Source: Clostridiales bacterium (GTDB lineage Bacteria > Bacillota > Clostridia > Saccharofermentanales > Saccharofermentanaceae). Taken from it: a stretch of 64,000 nt of DNA. The DNA lies in the NCBI GenBank assembly GCA_017962145.1, contig JAGCVX010000005.1, forward strand, positions 1-64,000. Reading direction: 5' to 3'. The notes under the pieces are model-generated. The model saw only the letters and a list, made by a program, of their open reading frames with translations. It ran no database searches and was not told the DNA's origin. The position numbers and the translations under genes were made by a program. Positions 1 through 64,000 of this stretch are shown here, one piece after another (positions within the stretch are counted from its first letter, which is position 1; each line of letters opens with the position of its first letter).

Positions 1-1139
<1,139 letters not shown>

Positions 1140-1163
1140 TCAAAAACCTCCTTTGCCGACGGA

Positions 1164-1454
<291 letters not shown>

Positions 1455-1473
1455 TCACCTCCAGTAAATTTAT

Positions 1474-1500
1474 TTAGCACTCGACATACGCGAGTGCTAA
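1474..1500 (-). promoter_or_regulatory. CIRCE operator (HrcA binding site)
   Basis: Perfect inverted repeat TTAGCACTC, nine-base spacer, GAGTGCTAA, matching the CIRCE consensus exactly. It lies between the groESL promoter and the groES ribosome site, the normal place for HrcA repression of chaperonin genes. Confidence 0.98.
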
Positions 1501-1511
1501 AGTCAATTACT

Positions 1512-1539
1512 ACTATACCATTAAGTTATCGGATGTCAA
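1512..1539 (-). promoter_or_regulatory. groESL promoter (-35/-10)
   Basis: On the minus strand TTGACA, 16-base spacer, TATAGT, placed just upstream of the CIRCE operator. It looks like a vegetative sigma-A promoter. There is no hairpin between it and the end of the LCP gene at 1566, so some readthrough from that gene is possible. Confidence 0.8.
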
Positions 1540-1565
1540 TATCAAAGAAAGACAAAAACAGAAAA

Positions 1566-2819
1566 TTATGAATCCTTTGGTGTTGAATTCGGCGCTTTCG
1601 GAATCGGATCGACTTCATCGAAAGGATAGGTCTCACCGAAAAGGAATTCCTGTACAAGCGGGATCATACCGTTCCAGTCCGGACGGATACTCCACTCACC
1701 CTGACGGAAATCAGAGTAGATACCTTCGTTATAGTAACCCTGAACCGGTACCTGCATGGTAAGAAGCGTCAGATCCTTTACTTTCGGAAGGAAGTCGAAT
1801 GCGTAATTCTCTACTTCTTCCGGTGATAGGCTTGTCGAAACCATCTCAAGGATATCGTCGATCGCGGTCAGCTGCTTGGCTGCGTTCATGTGTGTGAACT
1901 GATAAAGAAGCTGATTGAGCACTTCGATCTGTCTTTGGGATCTGCCGTAGTCACCGTCACCGACCTTACGGATACGGCTGTAGGCAACTGCCTGACGGCC
2001 ATTTAAGTGCTGATATCCGGCTTCGGTCAGAAGATACTTATCATCCGGCTCACCCAGGATATGGTTCTGCTCACGAAGGAGTGCGTTGAGACCGCCCTCA
2101 GCAGTGAACGCTTCGTTTCTGGATACATCGATATCTACGCCGCCAACGGCATCGATAACTTTCTCCATATGATAGAAGTTAACAAATGCATAGCCATCCA
2201 ATGTCAGGCGCAGGTGATTCTCGATTACGGAGCAGAGGAATTCTGCACCACCGTAAGACATCGCCGCGTTGATCTTCTGCGGATTCTTATATCCCGGGAA
2301 ATAGGCATAGGAGTCACGCTGTACGGTAACGAGCTTGATCGTACCTTGCGAATCATCAAGGCTCATGATCATGATTACGTCAGCCAGGCTTCCGGAACCG
2401 TCATCACTCAGATTACGGGAACGGCTGTCGATACCGATCAAAAGGAAATTGTGAATATGTTCTTCCTCGACCAGTGCATTTTCCGTCTCGGAAGCATACT
2501 GAGCCAGTGAAACGATCGAGCCGTCTTCATTGATAAAAGTAGGATTCTCGATCTTCGGCAGGAACTCCATCTTGCTGAAAAGATACTTCTTGTACTGTAA
2601 AAAGCCGATATAGCATCCGCCGACAAGGATCGTAAGAACCAGAACGATCGGTACGACAACGCGAAGCATAACGCGCTTAAATGTCCACGGCTTCTTCTCT
2701 TTCTTGATATGCTTAGACGAAACCTTCTTGCCCTTTGTGTTTACACGCTCAACATGAAACTCAGGCTGACCATTCTCCGTCTTTGCAGAACGCACATCTT
2801 TATCTTTATTACTCTTCAT
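1566..2819 (-). CDS. LytR-CpsA-Psr (LCP) family cell-wall polymer transferase
   Basis: LCP proteins attach undecaprenyl-linked anionic polymers (teichoic acids, capsule) to peptidoglycan on the outer face of the membrane. The 417-residue product has a lysine-rich cytoplasmic start, one membrane helix (about residues 50-75) and an extracellular catalytic domain. Family landmarks seen are FLLIGIDSR, DVIMIMSLD, TVQRDSYAYFPG (arginine and aspartates that bind the pyrophosphate), KINAAMSYGG, the AVGGVDIDV strand and YSRIRKVGDGDYGRSQRQ. I start at the ATG at 2819, seven bases after AAGGG, rather than the TTG one codon upstream. It stands alone between the sensor operon and groESL. Its exact polymer substrate cannot be told from sequence. 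Confidence 0.92.
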   Translation of the reverse strand: MKSNKDKDVRSAKTENGQPEFHVERVNTKGKKVSSKHIKKEKKPWTFKRVMLRVVVPIVLVLTILVGGCYIGFLQYKKYLFSKMEFLPKIENPTFINEDGSIVSLAQYASETENALVEEEHIHNFLLIGIDSRSRNLSDDGSGSLADVIMIMSLDDSQGTIKLVTVQRDSYAYFPGYKNPQKINAAMSYGGAEFLCSVIENHLRLTLDGYAFVNFYHMEKVIDAVGGVDIDVSRNEAFTAEGGLNALLREQNHILGEPDDKYLLTEAGYQHLNGRQAVAYSRIRKVGDGDYGRSQRQIEVLNQLLYQFTHMNAAKQLTAIDDILEMVSTSLSPEEVENYAFDFLPKVKDLTLLTMQVPVQGYYNEGIYSDFRQGEWSIRPDWNGMIPLVQEFLFGETYPFDEVDPIPKAPNSTPKDS

Positions 2820-2874
2820 CAATATGCCCTTCTATTTTTCCACAATTATTTCTTCGATTCATTAACCGTTCTAT

Positions 2875-2880
2875 ATTATA
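2875..2880 (-). promoter_or_regulatory. Putative -10 element for the LCP gene
   Basis: A perfect TATAAT on the minus strand about 55 bases before the LCP start codon. No convincing -35 lies 16-18 bases upstream, although TTGTCA occurs 22 bases away. The position in the short intergenic gap supports a promoter, but the call is weak. Confidence 0.4.
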
Positions 2881-2931
2881 GTCAAACCACGTAAGAATTG
2901 TATGACAATTTACTCATTTTGCAAATATCCC

Positions 2932-3669
2932 TTATCCTCTGGTTGCAGAAGGCGCTGTATCGTCCGGTGTCATGGCAAGCGGATCCGTCTCCTCAGTCAG
3001 TTCCGGGGCAGGCTCCTGTGTTTCGCCCGAACCTGCAGCGGCTGCTTCATTGTTCGCACCTTTGACAGAGACAGGCAGATACTCAAGGATGCTTACGATC
3101 CGTTCTTCCAGCTTCGTATTCCCTCTTTGTGTGTTGCCGATAACGTAATCATCGGCCTTAAAGAATGTAAATGCACCAAAATACGTAACCACAGCGATTA
3201 CGATGGCCAGAACGACGAGTTTGATCAAGAGCATGACCGAAACACCGGAATTATGCATATATTCCAGGATCGGAGTCTTTCTTCTCACCTTGGTATCCGG
3301 AGTCGAAGAAACAAATTCAGCAATACGGAAACGAGGCGAGTCGATGCGCTCGAGGATCGTATGACGCATCGTGGACGCCGTATACTCGTCAAGGTTCTTT
3401 TCTGCGGCAGCCGATTCGTTCACTACAGGGAACTTCGCCGCCAGGTCGTTGATATGCAGCTGAAGCGAATCCGAGAAGAAATAGATGACATCATCTGCTT
3501 CGAGTTTGGCACGTTTGTGATAGGTATCGATAAAAGCATTCACGACCGAGATCTCGGCACGTGTTGTATCACGGAGATTTCTATATGCGCACTTATAGGC
3601 AAATGCCGCATAGGTATTGTAGAACGCTTCGATATTTTCACGGGTCAGTTTTTCATTCCACATTTCCAT
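2932..3669 (-). CDS. Membrane protein with sigma-region-2-like N-terminus, unknown function
   Basis: I do not recognise this 245-residue protein as a named family. Residues 15-53 (FYNTYAAFAYKCAYRNLRD and onward to AFIDTYHKR) have the aromatic and hydrophobic spacing of sigma-70 region 2 in ECF factors, but no region 4 follows. A linker leads to one membrane helix at about 145-168 and an external, acidic, low-complexity tail. The start at 3669 follows a GGGGGG run by eight bases. It is the last gene of a three-gene operon, three bases after the MFS-like gene. It may be a membrane-held regulator or a degenerate sigma derivative; the resemblance could also be chance helical patterning. Confidence 0.6.
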   Translation of the reverse strand: MEMWNEKLTRENIEAFYNTYAAFAYKCAYRNLRDTTRAEISVVNAFIDTYHKRAKLEADDVIYFFSDSLQLHINDLAAKFPVVNESAAAEKNLDEYTASTMRHTILERIDSPRFRIAEFVSSTPDTKVRRKTPILEYMHNSGVSVMLLIKLVVLAIVIAVVTYFGAFTFFKADDYVIGNTQRGNTKLEERIVSILEYLPVSVKGANNEAAAAGSGETQEPAPELTEETDPLAMTPDDTAPSATRG

Positions 3670-3672
3670 AGA

Positions 3673-5598
3673 TCACACCCCCCTATACCGATTCTGCGGG
3701 ACTTGAGGGCGGTTCGGTCTTTTTCCCGACTTCTTGGTCTGTGAATTATCCATAAGAGTCAGGATCGGATACGAAGCCGAGATCACCAGGATGATCAGAG
3801 AGATCGCGATCATCGGGAGTCTTACATTGGTAAATGCATTGGCAACTCCAAATGCGATCGTTCCAATCAGAATGCCGCAGGTAAAAGTACGCATCAGAAT
3901 GACGCGCGCGATAGGATGCTTGTCCTGACGGATCAGGGACTTATAGTAATCGAGATATCCGAACTCGTGCAGACCCAGGGAAAGACCAAGGAACGTCACG
4001 CCGATGACCAGTGCCTTTGCCGAGGGCATAAGCGAGAATGCCAGATATCCGATAGAACTTAAGATCGCGGACAGCGTGATCCTCGTCTTGGCTGTGAAGA
4101 AATCTTCGAACCAGATCAGGAGCACCTTCATGATGACCTGACCGCATACGATGCCGACCATGTAGTAGAAAGATACAGTCGCCAGTGCGATCTGGACTTT
4201 ATCGAGATAATCCGGAACAAATACCAGGAAGAACGCGAACTGAAGGCCCAGCGGGAAGATCGCACTCCAGCAGAAAGTACCGGACTTGGAGTTCTTAAGT
4301 GCATAGATATAATTCGGAAGACGTACCACCGGCTCGTTTGACGGCGGGCAGTGACGTACGAAGTACAGGATCTGGATGGAACATACAAACAGGAAGAATG
4401 ATGCAACCATCAAAACGGCAAAGAGTCCGAAACGCTCGTAAAGGATACCGCAGATAACGGCACCGACTGCCGCACCCAGAAGATATCCGGAATACTGTGT
4501 CTGGTGCACTTTTCTTTCAGAGAATTCATCATGACCGGATCTGGCAGCAAACAGGCGGTATTCACGCTGGAACTGGAAGAGCATGCCCAGGAAGAAACCG
4601 ATCGGAAGCTGCATAAATACGGTCAGGAACGGAAAATCGATCACACCGCAAAGCAAAAGCAATACGAATGCAGATACTGCAGAAACGACAGCCGCGATAC
4701 GTGCAGTCAGTCGACGGATCAGCAGATCTCTCAGATGCACGAAACGCCAGAATCCTAATAGGAACATCGAGCACGCAAAGATGATCCAGATATGGATCAC
4801 GATGCTGCTGTCGAAGTAATCTTTCATGGAATCCTTGAGGTACTCGGAAAGAACGATCAGAGGCATGGAACATCCGATGCTCGAGAAGAATGCGATAAGA
4901 CGGAATGTAGACATACCGTACATAACCGACTTCGGAACTGTTTTATCCGGCTGGCGGATCAGAGTATCGAGCAGGCGGTGCATCTCGCCGTAGATAATGG
5001 CGATCGCCACGGCGATGGAGATCATGGTGAAGATCCATGAAAGGGACATGCCATTTACCGTAGCGGAAAAATCCGACTGCGGCTGCATCACTTCAACGAT
5101 ACCCGAAACGGTTCCGTCCGTACCGATGATCGGTGCAACAGAAGTTACGTACATGACATCTTCATATTTTCTGTGGGTCACGACCAAAAGCTGCTGCTCG
5201 TAGGACTCGGTATACTCATCCCCTGCTCCGCTTAAGACATACTGCTTATTCTCATCGTAGGACTTATCTGACGTATAAACGCGAAGGAAAGAGTTTCCGG
5301 CCTTCACATATACATTTGTAATATAGGGCTTACCTTTTTCATATTCCGGACAGGCCAGAGGAATATCCATCCCCTCCACCAGATCTTTATGCGCCAGCGC
5401 AACCGAGATCGATGATGTAAAGGATGACAGAGCCGTCTTTCTCTGGGATTCCAGAGCAGAAACATATACGTTGGAAACGAGTGTGGAAACCACAAACAAG
5501 ATCACCAGTGCCGTGATCAGGCAGAAACCGATCTGGTTTGCCTTCGCCTTCTTCCCCTTCGGGGCTTTCGTGAAATTATCTACCAGGAAATCGTTCAT
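3673..5598 (-). CDS. MFS-like multi-pass membrane protein with N-terminal extracellular sensor loop
   Basis: A 641-residue polytopic protein. Residues 23-45 form a first membrane helix, 46-185 a large external segment of alternating strands resembling a Cache/PAS-like ligand-binding domain, and 186 onward about twelve further hydrophobic segments with the spacing of a major facilitator protein. A basic cytoplasmic tail (TKKSGKRPNRPQ) ends it. Unlike an ordinary transporter it carries the sensor-like loop before the permease core, so it may sense rather than, or as well as, transport. Its ATG overlaps the upstream stop as ATGA, with GGAGG nearby, implying translational coupling with the two-helix sensor protein. 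The substrate is unknown. Confidence 0.75.
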   Translation of the reverse strand: MNDFLVDNFTKAPKGKKAKANQIGFCLITALVILFVVSTLVSNVYVSALESQRKTALSSFTSSISVALAHKDLVEGMDIPLACPEYEKGKPYITNVYVKAGNSFLRVYTSDKSYDENKQYVLSGAGDEYTESYEQQLLVVTHRKYEDVMYVTSVAPIIGTDGTVSGIVEVMQPQSDFSATVNGMSLSWIFTMISIAVAIAIIYGEMHRLLDTLIRQPDKTVPKSVMYGMSTFRLIAFFSSIGCSMPLIVLSEYLKDSMKDYFDSSIVIHIWIIFACSMFLLGFWRFVHLRDLLIRRLTARIAAVVSAVSAFVLLLLCGVIDFPFLTVFMQLPIGFFLGMLFQFQREYRLFAARSGHDEFSERKVHQTQYSGYLLGAAVGAVICGILYERFGLFAVLMVASFFLFVCSIQILYFVRHCPPSNEPVVRLPNYIYALKNSKSGTFCWSAIFPLGLQFAFFLVFVPDYLDKVQIALATVSFYYMVGIVCGQVIMKVLLIWFEDFFTAKTRITLSAILSSIGYLAFSLMPSAKALVIGVTFLGLSLGLHEFGYLDYYKSLIRQDKHPIARVILMRTFTCGILIGTIAFGVANAFTNVRLPMIAISLIILVISASYPILTLMDNSQTKKSGKRPNRPQVPQNRYRGV

Positions 5599-6278
5599 AG
5601 TTTTGCCTCCGTGTTCTTGTTGGAAACAAGACTAATGATCGGCGGTACGATGTACTGAACGGCAAAGAGAGCCATCGCAACAAGTACCGCTGCAATAACA
5701 GTAGAAAGGATCATGGACTCCAGCTTGTTGCCCATCTCACCGATTTCCTTGTTCTGTGCGGATAATTCAAGAAGTCCGACTACCTTATCTTCCGAATCGG
5801 TGATCGGTACCATATAGTGGTATACATACTTATCTTCGAGCTCGTACGGTTCTTTTTCCGCAGTAAGCCAGTCGGATACCGGGATCTTCGTGGCAACCAG
5901 AAGGTTGGAATCATTTCCGGTCATCATGGAAAGCGAGCCGTTGTTATAGCTATAAAGGCCGAAAGCCTGTGTCGTATAATCGTCATCGTTGGAATCAAGC
6001 AGCATATACGGAAGGACCGCACTGTAACGAAGCGCTGCATTGTTCGGATCCTGTGCGATCTCATCGCCGGAGATCGCAAGGGATGCATTACCGGCATCGG
6101 TCTTGATACGGGAAATCAGAATCCTCTGGAATTCCTTTTCAAAACCGAGTCTCATATGATGTACGGCAAAAGAAACCGACACAACTACCAGGACCAGCGC
6201 AAACAGTGAAAGAATCACAACCTTAGCTACCTTTCCTGCTGCATTGGAAGCAGTATTTGATCTGTCAGAAGTAGGCAT
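5595..6278 (-). CDS. Two-helix membrane protein with extracellular Cache-like domain
   Basis: The 227-residue product has a short basic cytoplasmic end, a membrane helix at about 18-40, an external domain of roughly 145 residues with several strands (VYHYMVPITD, DKVVGLLELSA), and a second helix at about 188-212 with a short cytoplasmic tail. That is the layout of a receptor input module without any kinase, HAMP or signalling output. The external part resembles the corresponding loop of the MFS-like protein encoded next, which suggests that the two sense related cues or assemble together. First gene of the operon; its start follows GAGG by eight bases and a TTGCAT/TATAAT promoter lies just upstream. 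No specific function is assignable. Confidence 0.7.
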   Translation of the reverse strand: MPTSDRSNTASNAAGKVAKVVILSLFALVLVVVSVSFAVHHMRLGFEKEFQRILISRIKTDAGNASLAISGDEIAQDPNNAALRYSAVLPYMLLDSNDDDYTTQAFGLYSYNNGSLSMMTGNDSNLLVATKIPVSDWLTAEKEPYELEDKYVYHYMVPITDSEDKVVGLLELSAQNKEIGEMGNKLESMILSTVIAAVLVAMALFAVQYIVPPIISLVSNKNTEAKL

Positions 6279-6309
6279 ACATTCACCTCGACGATATTAA
6301 TTCATAGTA

Positions 6310-6337
6310 ATTATATCGCAACGAAGCGCAAATGCAA
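6310..6337 (-). promoter_or_regulatory. Promoter of the three-gene sensor operon
   Basis: Minus-strand TTGCAT, 16-base spacer, TATAAT, placed about 30 bases before the first start codon of the operon and right after the LTA-synthase-like gene. Confidence 0.7.
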
Positions 6338-6347
6338 AATTAATCTG

Positions 6348-8873
6348 TTATTCGGAGTTTTCTTCATTTTCGCGGTTATAGATCAGGTCGTACTGCAGGA
6401 AGTTATAGTCACGGATGTACTGACGGATATCCAGCGGGATATCTTCCTCATCTACCCATGCATCACCGAAACGGTCATACACAGCCAACGCACTGATCGC
6501 GCCAACCTTGGAATTAAGATACTTCAGGCAAGCACGCTCCGAAGGAGACTCGATGCCGGTAAGATCAAGGATGTCCTGACCCAGGAAGTTCGGGCTGATC
6601 GAACCGCCGTTTCCGGTATGGATATCGTAATTGGCCCATACGAAATACGGTGTCTGATAAAGCGGCAGGGATTCCTGTGCCGTGATCTGGCCCAGATCGG
6701 TTCCGAGGAGAGTATCGTAGAACTCATTATCCAGAGTCGGATAGTGATCGCCGAAGAATACGATGATCGTCGGTTCATCGACATTTCTGAAGTACTCGAT
6801 CAGGTAACGGAGCGCATCGTCGGATTCGCGAAGAAGTGACAGGTACTGCTCGGTATACGGGAAATCCTGATCCATATCCATAATGTGGATATCGTAAGCC
6901 ATATTGTCATATTCCTGAGAATAGTCGGCATGGTTCTGCATCGTAACGCAGAACTCGAAAATCGGCTGACCCGGTGCCTTATTCTCATATTCGTTGACGA
7001 TTCTTTCAAATGCGGACTGATCGCTGATATAACGGCGTACGATTTGAGGATCGACAAAATCATCCTGACTGATGAAACGGTCAAATCCCAAGAGCGGATA
7101 GGCTGTTTCACGATCCCACCATTCCGGATCAAAAGGATGGATGGCAACGGTTTCATATCCGTTCTGGCGATAGATGTTCGGAAGTGCCCAGGACATATCG
7201 TGGTTAACATAGAACGTATAGACCGAGGATCCGGCCAGAAGTCCGGAAACCGTACAGCCCGTCAGGAATTCAAACTCCGTATTACAGGTACCGCCGGCAA
7301 AAATAGATACACAAAGCTTGCCGTGGATCGTCTCGTTCATGATCGAGTCGTAGTAAGGCATTACCGGCTCCGAAGTCTCGAATTCACGGATATTTCGAAG
7401 GTCGCCGTAGGATTCGCTCATGATACAGATCACGTTCGGATGTTGTTCTGTGCATTTCCAGTGGTAATCCTGACGGATATTGGAAGACATCTGCAGATAA
7501 CGGTCCTCGATATCCTTAGCCGCTTCCGGAGTATTGGCAGTACTGCCCTTTGCGCTCAAGTTATTGAGATTAAGAACAAAAGCAGTAAGAGTTCCGTTAG
7601 AGTTATAGGACTCCAGCGGAGGATAAAGTGCGTAGGAAACGTGCAGTTTCTTAAGAAGTGCCTTGTTGAAGAGTACGCCGACGCTCAAAGCGGAAAGCGC
7701 CATGACAGAAATGCCGAGAAGCGCAAAGCGTTCCTTCTTCCCTTTAAGCGGCTCGGTCACACAAAGACGGATGAGAATCAAAACGCTGATAAGGTAGAGG
7801 ATACCGTATACGAAGTTGATGGTGAACGGGAAATAATACTTCGATCCGATCGTCGCCGCCATTCCTGCTGCATAGATATCCCAAGGAACAAAAGCATCAC
7901 CACGCATAACGATCTTCGTATGGCTGACAAATCCGATCACACCGATAAGTACGGTTACGATCAGCATGCCGATCCAGCCACGGCCGGTCGACGAATAGAA
8001 AAACAGGTACAAAAGCTGCATGATCAGGAATGCGCAAATCAAAACAAAATAATGCTTCACTGTCAGAGGCGCCAGGAACTGCAGCGCATCGAAACGTTCA
8101 GTGTTCAGGATCTCCATGAAAGCATAGAGCATGAGCGGGATATAAAAAGCTCGTACGATCTCTTTATACCAGCAGGATTCCGCGATTTTCGAGAACAGGA
8201 AAAGAATGATGAAAACCAGGAATATCAGGGCATGCGGAATCATGCTCGGATAAAACAGTTTGGAGTAAGTATAGACGATATTCGGAATATAAGAATATCC
8301 TACGGGAATATCACCCTGCACATCTTCTTCTCCCAGCTGGTTGAACGAGTTGACGTTATGCATCTTCAGATACAGTCTGGAATCGTCGGCAAGAGATGTA
8401 ACCTGGAATTCCGCAAAATACATCTCGCCTTTATTCAGGCTCAGGTTCGAACAACTGATATCGATCGTCTCATGCTTTGGGCTATAAAGATAAACGACTT
8501 TCGAAAAGATCGGGTTTTCCGGATCTGTCTTCTTATAGATATTCATGACGGCTTTATCCGAGGAAGAAAGAACGCATCTTTCTGTACTCATGGCAAAGCT
8601 GATCTTGGAAAGATTTCCGTATTTGGCTTCAAAGGTATAGCGAAGCGGCAGATTCTTATCCACACGCAAAGAAAAGTAGTTCGTATTCGTCGGCGAGTTA
8701 CGAACTGTCTTTCGAAGGAAAAAGTTCGAACGGAATACGAACAGCGAAGACAAAACGACCAGAAGAACAAAGATCGTATACACTTTCTTGTTCATGCAAA
8801 AACGATCTATCTTCTGGATCTGCTTCCATAGCTTTTTGAAGAAATTATTCTTTTTCGTATTTTCTTTTTCCAT
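6348..8873 (-). CDS. LTA synthase family sulfatase-fold membrane enzyme
   Basis: Predicted phosphoglycerol-transferase-type enzyme of the lipoteichoic acid synthase family, acting outside the membrane. The first helix near residues 30-50 is followed by an external insert of about 130 residues, then several helices, then a C-terminal alkaline-phosphatase-fold domain. Visible active-site parts are NVICIMSESYGD, the nucleophile motif GGTCNTEFEFLTG and the metal-binding FFGDHYPTLDN. I chose the ATG at 8873 (about 841 residues) because GGAAG precedes it by eight bases; the ATG at 8888 has no clear ribosome site. At this length and with the extra external insert it is larger than classical LtaS. 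It may modify another glycopolymer instead. Confidence 0.88.
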   Translation of the reverse strand: MEKENTKKNNFFKKLWKQIQKIDRFCMNKKVYTIFVLLVVLSSLFVFRSNFFLRKTVRNSPTNTNYFSLRVDKNLPLRYTFEAKYGNLSKISFAMSTERCVLSSSDKAVMNIYKKTDPENPIFSKVVYLYSPKHETIDISCSNLSLNKGEMYFAEFQVTSLADDSRLYLKMHNVNSFNQLGEEDVQGDIPVGYSYIPNIVYTYSKLFYPSMIPHALIFLVFIILFLFSKIAESCWYKEIVRAFYIPLMLYAFMEILNTERFDALQFLAPLTVKHYFVLICAFLIMQLLYLFFYSSTGRGWIGMLIVTVLIGVIGFVSHTKIVMRGDAFVPWDIYAAGMAATIGSKYYFPFTINFVYGILYLISVLILIRLCVTEPLKGKKERFALLGISVMALSALSVGVLFNKALLKKLHVSYALYPPLESYNSNGTLTAFVLNLNNLSAKGSTANTPEAAKDIEDRYLQMSSNIRQDYHWKCTEQHPNVICIMSESYGDLRNIREFETSEPVMPYYDSIMNETIHGKLCVSIFAGGTCNTEFEFLTGCTVSGLLAGSSVYTFYVNHDMSWALPNIYRQNGYETVAIHPFDPEWWDRETAYPLLGFDRFISQDDFVDPQIVRRYISDQSAFERIVNEYENKAPGQPIFEFCVTMQNHADYSQEYDNMAYDIHIMDMDQDFPYTEQYLSLLRESDDALRYLIEYFRNVDEPTIIVFFGDHYPTLDNEFYDTLLGTDLGQITAQESLPLYQTPYFVWANYDIHTGNGGSISPNFLGQDILDLTGIESPSERACLKYLNSKVGAISALAVYDRFGDAWVDEEDIPLDIRQYIRDYNFLQYDLIYNRENEENSE

Positions 8874-8967
8874 AAGCATAACTTCCATTAACAGATGAAA
8901 TTTTAACTCAAATTTGATTTTTCTTCAATAATCCAAAGGTTTAACTATTTAAAGTCAAAGGATCGGG

Positions 8968-9004
8968 AAAAAGAAAAAGATCTGAAATCAAGTGATTTCA
9001 GATC
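8968..9004 (-). terminator. Intrinsic terminator of the tRNA-Leu/tRNA-fMet unit
   Basis: Perfect 11-base-pair stem (GATCTGAAATC with GATTTCAGATC, four-base loop) followed on the minus strand by TTTTTCTTTTTC. It lies directly downstream of tRNA-fMet. Confidence 0.93.
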
Positions 9005-9008
9005 CATG

Positions 9009-9085
9009 TGGTTGCGGAGGCGGGACTCGAACCTCGCGACCTTCGGGTTATGAGCCCGACAAGCTACCAACTGCTCCACTCCGCG
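9009..9085 (-). tRNA. tRNA-fMet (CAT), initiator
   Basis: Complete cloverleaf of 77 bases with encoded CCA. The anticodon loop is CTCATAA. The C1/A72 mismatch of the acceptor stem (CGCGGAG against CTCCGCA) and the three G-C pairs next to the anticodon loop mark it as the initiator rather than the elongator tRNA. Confidence 0.95.
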
Positions 9086-9105
9086 ATATATGATCACCAA
9101 AAAAC

Positions 9106-9192
9106 TGGTGCTCGTGACCGGACTTGAACCGGTACGGGTTTTACCCCGACGGATTTTAAGTCCGTTGCGTCTGCCTGTTCCGCCACACGAGC
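9106..9192 (-). tRNA. tRNA-Leu (TAA)
   Basis: Complete 87-base class II tRNA with a long variable arm, GCTCGTG acceptor strand, anticodon TAA in ACTTAAAAT and encoded CCA. It is co-transcribed with tRNA-fMet, 20 bases upstream of it. Confidence 0.95.
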
Positions 9193-9215
9193 AAGACTAT
9201 CTTCGGTGCCTATAA

Positions 9216-9244
9216 AGATTACCATTGTAAGATGCATATGTCAA
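9216..9244 (-). promoter_or_regulatory. Promoter of the tRNA-Leu/tRNA-fMet unit
   Basis: Minus-strand TTGACA, 17-base spacer, TAATCT, about 25 bases upstream of the mature end of tRNA-Leu. The consensus -35 and optimal spacing support it. Confidence 0.7.
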
Positions 9245-9283
9245 ACTCTTTTTTCGACATTTTTCTTGATATATACCAGCAGG

Positions 9284-9907
9284 CTAAACACAGATCAGAT
9301 CCTTGATCTTTTCATACTTTCCTTCTCCGATTCCCGAAACATTCTTGAGCTCCTCGATCTTCTGGAACGACCCATGTTCTTCCCGGTACGCTATGATCGC
9401 ATTTGCAGTCTTTTCGCCTATTCCCGGAAGGGTACAAAGTGTGGCCGAATCAGCAAGGTTGATATTCACGAGCCCTTCTTCTGATGCTTTTCCCTTGCTG
9501 CCATGACCGATGGATATATCCGAAAACGGGCTCTTCCCTCCCTGGTCTTCTTCGATCTCTCTTTGGGATGGAATATAGATACTCTGCGCAGATTCAACCA
9601 GATACACCATATCGACATAGGAAGAGGCCGCGGTCGGAAGAAGCCCGCCGGCCATATCGATCAGTTCATAAAGATATACGGGAGAATCAAGTTCATATAT
9701 CCCCGGGCACCTTACTTCTCCGCATAGATATACGGGAAAAGAGACAGGGATAACCTCAGGCTCATTTGTATCACGAGGCTCTTCTATACTTTCCGAGGCA
9801 ACTATCACGTTCGGCCGACTATCAAAAAACAACTTACAGATATAGATTCCGGCTCCCAAGAAGAGCAATACCAGCGAAATGATGATTTTTCTTTTGTCGT
9901 GCTCCAT
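9284..9907 (-). CDS. comEA: ComEA-like helix-hairpin-helix DNA-binding protein
   Basis: Membrane-anchored DNA receptor of the competence uptake machinery, or a related SLBB/HhH protein. The 207-residue product has a membrane helix at about 8-28, an SLBB-type domain (VYLCGEVRCPGIYEL) and a C-terminal tandem helix-hairpin-helix with VNINLADSATLCTLPGIG and VSGIGEGKYEKI, the ComEA signature. I start at the ATG at 9907, which has GGAGAGG seven bases before it; the frame is open much further upstream, but that stretch has no ribosome site and does not look like protein. comEB, comEC and comF are not nearby, so the competence locus is split or incomplete here. Confidence 0.9.
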   Translation of the reverse strand: MEHDKRKIIISLVLLFLGAGIYICKLFFDSRPNVIVASESIEEPRDTNEPEVIPVSFPVYLCGEVRCPGIYELDSPVYLYELIDMAGGLLPTAASSYVDMVYLVESAQSIYIPSQREIEEDQGGKSPFSDISIGHGSKGKASEEGLVNINLADSATLCTLPGIGEKTANAIIAYREEHGSFQKIEELKNVSGIGEGKYEKIKDLICV

Positions 9908-10097
9908 CTTGACCTCTCCATATGCCCTGATTGTAGGGAAAAGAATCGACGAAAAAACGGACAAAAACTGACAAACAACGTGCTTTTGCAAGAAAAAATC
10001 GTCATGAAATTCACTTGTCATTTGTTGCAAGATTATAGTATTTGAAATAAGATATAAGGGAGCATTTGTGCTCAATTGAAATCTGGAGGATTGATCC

Positions 10098-12797
10098 ATG
10101 CTTCGTGAACACGATAATGACGGTAAAGAACAAGAGCATCTTTTGCATGCCACAGAGGAAGAATTTGACGAATCTTCCGGTCCTTCCGTATTCGGAACAT
10201 TCTTTAAGTCTCAGAAATCTGATGATGTAATCCAGAATGATTTTAAACACAGCAATTCCTCGGACGAAACACTGCTTCACGCAAACGAAGACAGTGAAGC
10301 TTCGGACGAATCCGATGATGATTCCGTCCGTCGTCCGCTCTTTATCTCTTTTAAAGCAAATGACCCAAAGGAGAATTTTTCCGATGCGCTTCGTGAGCAG
10401 AACAATTCACAGAGCCATTCCGCGAACAGTTATGACTTCCCTGAAGATGAGCTGAATTTCGACGATCTCGAACAGCAGCATGCCCAGGCCATCGGTGAGA
10501 CTCCTTACGCAAATCCGACTTCTTTCGAAGATCTGGCTTCGGCAATTCCGGAAACACCTTATGGTACTCCTTCCCCGAGTGCTCTGCCCCAGTATGAAGC
10601 AGACAATGCTCTCGAGGATGAGATCAATGCCTTTGAAGAGGACTTCTCTTCTGTTTCTCCCTTTGCCGCTTTTAAGCCCTTGGACAATGCTCCGGCCTCT
10701 GAGCCTGAACCTGAAAAGCCGGAGAGCGTTTCCGAGAATGTGCAAGAAACTGTAGAAGCTGTTGAAGAAACCATCGAACAGCCTGCAGTCGAAGAAACCG
10801 TTTCTGAAGTCGTTGAAGAAGCGATCGAAGCACCTATTGATGATAACGCTTCGTATATTGATGATGCTCCGATCGATGATCTGTCTGCATCCTTTATCGA
10901 TGATGCACCGATCGATGATCCGAACGCATTTATCGATGAAACACCGATTGATGAACCCGCAGATTCTTATATTGATGAATCTTCCGTTGAAAATGCACCG
11001 ATTGAAGAAGTTTCCGCGGAAGAAGCCACAGACGAGGAATCCGCTTTCGAAGAGGCTGCTGTAGAAGAGGCACCAGTCGCCGAAACGATTGAGGAAGCTC
11101 CTGTAGCCGAAACAGTTGAAGAAGCAATTGAAGAAGTCGTCGAAGAACCGATTGTAGAAGAACCGATCGTAGAAGAAACTGTTGAAGAAACGCCGACCGT
11201 TGAAGAAACAGCTGCGAATGAGCCGATCGTTGAGGAATCTTCTGTTCCTGCATTTGGAGACGAAGAGCCGCAGGCACCTGTTTCCGAAGCCGTAGTTGAA
11301 GAACCCGTTACCGAAGAGCCGACCGTAGAAGAAGCTGCTACTGAAGCACCAACTGAAGAGGCTCATGAGGAACCTGAAAAGAATATGCTTCTCGGATTCT
11401 TCAATAACGGAAATATCCCCTCATTCTCAAGCGAAGAGAATTCCACACCGGCTCCGCTCTATGACGAAACACCGATTGAGGATCCGACCATGGGCTTTGA
11501 TGAATCCACAACGGAGGAAGCCGAAGAAGATTATCAATCCATCTACCGTGAAAGCGATTCTGCTCAGCCGACAGAAACTTCGAATTATTCTCAGCCTGTC
11601 GTCATGCCGAACGTTTCAATCGCTTCTACAAATCTCGAGCCGGTAGACAAAGTTTATAACGCAAGACCAGCAAACCGTAGAAACAGTGAGGTTTCACAGA
11701 ACCATCTTCTCTTCGGTGATGAAGACGAAGAAACATTTAACAAGCAAGCCCGAGAAGAAGCCGCTCGTGCCCGCGAGGAAGCAGAGCGCCAGAAGCAGCG
11801 CGCGGCTGATCCTTCTTCTAACCTCAGACCGGGATCCGGTCTTGGCGGCGTCCAGCCTCAGCGCACTACGCGTCCTGCAGCCGTTACGGAACCGGAAGAG
11901 AAACCCGAGATCTCCCGTCCGGCAACATCCAGACCGGCCGCACAGTCAACTTCTCGTCCGGGAGCTGCTCGTCCGATCAGCACAAGTGCCCAGATCGTAA
12001 ATACTCAGCATCTGCGTTACAGTGCTGCTTCTCAGAAGGGTGCTTCGATCACTCCTGTATCGACACAGGAGCATAATGAGCGTAAGCCTTCTGTGATCAA
12101 ACCGCTCATTTTCGCCTGCCTCGGTGTTCTTTGCATCGGCGGTGTCGTCTTCTGCTGGAAGTATTTCGATCTCGGAAAGTCTACGACGTCTGTTTCCAGA
12201 GAAACCACTTACGAAAGCAAGACATATCCGACCACTGCTTCCAAATCCGATGACGAGACTTCTGAGACTACAACCGAAGAGTCAAAGGAAGAAACTACAA
12301 CTACAACAACAGCGGAGTCGACTACTAAGGAAGAGACCACAACGACCACGACCGAAGAGCCGACAACTACAACCACTGAAGCAACTACCACAACGACGGA
12401 AGCGACTACAACAACTACTGCAGAACCGACAACTACAGCAAATCCGGGTGTTGCCAAGACTTCCTTCAAGACATCTATTACAAATGCCAAGGCTTCCGGT
12501 GACGAATGCTCTTTCGATATTAAGTTCGAAAACTCCGGTTCCAAGACATCTACACTCAATGCTTCGATCGAGTATGTAACGATCCGATTTGATACATCGG
12601 CTACGATCACCGAAGTAACAAGTGCGTACTTCACCGCCGTTCCGAAGGATGGCAGTAAGAACACATTCCTTCTCTACCCGAAGAGCGATGAGGAGATCGC
12701 AAAAGGAAAGTCCATCCTCGCAGATATCAACGCAAAGGGTGACTCCAGCATCGGTTCCTTTAAGATCAAGGACTTCTACGTATCCTACAACAAGTGA
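10098..12797 (+). CDS. Large acidic single-pass membrane protein with Glu- and Thr-rich regions
   Basis: I do not recognise this 899-residue protein. Residues 1-215 are acidic and cytoplasmic; 218-431 are almost entirely Glu/Val/Ala repeats of the EEPIVEE type, including an IDDAPIDD repeat at 253-294. A basic, helical stretch (QAREEAARAREEAERQKQRA, about 553-572) and a Pro/Arg-rich linker follow. One membrane helix lies at about 668-690, then an external Thr/Glu-rich linker with long TTTTTE runs, then a folded domain of about 100 residues (792-899) that looks like a beta-sandwich. GGAGG precedes the ATG by eight bases. It is divergent from comEA and has no operon partner. Role unknown; a scaffold or surface-display protein is possible. 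Confidence 0.8.
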   Translation: MLREHDNDGKEQEHLLHATEEEFDESSGPSVFGTFFKSQKSDDVIQNDFKHSNSSDETLLHANEDSEASDESDDDSVRRPLFISFKANDPKENFSDALREQNNSQSHSANSYDFPEDELNFDDLEQQHAQAIGETPYANPTSFEDLASAIPETPYGTPSPSALPQYEADNALEDEINAFEEDFSSVSPFAAFKPLDNAPASEPEPEKPESVSENVQETVEAVEETIEQPAVEETVSEVVEEAIEAPIDDNASYIDDAPIDDLSASFIDDAPIDDPNAFIDETPIDEPADSYIDESSVENAPIEEVSAEEATDEESAFEEAAVEEAPVAETIEEAPVAETVEEAIEEVVEEPIVEEPIVEETVEETPTVEETAANEPIVEESSVPAFGDEEPQAPVSEAVVEEPVTEEPTVEEAATEAPTEEAHEEPEKNMLLGFFNNGNIPSFSSEENSTPAPLYDETPIEDPTMGFDESTTEEAEEDYQSIYRESDSAQPTETSNYSQPVVMPNVSIASTNLEPVDKVYNARPANRRNSEVSQNHLLFGDEDEETFNKQAREEAARAREEAERQKQRAADPSSNLRPGSGLGGVQPQRTTRPAAVTEPEEKPEISRPATSRPAAQSTSRPGAARPISTSAQIVNTQHLRYSAASQKGASITPVSTQEHNERKPSVIKPLIFACLGVLCIGGVVFCWKYFDLGKSTTSVSRETTYESKTYPTTASKSDDETSETTTEESKEETTTTTTAESTTKEETTTTTTEEPTTTTTEATTTTTEATTTTTAEPTTTANPGVAKTSFKTSITNAKASGDECSFDIKFENSGSKTSTLNASIEYVTIRFDTSATITEVTSAYFTAVPKDGSKNTFLLYPKSDEEIAKGKSILADINAKGDSSIGSFKIKDFYVSYNK
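10854..10980 (+). repeat. In-frame IDDAPIDD tandem repeat in the acidic protein
   Basis: Three to four degenerate units of 12-13 codons, each centred on IDDAPIDD or IDETPIDE, encoded by near-repeats of ATCGATGATGCACCGATCG. They are part of the acidic region of the surrounding gene and probably expand by slippage or recombination. Confidence 0.65.
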
Positions 12798-12815
12798 TCC
12801 GATCGAAAAACGAAA

Positions 12816-12852
12816 GCAAAGTAAAAGAGGCGCTCCATTTGGAACGCCTCTT
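12816..12852 (-). terminator. Intrinsic terminator of prfB
   Basis: Stem AAGAGGCG plus TCC/GGA with a four-base loop. The single C/A mismatch on the plus strand becomes a U-G pair on the minus strand, and TTTT follows there, so it is mainly the terminator of the minus-strand prfB operon. It may also stop transcripts of the plus-strand acidic gene. Confidence 0.8.
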
Positions 12853-12876
12853 CTTTTGTTCTTTGTTGTTTATGAA

Positions 12877-13986
12877 TTACTTTTCGATCGTCATGCCGGA
12901 AAGGAATGCATTGATGAATCCGTCCAGATTACCGTTCATGACGTTGTCTACGTTTACTTCTTCGTAGCCGGTTCTGTGATCCTTAACGAGAGTGTATGGA
13001 CAGAATACGTAAGAGCGGATCTGGCTGCCCCATGCGATATCCATCTGAACACCCTTTAAGTCTTCGATCTTCTCCATATGTGCGGCCATAGCCAGCGCAT
13101 AGAGTTTTGCTTTCAACATATTCATCGCTGTCTCACGGTTCTGGATCTGAGAACGCTCAGCCTGGCAGGCAACAACGCAACCTGTCGGAATATGTGTAAG
13201 TCGTACAGCGGAGTCGGTACGGTTAACGTGCTGACCACCTTTACCGGTTGCACGGTAAGTATCTACACGGACATCCGCCATATCGATCTTGATATCGATG
13301 GTGTCATCGAGCTCCGGCATAACTTCGCAGGAAGCAAAGGATGTATGTCTTCTCGCCGAAGAATCGAAAGGAGAAATACGGACAAGACGGTGAACGCCGA
13401 TTTCCGAACGAAGGAAACCATAAGCATTCTCACCGATGATCATCATGGAAACGCTCTTGATTCCGGCTTCATCACCATCGAGATACTCCAGTTCCTTGAT
13501 CTCAAAGTCATGATCCTGCGCCCAGTGGCAATACATACGATACAGCATGCTGACCCAGTCCTGCGCTTCTGTTCCGCCGGCACCGGCATGCAGTGTCAAT
13601 ATAGCATTATTCTTATCGTATTCACCGGTAAGAAGTGTCTCAAGTCTCATCTTCTCATAATCGGAAGTGAACTTTTTCACACCTTCCTGGGCTTCTGCCA
13701 GAACGTCTGTATCTTCGGCTTCGTTACCCAGTTCGCAAAGAACCAGAAGATCTTCTCTGGATGTTGCCAGATCTTCGAAAGTTTTGATACGCTTCTGCAG
13801 TCTCTTCATCTTGGTCTGCTCAGCCTGGGCACGCTCTACGTCGTTCCAGTAATCCGGCTCCTGAGAACGAGCCTCAAGCTCCGATACCTGATCGCTGACC
13901 TGCTTAATATGCAGTGCGTCACGAAGAAGCTCGATCTTCTCTTCGTAGCCTTCCAGTTCCAATCGCAGGTTATCAAATTCAAGCAT
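12877..13986 (-). CDS. prfB: Peptide chain release factor 2 (RF2)
   Basis: Recognises UGA and UAA stop codons and triggers peptide release on the ribosome. The 369-residue product has the coiled N-terminal domain, the stop-codon-reading SPF tripeptide (RISPFDSSARRHTSF) and the catalytic GGQ loop (TGKGGQHVNRTDSAVRLTH). The frame is continuous from the ATG: the internal UGA with its CTTTGAC slip site, present near codon 25 of many prfB genes, is absent, so the usual autoregulatory frameshift is not used. Its ATG shares one base with the aminotransferase stop (TAATG), so translation is probably coupled. Third gene of an Lrp-aminotransferase-prfB operon. Confidence 0.97.
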   Translation of the reverse strand: MLEFDNLRLELEGYEEKIELLRDALHIKQVSDQVSELEARSQEPDYWNDVERAQAEQTKMKRLQKRIKTFEDLATSREDLLVLCELGNEAEDTDVLAEAQEGVKKFTSDYEKMRLETLLTGEYDKNNAILTLHAGAGGTEAQDWVSMLYRMYCHWAQDHDFEIKELEYLDGDEAGIKSVSMMIIGENAYGFLRSEIGVHRLVRISPFDSSARRHTSFASCEVMPELDDTIDIKIDMADVRVDTYRATGKGGQHVNRTDSAVRLTHIPTGCVVACQAERSQIQNRETAMNMLKAKLYALAMAAHMEKIEDLKGVQMDIAWGSQIRSYVFCPYTLVKDHRTGYEEVNVDNVMNGNLDGFINAFLSGMTIEK

Positions 13987-15182
13987 TATTCTTTACTCCC
14001 ATTCTTTAAATCCTGTACAAATTCTTTCAAACGTTTCATGGCTTCCATGATGTTCTCCATCGAAGCCGCATAACTGATACGGACATGTCCTTCTCCGCAT
14101 TCACCGAAAGCATTACCCGGAACGATCGCGACTTTCTTTTCCATCAGGAACTTCTCGCAGAACTGCTCGGATGTAAGGCCTAATCCCTCAATACTCGGGA
14201 ACGCATAGAAAGCACCTGTCGGAGTGAAGCAGCGAAGTCCCGCTTCTTTCAGGCCGTTGATGATCACACGTCTTCTTCTGTTATACTCGTCGCGCATCTC
14301 ATCAACTTCTTTATCACCATTGCGGCAAGCCTCGATAACTGCGTACTGGGCAGTTGTCGGAGAACTCATGATGCAATATTGATGAACCTTATTCATAGCA
14401 GCTACCAGCTGGGCAGGACCTGCCATATAGCCGATTCTCCAGCCTGTCATAGCGAAAGACTTGGAAAAACCATTTACAACGATGGTTCTGTCATAGAGTT
14501 CCGGGAAAGAAGCGATCGATGCCGGCTTCTCACCTGTGTAGCTCAGCTCGGAATAGAGTTCATCGGAAACAACGAAGATATTCGGATGACGTACCAGTAC
14601 ATCCTTGATCTTCGCCAGATCTTCACGCGTCATAGTTGCGCCGGTAGGATTGCCCGGATATCCGAGAATGATATACTTCGTCTTCTCGGTGATCGCCGCT
14701 TCCAGATCTTCCGGCATAAGTTTATATTCGTCCTTTTCCTTGGTCTCGATAACGACCGGTACACCTCTGGCCAGCGTGACTGTAGCTCGGTACGCTACAA
14801 AACACGGCTCCAGGATGATGACTTCATCTCCCGGATTGATCAGTGCACGGGCGATCAGATCCAGCGCTTCACTACCGCCAACGGTAACCAGAAGCTGGGT
14901 CTTCGGATCGTACTTCAGAGAAAAGCGTCTTTCCAGATATTCGGAAATCGCCTTTCGGACCTCGATATATCCCTGATTCGGGGAATAATGTGTATATCCA
15001 TCTTCCAGAGAAAAGATACCTGCTTCACGGATATTCCATGGCGTCACAAAATCCGGCTCGCCGATGGAAAGAGAGATAACCTCTCCCTTCATCTCATTCG
15101 CCAGATCGAAGAAACGACGGATCGCAGATGGCTTGATCTCATTAACTACGGAAGATATGCTGCCCAGATAATCAATACTCAT
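13986..15182 (-). CDS. Class I/II pyridoxal-phosphate aminotransferase
   Basis: A cytosolic fold-type I aminotransferase, 398 residues, the normal length. Visible parts are SLSIGEPDFVTP at the entry, the cofactor-contacting GGSEALDL, YPGNPTGATMTREDL, VSDELYSELSY and the Schiff-base lysine in NGFSKSFAMTGWRIGY. These place it in the aspartate/aromatic/branched-chain-type subgroup; the exact amino acid cannot be fixed by eye. GGAGG precedes the ATG. It follows an Lrp/AsnC regulator gene by 31 bases, an arrangement common for amino-acid-responsive aminotransferases, so the regulator probably senses a related amino acid and controls this gene together with prfB downstream. Confidence 0.92.
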   Translation of the reverse strand: MSIDYLGSISSVVNEIKPSAIRRFFDLANEMKGEVISLSIGEPDFVTPWNIREAGIFSLEDGYTHYSPNQGYIEVRKAISEYLERRFSLKYDPKTQLLVTVGGSEALDLIARALINPGDEVIILEPCFVAYRATVTLARGVPVVIETKEKDEYKLMPEDLEAAITEKTKYIILGYPGNPTGATMTREDLAKIKDVLVRHPNIFVVSDELYSELSYTGEKPASIASFPELYDRTIVVNGFSKSFAMTGWRIGYMAGPAQLVAAMNKVHQYCIMSSPTTAQYAVIEACRNGDKEVDEMRDEYNRRRRVIINGLKEAGLRCFTPTGAFYAFPSIEGLGLTSEQFCEKFLMEKKVAIVPGNAFGECGEGHVRISYAASMENIMEAMKRLKEFVQDLKNGSKE

Positions 15183-15213
15183 GAATGAACCTCCTCAAAC
15201 GTACCGCGTAACG

Positions 15214-15702
15214 TTAGAGTACGATGGCTTCACGATCATCGATCTGCTTTTGCTCAAACAGCGTACCATTACTCTTATACTTCTTCAGGATGAAATGTGT
15301 AGAGGTGGAAAGCACACCTTCCAGCGGTGCGATCTTATCCGCTACAAAGTTCGCTACCTCTCTGAGTGTAGAGTCCTCGATGATCAGCATCAGGTCAAAA
15401 CCGCCGGACATCAGATAGCAGGAAGAAACCTGCGGGTAGCGATAAAACTGGCTGGCGATCTTATCAAATCCCTGATTGCGCTGTGGGGTGATACGAACCT
15501 CGATCAACGCGGTAACGGTCTCACGCTCGGACTTCTCCCAGTTGATCACGGTATTGTAACCCAGGATCATATTCTCTTTCTTACAGGCTTCTAACTCGGC
15601 GGCGACTGCTTCCTCCGAACAATTCAGCATAACTGCCAATTCAGCTGTAGATAATCTCGCGTTATGCTCGATCAACTGCAATAATTCAATACGATTTAGC
15701 AT
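15214..15702 (-). CDS. Lrp/AsnC family transcriptional regulator
   Basis: Leucine-responsive-type regulator of 162 residues. The N-terminal winged helix-turn-helix is visible as IELLQLIEHNARLSTAELAV, and the C-terminal ligand-binding RAM domain as VTALIEVRITP, YPQVSSCYLMSGGFDLML and HFILKKYKSNG. It heads an operon with an aminotransferase and prfB, which suggests control of amino-acid metabolism and autoregulation. The C-terminal tail is short and acidic. The effector is unknown. The gap upstream holds the malic-enzyme terminator and probably this operon's promoter, but I could not assign its boxes. Confidence 0.93.
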   Translation of the reverse strand: MLNRIELLQLIEHNARLSTAELAVMLNCSEEAVAAELEACKKENMILGYNTVINWEKSERETVTALIEVRITPQRNQGFDKIASQFYRYPQVSSCYLMSGGFDLMLIIEDSTLREVANFVADKIAPLEGVLSTSTHFILKKYKSNGTLFEQKQIDDREAIVL

Positions 15703-15784
15703 CTTAACACCTCCGATTTTAGAATCACCTTGCTATTCTACCACAACAAAGTGTAAATGTATGCAATATAAGCCTTACAGTTTA

Positions 15785-15829
15785 AATACACAAGAAGATG
15801 GGCCGCTCTTTTTAGAACGACCCATCTTC
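15785..15829 (-). terminator. Intrinsic terminator of the malic enzyme gene
   Basis: Long imperfect hairpin: GAAGATGGG paired with CCCATCTTC, then CG and TCT/AGA pairs with a TTTT loop. Both plus-strand C/A mismatches become U-G pairs in the minus-strand RNA, so it evolved to stop the malic enzyme transcript, although the following T run is weak. Confidence 0.7.
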
Positions 15830-15847
15830 TTTGTTTCAATTCTTTAT

Positions 15848-17020
15848 TCAGATACGAGCTACGCCGCTCTTCTTAGCTGCCTCGGCAACAGCTGCAGCAA
15901 CAGCCTTACCAACACGCGGATCGAAAGCATCCGGAAGGATGTACTCAGGATTGAGTTCTTCATCGGATACTACGCCTGCGATAGCATTTGCAGCAGCGAT
16001 CTTCATCTCGTCGTTGATGTCAGAAGCACGGACATCAAGAGCACCACGGAAGATACCCGGGAAAGCGAGAACGTTGTTAACCTGGTTCGGGAAGTCGGAA
16101 CGACCTGTAGCCATAACAGCAACACCGGCCTTCTTAGCCTCATCCGGCAGGATCTCAGGTGTCGGGTTCGCGCAAGCAAATACGATCGGATCCTTAGCCA
16201 TGGTAGCAACCATCTCAGCTGTCAGAACGCCCGGAGCAGAAACACCGATGAATACGTCTGCACCAACGATAACGTCCTTGAGGGAACCCTTCTTCATCTT
16301 CTGGTTTGTGATAGCAGCGATCTCTTCCTTAGCGGAGTTCAGCTTCTCACGACCCTGGTAAATCGCACCAGTTCTGTCGCAGAGAACAACGTCCTTCAGA
16401 CCACGGGAGATCAGGAGCTTTGTGATAGCGGTAGCAGCAGCGCCGGCACCGTTAACAACAACGGAGATCTCTTCGATCTTCTTGCCAACGATCTTCAGAG
16501 CGTTGGTAAGACCAGCGAGTGTGATAACGGCAGTACCATGCTGGTCATCGTGGAAGATCGGGATATCACATCTTTCCTTCAGCTTCTTCTCGATCTCGAA
16601 GCATCTCGGAGCGGAGATATCCTCGAGGTTAACGCCACCGAAAGAACCGGCCAGCAGAGCAACTGTGTTAACGATATCGTCAACTTCCTTGGAACGGATG
16701 CACAGCGGGAAAGCATCTACATCACCAAATGCCTTAAACAGTGCGCACTTACCTTCCATAACCGGCATACCGGCTTCCGGTCCGATATCACCCAGACCCA
16801 GAACAGCTGTACCGTCAGTAACAACGGCAACAAGATTATGACGACGTGTATATTTGTAAGAAAGATCAACATCCTTGGAGATCTCGAGACAAGGCTCAGC
16901 AACACCAGGTGTATAAGCTACAGACAGATCGTGCTTGGATGCAACAGGAGCACGAGTGATAACTTCGATCTTACCTTTCCATTCAGCATGCTTCTGAATG
17001 GCTTCTTGTTTAATATCCAT
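15848..17020 (-). CDS. NAD(P)-dependent malic enzyme
   Basis: Oxidative decarboxylation of malate to pyruvate and CO2 in the cytosol. The 390-residue product is the short bacterial form without the phosphotransacetylase fusion. Visible are AYTPGVAEPCLEI, the catalytic lysine region GKCALFKAFGD, metal-binding FHDDQHGTAV, the Rossmann glycines in VVVNGAGAAATAI, FIGVSAPGVLT and FACANPTPEI. The start chosen is the ATG at 17020, after GGAGG with eight bases, not the one five codons upstream. It is monocistronic, with its own promoter (TTGAAA/TATTAT) and terminator. Cofactor preference cannot be read with confidence. Confidence 0.95.
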   Translation of the reverse strand: MDIKQEAIQKHAEWKGKIEVITRAPVASKHDLSVAYTPGVAEPCLEISKDVDLSYKYTRRHNLVAVVTDGTAVLGLGDIGPEAGMPVMEGKCALFKAFGDVDAFPLCIRSKEVDDIVNTVALLAGSFGGVNLEDISAPRCFEIEKKLKERCDIPIFHDDQHGTAVITLAGLTNALKIVGKKIEEISVVVNGAGAAATAITKLLISRGLKDVVLCDRTGAIYQGREKLNSAKEEIAAITNQKMKKGSLKDVIVGADVFIGVSAPGVLTAEMVATMAKDPIVFACANPTPEILPDEAKKAGVAVMATGRSDFPNQVNNVLAFPGIFRGALDVRASDINDEMKIAAANAIAGVVSDEELNPEYILPDAFDPRVGKAVAAAVAEAAKKSGVARI

Positions 17021-17060
17021 AATTCTTTCCTCCATGATGATTTTTTACAGGAACATTACA

Positions 17061-17089
17061 ATAATAGGGAAACTCATGCAAAATTTCAA
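17061..17089 (-). promoter_or_regulatory. Malic enzyme promoter
   Basis: Minus-strand TTGAAA, 17-base spacer, TATTAT, about 40 bases before the malic enzyme ATG. Confidence 0.65.
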
Positions 17090-17166
17090 TCCATGAAATA
17101 AACAAACTTACCTATTAAAAGGAAAAGTTTAGGGGCATTTTGCCATATAGAGAAAAGAAATGAAAA

Positions 17167-17913
17167 TTATTCCTGTTCCAGAATGGTGATCATATGGTAG
17201 CGAAGGCCCATATTTCTAGCCAGAACAAGCGTAAAATACGCGGTTATAAAGGATTTGACCAGGCAGAAACCGATCGAGCCGTTGTGAAGGATCGCACCTG
17301 TGATGCCACTAAGCAGATACCATAAAAGCAGGATCGCCGTTACTTCGATAATGATCGAGAGTTTATGACCGTGTGTCTTGACCGCACTCGCCCAGGAAGA
17401 TGTAAATGCGTCCTTCTTCTCAAAAAGGACCAGTCCCGGAAGTGCATAAAGCGCCGGAATCAGGAAAATAAGGATCGGCGGCATCATCGCGAGCGTGACC
17501 AGAAACGGCATAGAAGCAAGCAACGTAAAAAGTATGATCCACCAGATACGGGTAAAGTAGATCTTCGGAGCATGGGAAAGCTTCACCTGACGAAGATCAC
17601 ACACATAAAGAACAAAATAGAAAAGGCCGATCAGGTAGAGAAGGAAGCAATATCCAAAAAAACTGACGGCGTAAAGAGCATTTCCCCACGTCAGGACCGA
17701 AGTGACCGGAGTCGCTTCGTAGGCAGCATAATAGTCCTCCGCCTCCATAAGATCTTCCGTCCAGTAGATATACTGGGAAAAGTCGGGATCTCCCGGCGGA
17801 GAGTAGAAAAACCAAAAAGAAACTCCCCAGACAAGGAGGAGGAGCAGCACAGCTGCCCACCTCTTAGTCAGAGAGTCTACTTGATACGCTTTCAGTGGAG
17901 ATGCAAATATCAT
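17167..17913 (-). CDS. Multi-pass membrane protein of unknown function
   Basis: A 248-residue integral membrane protein with about five hydrophobic segments: a helix after the KRW of residues 18-20, an external stretch rich in Tyr/Asp, then helices around YAVSFFGYCFLLYLIGLFYF, IWWIILFTLLASMPFLV, PPILIFLIPALYALPG and ITAILLLWYLLSGITG-like sequence. It weakly resembles DUF624/YesL-like or DUF975-like small membrane proteins, but I cannot assign it. I place the start at 17913, where GAGG lies 13-15 bases upstream; an ATG at 17967 would overlap the 2Fe-2S gene by 37 bases. It may be the tail gene of the redox cluster or independent of it. Confidence 0.7.
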   Translation of the reverse strand: MIFASPLKAYQVDSLTKRWAAVLLLLLVWGVSFWFFYSPPGDPDFSQYIYWTEDLMEAEDYYAAYEATPVTSVLTWGNALYAVSFFGYCFLLYLIGLFYFVLYVCDLRQVKLSHAPKIYFTRIWWIILFTLLASMPFLVTLAMMPPILIFLIPALYALPGLVLFEKKDAFTSSWASAVKTHGHKLSIIIEVTAILLLWYLLSGITGAILHNGSIGFCLVKSFITAYFTLVLARNMGLRYHMITILEQE

Positions 17914-17930
17914 CTGGAAGCAGATGCACC

Positions 17931-18296
17931 TCAGAGCTGAGCGGTAGCGATTGTCAGATCTTCGCAAACCTGACCGTTAACGATGTGCTCAGCAACCATA
18001 CGCTTTGCCTTGTTCGGATCCATCTTGATATATGTAACCTTGGAACCGTCAGCATCAATAACTTCAACGATCGGCTCATACTTGCAAAGACCGATGCAGC
18101 CTGTCATCGTAACTGCAACATCTTCAACACCACGTGTCTTCAGCTCTTCAACGATCGCGGTCATAACCGGACGAGCACCAGCTGCGATACCACATGTAGC
18201 CATACCGACTACGATACGCTTGCCGGCTTCAGATCTTGCGGACATGTCAGCCTTGGCCTTGTTTTTGATTGCTTCGAGTTCTGCTAATGATTTCAT
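17931..18296 (-). CDS. Thioredoxin-like [2Fe-2S] ferredoxin (HndB/NuoE-like)
   Basis: Small electron carrier related to the 2Fe-2S subunit that accompanies bifurcating [FeFe]-hydrogenases. The 121-residue product shows the family motifs MATCGIAAGARPV and TGCIGLCKYEPIVEV. Cysteines are at 35, 67, 71 and 111; the first member of the pair is followed by AAG rather than a second nearby cysteine, as in HndB-type proteins. GGAGG precedes the ATG by nine bases. It is the last recognised gene of the hydrogenase-like signalling cluster, two bases after the GHKL ATPase gene. The catalytic partners HydA/HydB that usually follow are not present here. Confidence 0.88.
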   Translation of the reverse strand: MKSLAELEAIKNKAKADMSARSEAGKRIVVGMATCGIAAGARPVMTAIVEELKTRGVEDVAVTMTGCIGLCKYEPIVEVIDADGSKVTYIKMDPNKAKRMVAEHIVNGQVCEDLTIATAQL

Positions 18297-18298
18297 AC

Positions 18299-18853
18299 TT
18301 ATAAACCTCCAAGTATTAATTCTTGTTGTTCGCGATAATAATCACACAAAAACAGATATATCTCCGGCTCCTGAAGCGATACACCATCAAGTTTTTCCTT
18401 GATCTCACGGGTATCAATTACGGCTTTTCCCTTCTCATCATGTTCGAAGATCACGACAAAATCACATGTCGCTTCGCAAGAGCCGATCAGTGCAGCCAGG
18501 GACTCTCCTACATCTCCCAGGGGGAGACAGTCGATCGAAGAAGGCACCAGTGTCGCGGTGACCTCTGTTCCCTCACCCAGTGTACTCTTGATCTGCAGGC
18601 TTCCGCCTGTAAGTTCACAGAGTTCCTTCAGTAAAGGCAATCCCAGTCCGACTTTTCTTGTGCTCCGCGTCGTAGCGAAAGGATCCGTCACCTTTGAGAC
18701 AAACTCTTCGCTCATCCCGCATCCGTTATCGATAAACGAGATCACAAGACGATCCTCTTTCGATATCATATGAATTCGAAGCGTCACCAGCGACGCGCCG
18801 GCTCTGGTCGAATTCGTCAAGATATCCAGAATATGAAGAGATAATTCTCTCAA
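18299..18853 (-). CDS. GHKL (histidine-kinase-type) ATPase of the hydrogenase-like cluster
   Basis: ATP-binding protein of the GHKL superfamily without phosphoacceptor or receiver domains. Visible are HILDILTNSTRAGAS (N box), FIDNGCGMSEEF (G1 box), TRSTRKVGLGLPLLKEL (G2) and GEGTEVTATL. Homologues are regular neighbours of [FeFe]-hydrogenase genes in Clostridia. I start at a TTG at 18853 (184 residues) because relatives begin with the equivalent of RELSLHIL and AGGGGAG lies just upstream; a GTG at 18895 would add 14 residues with no good ribosome site. The C-terminal third is specific to this group. Substrate or protein target unknown. Confidence 0.85.
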   Translation of the reverse strand: MRELSLHILDILTNSTRAGASLVTLRIHMISKEDRLVISFIDNGCGMSEEFVSKVTDPFATTRSTRKVGLGLPLLKELCELTGGSLQIKSTLGEGTEVTATLVPSSIDCLPLGDVGESLAALIGSCEATCDFVVIFEHDEKGKAVIDTREIKEKLDGVSLQEPEIYLFLCDYYREQQELILGGL

Positions 18854-18934
18854 GCTACTCCCCTGTCTCCAACTCTGATCCAGCTGGAAAAGCACTTCAG
18901 ATCTATATTTGTTATTGTCAACTTCTGTATTATA

Positions 18935-19693
18935 TCACTTTCTCATCAGATCCCGCAATGCATTTACAAAGGTAGTCGCATCGAGATTCTCATTTTTTTC
19001 GATGGGCAATTTCAAGGAATAACCGGGGTCCGCGATATCCGGAAGCTGGTGCGCATCCGAGTCGACGATATAGTGATATCCGGTCAGTTCCGGATGTTTC
19101 TCCCAGAACTCCGGAAGGTTGCATCTGCGGCTGACCTCAAGAAGTCTTCCCTTCCACTCCTCCGGAACGGTGCCGAGTGATGCCACCATACTGTAGGAGT
19201 CCTTGTCGATATGAGCCGGGATCGCCGCGGCGCCCAGTTCATCAAGCTTGGCATAAAGTTCGATCATGGAACAGTCGGAACCTGTAGAAAGCAGATATTC
19301 CAGTTCTTCGACGACCTCGTCATCGTCATTCATGACATACTGGTTGCCGAAGATCTCGACTCGGTTTTTGATCTTCGGGCGCCTCGATGTCCAGAATTCT
19401 TCGAACTCCAGGGCTTTTTCACAATTCGGGAAAAGCGCCAGCACGTGAAATCCTTCTGCGACTTCCACTTCCATACCCGGAATCACAAGCGGTGCGTGTC
19501 CCTGCTCTTTTTTCAGAAACTCCGAACACTTCACCGCCGCTTCACAGTTTCTGCTGCTGCAGTGATCCGTGACCGCGATCACATCCAGTCCGTTTAAAAA
19601 GGCCATAGATACCATATTCCCCGGTGTCATATCGTTCTCGGCACACGGGGAAAGCGCAGAATGCATATGAAGATCACATACAAAAATGGCCAT
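18935..19693 (-). CDS. PHP-domain metal-dependent phosphoesterase
   Basis: Polymerase-and-histidinol-phosphatase fold hydrolase, 252 residues, cytosolic. Metal ligands are visible in CDLHMHSALSPC, VIAVTDHC, IPGMEVEVAEGFHVLALF, AIPAHIDKDSYS and YIVDSDAHQL. Such genes sit in hydrogenase-associated gene clusters next to DRTGG and GHKL proteins; the substrate is not known for this group, though a nucleotide or sugar phosphate is likely. It lies 10 bases after the DRTGG gene and 81 bases before the GHKL ATPase gene. The start is the ATG at 19693, with only a weak ribosome site. Confidence 0.9.
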   Translation of the reverse strand: MAIFVCDLHMHSALSPCAENDMTPGNMVSMAFLNGLDVIAVTDHCSSRNCEAAVKCSEFLKKEQGHAPLVIPGMEVEVAEGFHVLALFPNCEKALEFEEFWTSRRPKIKNRVEIFGNQYVMNDDDEVVEELEYLLSTGSDCSMIELYAKLDELGAAAIPAHIDKDSYSMVASLGTVPEEWKGRLLEVSRRCNLPEFWEKHPELTGYHYIVDSDAHQLPDIADPGYSLKLPIEKNENLDATTFVNALRDLMRK

Positions 19694-19703
19694 GGAAGAT
19701 GAA

Positions 19704-20051
19704 TCAGACCTCCATCGTATCGATTATTCCTGCAAGAACGGAACAGGCCTCATATGTATCCATCGCGGTGGAGCATACACAGATCTCTTCCTCTTTGGCT
19801 TTTTCCAGAACTGCTTCCTGGATCACGACATCTTCCGTCAGAACGACGAGCGGACATTCATTTAAAGAAGCGACCGCGATGACGTTCATGCTGTTTAAGA
19901 TCGTAAACCAGCACTCGTCTGCCTGAAGATGGGCCATGACGTGGGAAAGCATATCTCCGGCATAGCCTTTCTTGATCTGTGCATCCGGACGGTATACTTC
20001 CGTCAGAACGTTCAGATGCATCGCTTCAATGATTTCAGATACTGTTCTCAT
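19704..20051 (-). CDS. DRTGG-domain protein (second of two in the cluster)
   Basis: A 115-residue single-domain protein of the DRTGG family, the regulatory module otherwise found in phosphotransacetylases and CBS proteins. Visible strands are GYAGDMLSHVMAHLQADECW and NVIAVASLNECPLVVLTED. It lacks any catalytic domain and probably binds a ligand or partner. AGGAG precedes the ATG by seven bases. It sits between the HydA-like and PHP genes. The other DRTGG gene at 21860-22216 is similar in length but clearly diverged, so the pair may form a heteromer. Confidence 0.85.
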   Translation of the reverse strand: MRTVSEIIEAMHLNVLTEVYRPDAQIKKGYAGDMLSHVMAHLQADECWFTILNSMNVIAVASLNECPLVVLTEDVVIQEAVLEKAKEEEICVCSTAMDTYEACSVLAGIIDTMEV

Positions 20052-20064
20052 AAAGATTCTCCTG

Positions 20065-21390
20065 TTATTCCTTACTCATCCGCTTCTGACGGATAATGCA
20101 GTTGTCGATACTTGCTCTTCCCTGTACGATATCTTCCGCCATCGCCGCGCAGGACGGTGCACCACAGGCGCCGCAGTCCAGCTGAGGAAGCGTTGCGAGG
20201 ATCTCATCGATCTGCTCGTACTTGGTCATGGCCTCACCGATATTCTCCGAAAGACGCATCGCGTGGTTCTCCGGAAGCGGCAGTTCCCATACTTGCGGGA
20301 TGATATCTTCCTCATGCACGATCAGCTGCGGGAAAAGCTCTTTCTCCATATAGAAGTCATGTACATGTTCACGAAGCTTCGCGTGGGACGTAAAGCGGTT
20401 CATGACCGTAAGCGGACCTCCGATACATCCGCCGAAGCAGCAGGTCGCTTCTACATAAGCGATCTTCTTGATATTGTCTCTGTCGATCTCCTCGAGGATA
20501 TCGATGACGTTCTCGATACCGTCAACAGCAAGGAAGTTTTCGATCTGCATGCTGCTGGTCTCGCCTCCGATCGCCGCGCAGCGCAGTCCGTCCGGATCCG
20601 AGATACGGATCGCTCTTTCTTCTTCGTGGGTCAGCGAATCGTGCTGTGTGATCTTGTCGAGAAGCTTTCGAAGCTGCGGATAAACGTCGTGAGTACCGAC
20701 ACAAGTCGAGATCAGGGACTTCTTCTTCCAGAGCGGGTTGATGACCGAGGTCACCTTCGCCGGGCACGGAGAAATATAGCAGATATAGATCAAAGATTTC
20801 TTGATCTGCAGTTTCTGGCAAAGATAATCGATGGCATACTGTGCCGTCAGTTCCATCGGGGAATCCAGCGTGACCAGATGGGAGATCAGGGCACGGTATT
20901 TCATCTGGATCAGACGTACGACTACCGGGCATGTGGTAGAGATCATGGGGAAGATTTCACTCTTTTCATCTTCTGTCATCTCTTCCGCAGCCATCTGTTT
21001 TTCACGGAGCATCTGCTTGGCGGCAGATACATAACCGGAGAATCCGATCGACTCATCAAAAACATAGTCAAATCCCAGTTCACGAACGGCTTTGAGCACG
21101 TCGATACGTGTCGCCTGATTCTCGAACTGAGAAAAGAGCGCAGGGCTTACAACGGCGACCTTGACTTTACCGCTTGCCGCGGAAAGGCGTTCCTCAAGCG
21201 TGTCTGTCACCGCAATCTTAGCATGGTAAGGGCATATACGGATGCACTGGGCGCAGTCGATACAGCGGATATCGTATATCGTCGCTTTTCCACCGCGTAC
21301 GCGGATCGCCTGGGTCGGACAGCCTTTACTGCAGGTAGTACATCCGACACAAAGATCCCCTATCAACGAAACACTGTGTAGTTTTTTCAC
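20065..21390 (-). CDS. [FeFe]-hydrogenase-like Fe-S protein, probably sensory
   Basis: A 441-residue protein with two 4Fe-4S ferredoxin motifs (Cys 14, 17, 20, 24 and 43, 46, 49, 53), a hydrogenase H-domain and a C-terminal Fe-S domain (Cys 406, 409, 414, 431, LDCGACGAPSC). H-cluster ligand positions appear kept: C154 (TTCP), C209 (SPCPAK), C318 and C322 (CCFGGC). The cysteine that normally precedes the first ligand and passes protons is Thr153 here, so strong catalysis is unlikely. GTG start with GAGG upstream. Flanked by GHKL, DRTGG and PHP genes, as in hydrogenase-like sensory loci. Probably reads redox state or H2 and signals through its neighbours. Confidence 0.87.
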   Translation of the reverse strand: MKKLHSVSLIGDLCVGCTTCSKGCPTQAIRVRGGKATIYDIRCIDCAQCIRICPYHAKIAVTDTLEERLSAASGKVKVAVVSPALFSQFENQATRIDVLKAVRELGFDYVFDESIGFSGYVSAAKQMLREKQMAAEEMTEDEKSEIFPMISTTCPVVVRLIQMKYRALISHLVTLDSPMELTAQYAIDYLCQKLQIKKSLIYICYISPCPAKVTSVINPLWKKKSLISTCVGTHDVYPQLRKLLDKITQHDSLTHEEERAIRISDPDGLRCAAIGGETSSMQIENFLAVDGIENVIDILEEIDRDNIKKIAYVEATCCFGGCIGGPLTVMNRFTSHAKLREHVHDFYMEKELFPQLIVHEEDIIPQVWELPLPENHAMRLSENIGEAMTKYEQIDEILATLPQLDCGACGAPSCAAMAEDIVQGRASIDNCIIRQKRMSKE

Positions 21391-21440
21391 GGTTTTCCTC
21401 TAAGCTTCCCGGCAGTGCCCCTGTCCGACACTGCCTTGTA

Positions 21441-21863
21441 TCAGTTGAAATTCACGATCATCGTGACTTTGGTTCCTTCTCCGACTTTCGTATCGATAGA
21501 AAGATCGTCACAGTTCTTCTTAATATTCGGAAGTCCCATTCCGGCTCCAAAACCCATCTCACGGGCAAGATCCGGAGCAGTCGACCAGCCGGCCACCATT
21601 GCCTGATCCAGATCCGGGATACCCGGGCCATGATCCTCGATGATGATCTGTACCCGATCCGGGAAAACTGTTACCTCAGCCATACCGCCCTGGCCGTGGA
21701 TCACGGCGTTGATCTCCGCCTCATACATAGCGATGGAGGCACGTTTGATATCTTCGGCTCTTACGCCCAGGCGGCTTAAGGACTTCTTCATCGAGCTGCT
21801 GGCTTCACCTGCGTGTGTGAAGTCATTGGCCCGGATCTCATATTGACGTACTAACGGTTCTAT
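21441..21863 (-). CDS. SpoIIAB-like GHKL ATPase/serine kinase, apparent ATA start
   Basis: Anti-sigma-factor-type ATPase of about 141 residues: AMYEAEINAVIHGQGG (N box), IIIEDHGPGIPDLDQAM (G1), and AREMGFGAGMGLPNIKKNCD (G2). Relatives sit beside HydA-like genes in Clostridia. The start is unusual: GGAGG lies seven bases before an ATA codon at 21863 that overlaps the upstream TAG stop (ATAG), giving an N-terminus (IEPLVRQYEI) like the family's. The next in-frame ATG upstream (21911) has no ribosome site and would overlap the DRTGG gene by 52 bases; the next downstream would remove part of the fold. Possibly a rare non-ATG start or a sequencing error. Confidence 0.8.
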   Translation of the reverse strand: MEPLVRQYEIRANDFTHAGEASSSMKKSLSRLGVRAEDIKRASIAMYEAEINAVIHGQGGMAEVTVFPDRVQIIIEDHGPGIPDLDQAMVAGWSTAPDLAREMGFGAGMGLPNIKKNCDDLSIDTKVGEGTKVTMIVNFN

Positions 21864-22216
21864 AAGGCAGCCTCCTTTCCACGAAGTCCGGCTTCGTAGA
21901 GGAGTCCGCATACAGTAAACATCGAAAGAGGTGAAGTCATAAGACCGATTCCCTTCTCCTTGGCGAGTTCCTGCATCGTTTCATCCGGGACTTTACCACG
22001 GACAAAGATAATCACTTTTACATCGAGCATCTCGGCTGTACGGATCGTCTGGGGATTCACAAGACCGGTAATCATGATCTGACTATCGTCACTGCTAAAT
22101 GCCATCACATCACTCATCAGGTCTGAACCGCAGGCGATCTGCAGGTCCTCCTCAAAGCTGTCCGATTCCACGAGTATTTCAGCATTCAAAAGCTTTGCAC
22201 AATCACAAACTTTCAT
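21860..22216 (-). CDS. DRTGG-domain protein (first gene of the redox cluster)
   Basis: A 118-residue DRTGG-domain protein beginning MKVCDCAKLLNAEIL. Visible are the strand-loop ACGSDLMSDVMAF, MITGLVNPQTIRTAEML and DVKVIIFVRGKVPDETM. It carries no enzyme domain. GGGAGG precedes the ATG by six bases. As the first gene it probably follows a promoter in the 190-base gap shared with the divergent glutamine synthetase gene. Its stop overlaps the likely start of the SpoIIAB-like gene, so the two are translated together. Ligand unknown. Confidence 0.86.
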   Translation of the reverse strand: MKVCDCAKLLNAEILVESDSFEEDLQIACGSDLMSDVMAFSSDDSQIMITGLVNPQTIRTAEMLDVKVIIFVRGKVPDETMQELAKEKGIGLMTSPLSMFTVCGLLYEAGLRGKEAAL

Positions 22217-22362
22217 ATATGACCTCCCTCAAGAAAAGCGCTTCCCCCCTTTGGGCATGCGCATTTCGCTCTATATGATAATTATATTATTAATAAAGGC
22301 GATGTGCTATACAATTTCGTGGAATTTCTCTATAAACGAAGACTAGTACAATTTGGATTTAA

Positions 22363-22371
22363 TGGTATAAT
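22363..22371 (+). promoter_or_regulatory. Extended -10 promoter of the glutamine synthetase gene
   Basis: TGGTATAAT (TGn plus TATAAT) 36 bases before the start codon, on the plus strand. No good -35 is visible, which fits an extended -10 promoter. Confidence 0.6.
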
Positions 22372-22406
22372 GACTCTGATTTTATAAAACGAAAGGTGAA
22401 TTCCAT

Positions 22407-24317
22407 ATGACGAACTTTCGAATCTATCCGGATCTGCTTTACCTTCTTCCGCCGAAAACGCATAATGCGCAGGACCTTGAGCAGATCCTTGGCGAGCACC
22501 CGGAAATCAAATTCGTTTCTTTCGTAGGCATCGACCTTGCCGGAAACGATACCGATGAAAAGATCCCGATCATCAACTTTATTGATAATCTCCAGGGATA
22601 CCTCAGCGGATGTGTTGTCCAGACCGACGGTTCTTCAGTTGAACTTCCCGGCATCGCAACACTTAACGATGGTCGTGTAGACTTCGAGCCGGACCGCGAC
22701 GTCATGTGGTTCATCGACTATAACTACGAACATCTCGATCCGGAGAACAACCTGCCGATCGGCACACTCCGAATCCCTTCTTTCCTGATCCATAACGGTG
22801 ACAAAGTTTGCTCCCGTTCGATCTTAAAGCGCTGCGCCGACCGTTTCGCTTCCGAGCTGGAGCGTTACATCCGTTCTTATCCGGCGATCTGCGAAGAACT
22901 TGGTTTCACATTAGACGAATTCGACCGTATCGAGCTTACGACGGCAACCGAGCTTGAGTTCTGGGTCAGCTCTCCGGAAGAAAAGATCAACACTCGTGTG
23001 CTCTCTACTTCCCAGAGCCTCAAAGAGCAGTACTGGAAGCGTACAAAGGGTGTCGTTCGTACCGCACTGGAGCAGACCGTACTTCTTCTCGAGCTTTATG
23101 GTTTCGAGCCGGAGATGGGTCATAAGGAAGTCGGCGGTGTAAAGGCACATCTTTCCGACGCCGGTGATTTCCATAACATCATGGAGCAGCTCGAAGTAGA
23201 CTGGCATTATTCCAACGCTCTGCAGGCTGCTGACTATGAACTGATGGCCAGAATCTTCATCAAGGAGATCTTCCGTATGCACGGTCTGGAAGTCAGCTTC
23301 TGCGCAAAGCCTCTCCCGGGTGTTGCCGGTTCCGGTGAGCATACCCATGTAAATGCTGTTGCCTATCTCAAGGACGGTCATAAGGTCAACCTCTTCAGCC
23401 CGAAGGACATGAAGAAGGATTTCCTCGGCACGATCGGCTGGGGCGCACTCATGGGCTTCATGAAGCACTACACACTGATCAACCCCTTCATTTCCGTAAC
23501 GACCGACGCATTCTTAAGATTGCAGCCCGGTTTCGAAGCACCTACACATGCAGTTGCTTCTCTCGGAAAAGATATCAACACACCGTCCCGTAACCGTTCT
23601 GTACTTCTCGGCTTGATCCGTAACTCGGACAGCGCTGTACAGACACGTTTCGAGATCCGTTCTCCTAACCCGCACACCAACACATACCTTTGCCTTTCCG
23701 CTTCTTATCAGTGCATGCTCGACGGTATCGAGTACGCCATCACTTCCGGAAAGTCCACGGAAGAACTCGAGAAAGAATTCTGCAAGGGTTATGGTGAAGA
23801 AGCCGATTATCTGGATAAGGATAAGGTCTACCGCTGCGAGGACGATATCTTCACGAACTTCTCTACGGAAGAGCGTGACCGTCTTTTCGGTGCTCCGCCG
23901 GCAACGGTTTACGATTCTCTGCGTTGCCTGCTGCATGCAGATGACCTGATCCCGATCCTGTGCGCAGGCGGTGTATTCAGTGATCAGCTTATCTCTTCTT
24001 ATGCTCACGCGATGCTGGATCGTTGGCAGATGGAACTTTCCGAGCGTATCATCCCGACCAACCTTTCCCAGATCCGTAACATCGTACCGTTCCACGATCC
24101 GATGAACAGTTACGATGTCGCTCTCTGGAAAGAGATCGACGCGATCCGTAATCACCTGGCAAAGGATACTTCCGAGTATGTATCCATCTTTAAGGAGATC
24201 CGCCTCGCTATCGACGCGAAGAACCTTAAGGAACTCAGCAAGCTCCAGCAGCAGATGAATTCTCTCATGAATGAGATGACGACTCTTTACGCGGACTACA
24301 GCGCAAACCAGCTCTGA
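22407..24317 (+). CDS. Glutamine synthetase family protein, long form
   Basis: Ligates glutamate and ammonium with ATP if active. The 636-residue product is longer than type I GlnA (about 445-470) and shorter than type III (about 700). Visible family parts are ATELEFWV, the flap and histidine loop GSGEHTHVN, the alignment SLGKDINTPSRNRS, and RFEIRSPNPHTNTYLCLSASY. An extra helical C-terminus of about 130 residues follows the catalytic domain. It has its own promoter and a strong terminator and lies opposite the redox cluster. Because of the long C-terminus and diverged N-terminus, a role other than ammonia assimilation, such as amine or polyamine ligation, cannot be excluded. Confidence 0.88.
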   Translation: MTNFRIYPDLLYLLPPKTHNAQDLEQILGEHPEIKFVSFVGIDLAGNDTDEKIPIINFIDNLQGYLSGCVVQTDGSSVELPGIATLNDGRVDFEPDRDVMWFIDYNYEHLDPENNLPIGTLRIPSFLIHNGDKVCSRSILKRCADRFASELERYIRSYPAICEELGFTLDEFDRIELTTATELEFWVSSPEEKINTRVLSTSQSLKEQYWKRTKGVVRTALEQTVLLLELYGFEPEMGHKEVGGVKAHLSDAGDFHNIMEQLEVDWHYSNALQAADYELMARIFIKEIFRMHGLEVSFCAKPLPGVAGSGEHTHVNAVAYLKDGHKVNLFSPKDMKKDFLGTIGWGALMGFMKHYTLINPFISVTTDAFLRLQPGFEAPTHAVASLGKDINTPSRNRSVLLGLIRNSDSAVQTRFEIRSPNPHTNTYLCLSASYQCMLDGIEYAITSGKSTEELEKEFCKGYGEEADYLDKDKVYRCEDDIFTNFSTEERDRLFGAPPATVYDSLRCLLHADDLIPILCAGGVFSDQLISSYAHAMLDRWQMELSERIIPTNLSQIRNIVPFHDPMNSYDVALWKEIDAIRNHLAKDTSEYVSIFKEIRLAIDAKNLKELSKLQQQMNSLMNEMTTLYADYSANQL

Positions 24318-24339
24318 TTTTTCGGAAAAAGCAGCAAAC

Positions 24340-24380
24340 AAAAACACTTTCCTTGCCAAAGCTCGGAAAGTGTTTTTTTG
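24340..24380. terminator. Bidirectional intrinsic terminator
   Basis: Perfect 11-base-pair stem AAACACTTTCC / GGAAAGTGTTT with T runs on both strands, lying between the convergent glutamine synthetase and hom genes. It can serve both. Confidence 0.95.
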
Positions 24381-24399
24381 TTACCGAATTTATCAGATC

Positions 24400-25629
24400 T
24401 TAGAAAATGCGGATCATGGAGATCACGTTATCGAAGTTCTCAAGTCCGATCGCGAGCTGTGCTTCCGTCATGTCGCCATCTTTACCGAGGATAACGGCCT
24501 TCTCGCCTTCTGCTTCATAAACGCAGGGCTGGCAGGATATCTCCGGGAATGCCTCGCTGATCGCTTCATCTGAAACGCTGTCCGGAAGACGGAGCAGTAC
24601 GGACACCACATGATTCTCGATCGGAGAAAGGACCGGCTTGTCGGAAACGAACCACTCAGTAATGTGGGCGTCCTTGTCCTGATGCAGAGCTGCATCCATG
24701 ACGTCGCCGACAACAGCCGAAGCAGTAGCGAGCTTACCTGCGCCCTGACCATAGAACATGGCGTCGCCCAGTGCATTTCCCGTAACCATAATGGCGTTAA
24801 ATACATCGTTGGCACATGCCAGCGGGTGGCTCTTGGATACCAGGTGCGGTGCGACATAGGCAAATGCACCGTCCTCTTTATTTTCGAAAACAGCCAGAAG
24901 CTTGATCGAAGCGTTCATCTCTTTGGCATATTCCATATCCTTTGTGGTGATATTGGTAATACCGACAGTAAAGAGCTTGGTCGGATCGACATAGGCGCCG
25001 TCGAGTGCGATCGTACTTAAGATCGCGATCTTTCTCTGTGCGTCAATACCATCAACATCCGCGGACGGATTGGCCTCGGCATAACCCTTGCTCTGTGCTT
25101 CCTTCAGTGCCTTTTCAAAATCCGAACCGCACTCGGCCATCTGAGTCAGGATATAGTTGGTGGTACCGTTCACGATACCTGCGATACGCTCGACTTTGTT
25201 TGCAGCCAGGCAGCGGTGCAGCGGACGGATGATCGGGATACCGCCACCGACGGAAGCCTCAAAGATATAGCTACAGTTATTGGCTTTTGCGATCTGCATC
25301 AGCTCTACACCATGTGTAGAAACGAGCTCCTTGTTCGAAGTTACGACTGTCTTTCCGGAAGAAAGAGCCTGCTTGGTATATTCATAAGCGATTCTCGCAC
25401 CGCCGATGGTCTCGACTACGATCGAGATCTCACTGTCGCCGAATACTTCATCTTTATTGGTTGTGATCAGATCCGCAAAAGGACTGTCCGGGAATTCATG
25501 GATATCCAGGATCTTCTTAACTCGTACTTCTTCACCGACGCGTTTTGCGATACGGTCTTTATTCATGGCGATAACTTCTGCTACACCGCATCCGACTACG
25601 CCGAATCCTAAAATTGCGATATTTTTCAT
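24400..25629 (-). CDS. hom: Homoserine dehydrogenase with C-terminal ACT domain
   Basis: Reduces aspartate semialdehyde to homoserine, the branch to threonine and methionine. The 409-residue product starts MKNIAILGFGVVGCGVAEV (NAD(P) Rossmann loop), continues with VTSNKELVSTHG, the substrate site GGGIPIIRPL, GIVNGTTNYIL and NPSADVDGIDAQRKIAILS, and ends in an ACT domain (about residue 330 on) for feedback control. The ATG at 25629 follows GGGAG by eight bases and lies five bases after the ACT-protein stop, so the two are one operon. No thrB or thrC is in the window. Confidence 0.97.
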   Translation of the reverse strand: MKNIAILGFGVVGCGVAEVIAMNKDRIAKRVGEEVRVKKILDIHEFPDSPFADLITTNKDEVFGDSEISIVVETIGGARIAYEYTKQALSSGKTVVTSNKELVSTHGVELMQIAKANNCSYIFEASVGGGIPIIRPLHRCLAANKVERIAGIVNGTTNYILTQMAECGSDFEKALKEAQSKGYAEANPSADVDGIDAQRKIAILSTIALDGAYVDPTKLFTVGITNITTKDMEYAKEMNASIKLLAVFENKEDGAFAYVAPHLVSKSHPLACANDVFNAIMVTGNALGDAMFYGQGAGKLATASAVVGDVMDAALHQDKDAHITEWFVSDKPVLSPIENHVVSVLLRLPDSVSDEAISEAFPEISCQPCVYEAEGEKAVILGKDGDMTEAQLAIGLENFDNVISMIRIF

Positions 25630-25634
25630 CTTAA

Positions 25635-26078
25635 TCACTCCCTAGCCATTATTCTGCAGGATCTTACTCCCGGTATCTTTTCCACATCTTTGATCAATAC
25701 ATCGATGGATTCCGTCATGCGGTCCGTCTCCATGGAGACCGAAACATCCGCCAGTCCATTGATCGGGATGTTCTGATTGATCGTAAGGATATTTCCCTTC
25801 ATAAAAGCGATGCACTGGATGATGCCGGCAAGGATTCCGGGGAAATTCTCGACCGCAACGATGAGCGTCACGATCTTGCCCTGGCTTGTCTCGTAAAACG
25901 GCATGACAGAGTCTTTATACTTATAGTAAGCACTACGGGAAAGCGAAACCATCTTCACGGCTTCGTTAACAGAAACCGCCTTTCCGGAATTCAGCAGACG
26001 CTTAGCCTCCATCACCTTGACGAAGACTTCCGGTAAAACATCTGATTTCACGAGTAAATAGTCATTATTCTCAGACAT
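25635..26078 (-). CDS. ACT-domain protein with N-terminal helix-turn-helix (PheB-like)
   Basis: A 147-residue protein with a small helix-turn-helix-like N-terminus (AVSVNEAVKMVSLSRSAYYK) and one C-terminal ACT domain (GKIVTLIVAVENFPGILAGI, INGLADVSVSMETDRM). Homologues (UPF0735/PheB type) regularly precede hom in Firmicutes and probably tie homoserine synthesis to an amino-acid signal. It begins behind AAGG and shares a transcript with hom. Enzymatic activity is not expected. Confidence 0.92.
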   Translation of the reverse strand: MSENNDYLLVKSDVLPEVFVKVMEAKRLLNSGKAVSVNEAVKMVSLSRSAYYKYKDSVMPFYETSQGKIVTLIVAVENFPGILAGIIQCIAFMKGNILTINQNIPINGLADVSVSMETDRMTESIDVLIKDVEKIPGVRSCRIMARE

Positions 26079-26125
26079 ACTGACCTTCCTGACCGCTCCT
26101 TAAGAAAGGATTGTTTTGTGTCCGA

Positions 26126-26146
26126 GTGTCCACGGTGCGCGAACAC
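26126..26146 (-). other. Leader hairpin before the ACT-hom operon
   Basis: Nine-pair imperfect hairpin (GTGTTCGCG, loop, CGTGGACAC in the minus-strand RNA, with two U-G pairs) in the 89-base gap between rdgB and the ACT gene. No T run follows, so it is not a terminator. It may be part of a leader, or chance. Confidence 0.3.
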
Positions 26147-26167
26147 TTGTGCACGGAGGAAAGTATA

Positions 26168-26758
26168 TCATTTTTGTTTCAATATGGCAAGCATGGAACG
26201 AAGAGCCTTACCACGATGACTGATCGCATTCTTCTCTTCGTCTGAAATCTCGGCGGTTGTCTTGCCGATCTCGGGAACGAAAAAGATCGGATCATAACCG
26301 AAGCCGTTCTCACCGCGGGGCTCGGAAAGCAGCACGCCATCGCACTGTTCCTTCACTACGAAATGGGAGCCGTCCGGGCGTACGACTGCGATCGCGCATA
26401 CAAAATGCGCCGTCCACTGTTCTTTCGGCACGTCTTTGAGCATGTCCCAGATCATCTCGAACTTTTCCTGATAGGTCGAATCTACACCGCAGAAACGTGA
26501 AGAATAGATACCCGGGGCGCCATCGAGCGCATCGATGCAAAGACCGGAATCATCCGCCATGACATAGCCTCCGACCTGCTTATGGATCGCCGTTGCCTTT
26601 AAAAGTGCATTTCCCTCAAAAGAATCCGCATCTTCCACGACATCCGTATGGATCCCGATATTCTCCATGCCTACGATCTCAAACGGAAATCCGGAAAGGA
26701 TCTCCTTGATCTCGTGGATCTTATCCTTATTCTTACTTGCTACCAGAAAACGTTCCAT
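26168..26758 (-). CDS. rdgB: Non-canonical purine NTP pyrophosphatase (RdgB/HAM1)
   Basis: Hydrolyses dITP, XTP and related nucleotides to monophosphates, cleaning the nucleotide pool. The 196-residue product starts MERFLVASKNKDKIHEIKEI and shows TDVVEDADSFEGNALLKA, ADDSGLCIDALDGAPGIYSS, and the C-terminal signature RGENGFGYDPIFF with HRGKALR. GGAGG precedes the chosen ATG by five bases; an upstream ATG at 26800 lacks support and overlaps the rsmF end. It is the last gene of the argS operon. Confidence 0.97.
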   Translation of the reverse strand: MERFLVASKNKDKIHEIKEILSGFPFEIVGMENIGIHTDVVEDADSFEGNALLKATAIHKQVGGYVMADDSGLCIDALDGAPGIYSSRFCGVDSTYQEKFEMIWDMLKDVPKEQWTAHFVCAIAVVRPDGSHFVVKEQCDGVLLSEPRGENGFGYDPIFFVPEIGKTTAEISDEEKNAISHRGKALRSMLAILKQK

Positions 26759-26768
26759 ATTCTCCTCC

Positions 26769-28208
26769 TTATACCAGCCGCCAGGCCTTGGGGTATGCAT
26801 TCTTCAGTGCCGTCCCCTGCTTCTTGGCAAATCCCAGGGGAAGGTCTTCACAGGCCACGATCACGTATTCGCCTTCGTCAAGAAGATCACACTCTGCTTC
26901 TTCGAGCATGACGGTCTCGCAGCGAAGGTATCTTTGAAGCCGTGGGTCTTCTCTTGTAAATGAAAGGAAGCGCGAGGGGCGTACTTTTTCCTTATCGAGT
27001 TCCAGAGCCAGCGCCTGCGACGGGGTAAAGACCCGGCCTTTTGCGGTCTCCTTGATCTCACCCGGGAAGTCTCCCATCTTCACGACTTTCAAGCCGGAAA
27101 GAAGAGCTTCCGCAACCGGCATCATGTGTACCTTATCTTTATGCAGAACAAAATCCGTTCTGTTTTTTTCCATATAAGATGACGCATATTCGTCTTTCAG
27201 AAGACCGCACATGAATTCCTCAAAGCACTCTCTGGCTTTTACAAACCGGAACTGTGTGCACGAAGGATTCTTTTCGTATCTTCTTTTATCTTCCGAAGGA
27301 TCCGTGCCGTCTTCTTTTTTGCGCAGATGCACGCAGAAATGTCCTTCGCCCTTTGTCTTATGCGGCCAGATACGCATCATGCCGGCATCATCGTGGGAAA
27401 CACCTTCGAGTTCTCTATGCGCGATGATCTCGTAGTCCGGGTGTTCCTCTAAAAATGCACTGATCTGGTTTTCGTTTTCTGCCTCACCGAAGGTACAGGT
27501 CGAGTATACGAGGTGCCCTCCGGGTGCAAGCATCGCATCCGCATATCCCAGGATCTCTTTCTGGATCGGAACACAGGAATCCGGACCGAACTTTTCCCAG
27601 CTCTTCGGAGCGAAAGGATCTCTTCGGAACATGCCTTCACCGGAGCACGGTGCGTCGATGATGATACGGTCGAAGAACTTTTCGAAATTCTTCACCATAT
27701 TCTTCGGATTCTCATTGAGGATCACGACATTGGCCGCACCGGCGCGCTCGAGATTACGAAGAAGAGCTCGGGATCTTTCCGCATTGATCTCATTTGCAAA
27801 AAGAAGTCCTTCTCCTTTTAAGTCCTCTGCAATACGGGTGGCTTTACCTCCCGGCGCGGCGCACATATCGAGCACGAACTCACCTGGCTTGGCCGCAAGG
27901 ATCGAGGCCGGAAGCATCGCGGACGGCTCCTGGATATAGTAAGCACCGGCGTGGTAATACGGATCTTTTCCTAAAGAGATATCCGGCGTATAGAAACCAC
28001 CCTCACACCAGGTGACCTTCTCAGAAGGAAGCTCCAGTGCATTCATCTTGGCTTCATAGGAATCGGCAGAAACCTTCAGGCGGTTCCAGCGGATACCGTG
28101 CATCGGGGTTTCTTCCATACACGAAAAGAAGGAAGACGCTTCTTCGTCTCTTCCCTTCTCTTCGAAATACTTTCTCATGCGTTGTTCAAAGACTTGCGGC
28201 AGTTTCAT
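26769..28208 (-). CDS. rsmF: 16S rRNA m5C methyltransferase of the RsmF/NOL1-NOP2-Sun family
   Basis: S-adenosylmethionine-dependent methylation of a cytosine in 16S rRNA. The 479-residue product has the N-terminal NusB-less domain, QEPSAMLPASIL, the SAM loop DMCAAPGGKATRIA, DAPCSGEGMFRRDP and the nucleophile loop YSTCTFGEAENENQ, and a C-terminal RsmF-type RNA-binding extension (GRVFTPSQALAL, YVIVACEDLPLGFAKKQG). Its ATG overlaps the peptidase stop as ATGA, so translation is coupled. Relatives of this length are assigned to RsmF by convention; the exact base is inferred. Confidence 0.93.
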   Translation of the reverse strand: MKLPQVFEQRMRKYFEEKGRDEEASSFFSCMEETPMHGIRWNRLKVSADSYEAKMNALELPSEKVTWCEGGFYTPDISLGKDPYYHAGAYYIQEPSAMLPASILAAKPGEFVLDMCAAPGGKATRIAEDLKGEGLLFANEINAERSRALLRNLERAGAANVVILNENPKNMVKNFEKFFDRIIIDAPCSGEGMFRRDPFAPKSWEKFGPDSCVPIQKEILGYADAMLAPGGHLVYSTCTFGEAENENQISAFLEEHPDYEIIAHRELEGVSHDDAGMMRIWPHKTKGEGHFCVHLRKKEDGTDPSEDKRRYEKNPSCTQFRFVKARECFEEFMCGLLKDEYASSYMEKNRTDFVLHKDKVHMMPVAEALLSGLKVVKMGDFPGEIKETAKGRVFTPSQALALELDKEKVRPSRFLSFTREDPRLQRYLRCETVMLEEAECDLLDEGEYVIVACEDLPLGFAKKQGTALKNAYPKAWRLV

Positions 28209-29908
28209 AAATTCAGATAATCACACACCTGATATGCGAGTTTTTTGATCACGTTCAGAGAGAACGGTGATTCCAGACCGGCATCTTCGACCAGCTCGAT
28301 CAAGGTCTTCGTTCCGCCTTCTGTACAAAGATGATCGTAGATCGTCATGGCTTTCTTTCTGTTCTTCTGGGAGATATCCCAGATCTGAAGCGCACAGATC
28401 TGCGCCAGGCAGTAGTCGATATAGTAGAAAGGCGAAGTAAAGATATGCTCTTTCTTCATCCAGGCTCCGCCTTCTTCGTAAAATGCATCGTCCCCGTAAT
28501 CGATATCCGGCTGATACTTCTTCTCGAGTTCTCTCCACGCCGCGTGACGCTCTGCCGGAGTCATATCCGGATTCTTATATACGACATGCTGGTACTCATC
28601 GACCAGACATCCATACGGCAGGAACAAAAGAGCCAGCGTCATATGCTGCTCACGGTATGCCGGAGCATGCGCGCCGAAGAACATATCCATATACGGATAG
28701 GAAAGATATTCCATCGCCGTCGAGTGGATCTCACATGCTTCGAGCGTCGGAGACAGACACTCGATGAACTGGGACGAGTCGATACTGCGGAGCGCCGCAT
28801 AGGCGTGACCGGATTCATGTACCATCGTCGCGATATCGTCGGATGTGCTGTTGGCATTCATGAGGATAAACGGAATACCGTAGTCCAGAAGAGATGCACA
28901 GTATCCGCCCGTAGCTTTATTCTGACGGGAGAACAGATCCATAAAGTCATGCTCGCCCAGCACCTGGAAGAAGCTCGGGTCCTTATCGAACATCTGGCCG
29001 AACATCTTGGATGCCGTCGCAAAATACTCTTCCTGCGGGATCATGGGCTTCGGATTGCCATGTACGAACAGGCACGGCAGATCGTAATACATCAGTTTCT
29101 CCACGCCCAGACGGTTCTTCTGTAGACGTCTGATCTCGGATGTGATCGGTACGATATACTTCACGATATTATCTCGGAAAGCCTGTACCATCTCCTCGTT
29201 ATAGTCATAGCGCTCCATTCGCTTATAGCCAAGCTGTACGAAGTTTTCATAACCGAGTTTCTTTGCGATCTCGGTACGGATCTTGACCATCTTGTCGTAG
29301 ATCTCGTCGAACTTCGGCTTCTGGGAAGCGTAGTAATCCGAAACAGCCTTATGGGCCTTGATTCGCATATCTCTGTCCGTCGACTCCAAAAATGGCGTCA
29401 TGGTCGAGATCGTATGGTGCTTGCCCTTAAAGAAGATATCCGCTTCCGAAAGGATCTGGCTGTATTCGCTCTCGAGTGTGCTTTCTTCCGCAAGCTCATC
29501 GAGTACTTCGCTGCTTACGATATCACGCTGGTTCTGGGTCTTTCTAAAGATCATGGTGCCGAATCTTTCTTCGAGCTGCGGACGGATCTCCGAATGAAGC
29601 AGCGCCGAGTATACGCCGGCAGAAAGATCAGAAACGACCGGATAGTTTTCATCGAAGAAATCCATCTCGTCGTTAAAGAATGTATCGGCAGTATCGAGGT
29701 CATGACGGATCATGCAGATGGTATATGCCGTGTCAAATGCACTCATCTCTCTTTGAAATGCCATGATGGCGGTCTCAACGACCTCCGGGTCTCTTGCCGT
29801 CATGAGCTTCAAACGGGTACTCATGGCACATTCACGGAACTCTTCGATAGAAGGTCTTGCGTATTTGATGTCCGAAAACTTCGGCATCTTCATCATTTCA
29901 TCTGACAT
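28205..29908 (-). CDS. M3 family oligoendopeptidase (PepF-like)
   Basis: Cytosolic zinc metallopeptidase cutting short peptides. The 567-residue product contains the zinc motif HESGHAY in TMVHESGHAYAALRS, with the third ligand expected in the LEACEIHSTAMEYL helix, and the family's C-terminal SPFYYIDYCLAQICALQIW. This matches the short M3B oligoendopeptidase group. GAGG precedes the ATG by seven bases. It follows argS by 29 bases and overlaps rsmF, so it is cotranscribed with translation genes; I see no signal peptide. Confidence 0.95.
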   Translation of the reverse strand: MSDEMMKMPKFSDIKYARPSIEEFRECAMSTRLKLMTARDPEVVETAIMAFQREMSAFDTAYTICMIRHDLDTADTFFNDEMDFFDENYPVVSDLSAGVYSALLHSEIRPQLEERFGTMIFRKTQNQRDIVSSEVLDELAEESTLESEYSQILSEADIFFKGKHHTISTMTPFLESTDRDMRIKAHKAVSDYYASQKPKFDEIYDKMVKIRTEIAKKLGYENFVQLGYKRMERYDYNEEMVQAFRDNIVKYIVPITSEIRRLQKNRLGVEKLMYYDLPCLFVHGNPKPMIPQEEYFATASKMFGQMFDKDPSFFQVLGEHDFMDLFSRQNKATGGYCASLLDYGIPFILMNANSTSDDIATMVHESGHAYAALRSIDSSQFIECLSPTLEACEIHSTAMEYLSYPYMDMFFGAHAPAYREQHMTLALLFLPYGCLVDEYQHVVYKNPDMTPAERHAAWRELEKKYQPDIDYGDDAFYEEGGAWMKKEHIFTSPFYYIDYCLAQICALQIWDISQKNRKKAMTIYDHLCTEGGTKTLIELVEDAGLESPFSLNVIKKLAYQVCDYLNL

Positions 29909-29937
29909 GTCGTTACCTCAAACAGTTCATTTAAAGA

Positions 29938-31671
29938 TCACATCTGCTCAACAACGGATATACCCAGAAGGTACGTTCCGAGTTCGATGCTGTCGCAAAC
30001 GCACTTACAGAGCGCAAGACGTGCTTTCTTCAGGCTTTCGTCATCGCCACTTAAGATCGAGCAGTTATTGTAGAAACGGTTATATGCACGAGCGATACCG
30101 CTGACCGCACGGGAAACCATGAACGGCTCGTTGCTGCCGGCTGCCTTCTTGATAGCCTCCGGAAGATCGGCGATCGCCTTGACGCAGGCAAACTCTTCAT
30201 CGCCCTTGAGATTGAGAAGCAGCTCACTGTCGGAATCAGCCGGAACGATGCCCTGCTCGGCAGCCTTTCTCAGGATCGACTTGGTACGTGCATATGTATA
30301 GATCAGATACGGAGCCGTATCGCCCTCGAAGTCGAGCATCGTATCCCAGGAGAAGATGATGTCTCTTTCTCTACCGGCCTTGACGTAGGTATAGACAACT
30401 GCGCCCAGACCTACCTTCTCGGCGATCGCGCGAAGCTCTTCGTCGGACATATCGGAATTTCTGGCTTCCGCGTTGGCCTTGATCAGCTCATATGTCTTCG
30501 CAACACTCTCGTCGAGGAGTTCTTCGAGAAGTACGATATTACCGTCACGGGTACTGAACTTCATGTCCTTGAACTTTACAAGACCGAAACCGACATGCTC
30601 GCACTTGTCGGCACACTCGTATCCGGCCTTCTTCAGTACCGAGAATACCTGCTTGAAATGCAATGCCTGCGGGATACCGACTACATAGATATTCTTGTCA
30701 AAGTGATAGTTCTCATCACGATAGAGGATCGCCGCGATATCACGTGTACCGTAGATCGTGGTTCCGTCGCTCTTTAAGATGATGCAGGGCGGAACACCGA
30801 ACTCTTCAAGATCAACGACCTGTGCGCCTTCGCTCTCCACGAGAAGGTTCTTCTCCTTGAGCATGCTGACGACCTGATCCGCCATCTTGGCATAATAGGA
30901 CTCACCGTTATAGTTATCGAAAGAAACGCCCATTCTGTCATAGAGCTGGTTGAATACGACCAGGGATACATCTCTGAACTTCTTCCAGAGCGCCACTTCT
31001 TCCGCACAACCGTCTTCGAGCTTTTTGAAGTTCTCTCTTGCGCTGTCGGTCAGGGACGGATCGTTCTTCTCTTCTTCATGGAACTTTACATAGATACGCA
31101 GAAGCTCCGTGATCGGATCTTTTTCCAGTGCAGCCTCATCGCCCCAGAGACGATACGCCGTGATCAGCTTTCCGAACTGGGTACCGTAGTCACCGAGGTG
31201 ATTCATACGAACGACCTTATAACCCAGTTTCTCATAGATACGGGAAAGAGAATGGCCGAGGATCGTAGTAAATGCATGACCTACGTGGAAGGGCTTTGCG
31301 ATATTCGGAGAGGAATACTCGACAACGACGGTCTTGCCGTCTCCTTCTTTCGAAGCACCATATGCGGTTCCTTCTTTCAGGACTTCGCTCAAGACTTCCT
31401 TGGCAAATGCACCTCTGTCGACAAAGAAGTTCAGATACGGACCTTTTGCCTCAACCTTGGAAAGCCAGGGTGCACTGAGTCTTTCATCGGAAGAAAGATC
31501 AGAAGCGATCATGTTCGGGGCTTTATGCATGGTTTTCGCAAGCGCAAAACACGGGAATGCAAAGTCTCCCATATCCTCTTGCGGCGGGATCTCAACCAGC
31601 TTGGTCACTGTCTCAAGATCCAGTCCCGTTACCTCTTCCACTTTCTTAGCTACGGCATTGCGAAAATCCAT
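29938..31671 (-). CDS. argS: Arginyl-tRNA synthetase
   Basis: Charges tRNA-Arg. The 577-residue class I enzyme has the N-terminal Add-1 domain, the HIGH-equivalent KPFHVGHAFTTILGHSL, the KMSK-equivalent loop as KFSTRDGNIVLLEEL and the C-terminal helical DALR domain (RAYNRFYNNCSIL). GGAG lies eight bases before the ATG. First gene of an argS/M3 peptidase/rsmF/rdgB operon. The gap to the divergent MraY-like gene is 130 bases and AT-rich, with several possible TATAAT elements but none I can pair with confidence. Confidence 0.97.
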   Translation of the reverse strand: MDFRNAVAKKVEEVTGLDLETVTKLVEIPPQEDMGDFAFPCFALAKTMHKAPNMIASDLSSDERLSAPWLSKVEAKGPYLNFFVDRGAFAKEVLSEVLKEGTAYGASKEGDGKTVVVEYSSPNIAKPFHVGHAFTTILGHSLSRIYEKLGYKVVRMNHLGDYGTQFGKLITAYRLWGDEAALEKDPITELLRIYVKFHEEEKNDPSLTDSARENFKKLEDGCAEEVALWKKFRDVSLVVFNQLYDRMGVSFDNYNGESYYAKMADQVVSMLKEKNLLVESEGAQVVDLEEFGVPPCIILKSDGTTIYGTRDIAAILYRDENYHFDKNIYVVGIPQALHFKQVFSVLKKAGYECADKCEHVGFGLVKFKDMKFSTRDGNIVLLEELLDESVAKTYELIKANAEARNSDMSDEELRAIAEKVGLGAVVYTYVKAGRERDIIFSWDTMLDFEGDTAPYLIYTYARTKSILRKAAEQGIVPADSDSELLLNLKGDEEFACVKAIADLPEAIKKAAGSNEPFMVSRAVSGIARAYNRFYNNCSILSGDDESLKKARLALCKCVCDSIELGTYLLGISVVEQM

Positions 31672-31801
31672 AAATATATCTCCTATCGGCTGTTTTCTAT
31701 CTTTTAAATGACATTCGTCCGTATATTATACTATATAATTGCATTTTGTGATATTATAGGTTCTGTTTTGAAAGTAAATGTTTCTGGGGGAGGCTTTTTT
31801 C

Positions 31802-32764
31802 TTGTTTGCTTATCTGTTTCCGACTAAATACTGGCTGTTGATCGGTCCGCTTGTCACGCTGATCCTGACTGCAGTCGCACTCAAAAGGCAGAGCAGCAAG
31901 CTTCCTACCGACGGCGGCAGAGCATTTGCCGTAGACGGAGCTTCCGCCAAAGGAAAGCCGACCAGTGCCGGCATCATCTTCATCTGTGTCATGTTTGTGG
32001 GTCTGGGTCTTTTTACGAAGATCACCTGGCAGTACGCCATCATGTATCTTTGTTCCCTGGTTGCTGCCGTATTCGGTTTTCTCGACGACAAGAACCCCTG
32101 GCCTGCCATGAAAAAGGCGATGACCGACATTTTCATCTCACTGGGTTCAGCGGTTCTGGCCTCATTTATCTTCACGAGAACGATCGACATCTTTATGCTG
32201 GGTATCTCCTTTACGATCCCGCGTCCGCTTTATATCTTCCTGGCCGCCTGTCTGGTCTGGGGCTCCATCAATTTCACGAATGCATCCGACGGCGTGGACG
32301 GTCTTTGCGGCAGCATGTCCATGATCTCCACCGCGACTTTCCTCTTTATGGCCATCATGAAAGCACGCGTTACCATGATGAATAACGTCATGCTGTATCT
32401 GCTTGTTGTTTTAGGCGTGTACATGTGGTTCAACGTTCACCCGAGCACATTGCTCATGGGCGATTCCGGTTCGCAGGCGATCGGCGTTCTGCTGGCATTC
32501 TTTGCCATGGCTTCCGGAAACCCGTTCGCATACCTGATCATCTGTCTGCCTTTGATCCTCGATGGCGGCTCTTCTCTTTTCAAACTGGCGGTCTGCCGTG
32601 TTACGAAGAAAAAGTTCATGAGCCAGATCCGCACACCGCTCCACGATCACTGCAGAAAAGAATTAGGCTGGGCAAATCAGAAAGTCACAGAAAGATTCAC
32701 CTTGATCCATTTACTGATCGTAGGCGTCTATGTCGCACTTCTGATCATCCAGCCAGCTGCCTGA
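31802..32764 (+). CDS. MraY-like polyprenyl-phosphate glycan-1-phosphate transferase
   Basis: Polytopic enzyme of the MraY/WecA family, which loads sugar phosphates on undecaprenyl phosphate. About ten hydrophobic segments are seen. Motifs match MraY in order: GKPTSAGIIF, VFGFLDDKN, the catalytic region NFTNASDGVDGL, LLMGDSGSQAIG and TPLHDHCRKELGW, where MraY normally has a run of three histidines; here the middle one is Asp. I choose the TTG at 31802 (320 residues), since GGGGGAGG sits eight bases before it, over an ATG eight codons upstream with no ribosome site. No mur or dcw genes surround it, so it may serve another glycan or be a second MraY. Confidence 0.85.
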   Translation: MFAYLFPTKYWLLIGPLVTLILTAVALKRQSSKLPTDGGRAFAVDGASAKGKPTSAGIIFICVMFVGLGLFTKITWQYAIMYLCSLVAAVFGFLDDKNPWPAMKKAMTDIFISLGSAVLASFIFTRTIDIFMLGISFTIPRPLYIFLAACLVWGSINFTNASDGVDGLCGSMSMISTATFLFMAIMKARVTMMNNVMLYLLVVLGVYMWFNVHPSTLLMGDSGSQAIGVLLAFFAMASGNPFAYLIICLPLILDGGSSLFKLAVCRVTKKKFMSQIRTPLHDHCRKELGWANQKVTERFTLIHLLIVGVYVALLIIQPAA

Positions 32765-32791
32765 TCGATTCTATTCGTCTTTAATTCGGAA

Positions 32792-33376
32792 TCAGAAATC
32801 CAGGAAATCGTCGTCTACAGACTCGGAAGAATCCTCGAGGAATTCCATCTCGTCTGTGTAGTCGTCCTGAAGGATCGTCTCTTTGAACTCTTCCTTCTCT
32901 GCCTTTTCCTTTGTTACAGGCTTCTTGGCATCGAAAGGATTGATCGCGATCTCGGAGATCTCATCCTGCGAGCGCTCCATCTCGGGAGCCTCAGGAGCAG
33001 TTTCAGAAGAAGTTTCAGTCGGAACAACCTTGATTCCCTTAGCCTTCATCTCTTCTTCTTCCTGTCTCTTCTTCGCCATCAATTCACGCTCACGGCAAAG
33101 ACGACGCAGTTCCTCAGCACGTGCAAGTTCTTTTTCTTTTGCACGCTTCATCTCGGCTTCGACGACTGCCATACCAAGTTTATTCATCTCTGCCTGTTCT
33201 TTGGAATAGGCAGCCTTCTTGGCAATTTCCTTAATATCCTGCTTGGAATTTCCGATCACGATCTTCTTATCGGTAGGTTCAGAAAAGTCGGACGCAGCCT
33301 CCATGATCTCATCCATATCGGGAAGACGAACGGTAGATTTAAATTGATACTTCTTCTCTTTCACAATAACGCTCAT
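32792..33376 (-). CDS. Coiled-coil accessory protein of the kinase/VWA/PP2C operon
   Basis: I do not recognise a named family. The 194-residue product begins MSVIVKEKKYQFKSTVRLP, has a long charged helix likely to be a coiled coil (about residues 60-120, ERELMAKKRQEEEEMKAKG) and an acidic tail ending in DDDFLDF. The start at 33376 follows a GGGGG run; reading further upstream would enter the PP2C gene. It is the fourth and last gene of the triad operon, 11 bases after the phosphatase stop. Its position suggests a substrate or adaptor of the kinase/phosphatase pair. Confidence 0.75.
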   Translation of the reverse strand: MSVIVKEKKYQFKSTVRLPDMDEIMEAASDFSEPTDKKIVIGNSKQDIKEIAKKAAYSKEQAEMNKLGMAVVEAEMKRAKEKELARAEELRRLCRERELMAKKRQEEEEMKAKGIKVVPTETSSETAPEAPEMERSQDEISEIAINPFDAKKPVTKEKAEKEEFKETILQDDYTDEMEFLEDSSESVDDDFLDF

Positions 33377-33387
33377 ACTGCCCCCAA

Positions 33388-34530
33388 TTACAGTAACAAT
33401 AATGCCAATGCCACCAACGAAGAGATAAACAGTCCTGTCATCACAAGAAATGCCCAAAGCGGAACCATCTTGGGTGACGAAGAAGTTACTTCCGGAGAAT
33501 CAGGCACACCCTTTTCAACCTTCTCCTCCTGCTTCGGTTCCTCTGAAGATGATATATTTGCCTTCACATCTTCGGAATCCTCTGCATTCTCTTCTTTCTT
33601 ACTAACTTCTAATGTATCACTTTTTACAGTATTTTGGCAATTGATTTTTGAAAGAATCTCTTGCGCATGTTTAACTTGTGGTACCCACTCCATCTGAACC
33701 GACTTGATCGTATCGGTAAAATCACGTTCGATCTTGCTCTTAGAATCGTTCAAAGCACTGAAATCCGGGGCATTGGTGCCACACAGGTACAAAACGCCGA
33801 CAGAAGCATCGTCCGTTTGCTGTCCGGCATCCACAACAAATTCCTGAATCGTAGATTTCAGCGTCTCTTCGCCCTTTTCTTTTCCCTGGGCTGCAAGCTC
33901 GGCAAGACGAGCCACCACCGGGCGGACCAGCTGGGTCGAAGAATCGTAGACCATCTCCTCTACACCGTCTGTCATCAGGACGAACGCATGCGTATCATCT
34001 GTCGTAGTGCGGATGAATCGCAGATACTCCTGCGCATTCGGGAATGTGATGAAATAGGTGGAAGATGCATTCTCTCCGTTTGCAGGAAGCGTCAGCGGAG
34101 AAAGACCGTGTGAAGATACACGGCAGATCATGCCGTCACCGATATGTCCGGCGAGGACCATATCGCCTTTTACTGCTACAAACAAAAGCGTACAGGACAA
34201 TCTTTCCAGTCCGTCGAGTTCATGCTCGACAAGAAGATCCGCCATTTTCGAGTGGATGGCCGTAACCAGAAGACTTCTTGAAACACTTTCGCGGTTTTCA
34301 AAATAGAACGCATCGAAATGCTTCGTCATCAGTTCTGCCACGCACTCGACCGCGCAACGTGCGCCGAAACGTGCGTGTGTATACTTTGATCCGCCTGCTC
34401 CATCTGCAACCACAACAACGTGGACATCGTTGGCAGACAAGGAAAAAGAGGCATCCTCGCAGGGTGTGCCTCGATTTACGTGCTTATTCCCGATCAGGGA
34501 AACATTTAATAAAGTCGGATCCGGTCTCAT
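33388..34530 (-). CDS. PP2C-family Ser/Thr phosphatase, C-terminal membrane anchor
   Basis: Metal-dependent protein phosphatase of 380 residues. The PP2C motifs are clear: RGTPCEDASF, VVVADGAGGSKYTH, HIGDGMICRV, FVLMTDGVEEM and QTDDASVGVLYL, keeping the aspartates that bind the two metals. After the catalytic part comes a charged Ser/Glu/Lys linker and one helix at the very end (about residues 360-380), so the enzyme is tail-anchored with its active site in the cytosol. It lies three bases after the VWA gene and should reverse the neighbouring kinase's phosphorylations. Confidence 0.92.
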   Translation of the reverse strand: MRPDPTLLNVSLIGNKHVNRGTPCEDASFSLSANDVHVVVVADGAGGSKYTHARFGARCAVECVAELMTKHFDAFYFENRESVSRSLLVTAIHSKMADLLVEHELDGLERLSCTLLFVAVKGDMVLAGHIGDGMICRVSSHGLSPLTLPANGENASSTYFITFPNAQEYLRFIRTTTDDTHAFVLMTDGVEEMVYDSSTQLVRPVVARLAELAAQGKEKGEETLKSTIQEFVVDAGQQTDDASVGVLYLCGTNAPDFSALNDSKSKIERDFTDTIKSVQMEWVPQVKHAQEILSKINCQNTVKSDTLEVSKKEENAEDSEDVKANISSSEEPKQEEKVEKGVPDSPEVTSSSPKMVPLWAFLVMTGLFISSLVALALLLL

Positions 34531-34533
34531 GTA

Positions 34534-35274
34534 TTACTGGCTCTCCTCGATGGCTTTGAAGAAATCATCCATCGCGATGGCATTTCCTTCCGGCTCCGTG
34601 TTCAGAGTGTAGAGCGCATCATTGCCCATATTGTTCGAAACGACCGAAGAGGAACTGGAACCGAGGAAAGCAAAGAGCTTACCGAACTGTGCGGTGCTGA
34701 TGGAGATCGGCTTTTCACGTTTTGCCGACAGTCTCTGCAGCATCGGGAAGTCCGCGCTGTTACCTACGCCGATATTGAATACGACCAGTTTGTCGCTCTC
34801 TTCGAGTTCTCTTACCGCTTCGATGGCTTTTTCCATATTCTCGACCGCATCTTTACCTTGCGGCGCACCATCCGTAATTACGACCAGCCAGGGCTGATAA
34901 TACTTGATGCCCATCTGCTTATATCCCTCTTTACGGGCATTCAAAAGCTCAAGAGCCGTCAGGATACCTTCACCGATCGGTGTCAGGCTTGTCGTTGCCT
35001 GAATACGCGGGATCGTCTGCTCCTTGCTCGTCTTACCAAAAGGAAGGAAGATCTCTACCGAACCACCAAATGTGATGATCGCAATATCTGCCGAAGAACG
35101 TGTCTCTTCATTATCTCGGATAGAAGAAAAGAAACTCTGCAGTCCGTCGTTTAACTGCTCGATCGGATATCCGGCCATCGAGCCGCTGACATCCAGACAA
35201 AAACAGATCGGGAGACGGCGGCGCGTGCTGCTGCCAAAATCCGATTTTGAAAAACCACCTAAGTCGTTACCCAT
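34534..35274 (-). CDS. VWA-domain protein, TerY-like
   Basis: Von Willebrand factor A domain protein of 246 residues, cytosolic. It opens with RRRLPICFCLDVSGSMAGYP, the MIDAS metal site DVSGSM, then IIITFGG-type strand, TSLTPIGEGI and VVITDGAPQG, the remaining MIDAS threonine and aspartate. The layout matches TerY of the tellurium-resistance-associated systems. GAGG precedes the ATG at 35274 by six bases; a start five codons further up is less supported. It is the middle gene between kinase and PP2C, the order of the TerY-P triad. Probably a metal-dependent protein-protein scaffold. Confidence 0.9.
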   Translation of the reverse strand: MGNDLGGFSKSDFGSSTRRRLPICFCLDVSGSMAGYPIEQLNDGLQSFFSSIRDNEETRSSADIAIITFGGSVEIFLPFGKTSKEQTIPRIQATTSLTPIGEGILTALELLNARKEGYKQMGIKYYQPWLVVITDGAPQGKDAVENMEKAIEAVRELEESDKLVVFNIGVGNSADFPMLQRLSAKREKPISISTAQFGKLFAFLGSSSSSVVSNNMGNDALYTLNTEPEGNAIAMDDFFKAIEESQ

Positions 35275-35285
35275 GATGTTCCTCC

Positions 35286-37190
35286 TCAAACAGACATATA
35301 GTATACAAGTACTCCGATTGCCGCAACCAAGAGTATCAATAAAACAAGCGATAACTTACTGCGTTTAAAGAAACCGAAAAATCCTTCATTCTTCGGGATC
35401 GAATTATTTGAAGATGCGCTAAAGCCCTGCTGGGACGCGGCCGAACTGTTTGTCGGGCGGTTCGCTACAGCACTTGCCGCAGAAGGCGTATTCGTCGCCG
35501 GTTTAAATGCACTGTTCGACGGAGCCTGGTTCGAGCCTCGGAAAGAAGGAGAAACCGCTTCTCTCGGCTTCGGTTCCGGCTTTTCTGCCTTGGGTGCCTG
35601 CTTCGGCGCACTCTTGGGCTCGATCGCAAGTCCAAGTTGTTTGTTGTAGCTATTTGTCGCTTCTTCCGTATTCATTGCGGAATTCATAACAGCCTCGCGT
35701 ACGCTGACTTTTCCGCCCTTATGCTTCGGAGCCGCAACGGTTTCCTCGACATAGTACGGGAACGCGCGATAGTTCTCCTCATCTTCGATCTCGTGATTAT
35801 CGAGCTTTGTGCGGTATTCTTCGAGCGCAACAGTCCACTCCGCGCTGTCAAAGAGCTCGCCCTTGGCAAACGCACGAACAAACATATCTTTCAGTTCCGG
35901 CGTCAATGCATCCCAGATCTTGTCATAGCCTCCGATCGGGATACGATCGTTTTCAGAACCATCCAAAGTATACGGGAAAGAACGGGCAGCCATCTCATCA
36001 CGAAGCGTTTCCAGACCATTTCTCTGCGCATAGGGGTGTTGTCCGCAGAAAAGCATGGAGAAAACAAGGATCGCGATGGAATAGTCCTCATCCTGTGGTC
36101 TTCTCAAGAAAGAAACGAAAGACTTGTCCCAAAGTTCAGGACGGGTAAACTCTTCCGTTCCTACAGGACACGGCAGATCCTGATACTGGACACTGTCAAT
36201 ATCGATCAGATAGACATGATCTTCATCATCGATCATGGCATTTTTGAGCTGAATATCACCGACGATGACCCCGTGAAGATGGAGATAGTCCATGATACGC
36301 AGGAAAGACAGCGTTGCCTCAACGATATGCTGGCGCGTAAAGTAAGGGAAGTAATTCTCCATGGCATCCGGTCCGTCAAAGGCACGGCTGATCGTCGTTC
36401 CGGAAGCTTTTCTCATCAGATAGCCTACCGGCACTTTATCTTTCGAGAACAAAAGACGATACGGCCAGCATACATTTTCTGCATCCAAGCCAAGTTGTCT
36501 CATCTTCATCAGCTTATACCAGCGAAGTGGGGTGATTCCTCCGCGATGGTACACTTTCGCAACCAGAGAATCCGTATCGGTATTAAATACCAGACCCTCA
36601 GCACCTGTGCTGATCAGAGAAGTAAGCGTGACTCTTTCTCCCTCATCGGTATAGACAGAATCGCCTACACTGAAATAGATATCACACTCGATAAAATCAG
36701 AATTTCCGGCAATGGGGTTCACACTATATGCTTTTTCTTCCTGCATGCATTCGGAAATGCTCGGATAGAAACGGATATTGCACTGATCGATCACAAAGAT
36801 CGAGCTCATACCCTCTGCATTGATATTGCGCAAGCGGGCAAAGGAATTGCTGTTACGGCCGATAAAGAAACACTCATCCTCATTCTTAAGGTGTTCGAGG
36901 AAAAAGGAAACATCCGAAGCATGTTTGCTCGCGCGAAGCAGTTTCGCTCCAACAAGAACACGAAGCGCACGCTTGATCGAAGTCGCGATTTCATTCTCAT
37001 ACGGATTGTCTGCCTTCACAACACTTTCATGGAAGGCTTTAAAAGCTTTACTGATATAAACAGTTTTGCCTTGATCGACGATCGTGCCGATCAAGGAATC
37101 CAGAATATCCGGATCACTTAGTTCTAAGAAAGCAGAATAGTCAACGACAAGAGAACTAAAACCCTGCAGGACCTCCGCAAAATCAGCCAT
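35286..37190 (-). CDS. PIN-like/protein kinase fusion with C-terminal membrane helix
   Basis: A 634-residue protein. Residues 1-160 (SSLVVDYSAFLE, GKTVYISKAFKAF, DECFFIGRNSNSFARL) have the strand and acid pattern of a PIN-like domain. Residues 185-460 form a COG4248-type protein kinase: loop STGAEGLVF, Lys212 in LVAKVYH, HGVIVGDIQLKNAMI with Asp312 and Asn317, and LIDIDSVQ in place of DFG. A Pro/Ser/Ala-rich linker (about 500-605) leads to a single helix at 612-632. The ATG at 37190 follows GGGGG. First gene of the operon behind a TTGTTA/TATAAT promoter. Likely the kinase of a TerY-P triad; the substrate is unknown. Confidence 0.87.
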   Translation of the reverse strand: MADFAEVLQGFSSLVVDYSAFLELSDPDILDSLIGTIVDQGKTVYISKAFKAFHESVVKADNPYENEIATSIKRALRVLVGAKLLRASKHASDVSFFLEHLKNEDECFFIGRNSNSFARLRNINAEGMSSIFVIDQCNIRFYPSISECMQEEKAYSVNPIAGNSDFIECDIYFSVGDSVYTDEGERVTLTSLISTGAEGLVFNTDTDSLVAKVYHRGGITPLRWYKLMKMRQLGLDAENVCWPYRLLFSKDKVPVGYLMRKASGTTISRAFDGPDAMENYFPYFTRQHIVEATLSFLRIMDYLHLHGVIVGDIQLKNAMIDDEDHVYLIDIDSVQYQDLPCPVGTEEFTRPELWDKSFVSFLRRPQDEDYSIAILVFSMLFCGQHPYAQRNGLETLRDEMAARSFPYTLDGSENDRIPIGGYDKIWDALTPELKDMFVRAFAKGELFDSAEWTVALEEYRTKLDNHEIEDEENYRAFPYYVEETVAAPKHKGGKVSVREAVMNSAMNTEEATNSYNKQLGLAIEPKSAPKQAPKAEKPEPKPREAVSPSFRGSNQAPSNSAFKPATNTPSAASAVANRPTNSSAASQQGFSASSNNSIPKNEGFFGFFKRSKLSLVLLILLVAAIGVLVYYMSV

Positions 37191-37218
37191 AAACACCCCC
37201 ATTTACTTGCCTTAATTA

Positions 37219-37247
37219 ATTATAAGTCAAGTAAAGACCTGTAACAA
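37219..37247 (-). promoter_or_regulatory. Promoter of the kinase/VWA/PP2C operon
   Basis: Minus-strand TTGTTA, 17-base spacer, TATAAT, 29 bases before the kinase start. Consensus -10 and spacing; looks like a housekeeping promoter, not a stress-sigma one. Confidence 0.75.
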
Positions 37248-37294
37248 TAGGGTCTGAGGTATTTTATAAGAAGATTTTGTGCATTTTGACAGAA

Positions 37295-38542
37295 TTAGAC
37301 TTCAAATCCACGAACAAGGTCTTCGTAAGTGTCTCTTCTACGGATCAAAACTGCCTCTCCCTGGTTGTTGATCATGACCTCTGCCGGACGCAGACGGTTG
37401 TTATAGTTCGAGCACATCGAGTATCCATATGCACCAGCATCGAGGACGCAGACTACATCGTTTTCCTTAACAACAGGAAGCTCACGGTCCTTTGCTACGA
37501 TATCACCGCTTTCGCAGATATTACCGACCACGCTGTATATATCCTTCGGTCCGTCGACCACAGGCTTTCCGTCACGGTAGATCTCCACATCGTGCCAGGA
37601 ATCATAAAGTTCCGGACGGATCAGGACATTCATACCGATGTCAGTACCGACATACTTATGGCCGTAGTTTTCCTTTACAGAATAAGCCTGACCGAGGAGC
37701 ACGCCGCCTTCTGCAACGATATATCGGCCGGGTTCCATCTTGAACAGTACATCCTTGCCGGTCTCCTTCTTCCAGTCAGAAAGGAGCTTATCAAGTTCAA
37801 CCTTAAAGTTTTCCATATCAAACTCCTGCTCACCTGCAAGCTTGTGATAAGGTGTGCCAAAACCACCGCCAAAGTCCATGAACTCGAGCTCATCAAAGCT
37901 CTCCGCATAGATCAGGAAGTGCTTGATCGCCTCAAGATACGGAGTGTAATCCATAAACAGGGATCCGATATGCTGGTTGATACCGATGATATGCAGATCG
38001 TACTTCTTGGCGATCTCCAGAACCTGCGGAATATCCTGCGCAGCGATACCGAACTTGGTCTTCTTACCTGCAGTTACGACCTTCTCGTGATGGCCTGCAC
38101 CTACACCCGGATTCAGACGTACGGAAAGCTTTCCGCCGGGGCAGATGCGTCCGAACATCTCAAGCTGAGGAAGACTGTCTACACTGACAACAACACCGGC
38201 ATCAAGGGCATACTTCATCTCCTCTTCAGAAACGTTATTGGAAACATAGAAAATATGGTCACTCGGGAAGCCCGCCTTCTTTAAAACAAAGATCTCACCC
38301 GGGCTCATCGCATCGCAATTGAGTCCTTCCTCATTGGCCATCTTCAGGATCGTTAAGTTGGAATTGGTCTTGATGGAAAAGTTTGAAGTAAAGCGGTGAT
38401 TCGGGAGAATGCCCGCAACACGCTTCATCTGTCTTCTGATTATTTTCTCGTTATAAACATAAAGTGGAGAACCGAACTTCTTGAGCAGTTCTTCCGGTGT
38501 GTAATTTCCAAAAAATTGTACATCTTGTGTATAAGATTCCAT
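37295..38542 (-). CDS. lysA: Diaminopimelate decarboxylase
   Basis: Makes lysine from meso-diaminopimelate with pyridoxal phosphate. The 415-residue product has the N-terminal alanine-racemase-type barrel with the Schiff-base lysine in FSIKTNSNLTIL, SVRLNPGVGAGHHEKVVT, INQHIGSLF and MDFGGGFGTP, and the C-terminal barrel with EPGRYIVAEGG, CESGD and the closing tyrosine in DAGAYGYSMCSNYN. GAGG precedes the ATG by eight bases. It follows the MutS-like gene by 79 bases and may have its own promoter. Carboxynorspermidine decarboxylase is the main alternative, but the GxGxGHH loop fits LysA. Confidence 0.95.
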   Translation of the reverse strand: MESYTQDVQFFGNYTPEELLKKFGSPLYVYNEKIIRRQMKRVAGILPNHRFTSNFSIKTNSNLTILKMANEEGLNCDAMSPGEIFVLKKAGFPSDHIFYVSNNVSEEEMKYALDAGVVVSVDSLPQLEMFGRICPGGKLSVRLNPGVGAGHHEKVVTAGKKTKFGIAAQDIPQVLEIAKKYDLHIIGINQHIGSLFMDYTPYLEAIKHFLIYAESFDELEFMDFGGGFGTPYHKLAGEQEFDMENFKVELDKLLSDWKKETGKDVLFKMEPGRYIVAEGGVLLGQAYSVKENYGHKYVGTDIGMNVLIRPELYDSWHDVEIYRDGKPVVDGPKDIYSVVGNICESGDIVAKDRELPVVKENDVVCVLDAGAYGYSMCSNYNNRLRPAEVMINNQGEAVLIRRRDTYEDLVRGFEV

Positions 38543-38621
38543 GTTTATAACCTCTTACGTTCCATTTTTGCAACTATTGTAACACTTCCCTGCAATTTTG
38601 CAAGTTTACTACAGGTATAAA

Positions 38622-40460
38622 TCAATCGTCGATTCCTACGAGTTTCATTAGATATTTCGCATTTGTTTCAGTAGACATGCCGTCTTTCAATTTATAGTCA
38701 AAATGCAAGCCGTCATCATCGTAATATTCAGAAAAGTGATAATAACAGAGATTCACTTCGCCATTTTCGTTCATCTTGCAAAGCTCATAGTCATGCGTAG
38801 ACATCAGGCCGATGATCGAAGGGCTGTTCAGTTTTTTCAGCACGATCCAGGCTCCATCCGTACGGTCTTTGGAATTGGTGCCTCTGAAGATCTCGTCGAT
38901 CAGATAAAGAAGCGGTCTTCCCTTCTGCGCCATCTTAACGATACGCTCGATCTTGATCAGCTCGGCATAGAATGTAGAAACGCCTTCACCAAGGTCGTCT
39001 TCGATACGCATTGAAGCCGCAACCTGCATCATAGAAATCTCCAGGGATTCAGCAGGACACCAGGCACCTGCCAGAGCCAGAACGGTGTTGATACCAACGG
39101 TTCGAAGAAGTGTTGTCTTACCGGACATGTTTGAACCGGTAATCATGGCACATCCCTTTGCCAGATCAAAGTCATTTCTCACGATACGAGCTTCCGGAAT
39201 CAAAGGATGACCGATTCCCTTGCCTTTGAAATACGGCTCAGCAGAATCACGGATCACCGGAAGGCATCCATCCGGATAGATCGCATGCATCACAGAAAGG
39301 CTCATCAGCGCTTCCCATTCACCAATCGCGTTTAACTTGCTCTCGATTCCATTACCTTCTGTCTTTCTCCACTTTTCAAGAAGTGCTATGCAGATCTCAT
39401 CGAAAGGAAGCAGGACATTTAGAACAAAATACAAAAGAGGCTGCATGCGCGCCTGAACAAAAAGACAGATCTTATGCAGATCATAAAGCTGATTGGAAGC
39501 CGCAGTTTCTCTACCCGAAGACTGCTGCGCATCTCCCATCAGGCGTTTCTTGATTTCCTGCAGATAGTCTGCTTTGACCTCTGTCTCTTCTACCGTTGAA
39601 AAGATATTCGAATAAGCAGAAAGCTCCGGATAGAACCGCTCAACATAGTCAAATACGGCTGCGTTGGACTTATACTGGATCGCCATGAGCAACAACTGCA
39701 GAACAAAGAAAGCCGCAGGAGCAAAATAAACATAGCCTCCGAAGATCAGCGCCGGGATGAAACTCAGATAAAGAAGTGCCGTATTTGCCACACGAAGGAT
39801 CATCCAGGTCTTCGAAGAGAGCTCACCGGCTCCGATAAACGTCAGCAGCGCCTGAGGCGAACCCTTTTTCTTAGTATTGATCTTAGTCGATGCTTCCAGT
39901 TCCTCGACTTTTTCATATTCCGAAGAAAGCTCCATCACCGCTTCCTGTCTCTTCAGGACATCGACGATCTCCATCTGTGAAGTAGACGCATAAAGCAGCC
40001 AGTCACGAAGCTGAGTACGTCCCGGTTCGGTATGGGCAACATTGATCAGAGCAAAAATGGATTTCGGACCAAAAAGATCAAGATCTCCGCAATAAGCATG
40101 TTTCTTGATATCAAGATCCGAGCCGTCATCAGAAAGAGCCGAAAAATCATGCTTCGTTCTCGCGATATACTGATCATGGATAGTACATAATGTTTCCATC
40201 CAGTTTGCCTGCTTCTTACACTTTCCATGCTTTACGGCAAAGAAGATAAATACAGCCAGAAACAGAACTGAAAGTGCCAAAAAGACGATCTGATTTTTAT
40301 GCCAGATATAAAGACCTGCAAATACTAAAACAGAAAGAAACAGAAAGCCACGGAGATTGGCCAGATTCTCTTCTTTCTGACGGATCTCTTTCAACTTGGC
40401 TTCAAGTTCGCTTTTTCTTTTCTCAAACTCGGAATCTCTTTTTTCGGCTCGTTCACTCAT
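38622..40460 (-). CDS. Membrane-anchored MutS-like ATPase
   Basis: A 612-residue protein with a charged coiled N-terminus, two membrane helices (about residues 35-78), further hydrophobic helices around residues 218-265, and a C-terminal MutS domain V: MITGSNMSGKTTLLRT (Walker A), EDDLGEGVSTFYAEL, LYLIDEIFRGTNSKDR (Walker B) and STHDYEL. It lacks the mismatch-recognition and clamp domains, so it is not the repair MutS. Similar membrane MutS-like ATPases occur in Clostridia with unknown roles. It lies six bases after the sirtuin gene and before lysA. A structural DNA role at the membrane is possible but unproven. Confidence 0.85.
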   Translation of the reverse strand: MSERAEKRDSEFEKRKSELEAKLKEIRQKEENLANLRGFLFLSVLVFAGLYIWHKNQIVFLALSVLFLAVFIFFAVKHGKCKKQANWMETLCTIHDQYIARTKHDFSALSDDGSDLDIKKHAYCGDLDLFGPKSIFALINVAHTEPGRTQLRDWLLYASTSQMEIVDVLKRQEAVMELSSEYEKVEELEASTKINTKKKGSPQALLTFIGAGELSSKTWMILRVANTALLYLSFIPALIFGGYVYFAPAAFFVLQLLLMAIQYKSNAAVFDYVERFYPELSAYSNIFSTVEETEVKADYLQEIKKRLMGDAQQSSGRETAASNQLYDLHKICLFVQARMQPLLYFVLNVLLPFDEICIALLEKWRKTEGNGIESKLNAIGEWEALMSLSVMHAIYPDGCLPVIRDSAEPYFKGKGIGHPLIPEARIVRNDFDLAKGCAMITGSNMSGKTTLLRTVGINTVLALAGAWCPAESLEISMMQVAASMRIEDDLGEGVSTFYAELIKIERIVKMAQKGRPLLYLIDEIFRGTNSKDRTDGAWIVLKKLNSPSIIGLMSTHDYELCKMNENGEVNLCYYHFSEYYDDDGLHFDYKLKDGMSTETNAKYLMKLVGIDD

Positions 40461-40466
40461 TCCGCA

Positions 40467-41483
40467 TTAATCTTTCTTTTTAGTCTTGGATGATGAACGG
40501 CTGGAAGATTTACTCGTTGTCTTTGCTTTGGCCGCCTTTGCCGCAGTACTACTCTTTGTCGACTTGGAAGCAGACTTAGAAGCCGCTTTTGTCTTCGATG
40601 CAGACTTTTTAGAAGCAGCCGTCTTCGACGTTGCCTTGGAAGAGGAACGTGTCTTCGCAGAAACACTCTTAGAAGAGGTCTTCGTTGACTTGGCAGCAGG
40701 CTTCTTACGCGGAATATACTTGGAAATAGCTTCGTCAAGAACTGCGCCGATACTGTCATGGATCGTCAGCATCGCCTGCAGATCAAGATAAGTAGAACTC
40801 TTGTTGATGATAACGACACGGTCACTCTTAAGGAACTGCGCAAAAGTCGCAGCCGGATATACAGTAAGCGACGTACCGCCGATGATCAGAAGATCGGCCT
40901 TCTTGATCGACTTGACTGCGTTATCAATATTTTCGTGCTCCAGATGTTCCTCATAAAGAACTACATCCGGACGAACGATGCCGCCGCACTTTGTACAATG
41001 CGGTACACCCTTCGACTTCAGGATAAAGTCCAGTGTGTAAGTCTCCTTGCAATCGAGGCAGTAGTTACGGAATACTGAACCATGCAGTTCGATCGTCGTC
41101 GTGCTGCCGGCCATCTGATGCAGATTATCGATATTCTGCGTGATCGTTGCTTTCAGTTTCCCTTGCTTCTCAAGACGTACTAAAGCACGGTGCGCCTTGT
41201 TCGGTCGAGCCTTCGGATAACAGAGCTTTCTTCTGTAGAAATCGTAAAATTCTTCAGGATGTGCTTCAAAGAAAGAATGACTGATAATATCTACCGGGCG
41301 ATAAGACAGACCACTTTCCTGATTAAAAATGCCCTCGCCACTGCGGAAGTCCGGAATCCCACTCTCTGTAGAAACGCCAGCTCCACCAAGAAAGACTATG
41401 TATTTTGATTCTTTAATCAGTTGCCGCAGCTGTTCGATCTTCCTCTCGCGGGCACCTTCATAACGATCCAGTCTTGTCTCCAC
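40467..41483 (-). CDS. Sirtuin (SIR2) NAD-dependent deacylase with lysine-rich H1-like tail
   Basis: Removes acyl groups from lysines using NAD. Residues 1-255 are a complete sirtuin: GGAGVSTESGIPDFRS, TQNIDNLHQMAG, catalytic His134 in LHGSVFRN, zinc cysteines 142, 145, 163 and 166, and GGTSLTVYPAA. Residues 259-338 are a different kind of sequence: Lys/Ser/Ala/Thr repeats (ASKSASKSTKSSTAAKAAKA) with more than twenty lysines and no acid until the last residue, like histone H1 or AlgP tails. GTG start with GGGG seven bases upstream. Between the PH-domain and MutS-like genes. The tail probably binds DNA or RNA and may itself be a substrate. Confidence 0.93.
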   Translation of the reverse strand: METRLDRYEGARERKIEQLRQLIKESKYIVFLGGAGVSTESGIPDFRSGEGIFNQESGLSYRPVDIISHSFFEAHPEEFYDFYRRKLCYPKARPNKAHRALVRLEKQGKLKATITQNIDNLHQMAGSTTTIELHGSVFRNYCLDCKETYTLDFILKSKGVPHCTKCGGIVRPDVVLYEEHLEHENIDNAVKSIKKADLLIIGGTSLTVYPAATFAQFLKSDRVVIINKSSTYLDLQAMLTIHDSIGAVLDEAISKYIPRKKPAAKSTKTSSKSVSAKTRSSSKATSKTAASKKSASKTKAASKSASKSTKSSTAAKAAKAKTTSKSSSRSSSKTKKKD

Positions 41484-41527
41484 AATACATCCCCTTTGAC
41501 ATCACGTCACCGGTTTAATCACAACAT

Positions 41528-41950
41528 TCATTCGATAAAGCTGTCGTGTGCGATCGCACCATCGTTAGCTGTACCGAACATTTCCTTACCCAGAACTCTC
41601 TTCTCATCGCGTTCTTTTTCTGCGATAGCACTGAGTGCATCACGAGTACGATCCGGGTTCTTAACATTTTCAAGAAGGATAATCGGAGTAGACTTATCAG
41701 CGGTAGAAAGTTCGATGGTTCCGACCCCGAAGATTCTCTGCCAGAAACTCTTCTTGAGACGTACATCCAGAACACGGTACATAAGAAGTTCATCCTTCAC
41801 AACTTTAAAGAAACCTCTTTCCACGAAAAGACGGTTCTCACTGAAAGAATACTTTGTAAAAGTAATCGGCATACCGAGGATTCTCTTCTTGTCCTGCCAA
41901 ATGATCTTTTCTTCTACGATAAAATCGTTTAACTTATCTACCTTAGCCAT
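41528..41950 (-). CDS. Bacterial PH-domain protein
   Basis: A 140-residue cytosolic protein with one bacterial pleckstrin-homology (bPH) domain: FTKYSFSENRLFVERGFF, ELLMYRVLDVRLKKSFWQRIFGVGTIELSTAD and a C-terminal helix NPDRTRDALSAIAEKERDEK. This matches the short, membrane-segment-free group related to YdbT/YvbH. GGAGG precedes the ATG by six bases. First gene of the run PH/sirtuin/MutS-like/lysA, behind a TAGACG/TATAAT promoter. Ligand and partner are unknown. Confidence 0.88.
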   Translation of the reverse strand: MAKVDKLNDFIVEEKIIWQDKKRILGMPITFTKYSFSENRLFVERGFFKVVKDELLMYRVLDVRLKKSFWQRIFGVGTIELSTADKSTPIILLENVKNPDRTRDALSAIAEKERDEKRVLGKEMFGTANDGAIAHDSFIE

Positions 41951-41978
41951 CTCGTACCTCCAAAATGAACCTATTGTT

Positions 41979-42007
41979 ATTATAGTGTTATACGTTTTCT
42001 ACGTCTA
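41979..42007 (-). promoter_or_regulatory. Promoter of the PH-sirtuin-MutS-like run
   Basis: Minus-strand TAGACG, 17-base spacer, TATAAT, about 30 bases before the PH-domain gene. The -35 is imperfect. Confidence 0.5.
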
Positions 42008-42052
42008 GCAAAGAAAAATAAAAATCACAATTTCGTAACTCATTTTTTATAT

Positions 42053-42937
42053 TTACGAAGCGTAGTCAACAAAACATTCCATATAATACGGACACCATGT
42101 ATGTGTATATGTCATGGTGAAGTCTCCCTTGAGATAGAAATCGTACCGGATCATCTGCGGCTCATCCGGGATCGGATCATCCCATGTAGGATCAACGTGA
42201 TACCAGATCGAAGCAATACGCACCAGACACCACGCATGGGCTCCATCTCCGAATCCAAATGTAGATCTGCCGGAGATGACCTGTGCCTGTACGCCGCTCA
42301 AAAGACAAAGCGCGACAAAAAGCTCCGCATACGCCTGGCACTGTCCCTGACGCTCATCAAAAAGCACTTCCACCTTGGAATACTGGGTCACTTCGCCATT
42401 TACCGCATATTTATAATGCGAGATGATGAAATCATGGATCGCACGTACTTTGTCCTGATCACTCATGCCATCATGAACAATGGTTTCTTTGATCTCTAAA
42501 AGCTTTTCGCCGACTTTTTCAGCCTCTTTACTGGGGTATTTATTCACATTCTTGGCATAGAGATACTGCATCGCCTGTCCGCAGGCATTCAGTTCCATGA
42601 TGATCCTGATCTTGCAGACGCCTTCTTCCTTGTTGCTATAGCGGATCTTTACGTCCTGTTCACGGAAAGCAGAATGAAGTGCCATCTGACCTTCGAGTTC
42701 ATGCCAGTAATCCATAAACTCATCGTATGTAGTTGTCTGCACATCTATTTCGTTCTCAAACTTGTATATGCCATCGTTGATCGTATCAAAGAGTTCTTCC
42801 GCACTGGAGATCTGCTTAAAAAACCGCGGATCATCAAACAGAGCCAGATAATCTGAACAAGCTGTGAAAAACAGCATGCAGGCACAAGCCATAAACAGGC
42901 AGAAAAACTTACTAATGACTCTTCTTTCGGCTCTCAT
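42053..42937 (-). CDS. Transglutaminase-like lipoprotein
   Basis: Secreted lipoprotein of about 294 residues. A signal peptide ends in the lipobox FFTAC with cysteine about residue 26. The papain-like transglutaminase core is complete: Cys in GQCQAYAELFVAL, His in GDGAHAWCLVRI and Asp in HVDPTWDDPIPDEP, so it could be active as a protease or crosslinker at the cell surface. GAGG lies six bases before the ATG at 42937, which overlaps the end of the NodB-like gene by 26 bases. Last gene of the topoisomerase operon. The substrate is unknown. Confidence 0.88.
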   Translation of the reverse strand: MRAERRVISKFFCLFMACACMLFFTACSDYLALFDDPRFFKQISSAEELFDTINDGIYKFENEIDVQTTTYDEFMDYWHELEGQMALHSAFREQDVKIRYSNKEEGVCKIRIIMELNACGQAMQYLYAKNVNKYPSKEAEKVGEKLLEIKETIVHDGMSDQDKVRAIHDFIISHYKYAVNGEVTQYSKVEVLFDERQGQCQAYAELFVALCLLSGVQAQVISGRSTFGFGDGAHAWCLVRIASIWYHVDPTWDDPIPDEPQMIRYDFYLKGDFTMTYTHTWCPYYMECFVDYAS

Positions 42938-44783
42938 CGTAAACCTCACTTACGTCAAACAATCTCGAATAGTCCACATTACGAAGTGTATCACCATTCA
43001 GCATACAGCGGTCAAAATACAGATAATTGTCTCCATAAGTATAATACGGAGACGGTCCAACTCCAAAGAAAATTCTGAAACCCTGATCTTTGAGGTATCC
43101 GCATCTCGGATCCGAACCACGGATAAAGTCTCCGTTCGGATAGACCAGGATAGAAACAGGACCCAGGATCGAACCGACCTGTGCTTGCCACTTCTGCGTA
43201 TCCGCTTCGATCGTTTCCAGTTCGCAGTGGTTGGCATTGATAAAACCATAAGTGGAAGATGCCATGATCCAGCCGGAATCCTTCAATTTGTCGACGATCG
43301 CCTGAACCATCGCCTTATTGTTATCGATATCCTTATCCGTAGGATCGATGGTCGAAAGGCCGGCAGCCTGGAGCGCGCTGTTTCGGTCATCCACCTGGTC
43401 GATATCCGTTACGTAGCCGAACACGGACTGATAACCTGTAAGCGAGATGACACCCTTTACACCGTTATAGGAAAAATCCGGATGCTCTTCTACAAATGCA
43501 TCGAGAATACCGATGGCCTCACTGCTTCTGCTCACCACCGTCTGTCCGCTGGCGCTGATATACTCACCGCAGACCTGACCCAGATCGTTCAGCACCAGAC
43601 GCTGACACATACCGATCGTGCTTCGGGCAGCTGTATAAGAGAAATCTTCCAGTATGATGACCAGCGGTTTCTTATCCTGCGGGATCACGATCGACTGGGC
43701 ATTGATGAATCCGGTGTTGGAAAGATCTGCCATGGAGGTCGGATCGATCAGGCAGTAATTCTTCTCATAAAGACTTTCGAGGATCGCACGGAATTCAGAA
43801 GTCGTCAGATAATAGGAATCCGTCGAAGATACATAGTTCATTTCGAAAGCCACCTGAGTATCCGCGATCAAGGGCTTTACGCAGATGACTTCGACCTGAC
43901 CGGTATATGTGCTGACCGGATATGTATTTGAAGTTGCAACATAAAGGTTGGACTGGATGATCTGGTCATCCGGGAAAATACGGGCCAGATCGGAAAGGAG
44001 CTCTTCAGCTGAATAATACTGAAAATTCGCCAGCATGTGGTCGGCCAGATTCATCATCGGCTGATACATCTCGGTCTTACAGTCCTCAAGACGCTTCTTT
44101 GCAAAGTCATTTACGAAACCTTCGGATGAAGAGATAACGTATTCATAGTATTCGACCGCGGCAATATAGTCCGCATTGGCAAAAAGCGCTTCCGCACTTT
44201 GTACATCGCCTCGGGAAAGCTCGATCTGATCGATCTCGGCACGAAGCGGGCGGGTCGCCGCCTGAAGATTGTTGAGATTCTCGAGCTGCTCAAAGATAAA
44301 CATCAGCGTCGGTTTTTCGATCGTACCCAAAAGGAATTCTTCACAAAGATCCGTCAGCCACACCGTCATGCGGGCACCGGTAAGTTCACCCAGACCTTCT
44401 AGGAATGCGATATCGTCAGCGGTCGGCGTATAGCGGTCATAGCGGATCTTATCTTCGATCTGCGTAACACGCTCGTTTACGGTCGCTTCCATCTGCGTCA
44501 GGATCTCATATTCTTTGCTGAAGTCACTGTCATCGCCCGGATCGCGGTTGATGATGATATCGTTGAGTTCACGATACATCGACAGCGCTTTTGAATAATC
44601 ACGCTTCTCGAGTGCCTCGTTAAACTCAGGCATAACTCCGGCCAGACGTTTGGTATCTTTTTCCACGAAAACCATGATCACAAGCATGGACAGAAGGCTC
44701 AGTATCGCGATACTGATCAGGACCCACATTCCGATCGAACGGGGCTTATCCACCGATACTGAATTTCCGCCAAACTCCATCAT
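42912..44783 (-). CDS. Membrane-anchored NodB-fold-like protein (degenerate polysaccharide deacetylase)
   Basis: A 623-residue protein with one helix near residues 18-40 and a long external part. About residues 45-290 are helical repeats (TPR-like spacing). From about 335 the order of a NodB polysaccharide deacetylase appears: FRAILESLYEKNYCLIDP, KKPLVIILEDFSY where the metal-binding DD would be, a large insert, SSTYGFINANHCE at the usual HxxxH site, and SILVYPNGDF. Several metal ligands are altered, so it may bind glycans without cutting. It starts three bases after the ParC-like stop. Call at family level only. Confidence 0.7.
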   Translation of the reverse strand: MMEFGGNSVSVDKPRSIGMWVLISIAILSLLSMLVIMVFVEKDTKRLAGVMPEFNEALEKRDYSKALSMYRELNDIIINRDPGDDSDFSKEYEILTQMEATVNERVTQIEDKIRYDRYTPTADDIAFLEGLGELTGARMTVWLTDLCEEFLLGTIEKPTLMFIFEQLENLNNLQAATRPLRAEIDQIELSRGDVQSAEALFANADYIAAVEYYEYVISSSEGFVNDFAKKRLEDCKTEMYQPMMNLADHMLANFQYYSAEELLSDLARIFPDDQIIQSNLYVATSNTYPVSTYTGQVEVICVKPLIADTQVAFEMNYVSSTDSYYLTTSEFRAILESLYEKNYCLIDPTSMADLSNTGFINAQSIVIPQDKKPLVIILEDFSYTAARSTIGMCQRLVLNDLGQVCGEYISASGQTVVSRSSEAIGILDAFVEEHPDFSYNGVKGVISLTGYQSVFGYVTDIDQVDDRNSALQAAGLSTIDPTDKDIDNNKAMVQAIVDKLKDSGWIMASSTYGFINANHCELETIEADTQKWQAQVGSILGPVSILVYPNGDFIRGSDPRCGYLKDQGFRIFFGVGPSPYYTYGDNYLYFDRCMLNGDTLRNVDYSRLFDVSEVYDESRKKSH

Positions 44784-44786
44784 GTA

Positions 44787-47048
44787 TTACAGATCTCCCA
44801 AAGTCAGCTGTCTGTCCTCGATCGTCTCTTCTTTCAAATAATAACCGATGGCCGGCAGACGGCGCACGCGGTAATATTCCGGATCCGTAAATCCGGTTGC
44901 CTCAAGAGGCTTTACTTCATTCATGATGCTGCCACGCTTACTGGTCAGGACCTGTACGCCCTGCGAAGAACGGGTCGTCTTCAGCGGGATCAGAGATGTA
45001 TCGAACACGATTGCCTTTCTCAGGTTCGAGAACGCAGCCATCGTGACATCTTCGGTCAGGAACTGGATTCCCACGATCGGAGACAGATCACTATATGCCT
45101 TGATCAGCTTCTTACGGTTCTGCTTGGTCTCATAAGCGGACATCGGGATCTTCGAGATCTTACCGTTTTCAAACGCAAAGAGCACGTTGCCCTTGTAGTC
45201 GTCGGTAATATGCATGAAGACGATCTTCTCGCCGTCTTCCATCGAAAGCAGGTTCGGCAGATATCCGCCGTATTCAGACGGTTTGGTATCCGGAAGCTCG
45301 TGCGCTCTGACTTTATAGCAGTTGCACTTATCGGAGAAGAACAAGATCTCCGACTTGTTCGTACCTTCGAGCTCCATCATGATGGTATCGTCTTCCTTGA
45401 TCTTGAGATCACCGGCATTACGAAGCGATGTCAGCGCGATCTTCTTGATGTAGCCGTGCTCGGAAAGGAACAGCTTGAGACGGTAATCTTCGATCATGTT
45501 GGAATCGTTAAATGTCACGGCTTCTTCTGCCTTCAGAAGCTCAGAACGTCTATCCTGACCATACTTCTTCGCGACATTTTCGAGAGCCTTGATAATACGG
45601 GCATCGATCCTTGCCGGACTCTTGATCGTATCTTCGAGATCCTTGATCTCCTTGATCAGGTCTTCTCTGTCCGCGGTACGCTTTAAGATATACTCACGGT
45701 TGATATTACGGAGCTTGATCTCAGCAACATACTCAGCCTGTACGCTGTCGATATCGAAGCCCTTCATCAAGTTCGGAACAACGTCCTCTTCGAGTTCGGT
45801 ATTTCGGATGATGGCGATCGCTTTGTCGATGTCCAGAAGGATCTTCGCAAGACCATCGAGGAGATGGAGCTTATCTTTCTTCTTATCGAGTTCGTAGACC
45901 AGTTCTCTCTTAACACATGCACGTCTCCAAGCGATCCACTCCGCAAGAAGTGCCTGAACACCAAGGACTCTCGGATAACCGTTGATCAGGACATTGAAGT
46001 TACAAGAGAATGTATCTTCCAGTCTTGTGAAACGGAAAAGCTTCGTCATGAGGTCGTCGAGGTTCGTGCCACGCTTACACTCAATACAGATCTTCAAACC
46101 ATCGAGGTCGGTCTCGTCACGGACGTCGTTGATCTCCTTGACTTTACCGGTCTTAACCAGTTCCGTGATCTCATCGATGATCGCTTCCGCAGTAGTCGTA
46201 TACGGGATCTGCGTAACTTCGATGAGGTTGTTGGACTTATCTGCAAAGTATTTCGAACGGATACGAACCGGACCACGGCCGCTTTCGTAGATCGTACGCA
46301 TGGACGCTTCATCGTAAAGGATGATACCTCCGCCCGGGAAATCCGGTGCCGGCATGACTTCCAGGATATCCGCTGCCGGATCCTTCATGTAGGCGATCGT
46401 GGCTTCACATACTTCACGGATATTGAAAGAGCAGATGTTCGATGCCATACCTGCGGCGATACCCTGATTGTTATTTACCAGGATAGACGGATAAGATGCC
46501 GGCAGAAGCACCGGTTCTTTCATCGTGCCGTCATAGTTATCGATGAAATCTACCGCATTCTTATCCAGGCCGTCGAAAAGCTCTTCACAGAGTTTTTCCA
46601 GACGAACCTCGGTATATCTCGGAGCCGCGTACTGCATATCACGGGAATACTGCTTACCGAAGTTACCCTTCGAATCCACATAAGGATGCAAGAGTGAACC
46701 GTTACCTCTGGCCAGACGGACCATCGTCTCGTAGATGGCCATATCGCCGTGAGGATTGAGTTTCATGGTCTGACCGACAACGTTACTGGACTTGGTACGG
46801 TTGCCCTTCAGAAGACCCATCTTGTACATCGTGTACAGGAGTTTTCTGTGAGAAGGCTTAAAACCATCGATCTCCGGGATCGCACGCGATACGATGATAC
46901 TCATCGCATACGGCATGAAGTTGGTCTCCAGCGTATCGTTGATGTCCTGCAGTGTCGGCGGCGCCGGCGGAAGCCCCGAGGACTGATCCTTGAGGGAATT
47001 TCTCTCCGGCATCTCGCTAATATCTTTCTTAGAACTCTTTCTTGCCAT
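44787..47048 (-). CDS. Type IIA topoisomerase A subunit (ParC/GyrA-like), divergent
   Basis: DNA cleavage-rejoining subunit, 753 residues. The winged-helix active site has the catalytic tyrosine in QYAAPRYTEVRLEKL; nearby are KPSHRKLLYTMYKMG, NPHGDMAIYETMVRLA and GNFGKQYSRD. The C-terminal beta-pinwheel is present (TTRSSQGVQVLTSKRG) but the GyrA-box is not evident, which favours a topoisomerase IV-like role. The sequence differs from standard ParC across the tower region, so it may be a second, lineage-specific type IIA enzyme. It follows the ParE-like gene by 41 bases. Confidence 0.9.
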   Translation of the reverse strand: MARKSSKKDISEMPERNSLKDQSSGLPPAPPTLQDINDTLETNFMPYAMSIIVSRAIPEIDGFKPSHRKLLYTMYKMGLLKGNRTKSSNVVGQTMKLNPHGDMAIYETMVRLARGNGSLLHPYVDSKGNFGKQYSRDMQYAAPRYTEVRLEKLCEELFDGLDKNAVDFIDNYDGTMKEPVLLPASYPSILVNNNQGIAAGMASNICSFNIREVCEATIAYMKDPAADILEVMPAPDFPGGGIILYDEASMRTIYESGRGPVRIRSKYFADKSNNLIEVTQIPYTTTAEAIIDEITELVKTGKVKEINDVRDETDLDGLKICIECKRGTNLDDLMTKLFRFTRLEDTFSCNFNVLINGYPRVLGVQALLAEWIAWRRACVKRELVYELDKKKDKLHLLDGLAKILLDIDKAIAIIRNTELEEDVVPNLMKGFDIDSVQAEYVAEIKLRNINREYILKRTADREDLIKEIKDLEDTIKSPARIDARIIKALENVAKKYGQDRRSELLKAEEAVTFNDSNMIEDYRLKLFLSEHGYIKKIALTSLRNAGDLKIKEDDTIMMELEGTNKSEILFFSDKCNCYKVRAHELPDTKPSEYGGYLPNLLSMEDGEKIVFMHITDDYKGNVLFAFENGKISKIPMSAYETKQNRKKLIKAYSDLSPIVGIQFLTEDVTMAAFSNLRKAIVFDTSLIPLKTTRSSQGVQVLTSKRGSIMNEVKPLEATGFTDPEYYRVRRLPAIGYYLKEETIEDRQLTLGDL

Positions 47049-47089
47049 GTTCGCTCTCTTTTCTATCTTTTCTCAATCTTTCAAACCCA

Positions 47090-49075
47090 TCAATCGACAT
47101 CGAGCATCTCGAGATAGAGGTGTCCGTCACGTTCGATATGTTCTTTTCTTCCGGCCAGGTTATCGCCCAGCAGAAGTTCAAATGTCTCCATCGTCGCGGC
47201 CTCGTCACCCGGAACGACCTTGATCAGTCGTCTGGTTGCAGGATTCATGGTCGTCTCCCACATCATCTCCGGCTCGTTCTCACCAAGACCCTTTGAACGC
47301 TGGAGTGTGCATTTCTCCGGCGGATACTTCTGAAGGATCTCTGCCTTTTCTTTCTCGTTATACGCGAACAGCGTCTTCTCTTCGCCCTTATTTCTGTATG
47401 TGATCTCAAAGAGCGGAGATTCCGCGATAAAGACTTTTCCTTCCCGGATCAGGGTCGGCATCAGACGGAAGATCATCGCCAGGATCAACGTACGGATATG
47501 GAAACCGTCGACGTCGGCATCGGTACAGATGATGACTTTGTTCCATCTAAGAAGCGACAGATCGAAGGAAGAAAGATCCTTGTTGTGCTTGGTCTGAATC
47601 TCGACACCGCAGCCGAGGACTTTCACGAGGTCGGTAATGATCTCGCTCTTAAAGATCGTCGGATAGTCCGCCTTCAGGCAGTTGAGGATCTTACCTCTTA
47701 CCGGCATGATCGCCTGGAATTCCGCGTCACGGCCCATCTTACAGGAACCCAAAGCGGAGTCACCCTCTACGATATAGAGCTCTCTTTGCTCTACATCTTT
47801 CGTACGGCAGTCGACGAACTTCTTTACGCGGTTGTTGATATCGATACTGCCCATGAGTTTCTTCTTAACGTTCAAACGTGTCTTCTCCGCGTTCTCACGG
47901 GATCTCTTATTGATCAGGATCTGCTCAACGACACGGTCACCTTCGGGCTTATTCTCGATAAACCACACTTCCAGTTTCTGACGGATCAGATCTGTCATGA
48001 AGTCCTGGATGAACTTGTTCGTGATGGCTTTTTTCGTCTGGTTCTCGTAACTGGTCTGCGTTGAGAAAGAACTCGTCACGAGGATGAGGCTGTCCGCTAC
48101 ATCCTGGAACACGATCTTGCTCTCATTGGCCTTGTACTTGTCTCTGGCACGGATCTGCTTATCGATCTCCGCGGTAAATGCAGAACGTACGGCTTTATCC
48201 GGCGCACCGCCATGCTCAAGATAACTACTGTTGTGGTAATACTCCAGAACGTTTACTTCGTTGTTGAAGCAGAAAGAAACCTGGCACTTTACTTTATATT
48301 CAGGCTTGTCGGCACGATCCTTACCACGGCCCATGCCATCAAAAGACGCCGGTGCGGAAATGCCCTTTTCGCCACTGAACTCGGCAACATAGCCCTCGAT
48401 ACCGGACGGATAGCAGAAAGTAAACTCTTCTCCGCTTTCTTCATCCTTAAGAAGGAAAGTTACACCGCTGTTTACGACAGCCTGGCGCTTTAAGATCTGA
48501 AGAAATGCATCGAGCGGGATGTTGATGTCCGTAAATACTTCGCGGTCCGGCTTCCACTTCTGGATCGTACCGGTACGCTTAAAGCGTGTGGGCTCCTTCA
48601 GAAGACCACCGATATTCTCGCCCTTTTCAAAATGCAGGTTATACTTAAATCCGTCACGGAAAACCGTAACGTCAAAATACTCGGAAGAATACTGGGTCGC
48701 GCAGGCACCGAGACCGTTCAGACCCAAGCTGAACTCGTAGCTCTCGCCCGTATCGTTGTTGTACTTACCGCCGGCATAAAGCTCGCAGTATACGAGTTCC
48801 CAGTTAAAACGCTGCTCTTTGGAGTTAAAGTCCAGCGGGATACCACGGCCGAAGTCCTCAACAGAAATAGAACCGTCCTTATAACGAACGACTTCGATTC
48901 GATCACCATATCCTTCACGCGCTTCATCGATCGAGTTACTCAGGATCTCGAAGAAAGAGTGTTCGCAGCCCTCCAGTCCGTCTGAACCGAAGATAACTCC
49001 CGGACGTTTACGGACACGATCTGCACCCTTTAGTGATGTGATGGTATCATTACCATAATTCGACTTGCCTGGCAT
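47090..49075 (-). CDS. Type IIA topoisomerase B subunit (ParE/GyrB-like), divergent
   Basis: ATPase subunit, 661 residues. Seen are RVRKRPGVIFGS, ILSNSIDEAREG, EDFGRGIPL, LGLNGLGACATQYSS, the TOPRIM glutamate in YIVEGDSALGSCKMGRD, MPVRGKILN, and the metal aspartates in CTDADVDGFHIRTL. Typical GyrB/ParE have EGDSAGGSAKQGRDR, so the second glycine is Leu and neighbouring residues differ. No large GyrB insertion is seen. GAGAGG precedes the ATG. It starts a four-gene operon with the ParC-like, NodB-like and transglutaminase genes, behind a promoter that overlaps an inverted repeat. Confidence 0.92.
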   Translation of the reverse strand: MPGKSNYGNDTITSLKGADRVRKRPGVIFGSDGLEGCEHSFFEILSNSIDEAREGYGDRIEVVRYKDGSISVEDFGRGIPLDFNSKEQRFNWELVYCELYAGGKYNNDTGESYEFSLGLNGLGACATQYSSEYFDVTVFRDGFKYNLHFEKGENIGGLLKEPTRFKRTGTIQKWKPDREVFTDINIPLDAFLQILKRQAVVNSGVTFLLKDEESGEEFTFCYPSGIEGYVAEFSGEKGISAPASFDGMGRGKDRADKPEYKVKCQVSFCFNNEVNVLEYYHNSSYLEHGGAPDKAVRSAFTAEIDKQIRARDKYKANESKIVFQDVADSLILVTSSFSTQTSYENQTKKAITNKFIQDFMTDLIRQKLEVWFIENKPEGDRVVEQILINKRSRENAEKTRLNVKKKLMGSIDINNRVKKFVDCRTKDVEQRELYIVEGDSALGSCKMGRDAEFQAIMPVRGKILNCLKADYPTIFKSEIITDLVKVLGCGVEIQTKHNKDLSSFDLSLLRWNKVIICTDADVDGFHIRTLILAMIFRLMPTLIREGKVFIAESPLFEITYRNKGEEKTLFAYNEKEKAEILQKYPPEKCTLQRSKGLGENEPEMMWETTMNPATRRLIKVVPGDEAATMETFELLLGDNLAGRKEHIERDGHLYLEMLDVD

Positions 49076-49094
49076 ACCAAAAACCTCTCCATAT

Positions 49095-49116
49095 TATAAT
49101 CTTATAGATTATACCA
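49095..49116 (-). promoter_or_regulatory. Extended -10 overlapping an operator-like inverted repeat (topoisomerase operon)
   Basis: TATAATC, five-base spacer, GATTATA form a perfect inverted repeat 49095-49113. Its right arm contains the minus-strand TATAAT preceded by TGG (extended -10), about 33 bases before the ParE-like ATG. A protein bound here would cover the promoter. Confidence 0.5.
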
Positions 49117-49189
49117 CAACATATTAGGTATTAGTGAAGAAAAAACCACAAGACTTTGTAATTTGATCCCTTTTTAGTGCATTTTCCGA

Positions 49190-49225
49190 AGAAAAAAGAA
49201 AAGAGACCTGATAATCAGATCTCTT
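49190..49225 (-). terminator. Terminator after tRNA-Arg
   Basis: Stem AAGAGA plus CTGA/TCAG with a UUA loop and one U-G pair in the minus-strand RNA, followed there by TTTTCTTTTTTC. Directly downstream of tRNA-Arg. Confidence 0.88.
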
Positions 49226-49228
49226 TCT

Positions 49229-49305
49229 TGGTGAGCCCAGGGGGATTCGAACCTCCGGCCCACAGCTTAGAAGGCTGTTGCTCTATCCAGCTGAGCTATG
49301 GACCC
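49229..49305 (-). tRNA. tRNA-Arg (TCT)
   Basis: Complete 77-base cloverleaf with GGGTCCA/TGGGCTC acceptor stem, anticodon loop CTTCTAA and encoded CCA. It reads AGA and AGG codons. Confidence 0.95.
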
Positions 49306-49315
49306 ACGCTTTAAA

Positions 49316-49342
49316 GAATGACGACCGAATTGGTCGTCATTC
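49316..49342 (-). other. Perfect hairpin between tRNA-Gly and tRNA-Arg
   Basis: GAATGACGACC, five-base loop, GGTCGTCATTC: an uninterrupted 11-pair stem one base after the tRNA-Gly CCA, followed on the minus strand by only TTTAAAG. It may be a weak terminator, a processing site or an RNase-protecting element inside the tRNA transcript. Confidence 0.65.
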
Positions 49343-49343
49343 A

Positions 49344-49417
49344 TGGAGCGGGTGATGGGAATCGAACCCACGTGATCAGCTTGGAAGGCTGGAGTTCTAC
49401 CATTGAACTACACCCGC
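49344..49417 (-). tRNA. tRNA-Gly (TCC)
   Basis: Complete 74-base cloverleaf with GCGGGTG acceptor strand, anticodon loop CTTCCAA and encoded CCA. The outermost anticodon-stem pair is a C/A mismatch (CCAGC against GCTGA). Confidence 0.93.
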
Positions 49418-49459
49418 ATGAACACTTGCGTGCAGCAAATCTAAAAAACTTGCCTAGAC

Positions 49460-49488
49460 ATAATACTACACGTAAGTGGGATTGTCTA
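49460..49488 (-). promoter_or_regulatory. Promoter of the tRNA-Gly/tRNA-Arg unit
   Basis: Minus-strand TAGACA, 17-base spacer, TATTAT, about 43 bases upstream of tRNA-Gly and just downstream of the SH3 lipoprotein gene. Confidence 0.65.
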
Positions 49489-49524
49489 TATGCATTTTTA
49501 AAAAACCGAAATGCGGAAAGAAAA

Positions 49525-49968
49525 TTACGGAGTCAGGCTGATATAATCACCGGAAACATAATATCCGTCTTCGAGTTTAAACCAGTTATTGCTTGTCTTG
49601 GCCACTACGATAACCTGCATGCCGGCTGTAAGAGTTCCGACCTGCTCGTACTTCGTATCCGGACCTTTGCGGATCTTTAAATATCCGCTGGTGATCTTAA
49701 CATACATGACCTTTGCTTCAAACTCTTCTTCTGTCCAGGTGATCGGCTCGTCGTTCGGAGCGATGGACACGCCGTAATCCATAAGAGTTGTTGTCGCAGA
49801 TGTATCGGGAATAGAAACGATCGGAGTTGTTTCCGCCGAAGAATCGGAGGTCTCAGCCGTCGTTTCTTTAGATTTGCTCTTTTTCTTACCGCAAGCGGCA
49901 CAAGATATTACCATGGCAACTGCCAATGTCAAAACCAATGTTTTCTTTAAAACAGAAGATCGTTTCAT
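49525..49968 (-). CDS. SH3b-domain lipoprotein
   Basis: A 147-residue secreted lipoprotein. The signal peptide MKRSSVLKKTLVLTLAVAM ends at the lipobox ISCAAC (lipidated Cys about residue 26). A Ser/Thr/Glu-rich linker follows, then a bacterial SH3 domain (about residues 88-145: VKITSGYLKIRKGPDTKYE, YYVSGDYISL), a fold that usually binds peptidoglycan. No enzyme domain. AGGAG lies nine bases before the ATG. It is probably monocistronic and is followed by the tRNA unit's promoter. Confidence 0.88.
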   Translation of the reverse strand: MKRSSVLKKTLVLTLAVAMVISCAACGKKKSKSKETTAETSDSSAETTPIVSIPDTSATTTLMDYGVSIAPNDEPITWTEEEFEAKVMYVKITSGYLKIRKGPDTKYEQVGTLTAGMQVIVVAKTSNNWFKLEDGYYVSGDYISLTP

Positions 49969-50062
49969 AAAACACTCTCCTTTGTTGCACTATACATTTC
50001 CACTCTAATTTAATAGTACAACATTCTTTGCGGATTATTGCAATTGTTTTTTTGCAATTGTT

Positions 50063-50656
50063 TTACGTTTCTACGGCAGAATTAAGGAGTACATACATCT
50101 CGTGATCCTGATAGGTTCCGTCGATTTCCATGTATTTGATGTTGTATCCCATCTTCTCAAAACCACACCCCACCGCGCAATTCACCGATCTCGTGTTGGC
50201 AGGAAGGATGTCTGCCTGGATACGGTGAAGTCTGTAATACTTGAACATGAACTCCGTTCCTGCGCGAAGGCACTCGGACATATACCCGTTTCCCTGCTCG
50301 GCTTCATCGATGTGATAACCGACATAGCAGGAATTCATGCAGCCACCGATGATCGCATAAAAGGAGATTCGTCCGATGATCCTTCCGGGATCGTCGATCT
50401 TACTGATCCACAGCCCGACCAGACTGTTGTTTTTGTACTGGTTCAGGTCCGAGCGCAGATAACTCTTCTGCTCTTTTACGGTATAGTATCTGTCGGAATG
50501 AGTCTGCTGGAATGGTTTGTGAAATGCTCTGTTTCGGACCAGGTACGAGGTGACCTCCGCTCCTGCACACGGCTTATATACACTCAGCAGCAGACGCTTT
50601 GTCTGTAACGTAAGAACTGCACCTTTTAAAGGCGTGACGATTTCATATAATGACAT
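50063..50656 (-). CDS. GNAT N-acetyltransferase (RimJ/RimL type)
   Basis: Acetyl-CoA-dependent acetyltransferase of 197 residues. The GNAT elements are LTLQTKRLLLSVYKP, IGRISFYAIIGGCMNSCYVGYHI, the pyrophosphate-binding EQGNGYMSECLRAG and ILPANTRSVNCAVGCGFEK, the standard pattern of the ribosomal-protein alanine acetyltransferase subgroup. It acts in the cytosol on an unknown amino group. GGAG lies eight bases before the ATG. It follows the cohesin-like gene by 12 bases, so it is probably the last gene of that operon. Confidence 0.93.
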   Translation of the reverse strand: MSLYEIVTPLKGAVLTLQTKRLLLSVYKPCAGAEVTSYLVRNRAFHKPFQQTHSDRYYTVKEQKSYLRSDLNQYKNNSLVGLWISKIDDPGRIIGRISFYAIIGGCMNSCYVGYHIDEAEQGNGYMSECLRAGTEFMFKYYRLHRIQADILPANTRSVNCAVGCGFEKMGYNIKYMEIDGTYQDHEMYVLLNSAVET

Positions 50657-50668
50657 GTCCTTCTCCCC

Positions 50669-52417
50669 TCATTTCGGCTCTTCGTCAATGTCGTCGTTCT
50701 TTTCTTTCTGCTCCGGGAATTCCGGGAAATCCAGGATCAGATCTTTTTTCTCAGGTTCTTCATGTTTCTTTACCGGTTCGGGCTTTACCGGTGCTTGCGG
50801 CTCGTCTCCGAACTGATAGTAAAAATCTTTATGGTTGTCCGCTTCTTCTGCTTCCGGTTCCGGATCTTCGGAAGCGTCTTCCTCTGTCTGTTCTTCGCTT
50901 TCTTCCTGTTCTTCTTCCGCTTCTTCAGCTTCCTCTGCTTCAAACATCTCGTTGAGCATCTGGTTCTTCTCGTAGCGGCGGATCACCAGAAGTACGATGA
51001 TCACGATAAAAAGGATTGCCGAAAGCACGGCCAGTGCGATCGTTGCCGACTTATACACGTGACTTACGCCGGTCGATGCAGAAGCTACCGCGGTCACGAC
51101 AGGAACAGATGTCGCTGTCGGAACCGGTGTCGGCGTATCCGGTACCGGTGTCGGTTCTTCGGTGATTTCCGGTGTAGGTTCTGCGATCAGGGCATCCAGA
51201 GATCCTTTGTAGGGCATCACCAGACCGGTTCCTTCATCTAAATAGTATAAACCTTCATGGCCGTCTGAGGAAAGCATGTAAACCAAAAGAGGCTGCTGCG
51301 CATCCAGTGCATTTCGATAGGCCTCGGCTTCGATATCATCTTTCACATAGGTGGAAAGCGCGTATCCCTGCGGGCAGGAAAAGTTCTTCGGGAAAGGAAT
51401 GAACATGTAAGACGCAGAAGATGTTTCATAGGAATAGCACGGCTTTACCGACTGACTCTCCAGATCGTAAACGTAAAGATGGTTTCCGTTATCCGACAAA
51501 AGCCACATCAGAAGCGTGCCATCCGGGCCGACCAGACAGGGTACGGCACTTCCGCTGTAAGTCGTTTCCGACCAGGTGAATCCGGAAGGGATATTGGAAA
51601 GCGTGCCCTTATCAAGGATCGTGTATGTCGAGCCGTTGCTCTGGATCAGCGGATACGGCATCGGTGTCGGCGTCGGCGTGCCACGGGTCACTACGATCTT
51701 ATATGTCTTTGTGTCACCGTTTTCCGCAGTGACAGTGATCTTCACCGTGTTCTCACCGGGCTGAAGATTATTCTGCACGCCATTGAGCGAGACCTTGGCC
51801 TTCGAATCTTCAGCAGTCGCGGTAACCGCGATGGAAGTCGCTGAATCGTTGACTGTAGCAGTATAGTTCAGTGTATCCTTCGAAAATGCCGGAGACAGGG
51901 TTCCCGGGGATACGGAAAGGGCACTTAAGTTACAGTTGTCGGAAAGCTGGACCGGTGCGCCGACATTTACATTTGCCGAAGCGCCTGTGCTGTAGCTGAC
52001 AAGACCGTCGAGGCTGGAAACTTCCAGGCTTACCGAAACAACGCTCGAACCTTCTTTCAGGCATTTGGCGTCGATCACGACGATCGTCGAATCCGAAACA
52101 ATGTTGCAGTTATAATCCAAAAATGTATTCGCGCCTTTTGAAAAGTTCGAGGAAGCATAGTTGCCGGCGCGGATATCTGTGATCTCGAGATAACTGCTGT
52201 CTACGCTGACGCTTCCGTTAAATCCGCCATACGGACCTTCCCCGCTCACCTTTACGGATAAGCTTATGGTCTTTCCGACTTCTGCTTTTCCGCTCATCAT
52301 GAGAACCGTGGTCACATCTTCTGCCTGATCTGCTGCCATCGCAGGAAACATCGCCGAAGTCAGCATCACCACAGCCGCGGTTAGGATTCCTATTCCTTTT
52401 CGAAATGCACTTTTCAT
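50669..52417 (-). CDS. Membrane-anchored cohesin-like/cadherin-like surface protein
   Basis: Surface protein of about 582 residues. After the signal peptide (AAVVMLTSAMFPAMAAD) residues 35-152 resemble a cohesin domain (VGKTISLSVKVSGEG, GGFNGSVSVDSSYLEITDI). Residues 162-245 are a cadherin-like beta-sandwich (LSALSVSPGTLSPAFSKDT, NTVKITVTAENGDTKTYKI). Then an unassigned domain (255-410), a Pro/Thr linker, a membrane helix at about 456-479 and a highly acidic cytoplasmic tail. The ATG at 52417 follows GGAG by nine bases. It lies 15 bases after the dockerin gene, so both are coexpressed. A receptor for the dockerin enzyme is the natural inference. Confidence 0.8.
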   Translation of the reverse strand: MKSAFRKGIGILTAAVVMLTSAMFPAMAADQAEDVTTVLMMSGKAEVGKTISLSVKVSGEGPYGGFNGSVSVDSSYLEITDIRAGNYASSNFSKGANTFLDYNCNIVSDSTIVVIDAKCLKEGSSVVSVSLEVSSLDGLVSYSTGASANVNVGAPVQLSDNCNLSALSVSPGTLSPAFSKDTLNYTATVNDSATSIAVTATAEDSKAKVSLNGVQNNLQPGENTVKITVTAENGDTKTYKIVVTRGTPTPTPMPYPLIQSNGSTYTILDKGTLSNIPSGFTWSETTYSGSAVPCLVGPDGTLLMWLLSDNGNHLYVYDLESQSVKPCYSYETSSASYMFIPFPKNFSCPQGYALSTYVKDDIEAEAYRNALDAQQPLLVYMLSSDGHEGLYYLDEGTGLVMPYKGSLDALIAEPTPEITEEPTPVPDTPTPVPTATSVPVVTAVASASTGVSHVYKSATIALAVLSAILFIVIIVLLVIRRYEKNQMLNEMFEAEEAEEAEEEQEESEEQTEEDASEDPEPEAEEADNHKDFYYQFGDEPQAPVKPEPVKKHEEPEKKDLILDFPEFPEQKEKNDDIDEEPK

Positions 52418-52432
52418 CTTAGCCATCTCCTT

Positions 52433-54499
52433 TTATTGAACAATCGGTGCGGTCTGCAGGATATGTCTTACGATCACTGTCAGATCCGCCGAATTTACTT
52501 TTCCGTCTTTATTGGCATCCGAAGCCATCGTACCGGAAGCGGACAAAGATCCGTCCCCAAGGATGTAGTGGGTGATCAGGGTCAGGTCCGCGGAACTGAT
52601 ATTTCCATCTCCGTTACTGTCGCCTCGGATAAACAAAGTACCTGTATATACGGAAGCACCGGCTCCGTCGAGAACGATGAACATATCACCGGTCGCCACT
52701 TTAGACGCCGGGTCTTTTGCCGCACCGTTCATATTCACATAAGAAAGAGTATACCCCTCATTCATCAAGAACATAGAAAGAAGCTGTTCTACTGTCGTAT
52801 CCGGAGCGATACCGCTATAGTATGTTCCCGTTGCTACAAGAGGTACAGTAAAGTAATTCACAGGTGATTCGAGATCTCGTGCAACATTGATCACGTAATT
52901 TCTCGTCGATCCGTTCTGCGCCGTAACGACGATCGTGATCTGATTCACGCCGTCTCCGAGCGAGACAGCGCCTGCACCGCTGACAGATGCTTTCGAAGAA
53001 ACAGTCTGCGCCAGTACATTTACACTGGTACATGTCGGCGGAACGACAAGCGAATACTGCGTATCGGAAAGAGCATCGAACTCAGGTGTCAGGACATAGC
53101 CTTCTACCGAAAGCTGGGACAGGCAGTTATTCGGGTTTCCGCTTTGCTTCGGAAGCGAACACGGAGTATCCGGCATATTCTGATAAACAGGGATCGTAAA
53201 GACGATCTCCGTATCAAGGATTCCGGCACGGGAATAGGCCGTAAACATCTTCTTCGACTCACCGGCCGCGCCCTGAATATTCGTCATATACTGGTGTTTG
53301 CCATACTGGCTCGAAGTCTTGGGATTGACGTTGAAACGCATCAGATAGATCGAGTTCTGTCCGATGGCGATATACTGGCTGGCAATAAAGATACTGCCTC
53401 CGCAGATCGCGCGGTACGGGGTCGTCCAGGGAATCAGGATCGAGCTGTTCAAGTTCCCGTCCGATGTACCGTTCTTGGCAAAAGTAAGACCTTTGGCGAT
53501 CGGATCCGCAGATGAATATGCGCCGATATTAAAGTAGTTGTAGTAACCGGCAAGAGAACCGTTGTTTCCACTTGTGGAACCACTTCCCATACTGCCTACT
53601 TCCTGCAGGCACTTGGAAGCAAGGAAAACAGGATTGGCACCGGAAAGCTCCGCCGCACGCACAAAAGTCTGCGCATAGGTCACCTGTTCCGCCTTCATGT
53701 TCGTGATCGTGCCGGACTGCATGAATGTTCCGTTCAAAATGCACTGTACCGATTCGATCGGCTGCGATTCCGGGATATATGAAAGATCGGCAAACTGGAA
53801 TACATACTGTTCGTTAAGCATATTACGTGGATCGAGATAATACTCGACAACACTTCTGGCTGCATTGACCCACGTCTGACCGTCGTAAACGATATAAGTA
53901 TCCGTTCTCCAGTCATAGGCAAACGATTCCGTTGATTTCCAGGCATCGTTCGCCGAATTCGTGATCAGGCTGACACCAACCTGAGACTCAAGATTAACGG
54001 TCTCCTGGAAATCACGATTAACATTCAGCGCGCGGAAATGCCAGGCAGGATGTGCCTGGTGCATGACACGAAGATAAGATTTATAGCTTTCAGGGAAAGA
54101 AGCGATTTCTTTTTCAAATTCATCGTCCGACGGATCGCCGGAATCCTTACTTAAGAAAGAATCTACGATATAGCCCGTCTTTGACGAACCCGAAATGCTA
54201 AAAACGATCTTACACCAGAGAGTCTGACCGGAAGGATCCGATGTCAGCTCGACCACCTCACAGGCGGTCACTCTGGTGCCTCGATCGAGTGTTGCGATAA
54301 TATTCGTATTTACTGTGCCTGCTGCGTCACGGATATTTGCCTGACCCACACACACAGTAGCATTACCGGCTGCATCGTCCAAGTCCGCCCGCACAAGTGC
54401 TTCAGCGGGACAATTGAACAGGATGTAGCCGATAATGACTATCACAGCCAAAAGCCGCGTTGTGTGATTGTTATAACTGTACTTCCACAGTTTGTCCAT
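52433..54499 (-). CDS. Secreted glucosaminidase with SH3, cadherin-like and dockerin domains
   Basis: Peptidoglycan hydrolase of 688 residues. A signal/anchor helix (16-34), an SH3b-like domain (45-118), a LytG-type endo-beta-N-acetylglucosaminidase domain (about 135-440, likely catalytic Glu300 in LASKCLQEVGSMGS), a cadherin-like sandwich (455-542) and a type I dockerin at 626-683 with two calcium loops, DSNGDGNISSADLTLI and DANKDGKVNSADLTVI. The ribosome site AGG and start lie inside the arm of a 13-pair hairpin. Placed before the cohesin-like gene. It may remodel wall while docked on its neighbour. Confidence 0.9.
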   Translation of the reverse strand: MDKLWKYSYNNHTTRLLAVIVIIGYILFNCPAEALVRADLDDAAGNATVCVGQANIRDAAGTVNTNIIATLDRGTRVTACEVVELTSDPSGQTLWCKIVFSISGSSKTGYIVDSFLSKDSGDPSDDEFEKEIASFPESYKSYLRVMHQAHPAWHFRALNVNRDFQETVNLESQVGVSLITNSANDAWKSTESFAYDWRTDTYIVYDGQTWVNAARSVVEYYLDPRNMLNEQYVFQFADLSYIPESQPIESVQCILNGTFMQSGTITNMKAEQVTYAQTFVRAAELSGANPVFLASKCLQEVGSMGSGSTSGNNGSLAGYYNYFNIGAYSSADPIAKGLTFAKNGTSDGNLNSSILIPWTTPYRAICGGSIFIASQYIAIGQNSIYLMRFNVNPKTSSQYGKHQYMTNIQGAAGESKKMFTAYSRAGILDTEIVFTIPVYQNMPDTPCSLPKQSGNPNNCLSQLSVEGYVLTPEFDALSDTQYSLVVPPTCTSVNVLAQTVSSKASVSGAGAVSLGDGVNQITIVVTAQNGSTRNYVINVARDLESPVNYFTVPLVATGTYYSGIAPDTTVEQLLSMFLMNEGYTLSYVNMNGAAKDPASKVATGDMFIVLDGAGASVYTGTLFIRGDSNGDGNISSADLTLITHYILGDGSLSASGTMASDANKDGKVNSADLTVIVRHILQTAPIVQ

Positions 54500-54554
54500 A
54501 ACAAAGCCTGCTTTCCCATATAACTATACAATTTAATCTTAGCAAGGCTTTGTT
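54500..54554 (-). promoter_or_regulatory. Hairpin hiding the ribosome site of the dockerin glucosaminidase
   Basis: In the minus-strand RNA AACAAAGCCTTGCT and AGCAGGCTTTGTT pair (13 pairs, one bulged U, 28-base loop); the second arm holds the AGG ribosome site and ends on the base before the ATG. The loop region holds a TATAGT/TATATG-like element. Confidence 0.65.
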
Positions 54555-54581
54555 TTATACAGATTACAGAAATATCACATC

Positions 54582-56729
54582 TTAGATGTCGCCACGTACG
54601 ATACCGTACTGGTTGCAGATCGCCTGGAATTCAGCACATCCGGCGAATGCCTTCATGACGTCTTCTCTGCTGGTGCCCTTGATGAGCATCTGGAGCCAGT
54701 AGTTGAATCCGTCCGCTTCAGGAGTTCTGCCCATGAATGTTGTATAAAGTCTTCTCAGGAATTCTTCGTTCGAAGCATTCAGATTCTGGAACTCAGGCAG
54801 TGTGAAGAACAGACTTGCAGCCTGATAACCTGTCGCATCCGCATTTGTCAGTGCCAGAGACCAGTAAGCGAGACCATCTGCTTCCGGCTCTCTTCCAAGG
54901 CAGCAGGTATAAAGACGTGTTGCAAACTTTGTCGCATTCTTCGACGGAACAGTTGCTTTGTGGTAGATCGCACCGGACTTAACGCCATAAGTTGCGCAGA
55001 TGTTGCACCACTCAACAGACTCGATGAAATCATTTACCAGATCGATCTTCGGAGATCCGGATGCCAGACGGCCCAGCCAGTAAGCCTTACCATCTGCTTC
55101 GGACTCACGGCCGAAGAATGTCTGATACAGTACTTCTACGAACTGATCGTCCGGGAGGTTTCTGTTCATGAACTCAGGAGCATCCAGCAGGAAGAATCTT
55201 GCACAGTCCGCACCGGTAAAGCCCTTGTTCACTACCTGATCACACCAGTACGCTTTTCCATCCTGCTCAGACGGACGTCCGAGTGCAACCGTATAAAGAC
55301 GCTCAACAAACTCTTCAAAGGTTACTTCCTTCTCCGGTTCTTTGCCCGGTTCAGGCTGCGGTTCCGGAACGATCGGATTTGTTGCAGGCTGGATCAGTTT
55401 GTTCTCAACCTTGCTGAAAGTAGTGGAAGATCTAGATGAAGTTTTACCTGTACCATAGTAGAGCCAGCCATTATCTACATCAAAATGATAAATCACACTA
55501 TGAATAGAAACATCTACACCAACAAGCTCTTCTGCTGTATACATCGTCTCAACAGGGTAATCTGCATTGGCCAGATCGATATACATAATGCAATCATTTC
55601 CATTAAAGATCAAATAGTGTTCATATACCTCAGAGTGGCTGTAAGTAGAATTCAAGTAGTTATTCGAAAAAACACCCTTATCGCCCAGATTTGCGATGAC
55701 GATTTCCGGGCCGTTTTCCAAACTTGCCGTATGCATAACATCTGTTGTTCTGGAATTTGCGTTCCCCTTACAGTAGTACCATCCGCCATTATACGCAGTG
55801 ATCATGCTATCGATACCGTGCCAGAGAGCATTATCAAATCTGGTAGCAGTAACAAAACCAGCCGGAAGCTGAAAAGGCTCCGAATGTTTCTTGGCAGTCA
55901 ATGTAGCATCATTAACAAGGAAGTAGTCATGCTCAACTCTTCCGAGAATATCTTCTTCCGCATCATCTTCAGCTACATCAATATAATAGTAATCATTGCC
56001 GATTTTAACGAGCGTCCAAACATCAAATCTATGTTCATCCGATACAGAATAGATTTCAAAACCTGCCGCACGCATAAGATAAATGTAAGCAGGAACGATA
56101 CCTCTTTCTGTCGCACAACGATCGATCAGAGCACCATAGATTAAATCTCTGTAATCACCTTCATAACCATGTTCTACATAGTTGGCAAGCCAGTCATGCA
56201 GAACAAGCGCTCTTTCATAATCGGTCATATAAGGCTTAATGTTCGAAAGTGCAAGCTTTGAAACATCATTGATTTTCGCCATGATCGAATCCACTTCCGC
56301 AGTAGAAAATCTATAGTTCACAGAAAGAGTCTTATATACACCATCAATTGCAAAAAGTCCTAAGTTTCCGACAGCAAACAGCTCCGGGTTATTGTCACTG
56401 ATCAGATGGATATCATCGAAGAAACCGTCGGATTCACCATATGGAAGTCCGAATTGAGAGATATCGATCTTCGCATTATGAGCCAACAGGTTTCTTTCAA
56501 TATAATCAGCAATCTGATCATTGATCACCTGATACTTATAAATCAGCTGACCATCCTCGATCGCATACTCGTACCCATGATTCTCATCAGCATCACAGTA
56601 CTCATAGATTTCAGAATCGTCATCCGAGTCAGCTCTTACTTGCTTCGATACCATTCCCGGCATGGAGATGATAAAGGAGAAAGCTAAGCTGATACATAGA
56701 ATGACTGAAAGTAGTTTTGATTTGTGCAT
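54582..56729 (-). CDS. Secreted transglutaminase-like protein with four DUF4214 repeats
   Basis: A 715-residue secreted protein. Signal peptide, then a transglutaminase-like region (about residues 40-300), a beta-rich middle (WYYCKGNANSRTTDV, GWLYYGTGKTS), a Pro/Glu linker and four DUF4214 units of about 50 residues (RLYTVALGR, VLYQTFFGR, RLYTCCLGR, RLYTTFMGR, each with EADGxxYW-type motif). In the catalytic region YGALIDRCATERGIVPAYIYL, the position of the usual nucleophile holds Glu, with a Cys three residues earlier; HRFDVW and IDVAEDD keep the His and Asp. It may be inactive. GGAGG lies seven bases before the ATG at 56729. Confidence 0.82.
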   Translation of the reverse strand: MHKSKLLSVILCISLAFSFIISMPGMVSKQVRADSDDDSEIYEYCDADENHGYEYAIEDGQLIYKYQVINDQIADYIERNLLAHNAKIDISQFGLPYGESDGFFDDIHLISDNNPELFAVGNLGLFAIDGVYKTLSVNYRFSTAEVDSIMAKINDVSKLALSNIKPYMTDYERALVLHDWLANYVEHGYEGDYRDLIYGALIDRCATERGIVPAYIYLMRAAGFEIYSVSDEHRFDVWTLVKIGNDYYYIDVAEDDAEEDILGRVEHDYFLVNDATLTAKKHSEPFQLPAGFVTATRFDNALWHGIDSMITAYNGGWYYCKGNANSRTTDVMHTASLENGPEIVIANLGDKGVFSNNYLNSTYSHSEVYEHYLIFNGNDCIMYIDLANADYPVETMYTAEELVGVDVSIHSVIYHFDVDNGWLYYGTGKTSSRSSTTFSKVENKLIQPATNPIVPEPQPEPGKEPEKEVTFEEFVERLYTVALGRPSEQDGKAYWCDQVVNKGFTGADCARFFLLDAPEFMNRNLPDDQFVEVLYQTFFGRESEADGKAYWLGRLASGSPKIDLVNDFIESVEWCNICATYGVKSGAIYHKATVPSKNATKFATRLYTCCLGREPEADGLAYWSLALTNADATGYQAASLFFTLPEFQNLNASNEEFLRRLYTTFMGRTPEADGFNYWLQMLIKGTSREDVMKAFAGCAEFQAICNQYGIVRGDI

Positions 56730-56828
56730 AATCATTCCTCCATGCAAAATAATGTAAAGATATATTAACACATGGTAAAAAACCATGAAGATTGAATTAT
56801 GGAAATTCACCTTCAGTTCACACGAAAT

Positions 56829-56860
56829 ACAAAAAGGACCGCTTCGACGAAGCAGTCCTT
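56829..56860 (-). terminator. Terminator of the tRNA-His/Gln/Lys unit
   Basis: Stem AAGGAC plus GCTT/AAGC, with a U-G pair in minus-strand RNA, followed there by TTTTTG. Ten bases after tRNA-Lys. Confidence 0.88.
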
Positions 56861-56869
56861 GTTATTCTC

Positions 56870-56945
56870 TGGTGGCTCACTGGAGGCTCGAACTCCAGAC
56901 CCCTTGATTAAAAGTCAAGTGCTCTACCTACTGAGCTAGTGAACC
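56870..56945 (-). tRNA. tRNA-Lys (TTT)
   Basis: Complete 76-base cloverleaf, GGTTCAC/GTGAGCC acceptor stem, anticodon loop CTTTTAA, encoded CCA. Last of three co-transcribed tRNAs. Confidence 0.95.
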
Positions 56946-56948
56946 ATA

Positions 56949-57023
56949 TGGCTGGGGTAGCAGGATTCGGACCTACGAATGCGGGAGTCAAAGTCCCGTG
57001 CCTTACCGCTTGGCTATACCCCA
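56949..57023 (-). tRNA. tRNA-Gln (TTG)
   Basis: Complete 75-base cloverleaf, TGGGGTA/TACCCCA acceptor stem with U1-A72 as usual for tRNA-Gln, anticodon loop CTTTGAC, encoded CCA. Three bases from tRNA-Lys. Confidence 0.95.
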
Positions 57024-57046
57024 GTATCTTCCTTCCGGAATAAAAG

Positions 57047-57124
57047 TGGGGTGGGATATGGGAGTCGAACCCATGACCTCTTGTGCCACAAACAAGCGCT
57101 CTAACCAACTGAGCTAATCCCACC
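57047..57124 (-). tRNA. tRNA-His (GTG)
   Basis: Cloverleaf with anticodon GTG (TTGTGGC), encoded CCA, and the extra 5' G(-1) opposite C73 characteristic of tRNA-His (5' end GGTGGGAT). First of the three-tRNA unit. Confidence 0.94.
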
Positions 57125-57151
57125 AAGGTCTTTCCCAAAAGGCACTACGAA

Positions 57152-57181
57152 ATTATAATGTTTTCCGCTATAAAATGTCAA
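57152..57181 (-). promoter_or_regulatory. Promoter of the tRNA-His/Gln/Lys unit
   Basis: Minus-strand TTGACA, 18-base spacer, TATAAT, 27 bases before tRNA-His: both boxes are perfect consensus. Confidence 0.85.
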
Positions 57182-57234
57182 GCACTATTTTCAACAATTC
57201 CACCGTTTCTATACCCATGCCGTTCTTGTTGGTG

Positions 57235-57240
57235 TATAAT
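57235..57240 (+). promoter_or_regulatory. Putative -10 element of argJ
   Basis: TATAAT 31 bases before the argJ ATG. No good -35 at standard spacing. Confidence 0.45.
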
Positions 57241-57270
57241 GCTTCTACATTAAACTAAGAGGTAAACTTT

Positions 57271-58500
57271 ATGGATCAGATCAATGAGAATCAAATCAAG
57301 GAAGCATATATTACTCTTCCAAAAGGATATATCGCGAACGGCGTGCACGCCGGTCTGAAGCCGAACGGCAATCCGGACCTTGCATTTATCGCTTCAAAAA
57401 CGCCTGCCAACGTAGCCGGCGTATATACTTCGAACCTGGTAAAGGGTCACTCCCTCACCCGTTCCATCAGCATCATCCGTTCCCAGAAGACGGTTCGCGG
57501 CATCGTGATCAACAGTGGTAACGCGAACGCCTGTGTCGGCGAAGATGGTGAAAAGGATGCCGAGGAGATGGCCAAGTGTGCTGCTTCCGTCATCGGAGCG
57601 GAGTCCAAGGATATCCTCACCGCCTCTACCGGCGTTATCGGTTCTCGCCTTCCGCTCGATAAGCTTACCGCTGCGATCCCGGATCTTGTAAAGAACGCGT
57701 CTTCTTCCGAAGAATGCGGACATCTGGCCGAGCGCGCCATCATGACTACAGATACCCAGCCCAAAGAAGTCGCCGCTACGGTCAACATCTTTGGAAAAGA
57801 GATCACGATTGCCGGTATCGCCAAGGGTTCCGGCATGATCCATCCGAACCTGGCTACCATGATCAGTGTATTTACCACGGATGCCAATATCAGTCAGGAC
57901 GTACTTCAGTCCATGATCAGCGCAAACGTAAAAGATACATATAACCGTGTATCCGTTGATGGTGATACTTCCGTATGCGATATGGTCGTCATCCTCGCAA
58001 ACGGCGCAACCGAAACACCTGAGATCAAAGCCGGTTCTGAAGAATACGATGTCTTTAAGGAAGCATTCCACGCACTCTGCATCGATCTTGCCAAGATGAT
58101 CGCTTCCGATGGTGAAGGTGCTTCCAAGCTAGTAGAAGTCGAAGTAAACGGAGCAAAGACATCAAACGACGCTTATCTCTGCGTACTTTCCATCTGCCGC
58201 TCTCCGCTTTGCAAGACTGCGATCTTCGGTCAGGATGCAAACTGCGGACGTTTCATCACGGCACTCGGGTATTCCGGCGCAGATATCGATCCGAACAAGA
58301 TCAGCATGTTCCTGAGCGGACTTCCGGTATATGAAAAGGGCGTAGCGCTTCCCTTCGATGAGGATGTCGCCAAAGAAAAGCTTTCCGAGCACGATATCCT
58401 TATCCGTATCGAACTGAACGACGGAGAGTATAACGACAGAATGTGGACATGCGACTTTACATATGATTATGTAAAGATCAACGCCAGTTACCGTTCCTGA
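57271..58500 (+). CDS. argJ: Bifunctional ornithine/glutamate N-acetyltransferase ArgJ
   Basis: Recycles the acetyl group in arginine synthesis, transferring it from N-acetylornithine to glutamate. The 409-residue precursor normally cuts itself before a threonine: here the site is GMIHPNLATMISVF, with the catalytic Thr of LAT; most homologues have Ala-Pro-Asn where this has His-Pro-Asn. Also seen are INSGNANACVG, STGVIGSRLPLDKL, RVSVDGDTSVCDMVV and DANCGRFITALGYSG. GAGG precedes the ATG by nine bases. Other arg genes are not adjacent. It converges on the membrane protein gene with no gap: the stops abut as TGATCA. Confidence 0.95.
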   Translation: MDQINENQIKEAYITLPKGYIANGVHAGLKPNGNPDLAFIASKTPANVAGVYTSNLVKGHSLTRSISIIRSQKTVRGIVINSGNANACVGEDGEKDAEEMAKCAASVIGAESKDILTASTGVIGSRLPLDKLTAAIPDLVKNASSSEECGHLAERAIMTTDTQPKEVAATVNIFGKEITIAGIAKGSGMIHPNLATMISVFTTDANISQDVLQSMISANVKDTYNRVSVDGDTSVCDMVVILANGATETPEIKAGSEEYDVFKEAFHALCIDLAKMIASDGEGASKLVEVEVNGAKTSNDAYLCVLSICRSPLCKTAIFGQDANCGRFITALGYSGADIDPNKISMFLSGLPVYEKGVALPFDEDVAKEKLSEHDILIRIELNDGEYNDRMWTCDFTYDYVKINASYRS

Positions 58501-60087
58501 TCAGGCAATCTTTCCACCTACGCTGGCTCCGGTATTGAATCCGAAGCAGGCGCAGCAGATCAGATCTACCACAAACAAGACGCAAAGTACCGCAGCCGCG
58601 ATATATTGCGTCTTTTTTGCGAAGCGGTTTACGAATCGGCTGATGGCCGGTGCGGCAACATATACGCCAAAGAGACCGCCGATACCAAACGCCAGAAGGC
58701 CGGCAAGGCAGATACGTCCGTTGACGTTCATGAACATCTTCTTATAATCCCAGTAAGATGAGTTAAAGATAAACTCGAGCGCAAAGCTGGCAAGGTACTC
58801 CAGGATGGCACAGATGACCATCGTCATACCGAAGAGCTTGAGCTTATTATCTTTGAAACGGCTCAGAAGGATAACGATCGCCAGTCCGCCAAAGCCATAG
58901 ATCGGGATCCACGGACCGTACATCGTTCCTCGATTAACGAGAACATGGCTGTTTACGAATTCATAGCTGACTTCCCAGATCCAGCCGATCAGGCAGAAAC
59001 AGAAAAACAGAAATACGATATCCGTCGGGCTGTAGTCAAAACGGAATCTTCCTTTCTTATGTGCTGTCGTTGTATTAATATCTGCAAGAACATATTCCGG
59101 GCTCTCGATTTCCGAGATGATATTCTTCTTCTGACGGTTTGCCTTCTTCACATAAGGCGCATCGGCAAATGCTTTTTCCGGAAGCATCGACGTATCTACA
59201 TCGGCGCGGTTACGAAGCGTGAAGTAGAACTCGACGCCCAGCTGCTGAGCCAGAGGGGTTGCAACCAGAAGGCCTGCGAATGGGATGATCTGAAGAATCC
59301 AGATGTAAATGAAGGACAGATCCGTCAAAAACATCTTCCACTTATATCCCCGGGTCATCTGCTTAGAAAGTTTTTTCGCTTCCCGCCACTTCAGATTCGG
59401 GTTTTCCGCAAGAATATAGGAAACCATCGAGTATTCGTAGGTCTTGATGATACCCGGAATAAAAAAGAGCATGCTCCAAAGGAAGATGGAGATGTTATAA
59501 CAAAGCATCACTCGGATCAGGTTCGGAATATTACTCAAGTGCAACGGTGCCATAACACGGCGCATGCGCACTTCTTTCTGCTGGCGGAACTCCATACAGT
59601 AACGGCAAAGACCGATCAACAATACATTCTGGATAAAGAACTTCAGGAAAAGAATGACGATCGCGATCAAAGCCAGGTTCGCAAAGACTTCTCCGGGATT
59701 TCTTTGAAAATATGCCGCATTGGCAGAAAGTGCACGAATGACCCAGGAATTACCCGAAGCCATTTCATCTACAAGCGTACCCACGCTTTCACGATCTTCT
59801 TCATCGGCTTTCGACATGAGTTTCGAATCCAGAACAAACTGCTTGAGGTATTCCACGTTCTGATCGAAGCGTTCATCCTTATATCCGATCATCTTATCGA
59901 AATAGCTGTAGGCCAGATCGATACCTGAACTCTGAAGCGGGTTCAGCGCACCGATAAAGTTGAAAAAGAAACATACCAGGACCAGCCACAGCCATGGTTT
60001 CCAGCCTTTGTGAAATACCGTGTCCCAGGCATACTTACGAATCTGTTTAAAGTCCCAGACATTGTTTTCTTTATTCTTCTTCGCCAT
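58501..60087 (-). CDS. DUF975/CmpB (putative ABC permease) fusion membrane protein
   Basis: A 528-residue polytopic protein in two parts. The first half (to about 290) has the DUF975 pattern: helices with EYSMVSYILAENPNLKWREA and KLSKQMTRGYKWKMFLTDLSF. After a charged linker, the second half (about 335-528) is the CmpB/PF06541 type: FCFCLIGWIWEVSYEFVNSH, VNRGTMYGPWIPIYGFGG, FALEFIFNSSYWDY. These two families are usually separate genes in Clostridia. No ATPase is encoded next to it, so transport is only a label. Its ATG overlaps the clpE end by 17 bases. Confidence 0.85.
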   Translation of the reverse strand: MAKKNKENNVWDFKQIRKYAWDTVFHKGWKPWLWLVLVCFFFNFIGALNPLQSSGIDLAYSYFDKMIGYKDERFDQNVEYLKQFVLDSKLMSKADEEDRESVGTLVDEMASGNSWVIRALSANAAYFQRNPGEVFANLALIAIVILFLKFFIQNVLLIGLCRYCMEFRQQKEVRMRRVMAPLHLSNIPNLIRVMLCYNISIFLWSMLFFIPGIIKTYEYSMVSYILAENPNLKWREAKKLSKQMTRGYKWKMFLTDLSFIYIWILQIIPFAGLLVATPLAQQLGVEFYFTLRNRADVDTSMLPEKAFADAPYVKKANRQKKNIISEIESPEYVLADINTTTAHKKGRFRFDYSPTDIVFLFFCFCLIGWIWEVSYEFVNSHVLVNRGTMYGPWIPIYGFGGLAIVILLSRFKDNKLKLFGMTMVICAILEYLASFALEFIFNSSYWDYKKMFMNVNGRICLAGLLAFGIGGLFGVYVAAPAISRFVNRFAKKTQYIAAAVLCVLFVVDLICCACFGFNTGASVGGKIA

Positions 60088-62536
60088 CTTCCCGTTCTTT
60101 CACTTTAAACGTGAACTCATCCTTCTTGAAATCCACTGTAACGGTTTCCGCTTTGGCAAGTTTACCCATCAGGTACATATCGGCAAGCGGATCTTCCAGT
60201 TTTCTCTGGATCGTCTTGCGAAGCGGTCTGGCGCCGTACTTCGGATCATATCCTTCTGCCGCCAGCTGATCTTTCGCCGCATCCGTAACGGAGAGCTTAA
60301 CATTCTTCTCCGAAAGCTGACCTGAAACTTCTTTAAGCATCAGATCAACGATCTGACGGATCTCTTCCTTCGAAAGCTCGTTAAAAATGACGATCTCATC
60401 TACACGGTTAAGGAATTCCGGACGGAACTGCTCTTTCAGTGCAGACTGAACACGGTTCTCCAGTGCGGTCTGACTGTCCGCTCCGAATCCGAAGCCGTTC
60501 GCCTTCAAAGAAGTACCGGCGTTCGAAGTCATAACGATAATCGTATTTTCGAAATTCACGACGCGGCCGTGGCTGTCTGTCAGACGACCATCGTCAAGGA
60601 TCTGCAGCATGATGTTGAATACATCCGGATGCGCCTTCTCGATCTCATCGAAGAGGATAACGGAATATGGCTTTCTTCTGACTTTCTCCGTCAGTTGTCC
60701 GCCATCATCATAGCCGACATAACCCGGGGCGGCACCGATGAACTTCGTGACCTCCCACTTTTCCATATACTCAGACATATCGATACGGATCAGGGCATCT
60801 TCTCTGGCAAACATCGCCTCAGCCAGTGCTTTAACCAGCTCCGTCTTACCAACGCCGGTAGGACCAACGAAGATGAACGAAGACGGCTTATGCTTCTTTC
60901 CGAAACCGGAACGATTTCTACGGATCGCACGGGCCAGTGCATTTACCGCTTTCTCCTGACCGATCACGCGTTCATGGAGACGATCTTCAAGTTTCAGCAG
61001 GCTCTCGGATTCAGATTCCGAGATACGCTGTACAGGAATCCCCGTCCACATCTCGATTACACGGGACACATCGTCGCAGGTAATAATCGTAGGAACAAGC
61101 TGGTTTTCCAGGGACTCGATCTCCTTTTGCAGACGAAGAACTTTCGACTTCTTCTCTGCCTGCTGTTCATAAAGATGCTCATTTTCGATCTCTTCAGGAG
61201 TGGCGGACATCTCGATACGTGTCTCGATCGCCTTTACTTCCTTATCCATCACCGTATATTCGGCTTTCAGTTTTTCCAGATTGACCAGACGTACTTCTTC
61301 CAGATTTGCACGGGAACCGGACTCGTCAAGAAGGTCGATCGCCTTATCCGGAAGATAACGGTCTGTGATATAACGGGATGACATACGTACGGCATGCTCG
61401 ATCACATCATCTGGATACGTCACGAAATGATGCTTCTCATAGTAATCACGGATACCTTTAAGGATCTCGATACTGTCTTCGATAGACGGTTCATCGACAA
61501 TTACTTTCTGGAAACGTCTCTCCAGCGCGGAATCCTTTTCGATATGACGGCGGTATTCATCCAGCGTCGTCGAACCGATCACGCGGATCTGTCCCTTTGC
61601 CAGAGCCGGCTTCAGAATATTTGCAGCGTTCATCGCACCCTCGGCATCGCCGGCGCCCATGATGTTATGCATCTCATCGATAACGAGGATCACGTCCTGA
61701 TTCTCGCTTGCTTCATCTACCACATTCTTCATGCGGCTCTCAAACTGACCACGGAACTGGGTTCCGGCAACCATGCCGGTCATATCCAGAAGATAAACAG
61801 ACATGTTCAAAAGCTTCTGCGGGACTTCTCCATTTGCGATCTTAACCGCAAGGCCCTCTGCGATAGCAGTCTTACCGACACCCGGCTCACCGATCAGGGC
61901 AGGATTGTTCTTCGAACGGCGGTTCAGGATCTGAACGACACGGTCGATCTCCTTCTCTCTTCCGACAAGACGGTCGATCTTACCTTCTCTTGCCAGCTGA
62001 GTCAGATTCGTACCATACTGCTCGAGGAATTTCTTCTTATTCTTCTTTGTCTTCGAGCCCTTGCGGCGTTCTTTCTCTTTTCCGAGATGGAGAAAGCCGA
62101 GATTCGACTCATTTTCATCATCATCATCGGAATCATCACGACGTCTTCCCAAACCGAAAGGAAATCCACGGGATCTGGAATCATCTTTTTCAGGAAGCTC
62201 CGCTTCAAAAGGAAGATCATCTTCGCCATCAGGCAGATCCGGAAAATCCTCATCCAGCATATCATCATCCAGCTGCATGGGATCGTTGACCAGCATCTTG
62301 AAAAGCTCTTCCGGATTTGCCGACTGGGCACCGGACATCAGGCGGTTCAGACGTTCTGTCACTTCATCGATGTTGTCATCGTTAATACCGGCAGCCGAGA
62401 ACATCTCCTCGATCCCGCCGATTCCGGTCTCATATGCACACTTGATGCAAAGACCTTCGTTGATGCGCTCATTGTTTTCAAACTTGGTGGTGAAAACAAC
62501 AGCCACATTTTTCTTACATATCGTACAAAGACTCAT
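60071..62536 (-). CDS. clpE: ClpE-type AAA+ unfoldase with N-terminal zinc finger
   Basis: ATP-driven unfoldase that feeds ClpP. The 821-residue product starts with a CxxC/CxxC zinc finger (Cys 4, 7, 30, 33) in place of the ClpC N-domain, then a long acidic/basic linker (about 70-170), then two AAA+ domains: [30 protein letters not shown], a short M domain (about 420-485), [34 protein letters not shown] and [19 protein letters not shown]. The ClpP-binding loop position has GFGFGADS rather than a clear LGF/IGF tripeptide. AAGGA precedes the ATG. Downstream of uvrA by 12 bases. Confidence 0.93.
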
Positions 62537-62548
62537 TTTTCTCTTTCC

Positions 62549-64000
62549 TTACTCTTCTTCGAGCGGTTTTCTCCTTCTTCTGGGCTTCGGACCCACAGCG
62601 ATCTCCATCGCTTCACGCTCGAGTTTCTTATCGTGTTCTTTCGTCGAGACCGGTTTTCCCTTCTTCATTCTTTCGCGGGTGGTAAGCAGAACTGGCTTGA
62701 GGAATTCTCCGGTAAATGAACCGGGAACCTTGCACACTTCTTCAGGGGAACCCTCAGCAATGATGGTACCACCTTTGTCTCCACCCTCCGGTCCGAGATC
62801 GATGATATAATCCGCCGTCTTGATCACGTCAAGATTATGCTCGATCACTAAAACAGTATTACCATTTTCGGCCAGGCGGTTCAAAATGTCAACCAACTTA
62901 TGTACATCAGCGATGTGAAGGCCGGTCGTCGGCTCGTCCAGAATGTAGAAAGTACGGCCTGTACTGCGCTTACTGAGCTCGGTCGCAAGTTTTACACGCT
63001 GCGCCTCACCTCCGGACAGCTGGGTGGCCGGCTGACCGAGTCGGATATAGCCCAGACCCACTTCCGAAAGCGTTGTCAGTTTAGACGCGATACGCGGCAC
63101 GTTCTTAAAGAACTCCAGTGCCTCATCAACTGTCATCGCAAGCACATCCGCGATATTCTTACCCTTATACTTTACCTGAAGCGTCTCACGGTTATAACGT
63201 TTTCCCTTACAAACATCGCACTTTACGAAAACATCCGGCAGGAAATGCATCTCGATGCGGTTCACACCGTCACCGGAGCATGCCTCACAGCGTCCGCCCT
63301 TTACGTTAAAGCTGAATCGTCCATTCTTATAACCACGCGCCTTCGCATCCGGTGTATTGGCATAAAGCTCACGGATCAGGTCAAAACAACCTGTATAGGT
63401 AGCCGGGTTCGATCTCGGACTCTTACCGATCGGAGACTGGTCGATCGCGATGACCTTATCAAGATGCCCGACGCCTGTGATCTTATCGCAAAGACCCTTT
63501 GCTCTTCTGGCACCATTGAGATCGGAAGCCAGGCGCTTTAAGATGATTCCGTTCACCAGAGAACTCTTTCCGGATCCGGATACACCCGTGACACAGGTAA
63601 AAAGACCAATCGGAATCTTCACGTCGATATTCTTCAGGTTATTCTCCCTCGCGCCAACAACCGTCAGATAACGGCCATCCGGCTTTCTTCTTGAAAGCGG
63701 CACCGGGATAAACTTCTCACCGGACAGATACTGACCGGTTACGGATTCCGGGATCTTCATGATCTCATCTGCCGAACCCACTCCGATGACAAAACCGCCG
63801 TGCTCACCTGCCCCCGGTCCCATATCGACGATAACATCCGCGGCTTTCATCGTATCTTCATCATGCTCTACGACCAGAACCGTATTTCCCAGGTTCTTCA
63901 GTTTCTGCAGAGTATTCAAAAGGCGGTTATTATCTCTCTGATGCAGACCGATCGAAGGTTCATCGAGAATATAAAGCACGCCGGTAAGGCTGGATCCGAT
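62549..64000 (-). CDS. uvrA: Excinuclease ABC subunit A (UvrA), C-terminal part, cut by right edge
   Basis: Damage recognition in nucleotide excision repair. The visible 483 codons cover the end of the first ABC domain ([20 protein letters not shown]), the second Walker A ([14 protein letters not shown]), the zinc finger with [11 protein letters not shown] and [10 protein letters not shown], the signature [16 protein letters not shown] and [18 protein letters not shown]. It ends in a basic tail ([12 protein letters not shown]). The N-terminal half lies beyond the window. First visible gene of the uvrA/clpE/membrane protein run. Confidence 0.97.

Follow-up and report, generated by a model that had tools for sequence, protein, structure and literature searches.

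A TerY-P-type kinase-VWA-PP2C operon with a fourth gene, conserved across a Clostridia family, as a putative membrane-based phospho-switch

Main finding

In a 64,000-nucleotide stretch of a gut Clostridia genome (the window), four adjacent minus-strand genes encode a Ser/Thr kinase (KIN), a VWA protein, a PP2C phosphatase and a protein of no known family. Most known TerY-P triads lie in stress and defence loci of patchy distribution. From sequence comparisons we infer that this operon is probably a conflict-type TerY-P module that has become permanently settled at a housekeeping locus, where it would act as a Ser/Thr phospho-switch based at the membrane, and its function and input are read in the same way.

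Results

Gene layout and operon structure

All four open reading frames proposed in the initial annotation were found at their positions. The features are as follows.

37219-37247, minus strand: promoter-like TTGTTA-17-TATAAT upstream of KIN, a consensus match only
35286-37202, minus strand: KIN, with a PIN-like domain, Ser/Thr kinase, Pro/Ser/Ala-rich linker and C-terminal TM helix
36702-37190, minus strand: PIN-like (pseudo-PIN) N-terminal domain of KIN, from an AF2 model and fold search
35748-36671, minus strand: kinase catalytic domain of KIN (K216, D316, N321 and D334/D336 invariant)
35301-35354, minus strand: C-terminal hydrophobic helix of KIN, from hydropathy scan and alignment
34534-35274, minus strand: TerY/YegL-type VWA protein, 246 aa, intact MIDAS, start ATG 35274
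33388-34530, minus strand: PP2C_2 phosphatase, 380 aa, with acidic linker and tail anchor
33394-33447, minus strand: C-terminal tail anchor of PP2C, from hydropathy scan
32792-33376, minus strand: fourth gene, 194 aa, start ATG 33376

For KIN, the ATG at 37190 (MADF..., common to the genus) is a likelier start than that at 37202, and the mechanical call of the fourth gene from 33457 was too long and was corrected to ATG 33376. The intergenic gaps across the four genes are only 3-14 nt, so KIN, VWA, PP2C and the fourth gene likely form a single operon. They had been described as tightly packed behind one promoter; the packing held, while the promoter is a consensus match only, since TTGTTA-17-TATAAT-like sites were not enriched relative to shuffled sequences.

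The first three proteins form a TerY-P-type triad

Profile searches of each protein matched KIN to Pfam Pkinase (E 1.9e-7, just short of the Pfam cut-off), the VWA protein to VWA (E 2.6e-16) and the phosphatase to PP2C_2 (E 1.2e-38). In an alignment of 29 homologues, K216, D316, N321 and D334/D336 of KIN are invariant; the first three, counted from the first ATG, are the Lys212, Asp312 and Asn317 motifs initially annotated. The VWA MIDAS (D33, S35, S37, T103, D140) and the PP2C acids (D43, D132, D188, D240/D241) are conserved family-wide, in agreement with the MIDAS and the complete metal site first described. Because these active-site residues are invariant or conserved, the kinase, the VWA MIDAS and the PP2C are all predicted to be functional. 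KIN was also considered as the only Hanks-type kinase of the genome, and this was ruled out by the presence of a PASTA-domain kinase and one further kinase.

In comparisons against a 3-protein database, KIN matched E. coli YegI (27.8% identity, E 1.1e-23), the VWA protein matched YegL (36.6% over 194 aa, E 6.8e-35) and the phosphatase matched PphC (29%, E 1.9e-13). Owing to this homology the operon is assigned to the TerY-P-type triads, as first proposed: it has a TerY/YegL-type VWA protein with a MIDAS, an adjacent catalytic PP2C and an adjacent YegI-like Ser/Thr kinase. No Pfam zinc ribbon or OB fold was detected at the KIN C-terminus, which consists instead of a low-complexity linker and a TM helix; such C-terminal folds mark TerY-P kinase subtypes, not the triad itself. 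PADLOC profiles gave only weak kinase matches to the operon, and a typical HHH-type triad scored no better, indicating that the library is insensitive to such triads.

The phosphatase is the predicted constant membrane anchor

In a hydropathy scan, all examined family members with PP2C proved to have a hydrophobic helix at the C-terminus of the phosphatase, so that the tail-anchored phosphatase initially annotated extends to the whole family. This tail is absent from 10/10 outgroup triad phosphatases and from PphC. The KIN of the window has the C-terminal membrane helix annotated for the kinase, but two subgroups, about a third of the family, lack it. As the PP2C tail is universal and the KIN helix is not, the phosphatase is predicted to be the constant membrane anchor of the operon. 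A membrane-placed kinase in such triads has precedent in E. coli YegI, which is described as membrane-bound and is dephosphorylated by PphC (PMC13232886), and in described kinase-TM fusions adjoining PP2C and vWA genes (PMC7159879).

The operon is a core-chromosome feature of one family

KIN was found in 33 of the 35 genomes of the Clostridia family, across five genera. The two genomes in which KIN seems missing are incomplete; in one, the contig stops exactly at PP2C, which is present together with the fourth gene. All five genera show the gene order KIN-VWA-PP2C-fourth gene, and all four genes are kept at every locus examined, so the neighbourhood survey upheld the gene order. In most genera the operon adjoins Sir2, MutS, LysA, glycosyltransferase and ArgS genes, and in one it lies directly after MutS. 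Outside the family, a class-wide sample of 291 genomes yielded a close kinase in only one genome. Being near-universal at the lysA/mutS/argS locus, the operon is a vertically inherited core-chromosome feature of this family and not an island. A phage origin was considered and discarded, with only one weak match.

Three further observations concern these loci. In one genome (G034, L139:7805-13436), VWA and PP2C are separated by an inserted cassette that encodes an ABC transporter and two-component proteins, with the four genes retained. In the window, the Sir2 deacetylase gene (40470-41483, minus strand) encodes a long, Lys/Ser/Ala-rich, low-complexity C-terminal tail. A 623-aa gene adjoining gyrA/gyrB (42915-44783, minus strand) is 75-81% identical across the genus and has no Pfam match.

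The fourth gene is conserved with the triad

Wherever PP2C is present among the family loci examined, the fourth gene comes after it. Its product has a conserved N-terminus of ~35 aa (of the type KKYxFxxxVxxPDxxEIxxAASDFS), a charged E/K/R-rich central helix and a C-tail that in this genus is acidic and contains Ser, DDSSESVDDDFLDF. Pfam and further profile searches assigned it to no known family, and no TM helix was found. The differences at the three codon positions (0.32/0.27/0.59) point to constraint at the protein level. Judged by its conservation, the added, unrecognised gene of the initial annotation is a real, lineage-specific component of the operon. Analogy and composition make its product a candidate substrate or scaffold. 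A triad on a Lysinibacillus plasmid also has an extra gene (L121:10084-10740), which is apparently unrelated and has a weak DnaJ-like end.

The KIN N-terminal domain is likely PIN-like

The AF2 model of KIN residues 6-168 (four sequences) reached pLDDT 82 and pTM 0.79 as the best of five, the rest scoring 54-63; a longer model of the N-terminal and kinase domains (four sequences) was unusable at pLDDT 44. A VIA search with the N-terminal model returned Fcf1/Utp24 (Z 7.0-7.4), SMG6 (6.8), AF0591 (6.6) and SMG5 (6.0). The top VIA rows are mostly PIN entries at Z 6-7.4, all below 8 and within the range of common arrangements, and a terpene synthase and other entries likewise reached Z 6-7. PIN entries also lead the Foldseek list, where the first two matches have probabilities of 0.98 and 0.94, with other alpha/beta folds close behind. 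The initial annotation had called residues 1-165 PIN-like, and the predicted structure does resemble PIN domains. In a profile-profile comparison, the family N-terminus aligned in register with the N-termini of PIN-kinases over 110 columns at P 7.7e-4, only slightly better than the best control, Sir2 (0.0017); most controls gave 0.07-0.6 and a reversed alignment 0.5. Single-sequence and HMM searches with the N-terminus (Pfam, PDB, pooled loci) gave no significant PIN match. Neither did hhalign against VapC-type and PIN_3 alignments from relatives, a test of only moderate sensitivity given that the VapC set recovers PIN_3 (91%) but barely a third PIN set (5%).

Alternatively, the domain could be a sensor of a different Rossmann-like kind, such as a Usp-, receiver- or methyltransferase-like one, with no relation to PIN, a reading in keeping with the lack of a sequence-level PIN match, the closeness of other alpha/beta folds and the nearly equal Sir2 control. 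We consider this rather unlikely, because most top VIA rows are PIN entries, the domain occupies the position of the PIN domain in the closest kinases and the best-probability viral structure match (0.92) is a PIN-domain protein. On the model, the fold matches and the profile-profile result, a PIN-like N-terminal domain is thus likely, if unproven.

PIN-kinase triads occur on plasmids and beside restriction-modification genes

Outside the family, the nearest kinases are fusions of a PIN domain to a kinase, encoded in loci of the order kinase-VWA-PP2C. Such triads were found next to type I and III restriction-modification genes in a Clostridia genome, on a Lysinibacillus plasmid (NZ_CP106864) and on a Paenarthrobacter conjugative plasmid (NZ_CP136443), where the kinase is annotated 'PIN domain-containing protein'. 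A Fusobacterium locus (NZ_CP084075) is unannotated, and its VWA and PP2C genes were identified by sequence comparison. The combination of PIN-kinase, VWA and PP2C, where the PIN-like region was first noted as unusual, is therefore not peculiar to this locus, since the Fusobacterium, Lysinibacillus and Paenarthrobacter records carry it too. These outside kinases match Pfam PIN_4 at or above the cut-off. In a kinase-domain tree the family grouped with the PIN-kinases (96/92), apart from YegI, HHH and WD40 types; the PIN-kinase group itself was weakly supported (71/50), with long branches. The apparent ancestors of the family operon are PIN-kinase TerY-P modules like those on plasmids or beside restriction-modification genes. 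Upstream of PIN-kinase triads outside the family, an HTH and PIN-like gene was observed (L082:6529-7518, L114:590-1453, L120:5048-5956, L118:393-1319). It is paralogous to the kinase's own PIN domain, and the pair may form a heteromer.

The operon might still be a working anti-phage or conflict system that the family has kept everywhere. Two papers (PMC11090510, PMC7699616) cite Gao 2020 for stand-alone antiphage systems formed by TerY-P-like modules whose kinase has an OB fold, and related PIN-kinase triads lie on plasmids or next to restriction-modification genes of types I and III. We regard this as unlikely, as the operon is near-universal and vertically inherited at the lysA/mutS/argS locus rather than patchy, has no effector or nuclease gene and has lost most PIN acids.

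Most PIN catalytic acids are lost in the family

The aligned sequences of 29 family members have other residues in place of the beta4 acid (IGRNS, VGKKS, LEHS, TTRKG) and an unconserved alpha3 acid, leaving the beta1 Asp (D21) as the only PIN catalytic acid kept, in nearly all members. The N-terminal domain diverges much faster than the kinase domain (15-25% versus 50-58% identity between genera). PIN-kinase relatives outside the family retain the apparent PIN acids. That the domain still cuts RNA, with phosphorylation restraining the cutting in toxin-antitoxin style, would fit the retained D21 and the apparently intact acids of the plasmid relatives, but is very improbable given the unconserved beta4 and alpha3 positions and the rapid divergence. 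Nuclease action is thus unlikely and, with most acids lost and a weak PIN sequence match, a binding domain is the more likely role. The membrane phospho-switch with a nucleic-acid input proposed in the initial annotation accordingly keeps its membrane part, through the PP2C anchor, while nucleic-acid binding stands as a hypothesis.

Discussion

TerD linkage is an association of some TerY-P members and no defining feature. A role in a tellurite/metal (Ter) stress response is extremely unlikely: the TerY-like VWA has an intact MIDAS and, according to a citing paper, Anantharaman et al. reportedly linked the TerY-P triad to Ter systems in 2012, but TerD, already noted as missing, occurs in 0 of 41 genomes of the order and none of the neighbouring genes checked with Pfam is a Ter gene, leaving a Ter-linked reading unsupported.

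In the phospho-switch that we propose, the kinase would phosphorylate Ser/Thr residues of itself and of its partners, and the membrane-anchored PP2C would reverse this. By analogy, the VWA protein would be a metal-dependent adaptor joining kinase and phosphatase. The PIN-like domain would serve as a binding input (for an RNA or DNA end, or a protein) and not as a nuclease, the fourth protein may be a cytosolic substrate or relay, and the PP2C tail anchor would hold the switch at the membrane. More tentatively, a mobile PIN-kinase conflict module may have been domesticated in the family ancestor, its nuclease becoming a non-catalytic sensor and a PP2C anchor and a new protein being gained, to yield a (near-)essential membrane pathway with a nucleic-acid input. 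On that view, the operon would be a possible example of housekeeping signalling that arose from a conflict system. A triad that is fixed throughout one bacterial family and always accompanied by a fourth protein, an obvious candidate substrate, is a tractable system in which to trace input, substrate and output.

The operon shares with the TerY-P triad (Anantharaman et al. 2012; OB-fold form, Gao et al. 2020) its adjacent TerY-like VWA, PP2C and Ser/Thr kinase. Its kinase differs in that the N-terminus is PIN-like and the C-terminus carries a TM helix where the described kinases have a zinc ribbon or OB fold. The kinase gene also comes first, a fourth gene is added, the locus is core chromosomal, and there are no Ter or nuclease partners. 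All three proteins of E. coli YegI-PphC-YegL are homologous to the first three of the operon; the E. coli system has no PIN-like domain, another gene order and a phosphatase that is soluble by hydropathy. The PIN-kinase (CFI-box)/VWA/PP2C loci share with the family the N-terminal PIN domain and the order kinase-VWA-PP2C. Their PIN domain looks intact, their C-terminal zinc/CFI part is long, their PP2C is soluble, an HTH-PIN gene is often extra and their setting is patchy or mobile, whereas the family has a degenerate PIN domain, tail anchors and a fourth gene of its own.

Follow-up and report, generated by a model that had tools for sequence, protein, structure and literature searches.

Cohesin-dockerin systems of the rumen and gut usually serve polysaccharide digestion, and to our knowledge such pairs have been studied almost only in that connection; non-cellulosomal cohesin-dockerin pairs are already known. 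The locus described here raises the question of what such a pair does when the cohesin belongs to a membrane protein and the dockerin to a cell-wall hydrolase encoded next to it. It lies in a window (the whole stretch of DNA analysed, 64,000 nucleotides) from a draft genome of 2.54 Mb that is 85% complete.

Two adjacent genes and their products

The earlier note on this DNA had placed two open reading frames here, and both were recovered exactly where it had placed them, on the minus strand and separated by 6 nt (positions are those of the window):

50669-52426, minus strand: A1, encoding P0001, a predicted membrane cohesin receptor of 585 residues (open reading frame, Pfam)
52433-54499, minus strand: A2, encoding P0002, a predicted secreted SagB/GH73-like N-acetylglucosaminidase of 688 residues with a cadherin-like domain and a C-terminal dockerin

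P0001 opens with a signal peptide, judged by eye. The predicted cohesin comes next, then a cadherin-like domain and another conserved domain; a stalk rich in proline leads to a single transmembrane helix, beyond which lies an acidic tail:

51953..52324, minus strand: cohesin domain, residues 35-158 (AlphaFold2 fold, family profile against the PDB, Pfam matches of family members)
51683..51928, minus strand: cadherin-like beta sandwich PF12733, residues 167-248 (Pfam, E 1.2e-18)
51191..51661, minus strand: membrane-proximal all-beta domain, residues 256-412 (AlphaFold2 pLDDT 91.5, pTM 0.81)
50981..51046, minus strand: transmembrane helix, residues 461-482, followed by RR (positive inside)
50672..50980, minus strand: acidic cytoplasmic tail, residues 483-585, with the motifs DFYYQFGDE (534-542) and LILDFPEFPEQK (563-574)

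The note had staked its proposal on a cohesin fold of residues 35-152 of P0001, and by prediction this fold is adopted. The AlphaFold2 model of residues 35-158, in which the pLDDT exceeds 90 over most of the cohesin region, matches the C. perfringens cohesin 2vo8 with a Z score of 15.2 (rmsd 2.2 Å over 123 residues) and the C. cellulolyticum cohesin 1g1k with a Z score of 14.2, and the family profile of the region matches the ScaB cohesins in the PDB (9.2e-7). The Pfam Cohesin model (PF00963) gives no match with the sequence of P0001 itself; in a scan up to E 10, it lists 21 of the 22 members of the P0001 family, the best at 1.1e-7. This means that the Pfam model misses divergent members, and that the absence of a match to P0001 does not exclude a cohesin fold. 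PDB matches of P0001 to influenza haemagglutinin (E at least 0.02), which cover approximately residues 239-316, outside the cohesin, were dismissed as due to chance.

The membrane-proximal domain is apparently an internal repeat, and comparison of its fold (residues 256-412) with the PDB returned no confident match. Beyond it, the single helix, the RR that follows and a tail of 103 residues with 41 D/E and 12 K/R agree with the membrane helix and long acidic tail described earlier. The tail is more than merely acidic, however, since it carries conserved motifs: YYQFGDE is found in 18 of 19 genus members and DFPEFP in 17 of 19, while RRPGAKRAGE, an ITVVD-like stretch and a DGE[IV] end are present in most tails of the genus. 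Tails in sister genera have a common IPVRL motif instead. Such conserved, lineage-specific motifs suggest that the P0001 tail has a cytoplasmic partner, and suggest signalling through the tail as well. Matches of the tail to transmembrane families of Pfam and NCBIfam were discarded as low-complexity matches.

P0002 begins with a signal-peptide-like N-terminus, followed by an SH3b-like region, the glucosaminidase, a cadherin-like domain, a small beta domain and the dockerin:

54383..54499, minus strand: predicted cleavable signal peptide, residues 1-39, ending in VRA before D (hydrophobic stretch, small residues at -3 and -1 in the family, by eye)
54146..54370, minus strand: SH3b-like N-terminal region, residues 44-118 (similarity to the SH3_3 domain that related enzymes have in this position)
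53165..54097, minus strand: glucosaminidase catalytic region, residues 135-445 (PDB matches 6fxp, 6fxo, 6u0o and 4pi7)
53600..53602, minus strand: codon of the catalytic Glu300, aligned with the Glu of the ...LLETG... motif of staphylococcal enzymes
52877..53122, minus strand: cadherin-like beta sandwich PF12733, residues 460-541 (Pfam, E 1.4e-8)
52640..52867, minus strand: conserved small beta domain preceding the dockerin, residues 545-620 (alignment; confident in the AlphaFold2 model)
52436..52636, minus strand: type I dockerin, residues 622-688, with loops DSNGDGNISSAD (627-638) and DANKDGKVNSAD (661-672) (Pfam, alignment)

The two PF12733 matches bear out the cadherin-like domain claimed for both proteins. 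Residues 135-445 of P0002 match staphylococcal glucosaminidase structures at about 1e-11 to 2e-13 (6fxp, 2.4e-13; 6u0o, SagB of the SagB-SpdC complex, 7.3e-13), and Glu300 is E in 25 of 25 orthologues. The SagB model of NCBIfam (NF052642) matches P0002 with E 3.3e-19 and 69.2 bits, a score far under its curated cut-off of 425. The LytG-type hydrolase of the earlier note is retained as a glucosaminidase, but not as LytG specifically, the enzyme being closer to the SagB/Atl-type glucosaminidases; from this homology, P0002 would be active on peptidoglycan. Pfam did not match the SH3b-like region of P0002 itself. No carbohydrate-binding module was found.

The dockerin and its probable partner gene

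The two calcium loops seen in P0002 belong to a clear dockerin (Dockerin_1, E 3.1e-14 at residues 626-681, 53.3 bits against a cut-off of 22.9), and the alignment shows that both are retained across the family. Cohesin recognition by dockerins has been assigned to positions 10, 11, 17, 18 and 22, and similarity between the two halves indicates dual-mode binding (PMC6780208). After reduction of the set to 16 dissimilar proteins, the halves were compared with each other, and with shuffles. Positions 10, 11, 17 and 18 are identical between halves in 14, 13, 13 and 14 of the 16, respectively, against shuffled means of 3.6, 2.3, 2.3 and 4.2. Positions 13, 14, 20 and 21 are also symmetric and position 22 weakly so, while half-to-half identity at positions 2 and 4 is near chance. 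In 13 of 18 non-redundant relatives, the two halves agree at 10-11 (shuffle mean, 1.06), although the pair of residues itself varies by lineage: it is SA/SA in P0002, and SA, AA, VS, SY, AI, NS, TG and others are found among the relatives. Recognition residues that differ from lineage to lineage and yet match between halves argue for a working dual-mode dockerin, fitted to its own partner. Internal duplication can account for part of this symmetry; the near-chance identity at positions 2 and 4 argues against its being the sole cause.

The distribution of the genes points to the partner. Cohesin and enzyme genes are adjacent and co-oriented in all 23 family loci where both were fetched, with gaps of -14 to 115 nt. 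The A1 cohesin gene is present in 19 of the 23 genomes of the genus, each of which has exactly one dockerin, and the remaining four (G100, G102, G106 and G108) lack both the A1 gene and any dockerin. Every A-type enzyme with an intact C-terminus bears a dockerin. The relatives within the family are mostly metagenome-assembled genomes from rumen and gut samples. Enzymes that carry DUF4214 repeats and are not encoded next to a cohesin gene occur in G100, G106 and G094 (the repeats of G094 were judged by eye). The idea that these repeats replace the dockerin in one lineage is weakened by G094, which has both types of enzyme, so that the DUF4214 enzymes form a third class.

The dockerin and the ectodomain of P0001 were also folded as one chain, the TAA that separates the two in-frame genes being read as Gly. 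This fused chain is a computing device, and no readthrough is claimed; the individual folds within it were modelled well.

A membrane tether and the alternatives

We consider it probable that the cohesin of P0001 and the dockerin of P0002 form a dedicated membrane tether, with one socket and one plug, for a peptidoglycan glucosaminidase. P0002 would be exported and its signal peptide removed. In the presence of calcium, its C-terminal dockerin would then bind the cohesin at the N-terminus of P0001; this cohesin is predicted to stand on the cadherin-like domain, the conserved beta domain, the proline-rich stalk and the single transmembrane helix. Kept in this way at the membrane surface, the enzyme would cut glycan strands in peptidoglycan that is newly made or lies in the inner wall, if its activity is that of its SagB/Atl homologues. 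The conserved tail of P0001 would probably place or regulate the complex through an internal partner, which is the weakest step of the model.

The earlier note had proposed that the pair may hold an autolysin, in place of a cellulase, at the membrane surface. The adjacency at 23 of 23 loci, the association of the cohesin gene with a sole dockerin and the symmetric recognition residues favour this proposal; the existence of dockerin-less pairs counts against the cohesin-dockerin bond as the only link. One such pair lies in the window genome itself (G000:C27, locus L032), where a glucosaminidase gene is followed, as at locus A, by one for a cohesin-cadherin-like membrane protein, B1; A1 and B1 are the two cohesin genes found in this genome. 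Unlike locus A, locus B has no dockerin; by eye, its enzyme starts with a long hydrophobic helix with no obvious cleavage site, whereas the N-termini of the dockerin enzymes are signal-peptide-like, and the tail of its membrane protein is short and basic. The B enzyme is present in 23 of 23 genomes of the genus, and the B pair is adjacent at all 13 loci fetched. Most simply, the dockerin would serve the secreted enzyme as the membrane helix serves the B enzyme. When the A1 and B1 cohesin domains were compared by profile, only 40 columns aligned, with a probability of 29%; each domain was instead placed as a cohesin separately. Outside the family, the loci L111, L113 and L125 also have the pair without a dockerin, in genomes that have none. 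Since pairs persist where the dockerin is missing, cohesin-dockerin binding cannot be the sole link between enzyme and membrane protein, and a further contact is likely.

These same dockerin-less pairs could mean that the two proteins cooperate chiefly through another contact, between the cadherin-like domains or between the enzyme and the membrane-proximal domain, the dockerin adding little or mainly stabilising the enzyme. The membrane-proximal domain, which P0001 shares with its paralogue B1, would fit such a contact. We nevertheless find this reading unlikely: the dockerin is present in all intact A-type enzymes and absent where A1 is absent, and its recognition residues are under symmetric constraint. 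There is a smaller chance still that the dockerin docks not on P0001 but on the cohesin of B1, or on that of another cell. B1 is indeed a second cohesin in the window genome and has relatives across the family, but the dockerin co-occurs with A1 and not with locus B, which is also found in the four dockerin-less genomes of the genus, and it is the A1 gene that adjoins that of the dockerin.

Very improbable, in our view, is a remnant or minimal cellulosome whose substrate would be foreign polysaccharide (for example plant fibre, chitin or the walls of competitors), even though most relatives come from rumen and gut samples. A cellulosome has a scaffoldin with multiple cohesins, together with multiple dockerin enzymes; here each protein has a single cohesin and the genome a single dockerin, which does not make a cellulosome, and no carbohydrate-binding module was found. 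The enzyme, moreover, is similar to the wall glucosaminidases of staphylococci, and the adjacent gene encodes one of the cell's own membrane proteins.

Related systems and wider occurrence

The tether proposed for P0002 has its nearest functional analogue in S. aureus, where SpdC holds SagB at the membrane in a peptidoglycan release complex (PDB 6u0o; PMC10581084). In both cases, an N-acetylglucosaminidase of the same kind would have a dedicated membrane protein as its scaffold. However, SpdC is a homologue of CAAX proteases and SagB is a membrane-associated protein in its own right, whereas the protein encoded next to P0002 has a cohesin and a single helix and is not SpdC, and the link would be a cohesin-dockerin bond. 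With a different partner and link, P0001 and P0002 may work like SagB-SpdC without being the same system. The closest folds to the P0001 cohesin are those of the C. perfringens glycosidases (2vo8, 2jh2 and 2w1n), which likewise use cohesin and dockerin outside cellulosomes; the cohesins of those systems belong to secreted enzymes that cut sugars, that of P0001 to a putative membrane receptor for a wall hydrolase. In cellulosome anchoring, the cohesins of OlpA, OlpC and SdbA are presented by a surface-bound protein to a dockerin-bearing partner. P0001 resembles them in being a surface-bound protein with a cohesin for a putative dockerin partner, and differs from them in its one transmembrane helix, its long cytoplasmic tail and a cargo that would be a single peptidoglycan enzyme.

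Among the papers searched on dockerins together with autolysins, glucosaminidases or peptidoglycan hydrolases, none describes such a tether, although a prior mention is possible. What lone dockerins and cohesins do in non-cellulolytic bacteria is not settled (discussed in PMC4300822). If the model is correct, many of them would acquire a housekeeping role, and we would see how a SagB-type enzyme is positioned in anaerobic gut Clostridia. A bolder version, which we regard as possible but doubtful, is that of a general wall-control system of gut Clostridia, an analogue of SpdC-SagB built from cellulosome parts, in which single-pass cohesin receptors would recruit secreted peptidoglycan hydrolases that carry a dockerin, reversibly and with calcium, and the conserved cytoplasmic tails of these receptors would couple cutting to the division or elongation machine.

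The same arrangement extends beyond the family. At about 22 loci of other Clostridia (Lachnospiraceae, Oscillospiraceae and others), a gene for a dockerin enzyme directly precedes one for a cadherin-like membrane protein of the same build, and Pfam Cohesin matched 17 of the 21 N-termini of these membrane proteins that were tested. Many of these genomes have a single dockerin; among them is that of Pseudoflavonifractor sp. An44 (L098), a named isolate, which makes the tether testable. A dockerin protein of a different kind adjoins such a membrane protein at a few loci of Bacilli type; one of these dockerin proteins is an M6-type peptidase.

Glucosaminidases and other possible dockerin cargo

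The genome from which the window comes carries a second pair, paralogous to that formed by the dockerin-bearing glucosaminidase P0002 and the membrane cohesin protein P0001, and further genes of related make-up are found elsewhere:

L032:2136-6357 (contig G000:C27), glucosaminidase and cohesin-cadherin-membrane protein
L147:4698-7445, L148:2718-5585 and L151:3554-6130, DUF4214-type glucosaminidases of the genus
L109:779-4940, L132, L139 and L108, dockerin protein of another kind adjoining a cadherin-like membrane protein, in Bacilli/Tenericutes-type MAGs

The L032 glucosaminidase is membrane-anchored and lacks a dockerin; it is present in all 23 genomes of the genus, and its cohesin-cadherin-membrane partner has relatives in most genomes of the family. 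In a third class of glucosaminidase (L147, L148, L151), C-terminal DUF4214 repeats are found in place of the cadherin-like domain and the dockerin, and the genes have no cohesin neighbour. In the Bacilli/Tenericutes-type MAGs, the dockerin protein is an M6-type peptidase at L109 and a large cadherin-like repeat protein at L132, and the tether logic may extend to cargo other than glucosaminidase.

Membrane-proximal domain and tail of P0001

Window 51191-51661, membrane-proximal all-beta domain (residues 256-412)
Window 50672-50980, cytoplasmic tail (counterparts in L038-L060)

The domain, predicted with confidence (pLDDT 91.5) and apparently built as an internal repeat, found no confident match in a PDB fold search and no Pfam family. 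It is common to both paralogues and to many partner proteins of other Clostridia. In the genus, YYQFGDE and DFPEFP are conserved in the tails, which finish in a likewise conserved DGE[IV], while those of the sister genera have an IPVRL motif instead; the conserved motifs are likely a docking site for a cytoplasmic partner. The tail of the window's P0001 is shorter and lacks RRPGAKRAGE.

Genes flanking the pair

Window 54582-56810, gene upstream of the pair
Window 49525-50656, GNAT acetyltransferase and SH3 lipoprotein genes, downstream

The upstream gene encodes a protein that has four DUF4214 repeats and weakly resembles a family of transglutaminase-related lipoproteins. Since relatives of its product are absent from the neighbourhoods fetched from other genomes, it seems to be an insertion between argJ and the pair in the window lineage. 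The downstream genes adjoin the pair in many members of the genus, and a DNA topoisomerase subunit B-type gene lies further out, past them.
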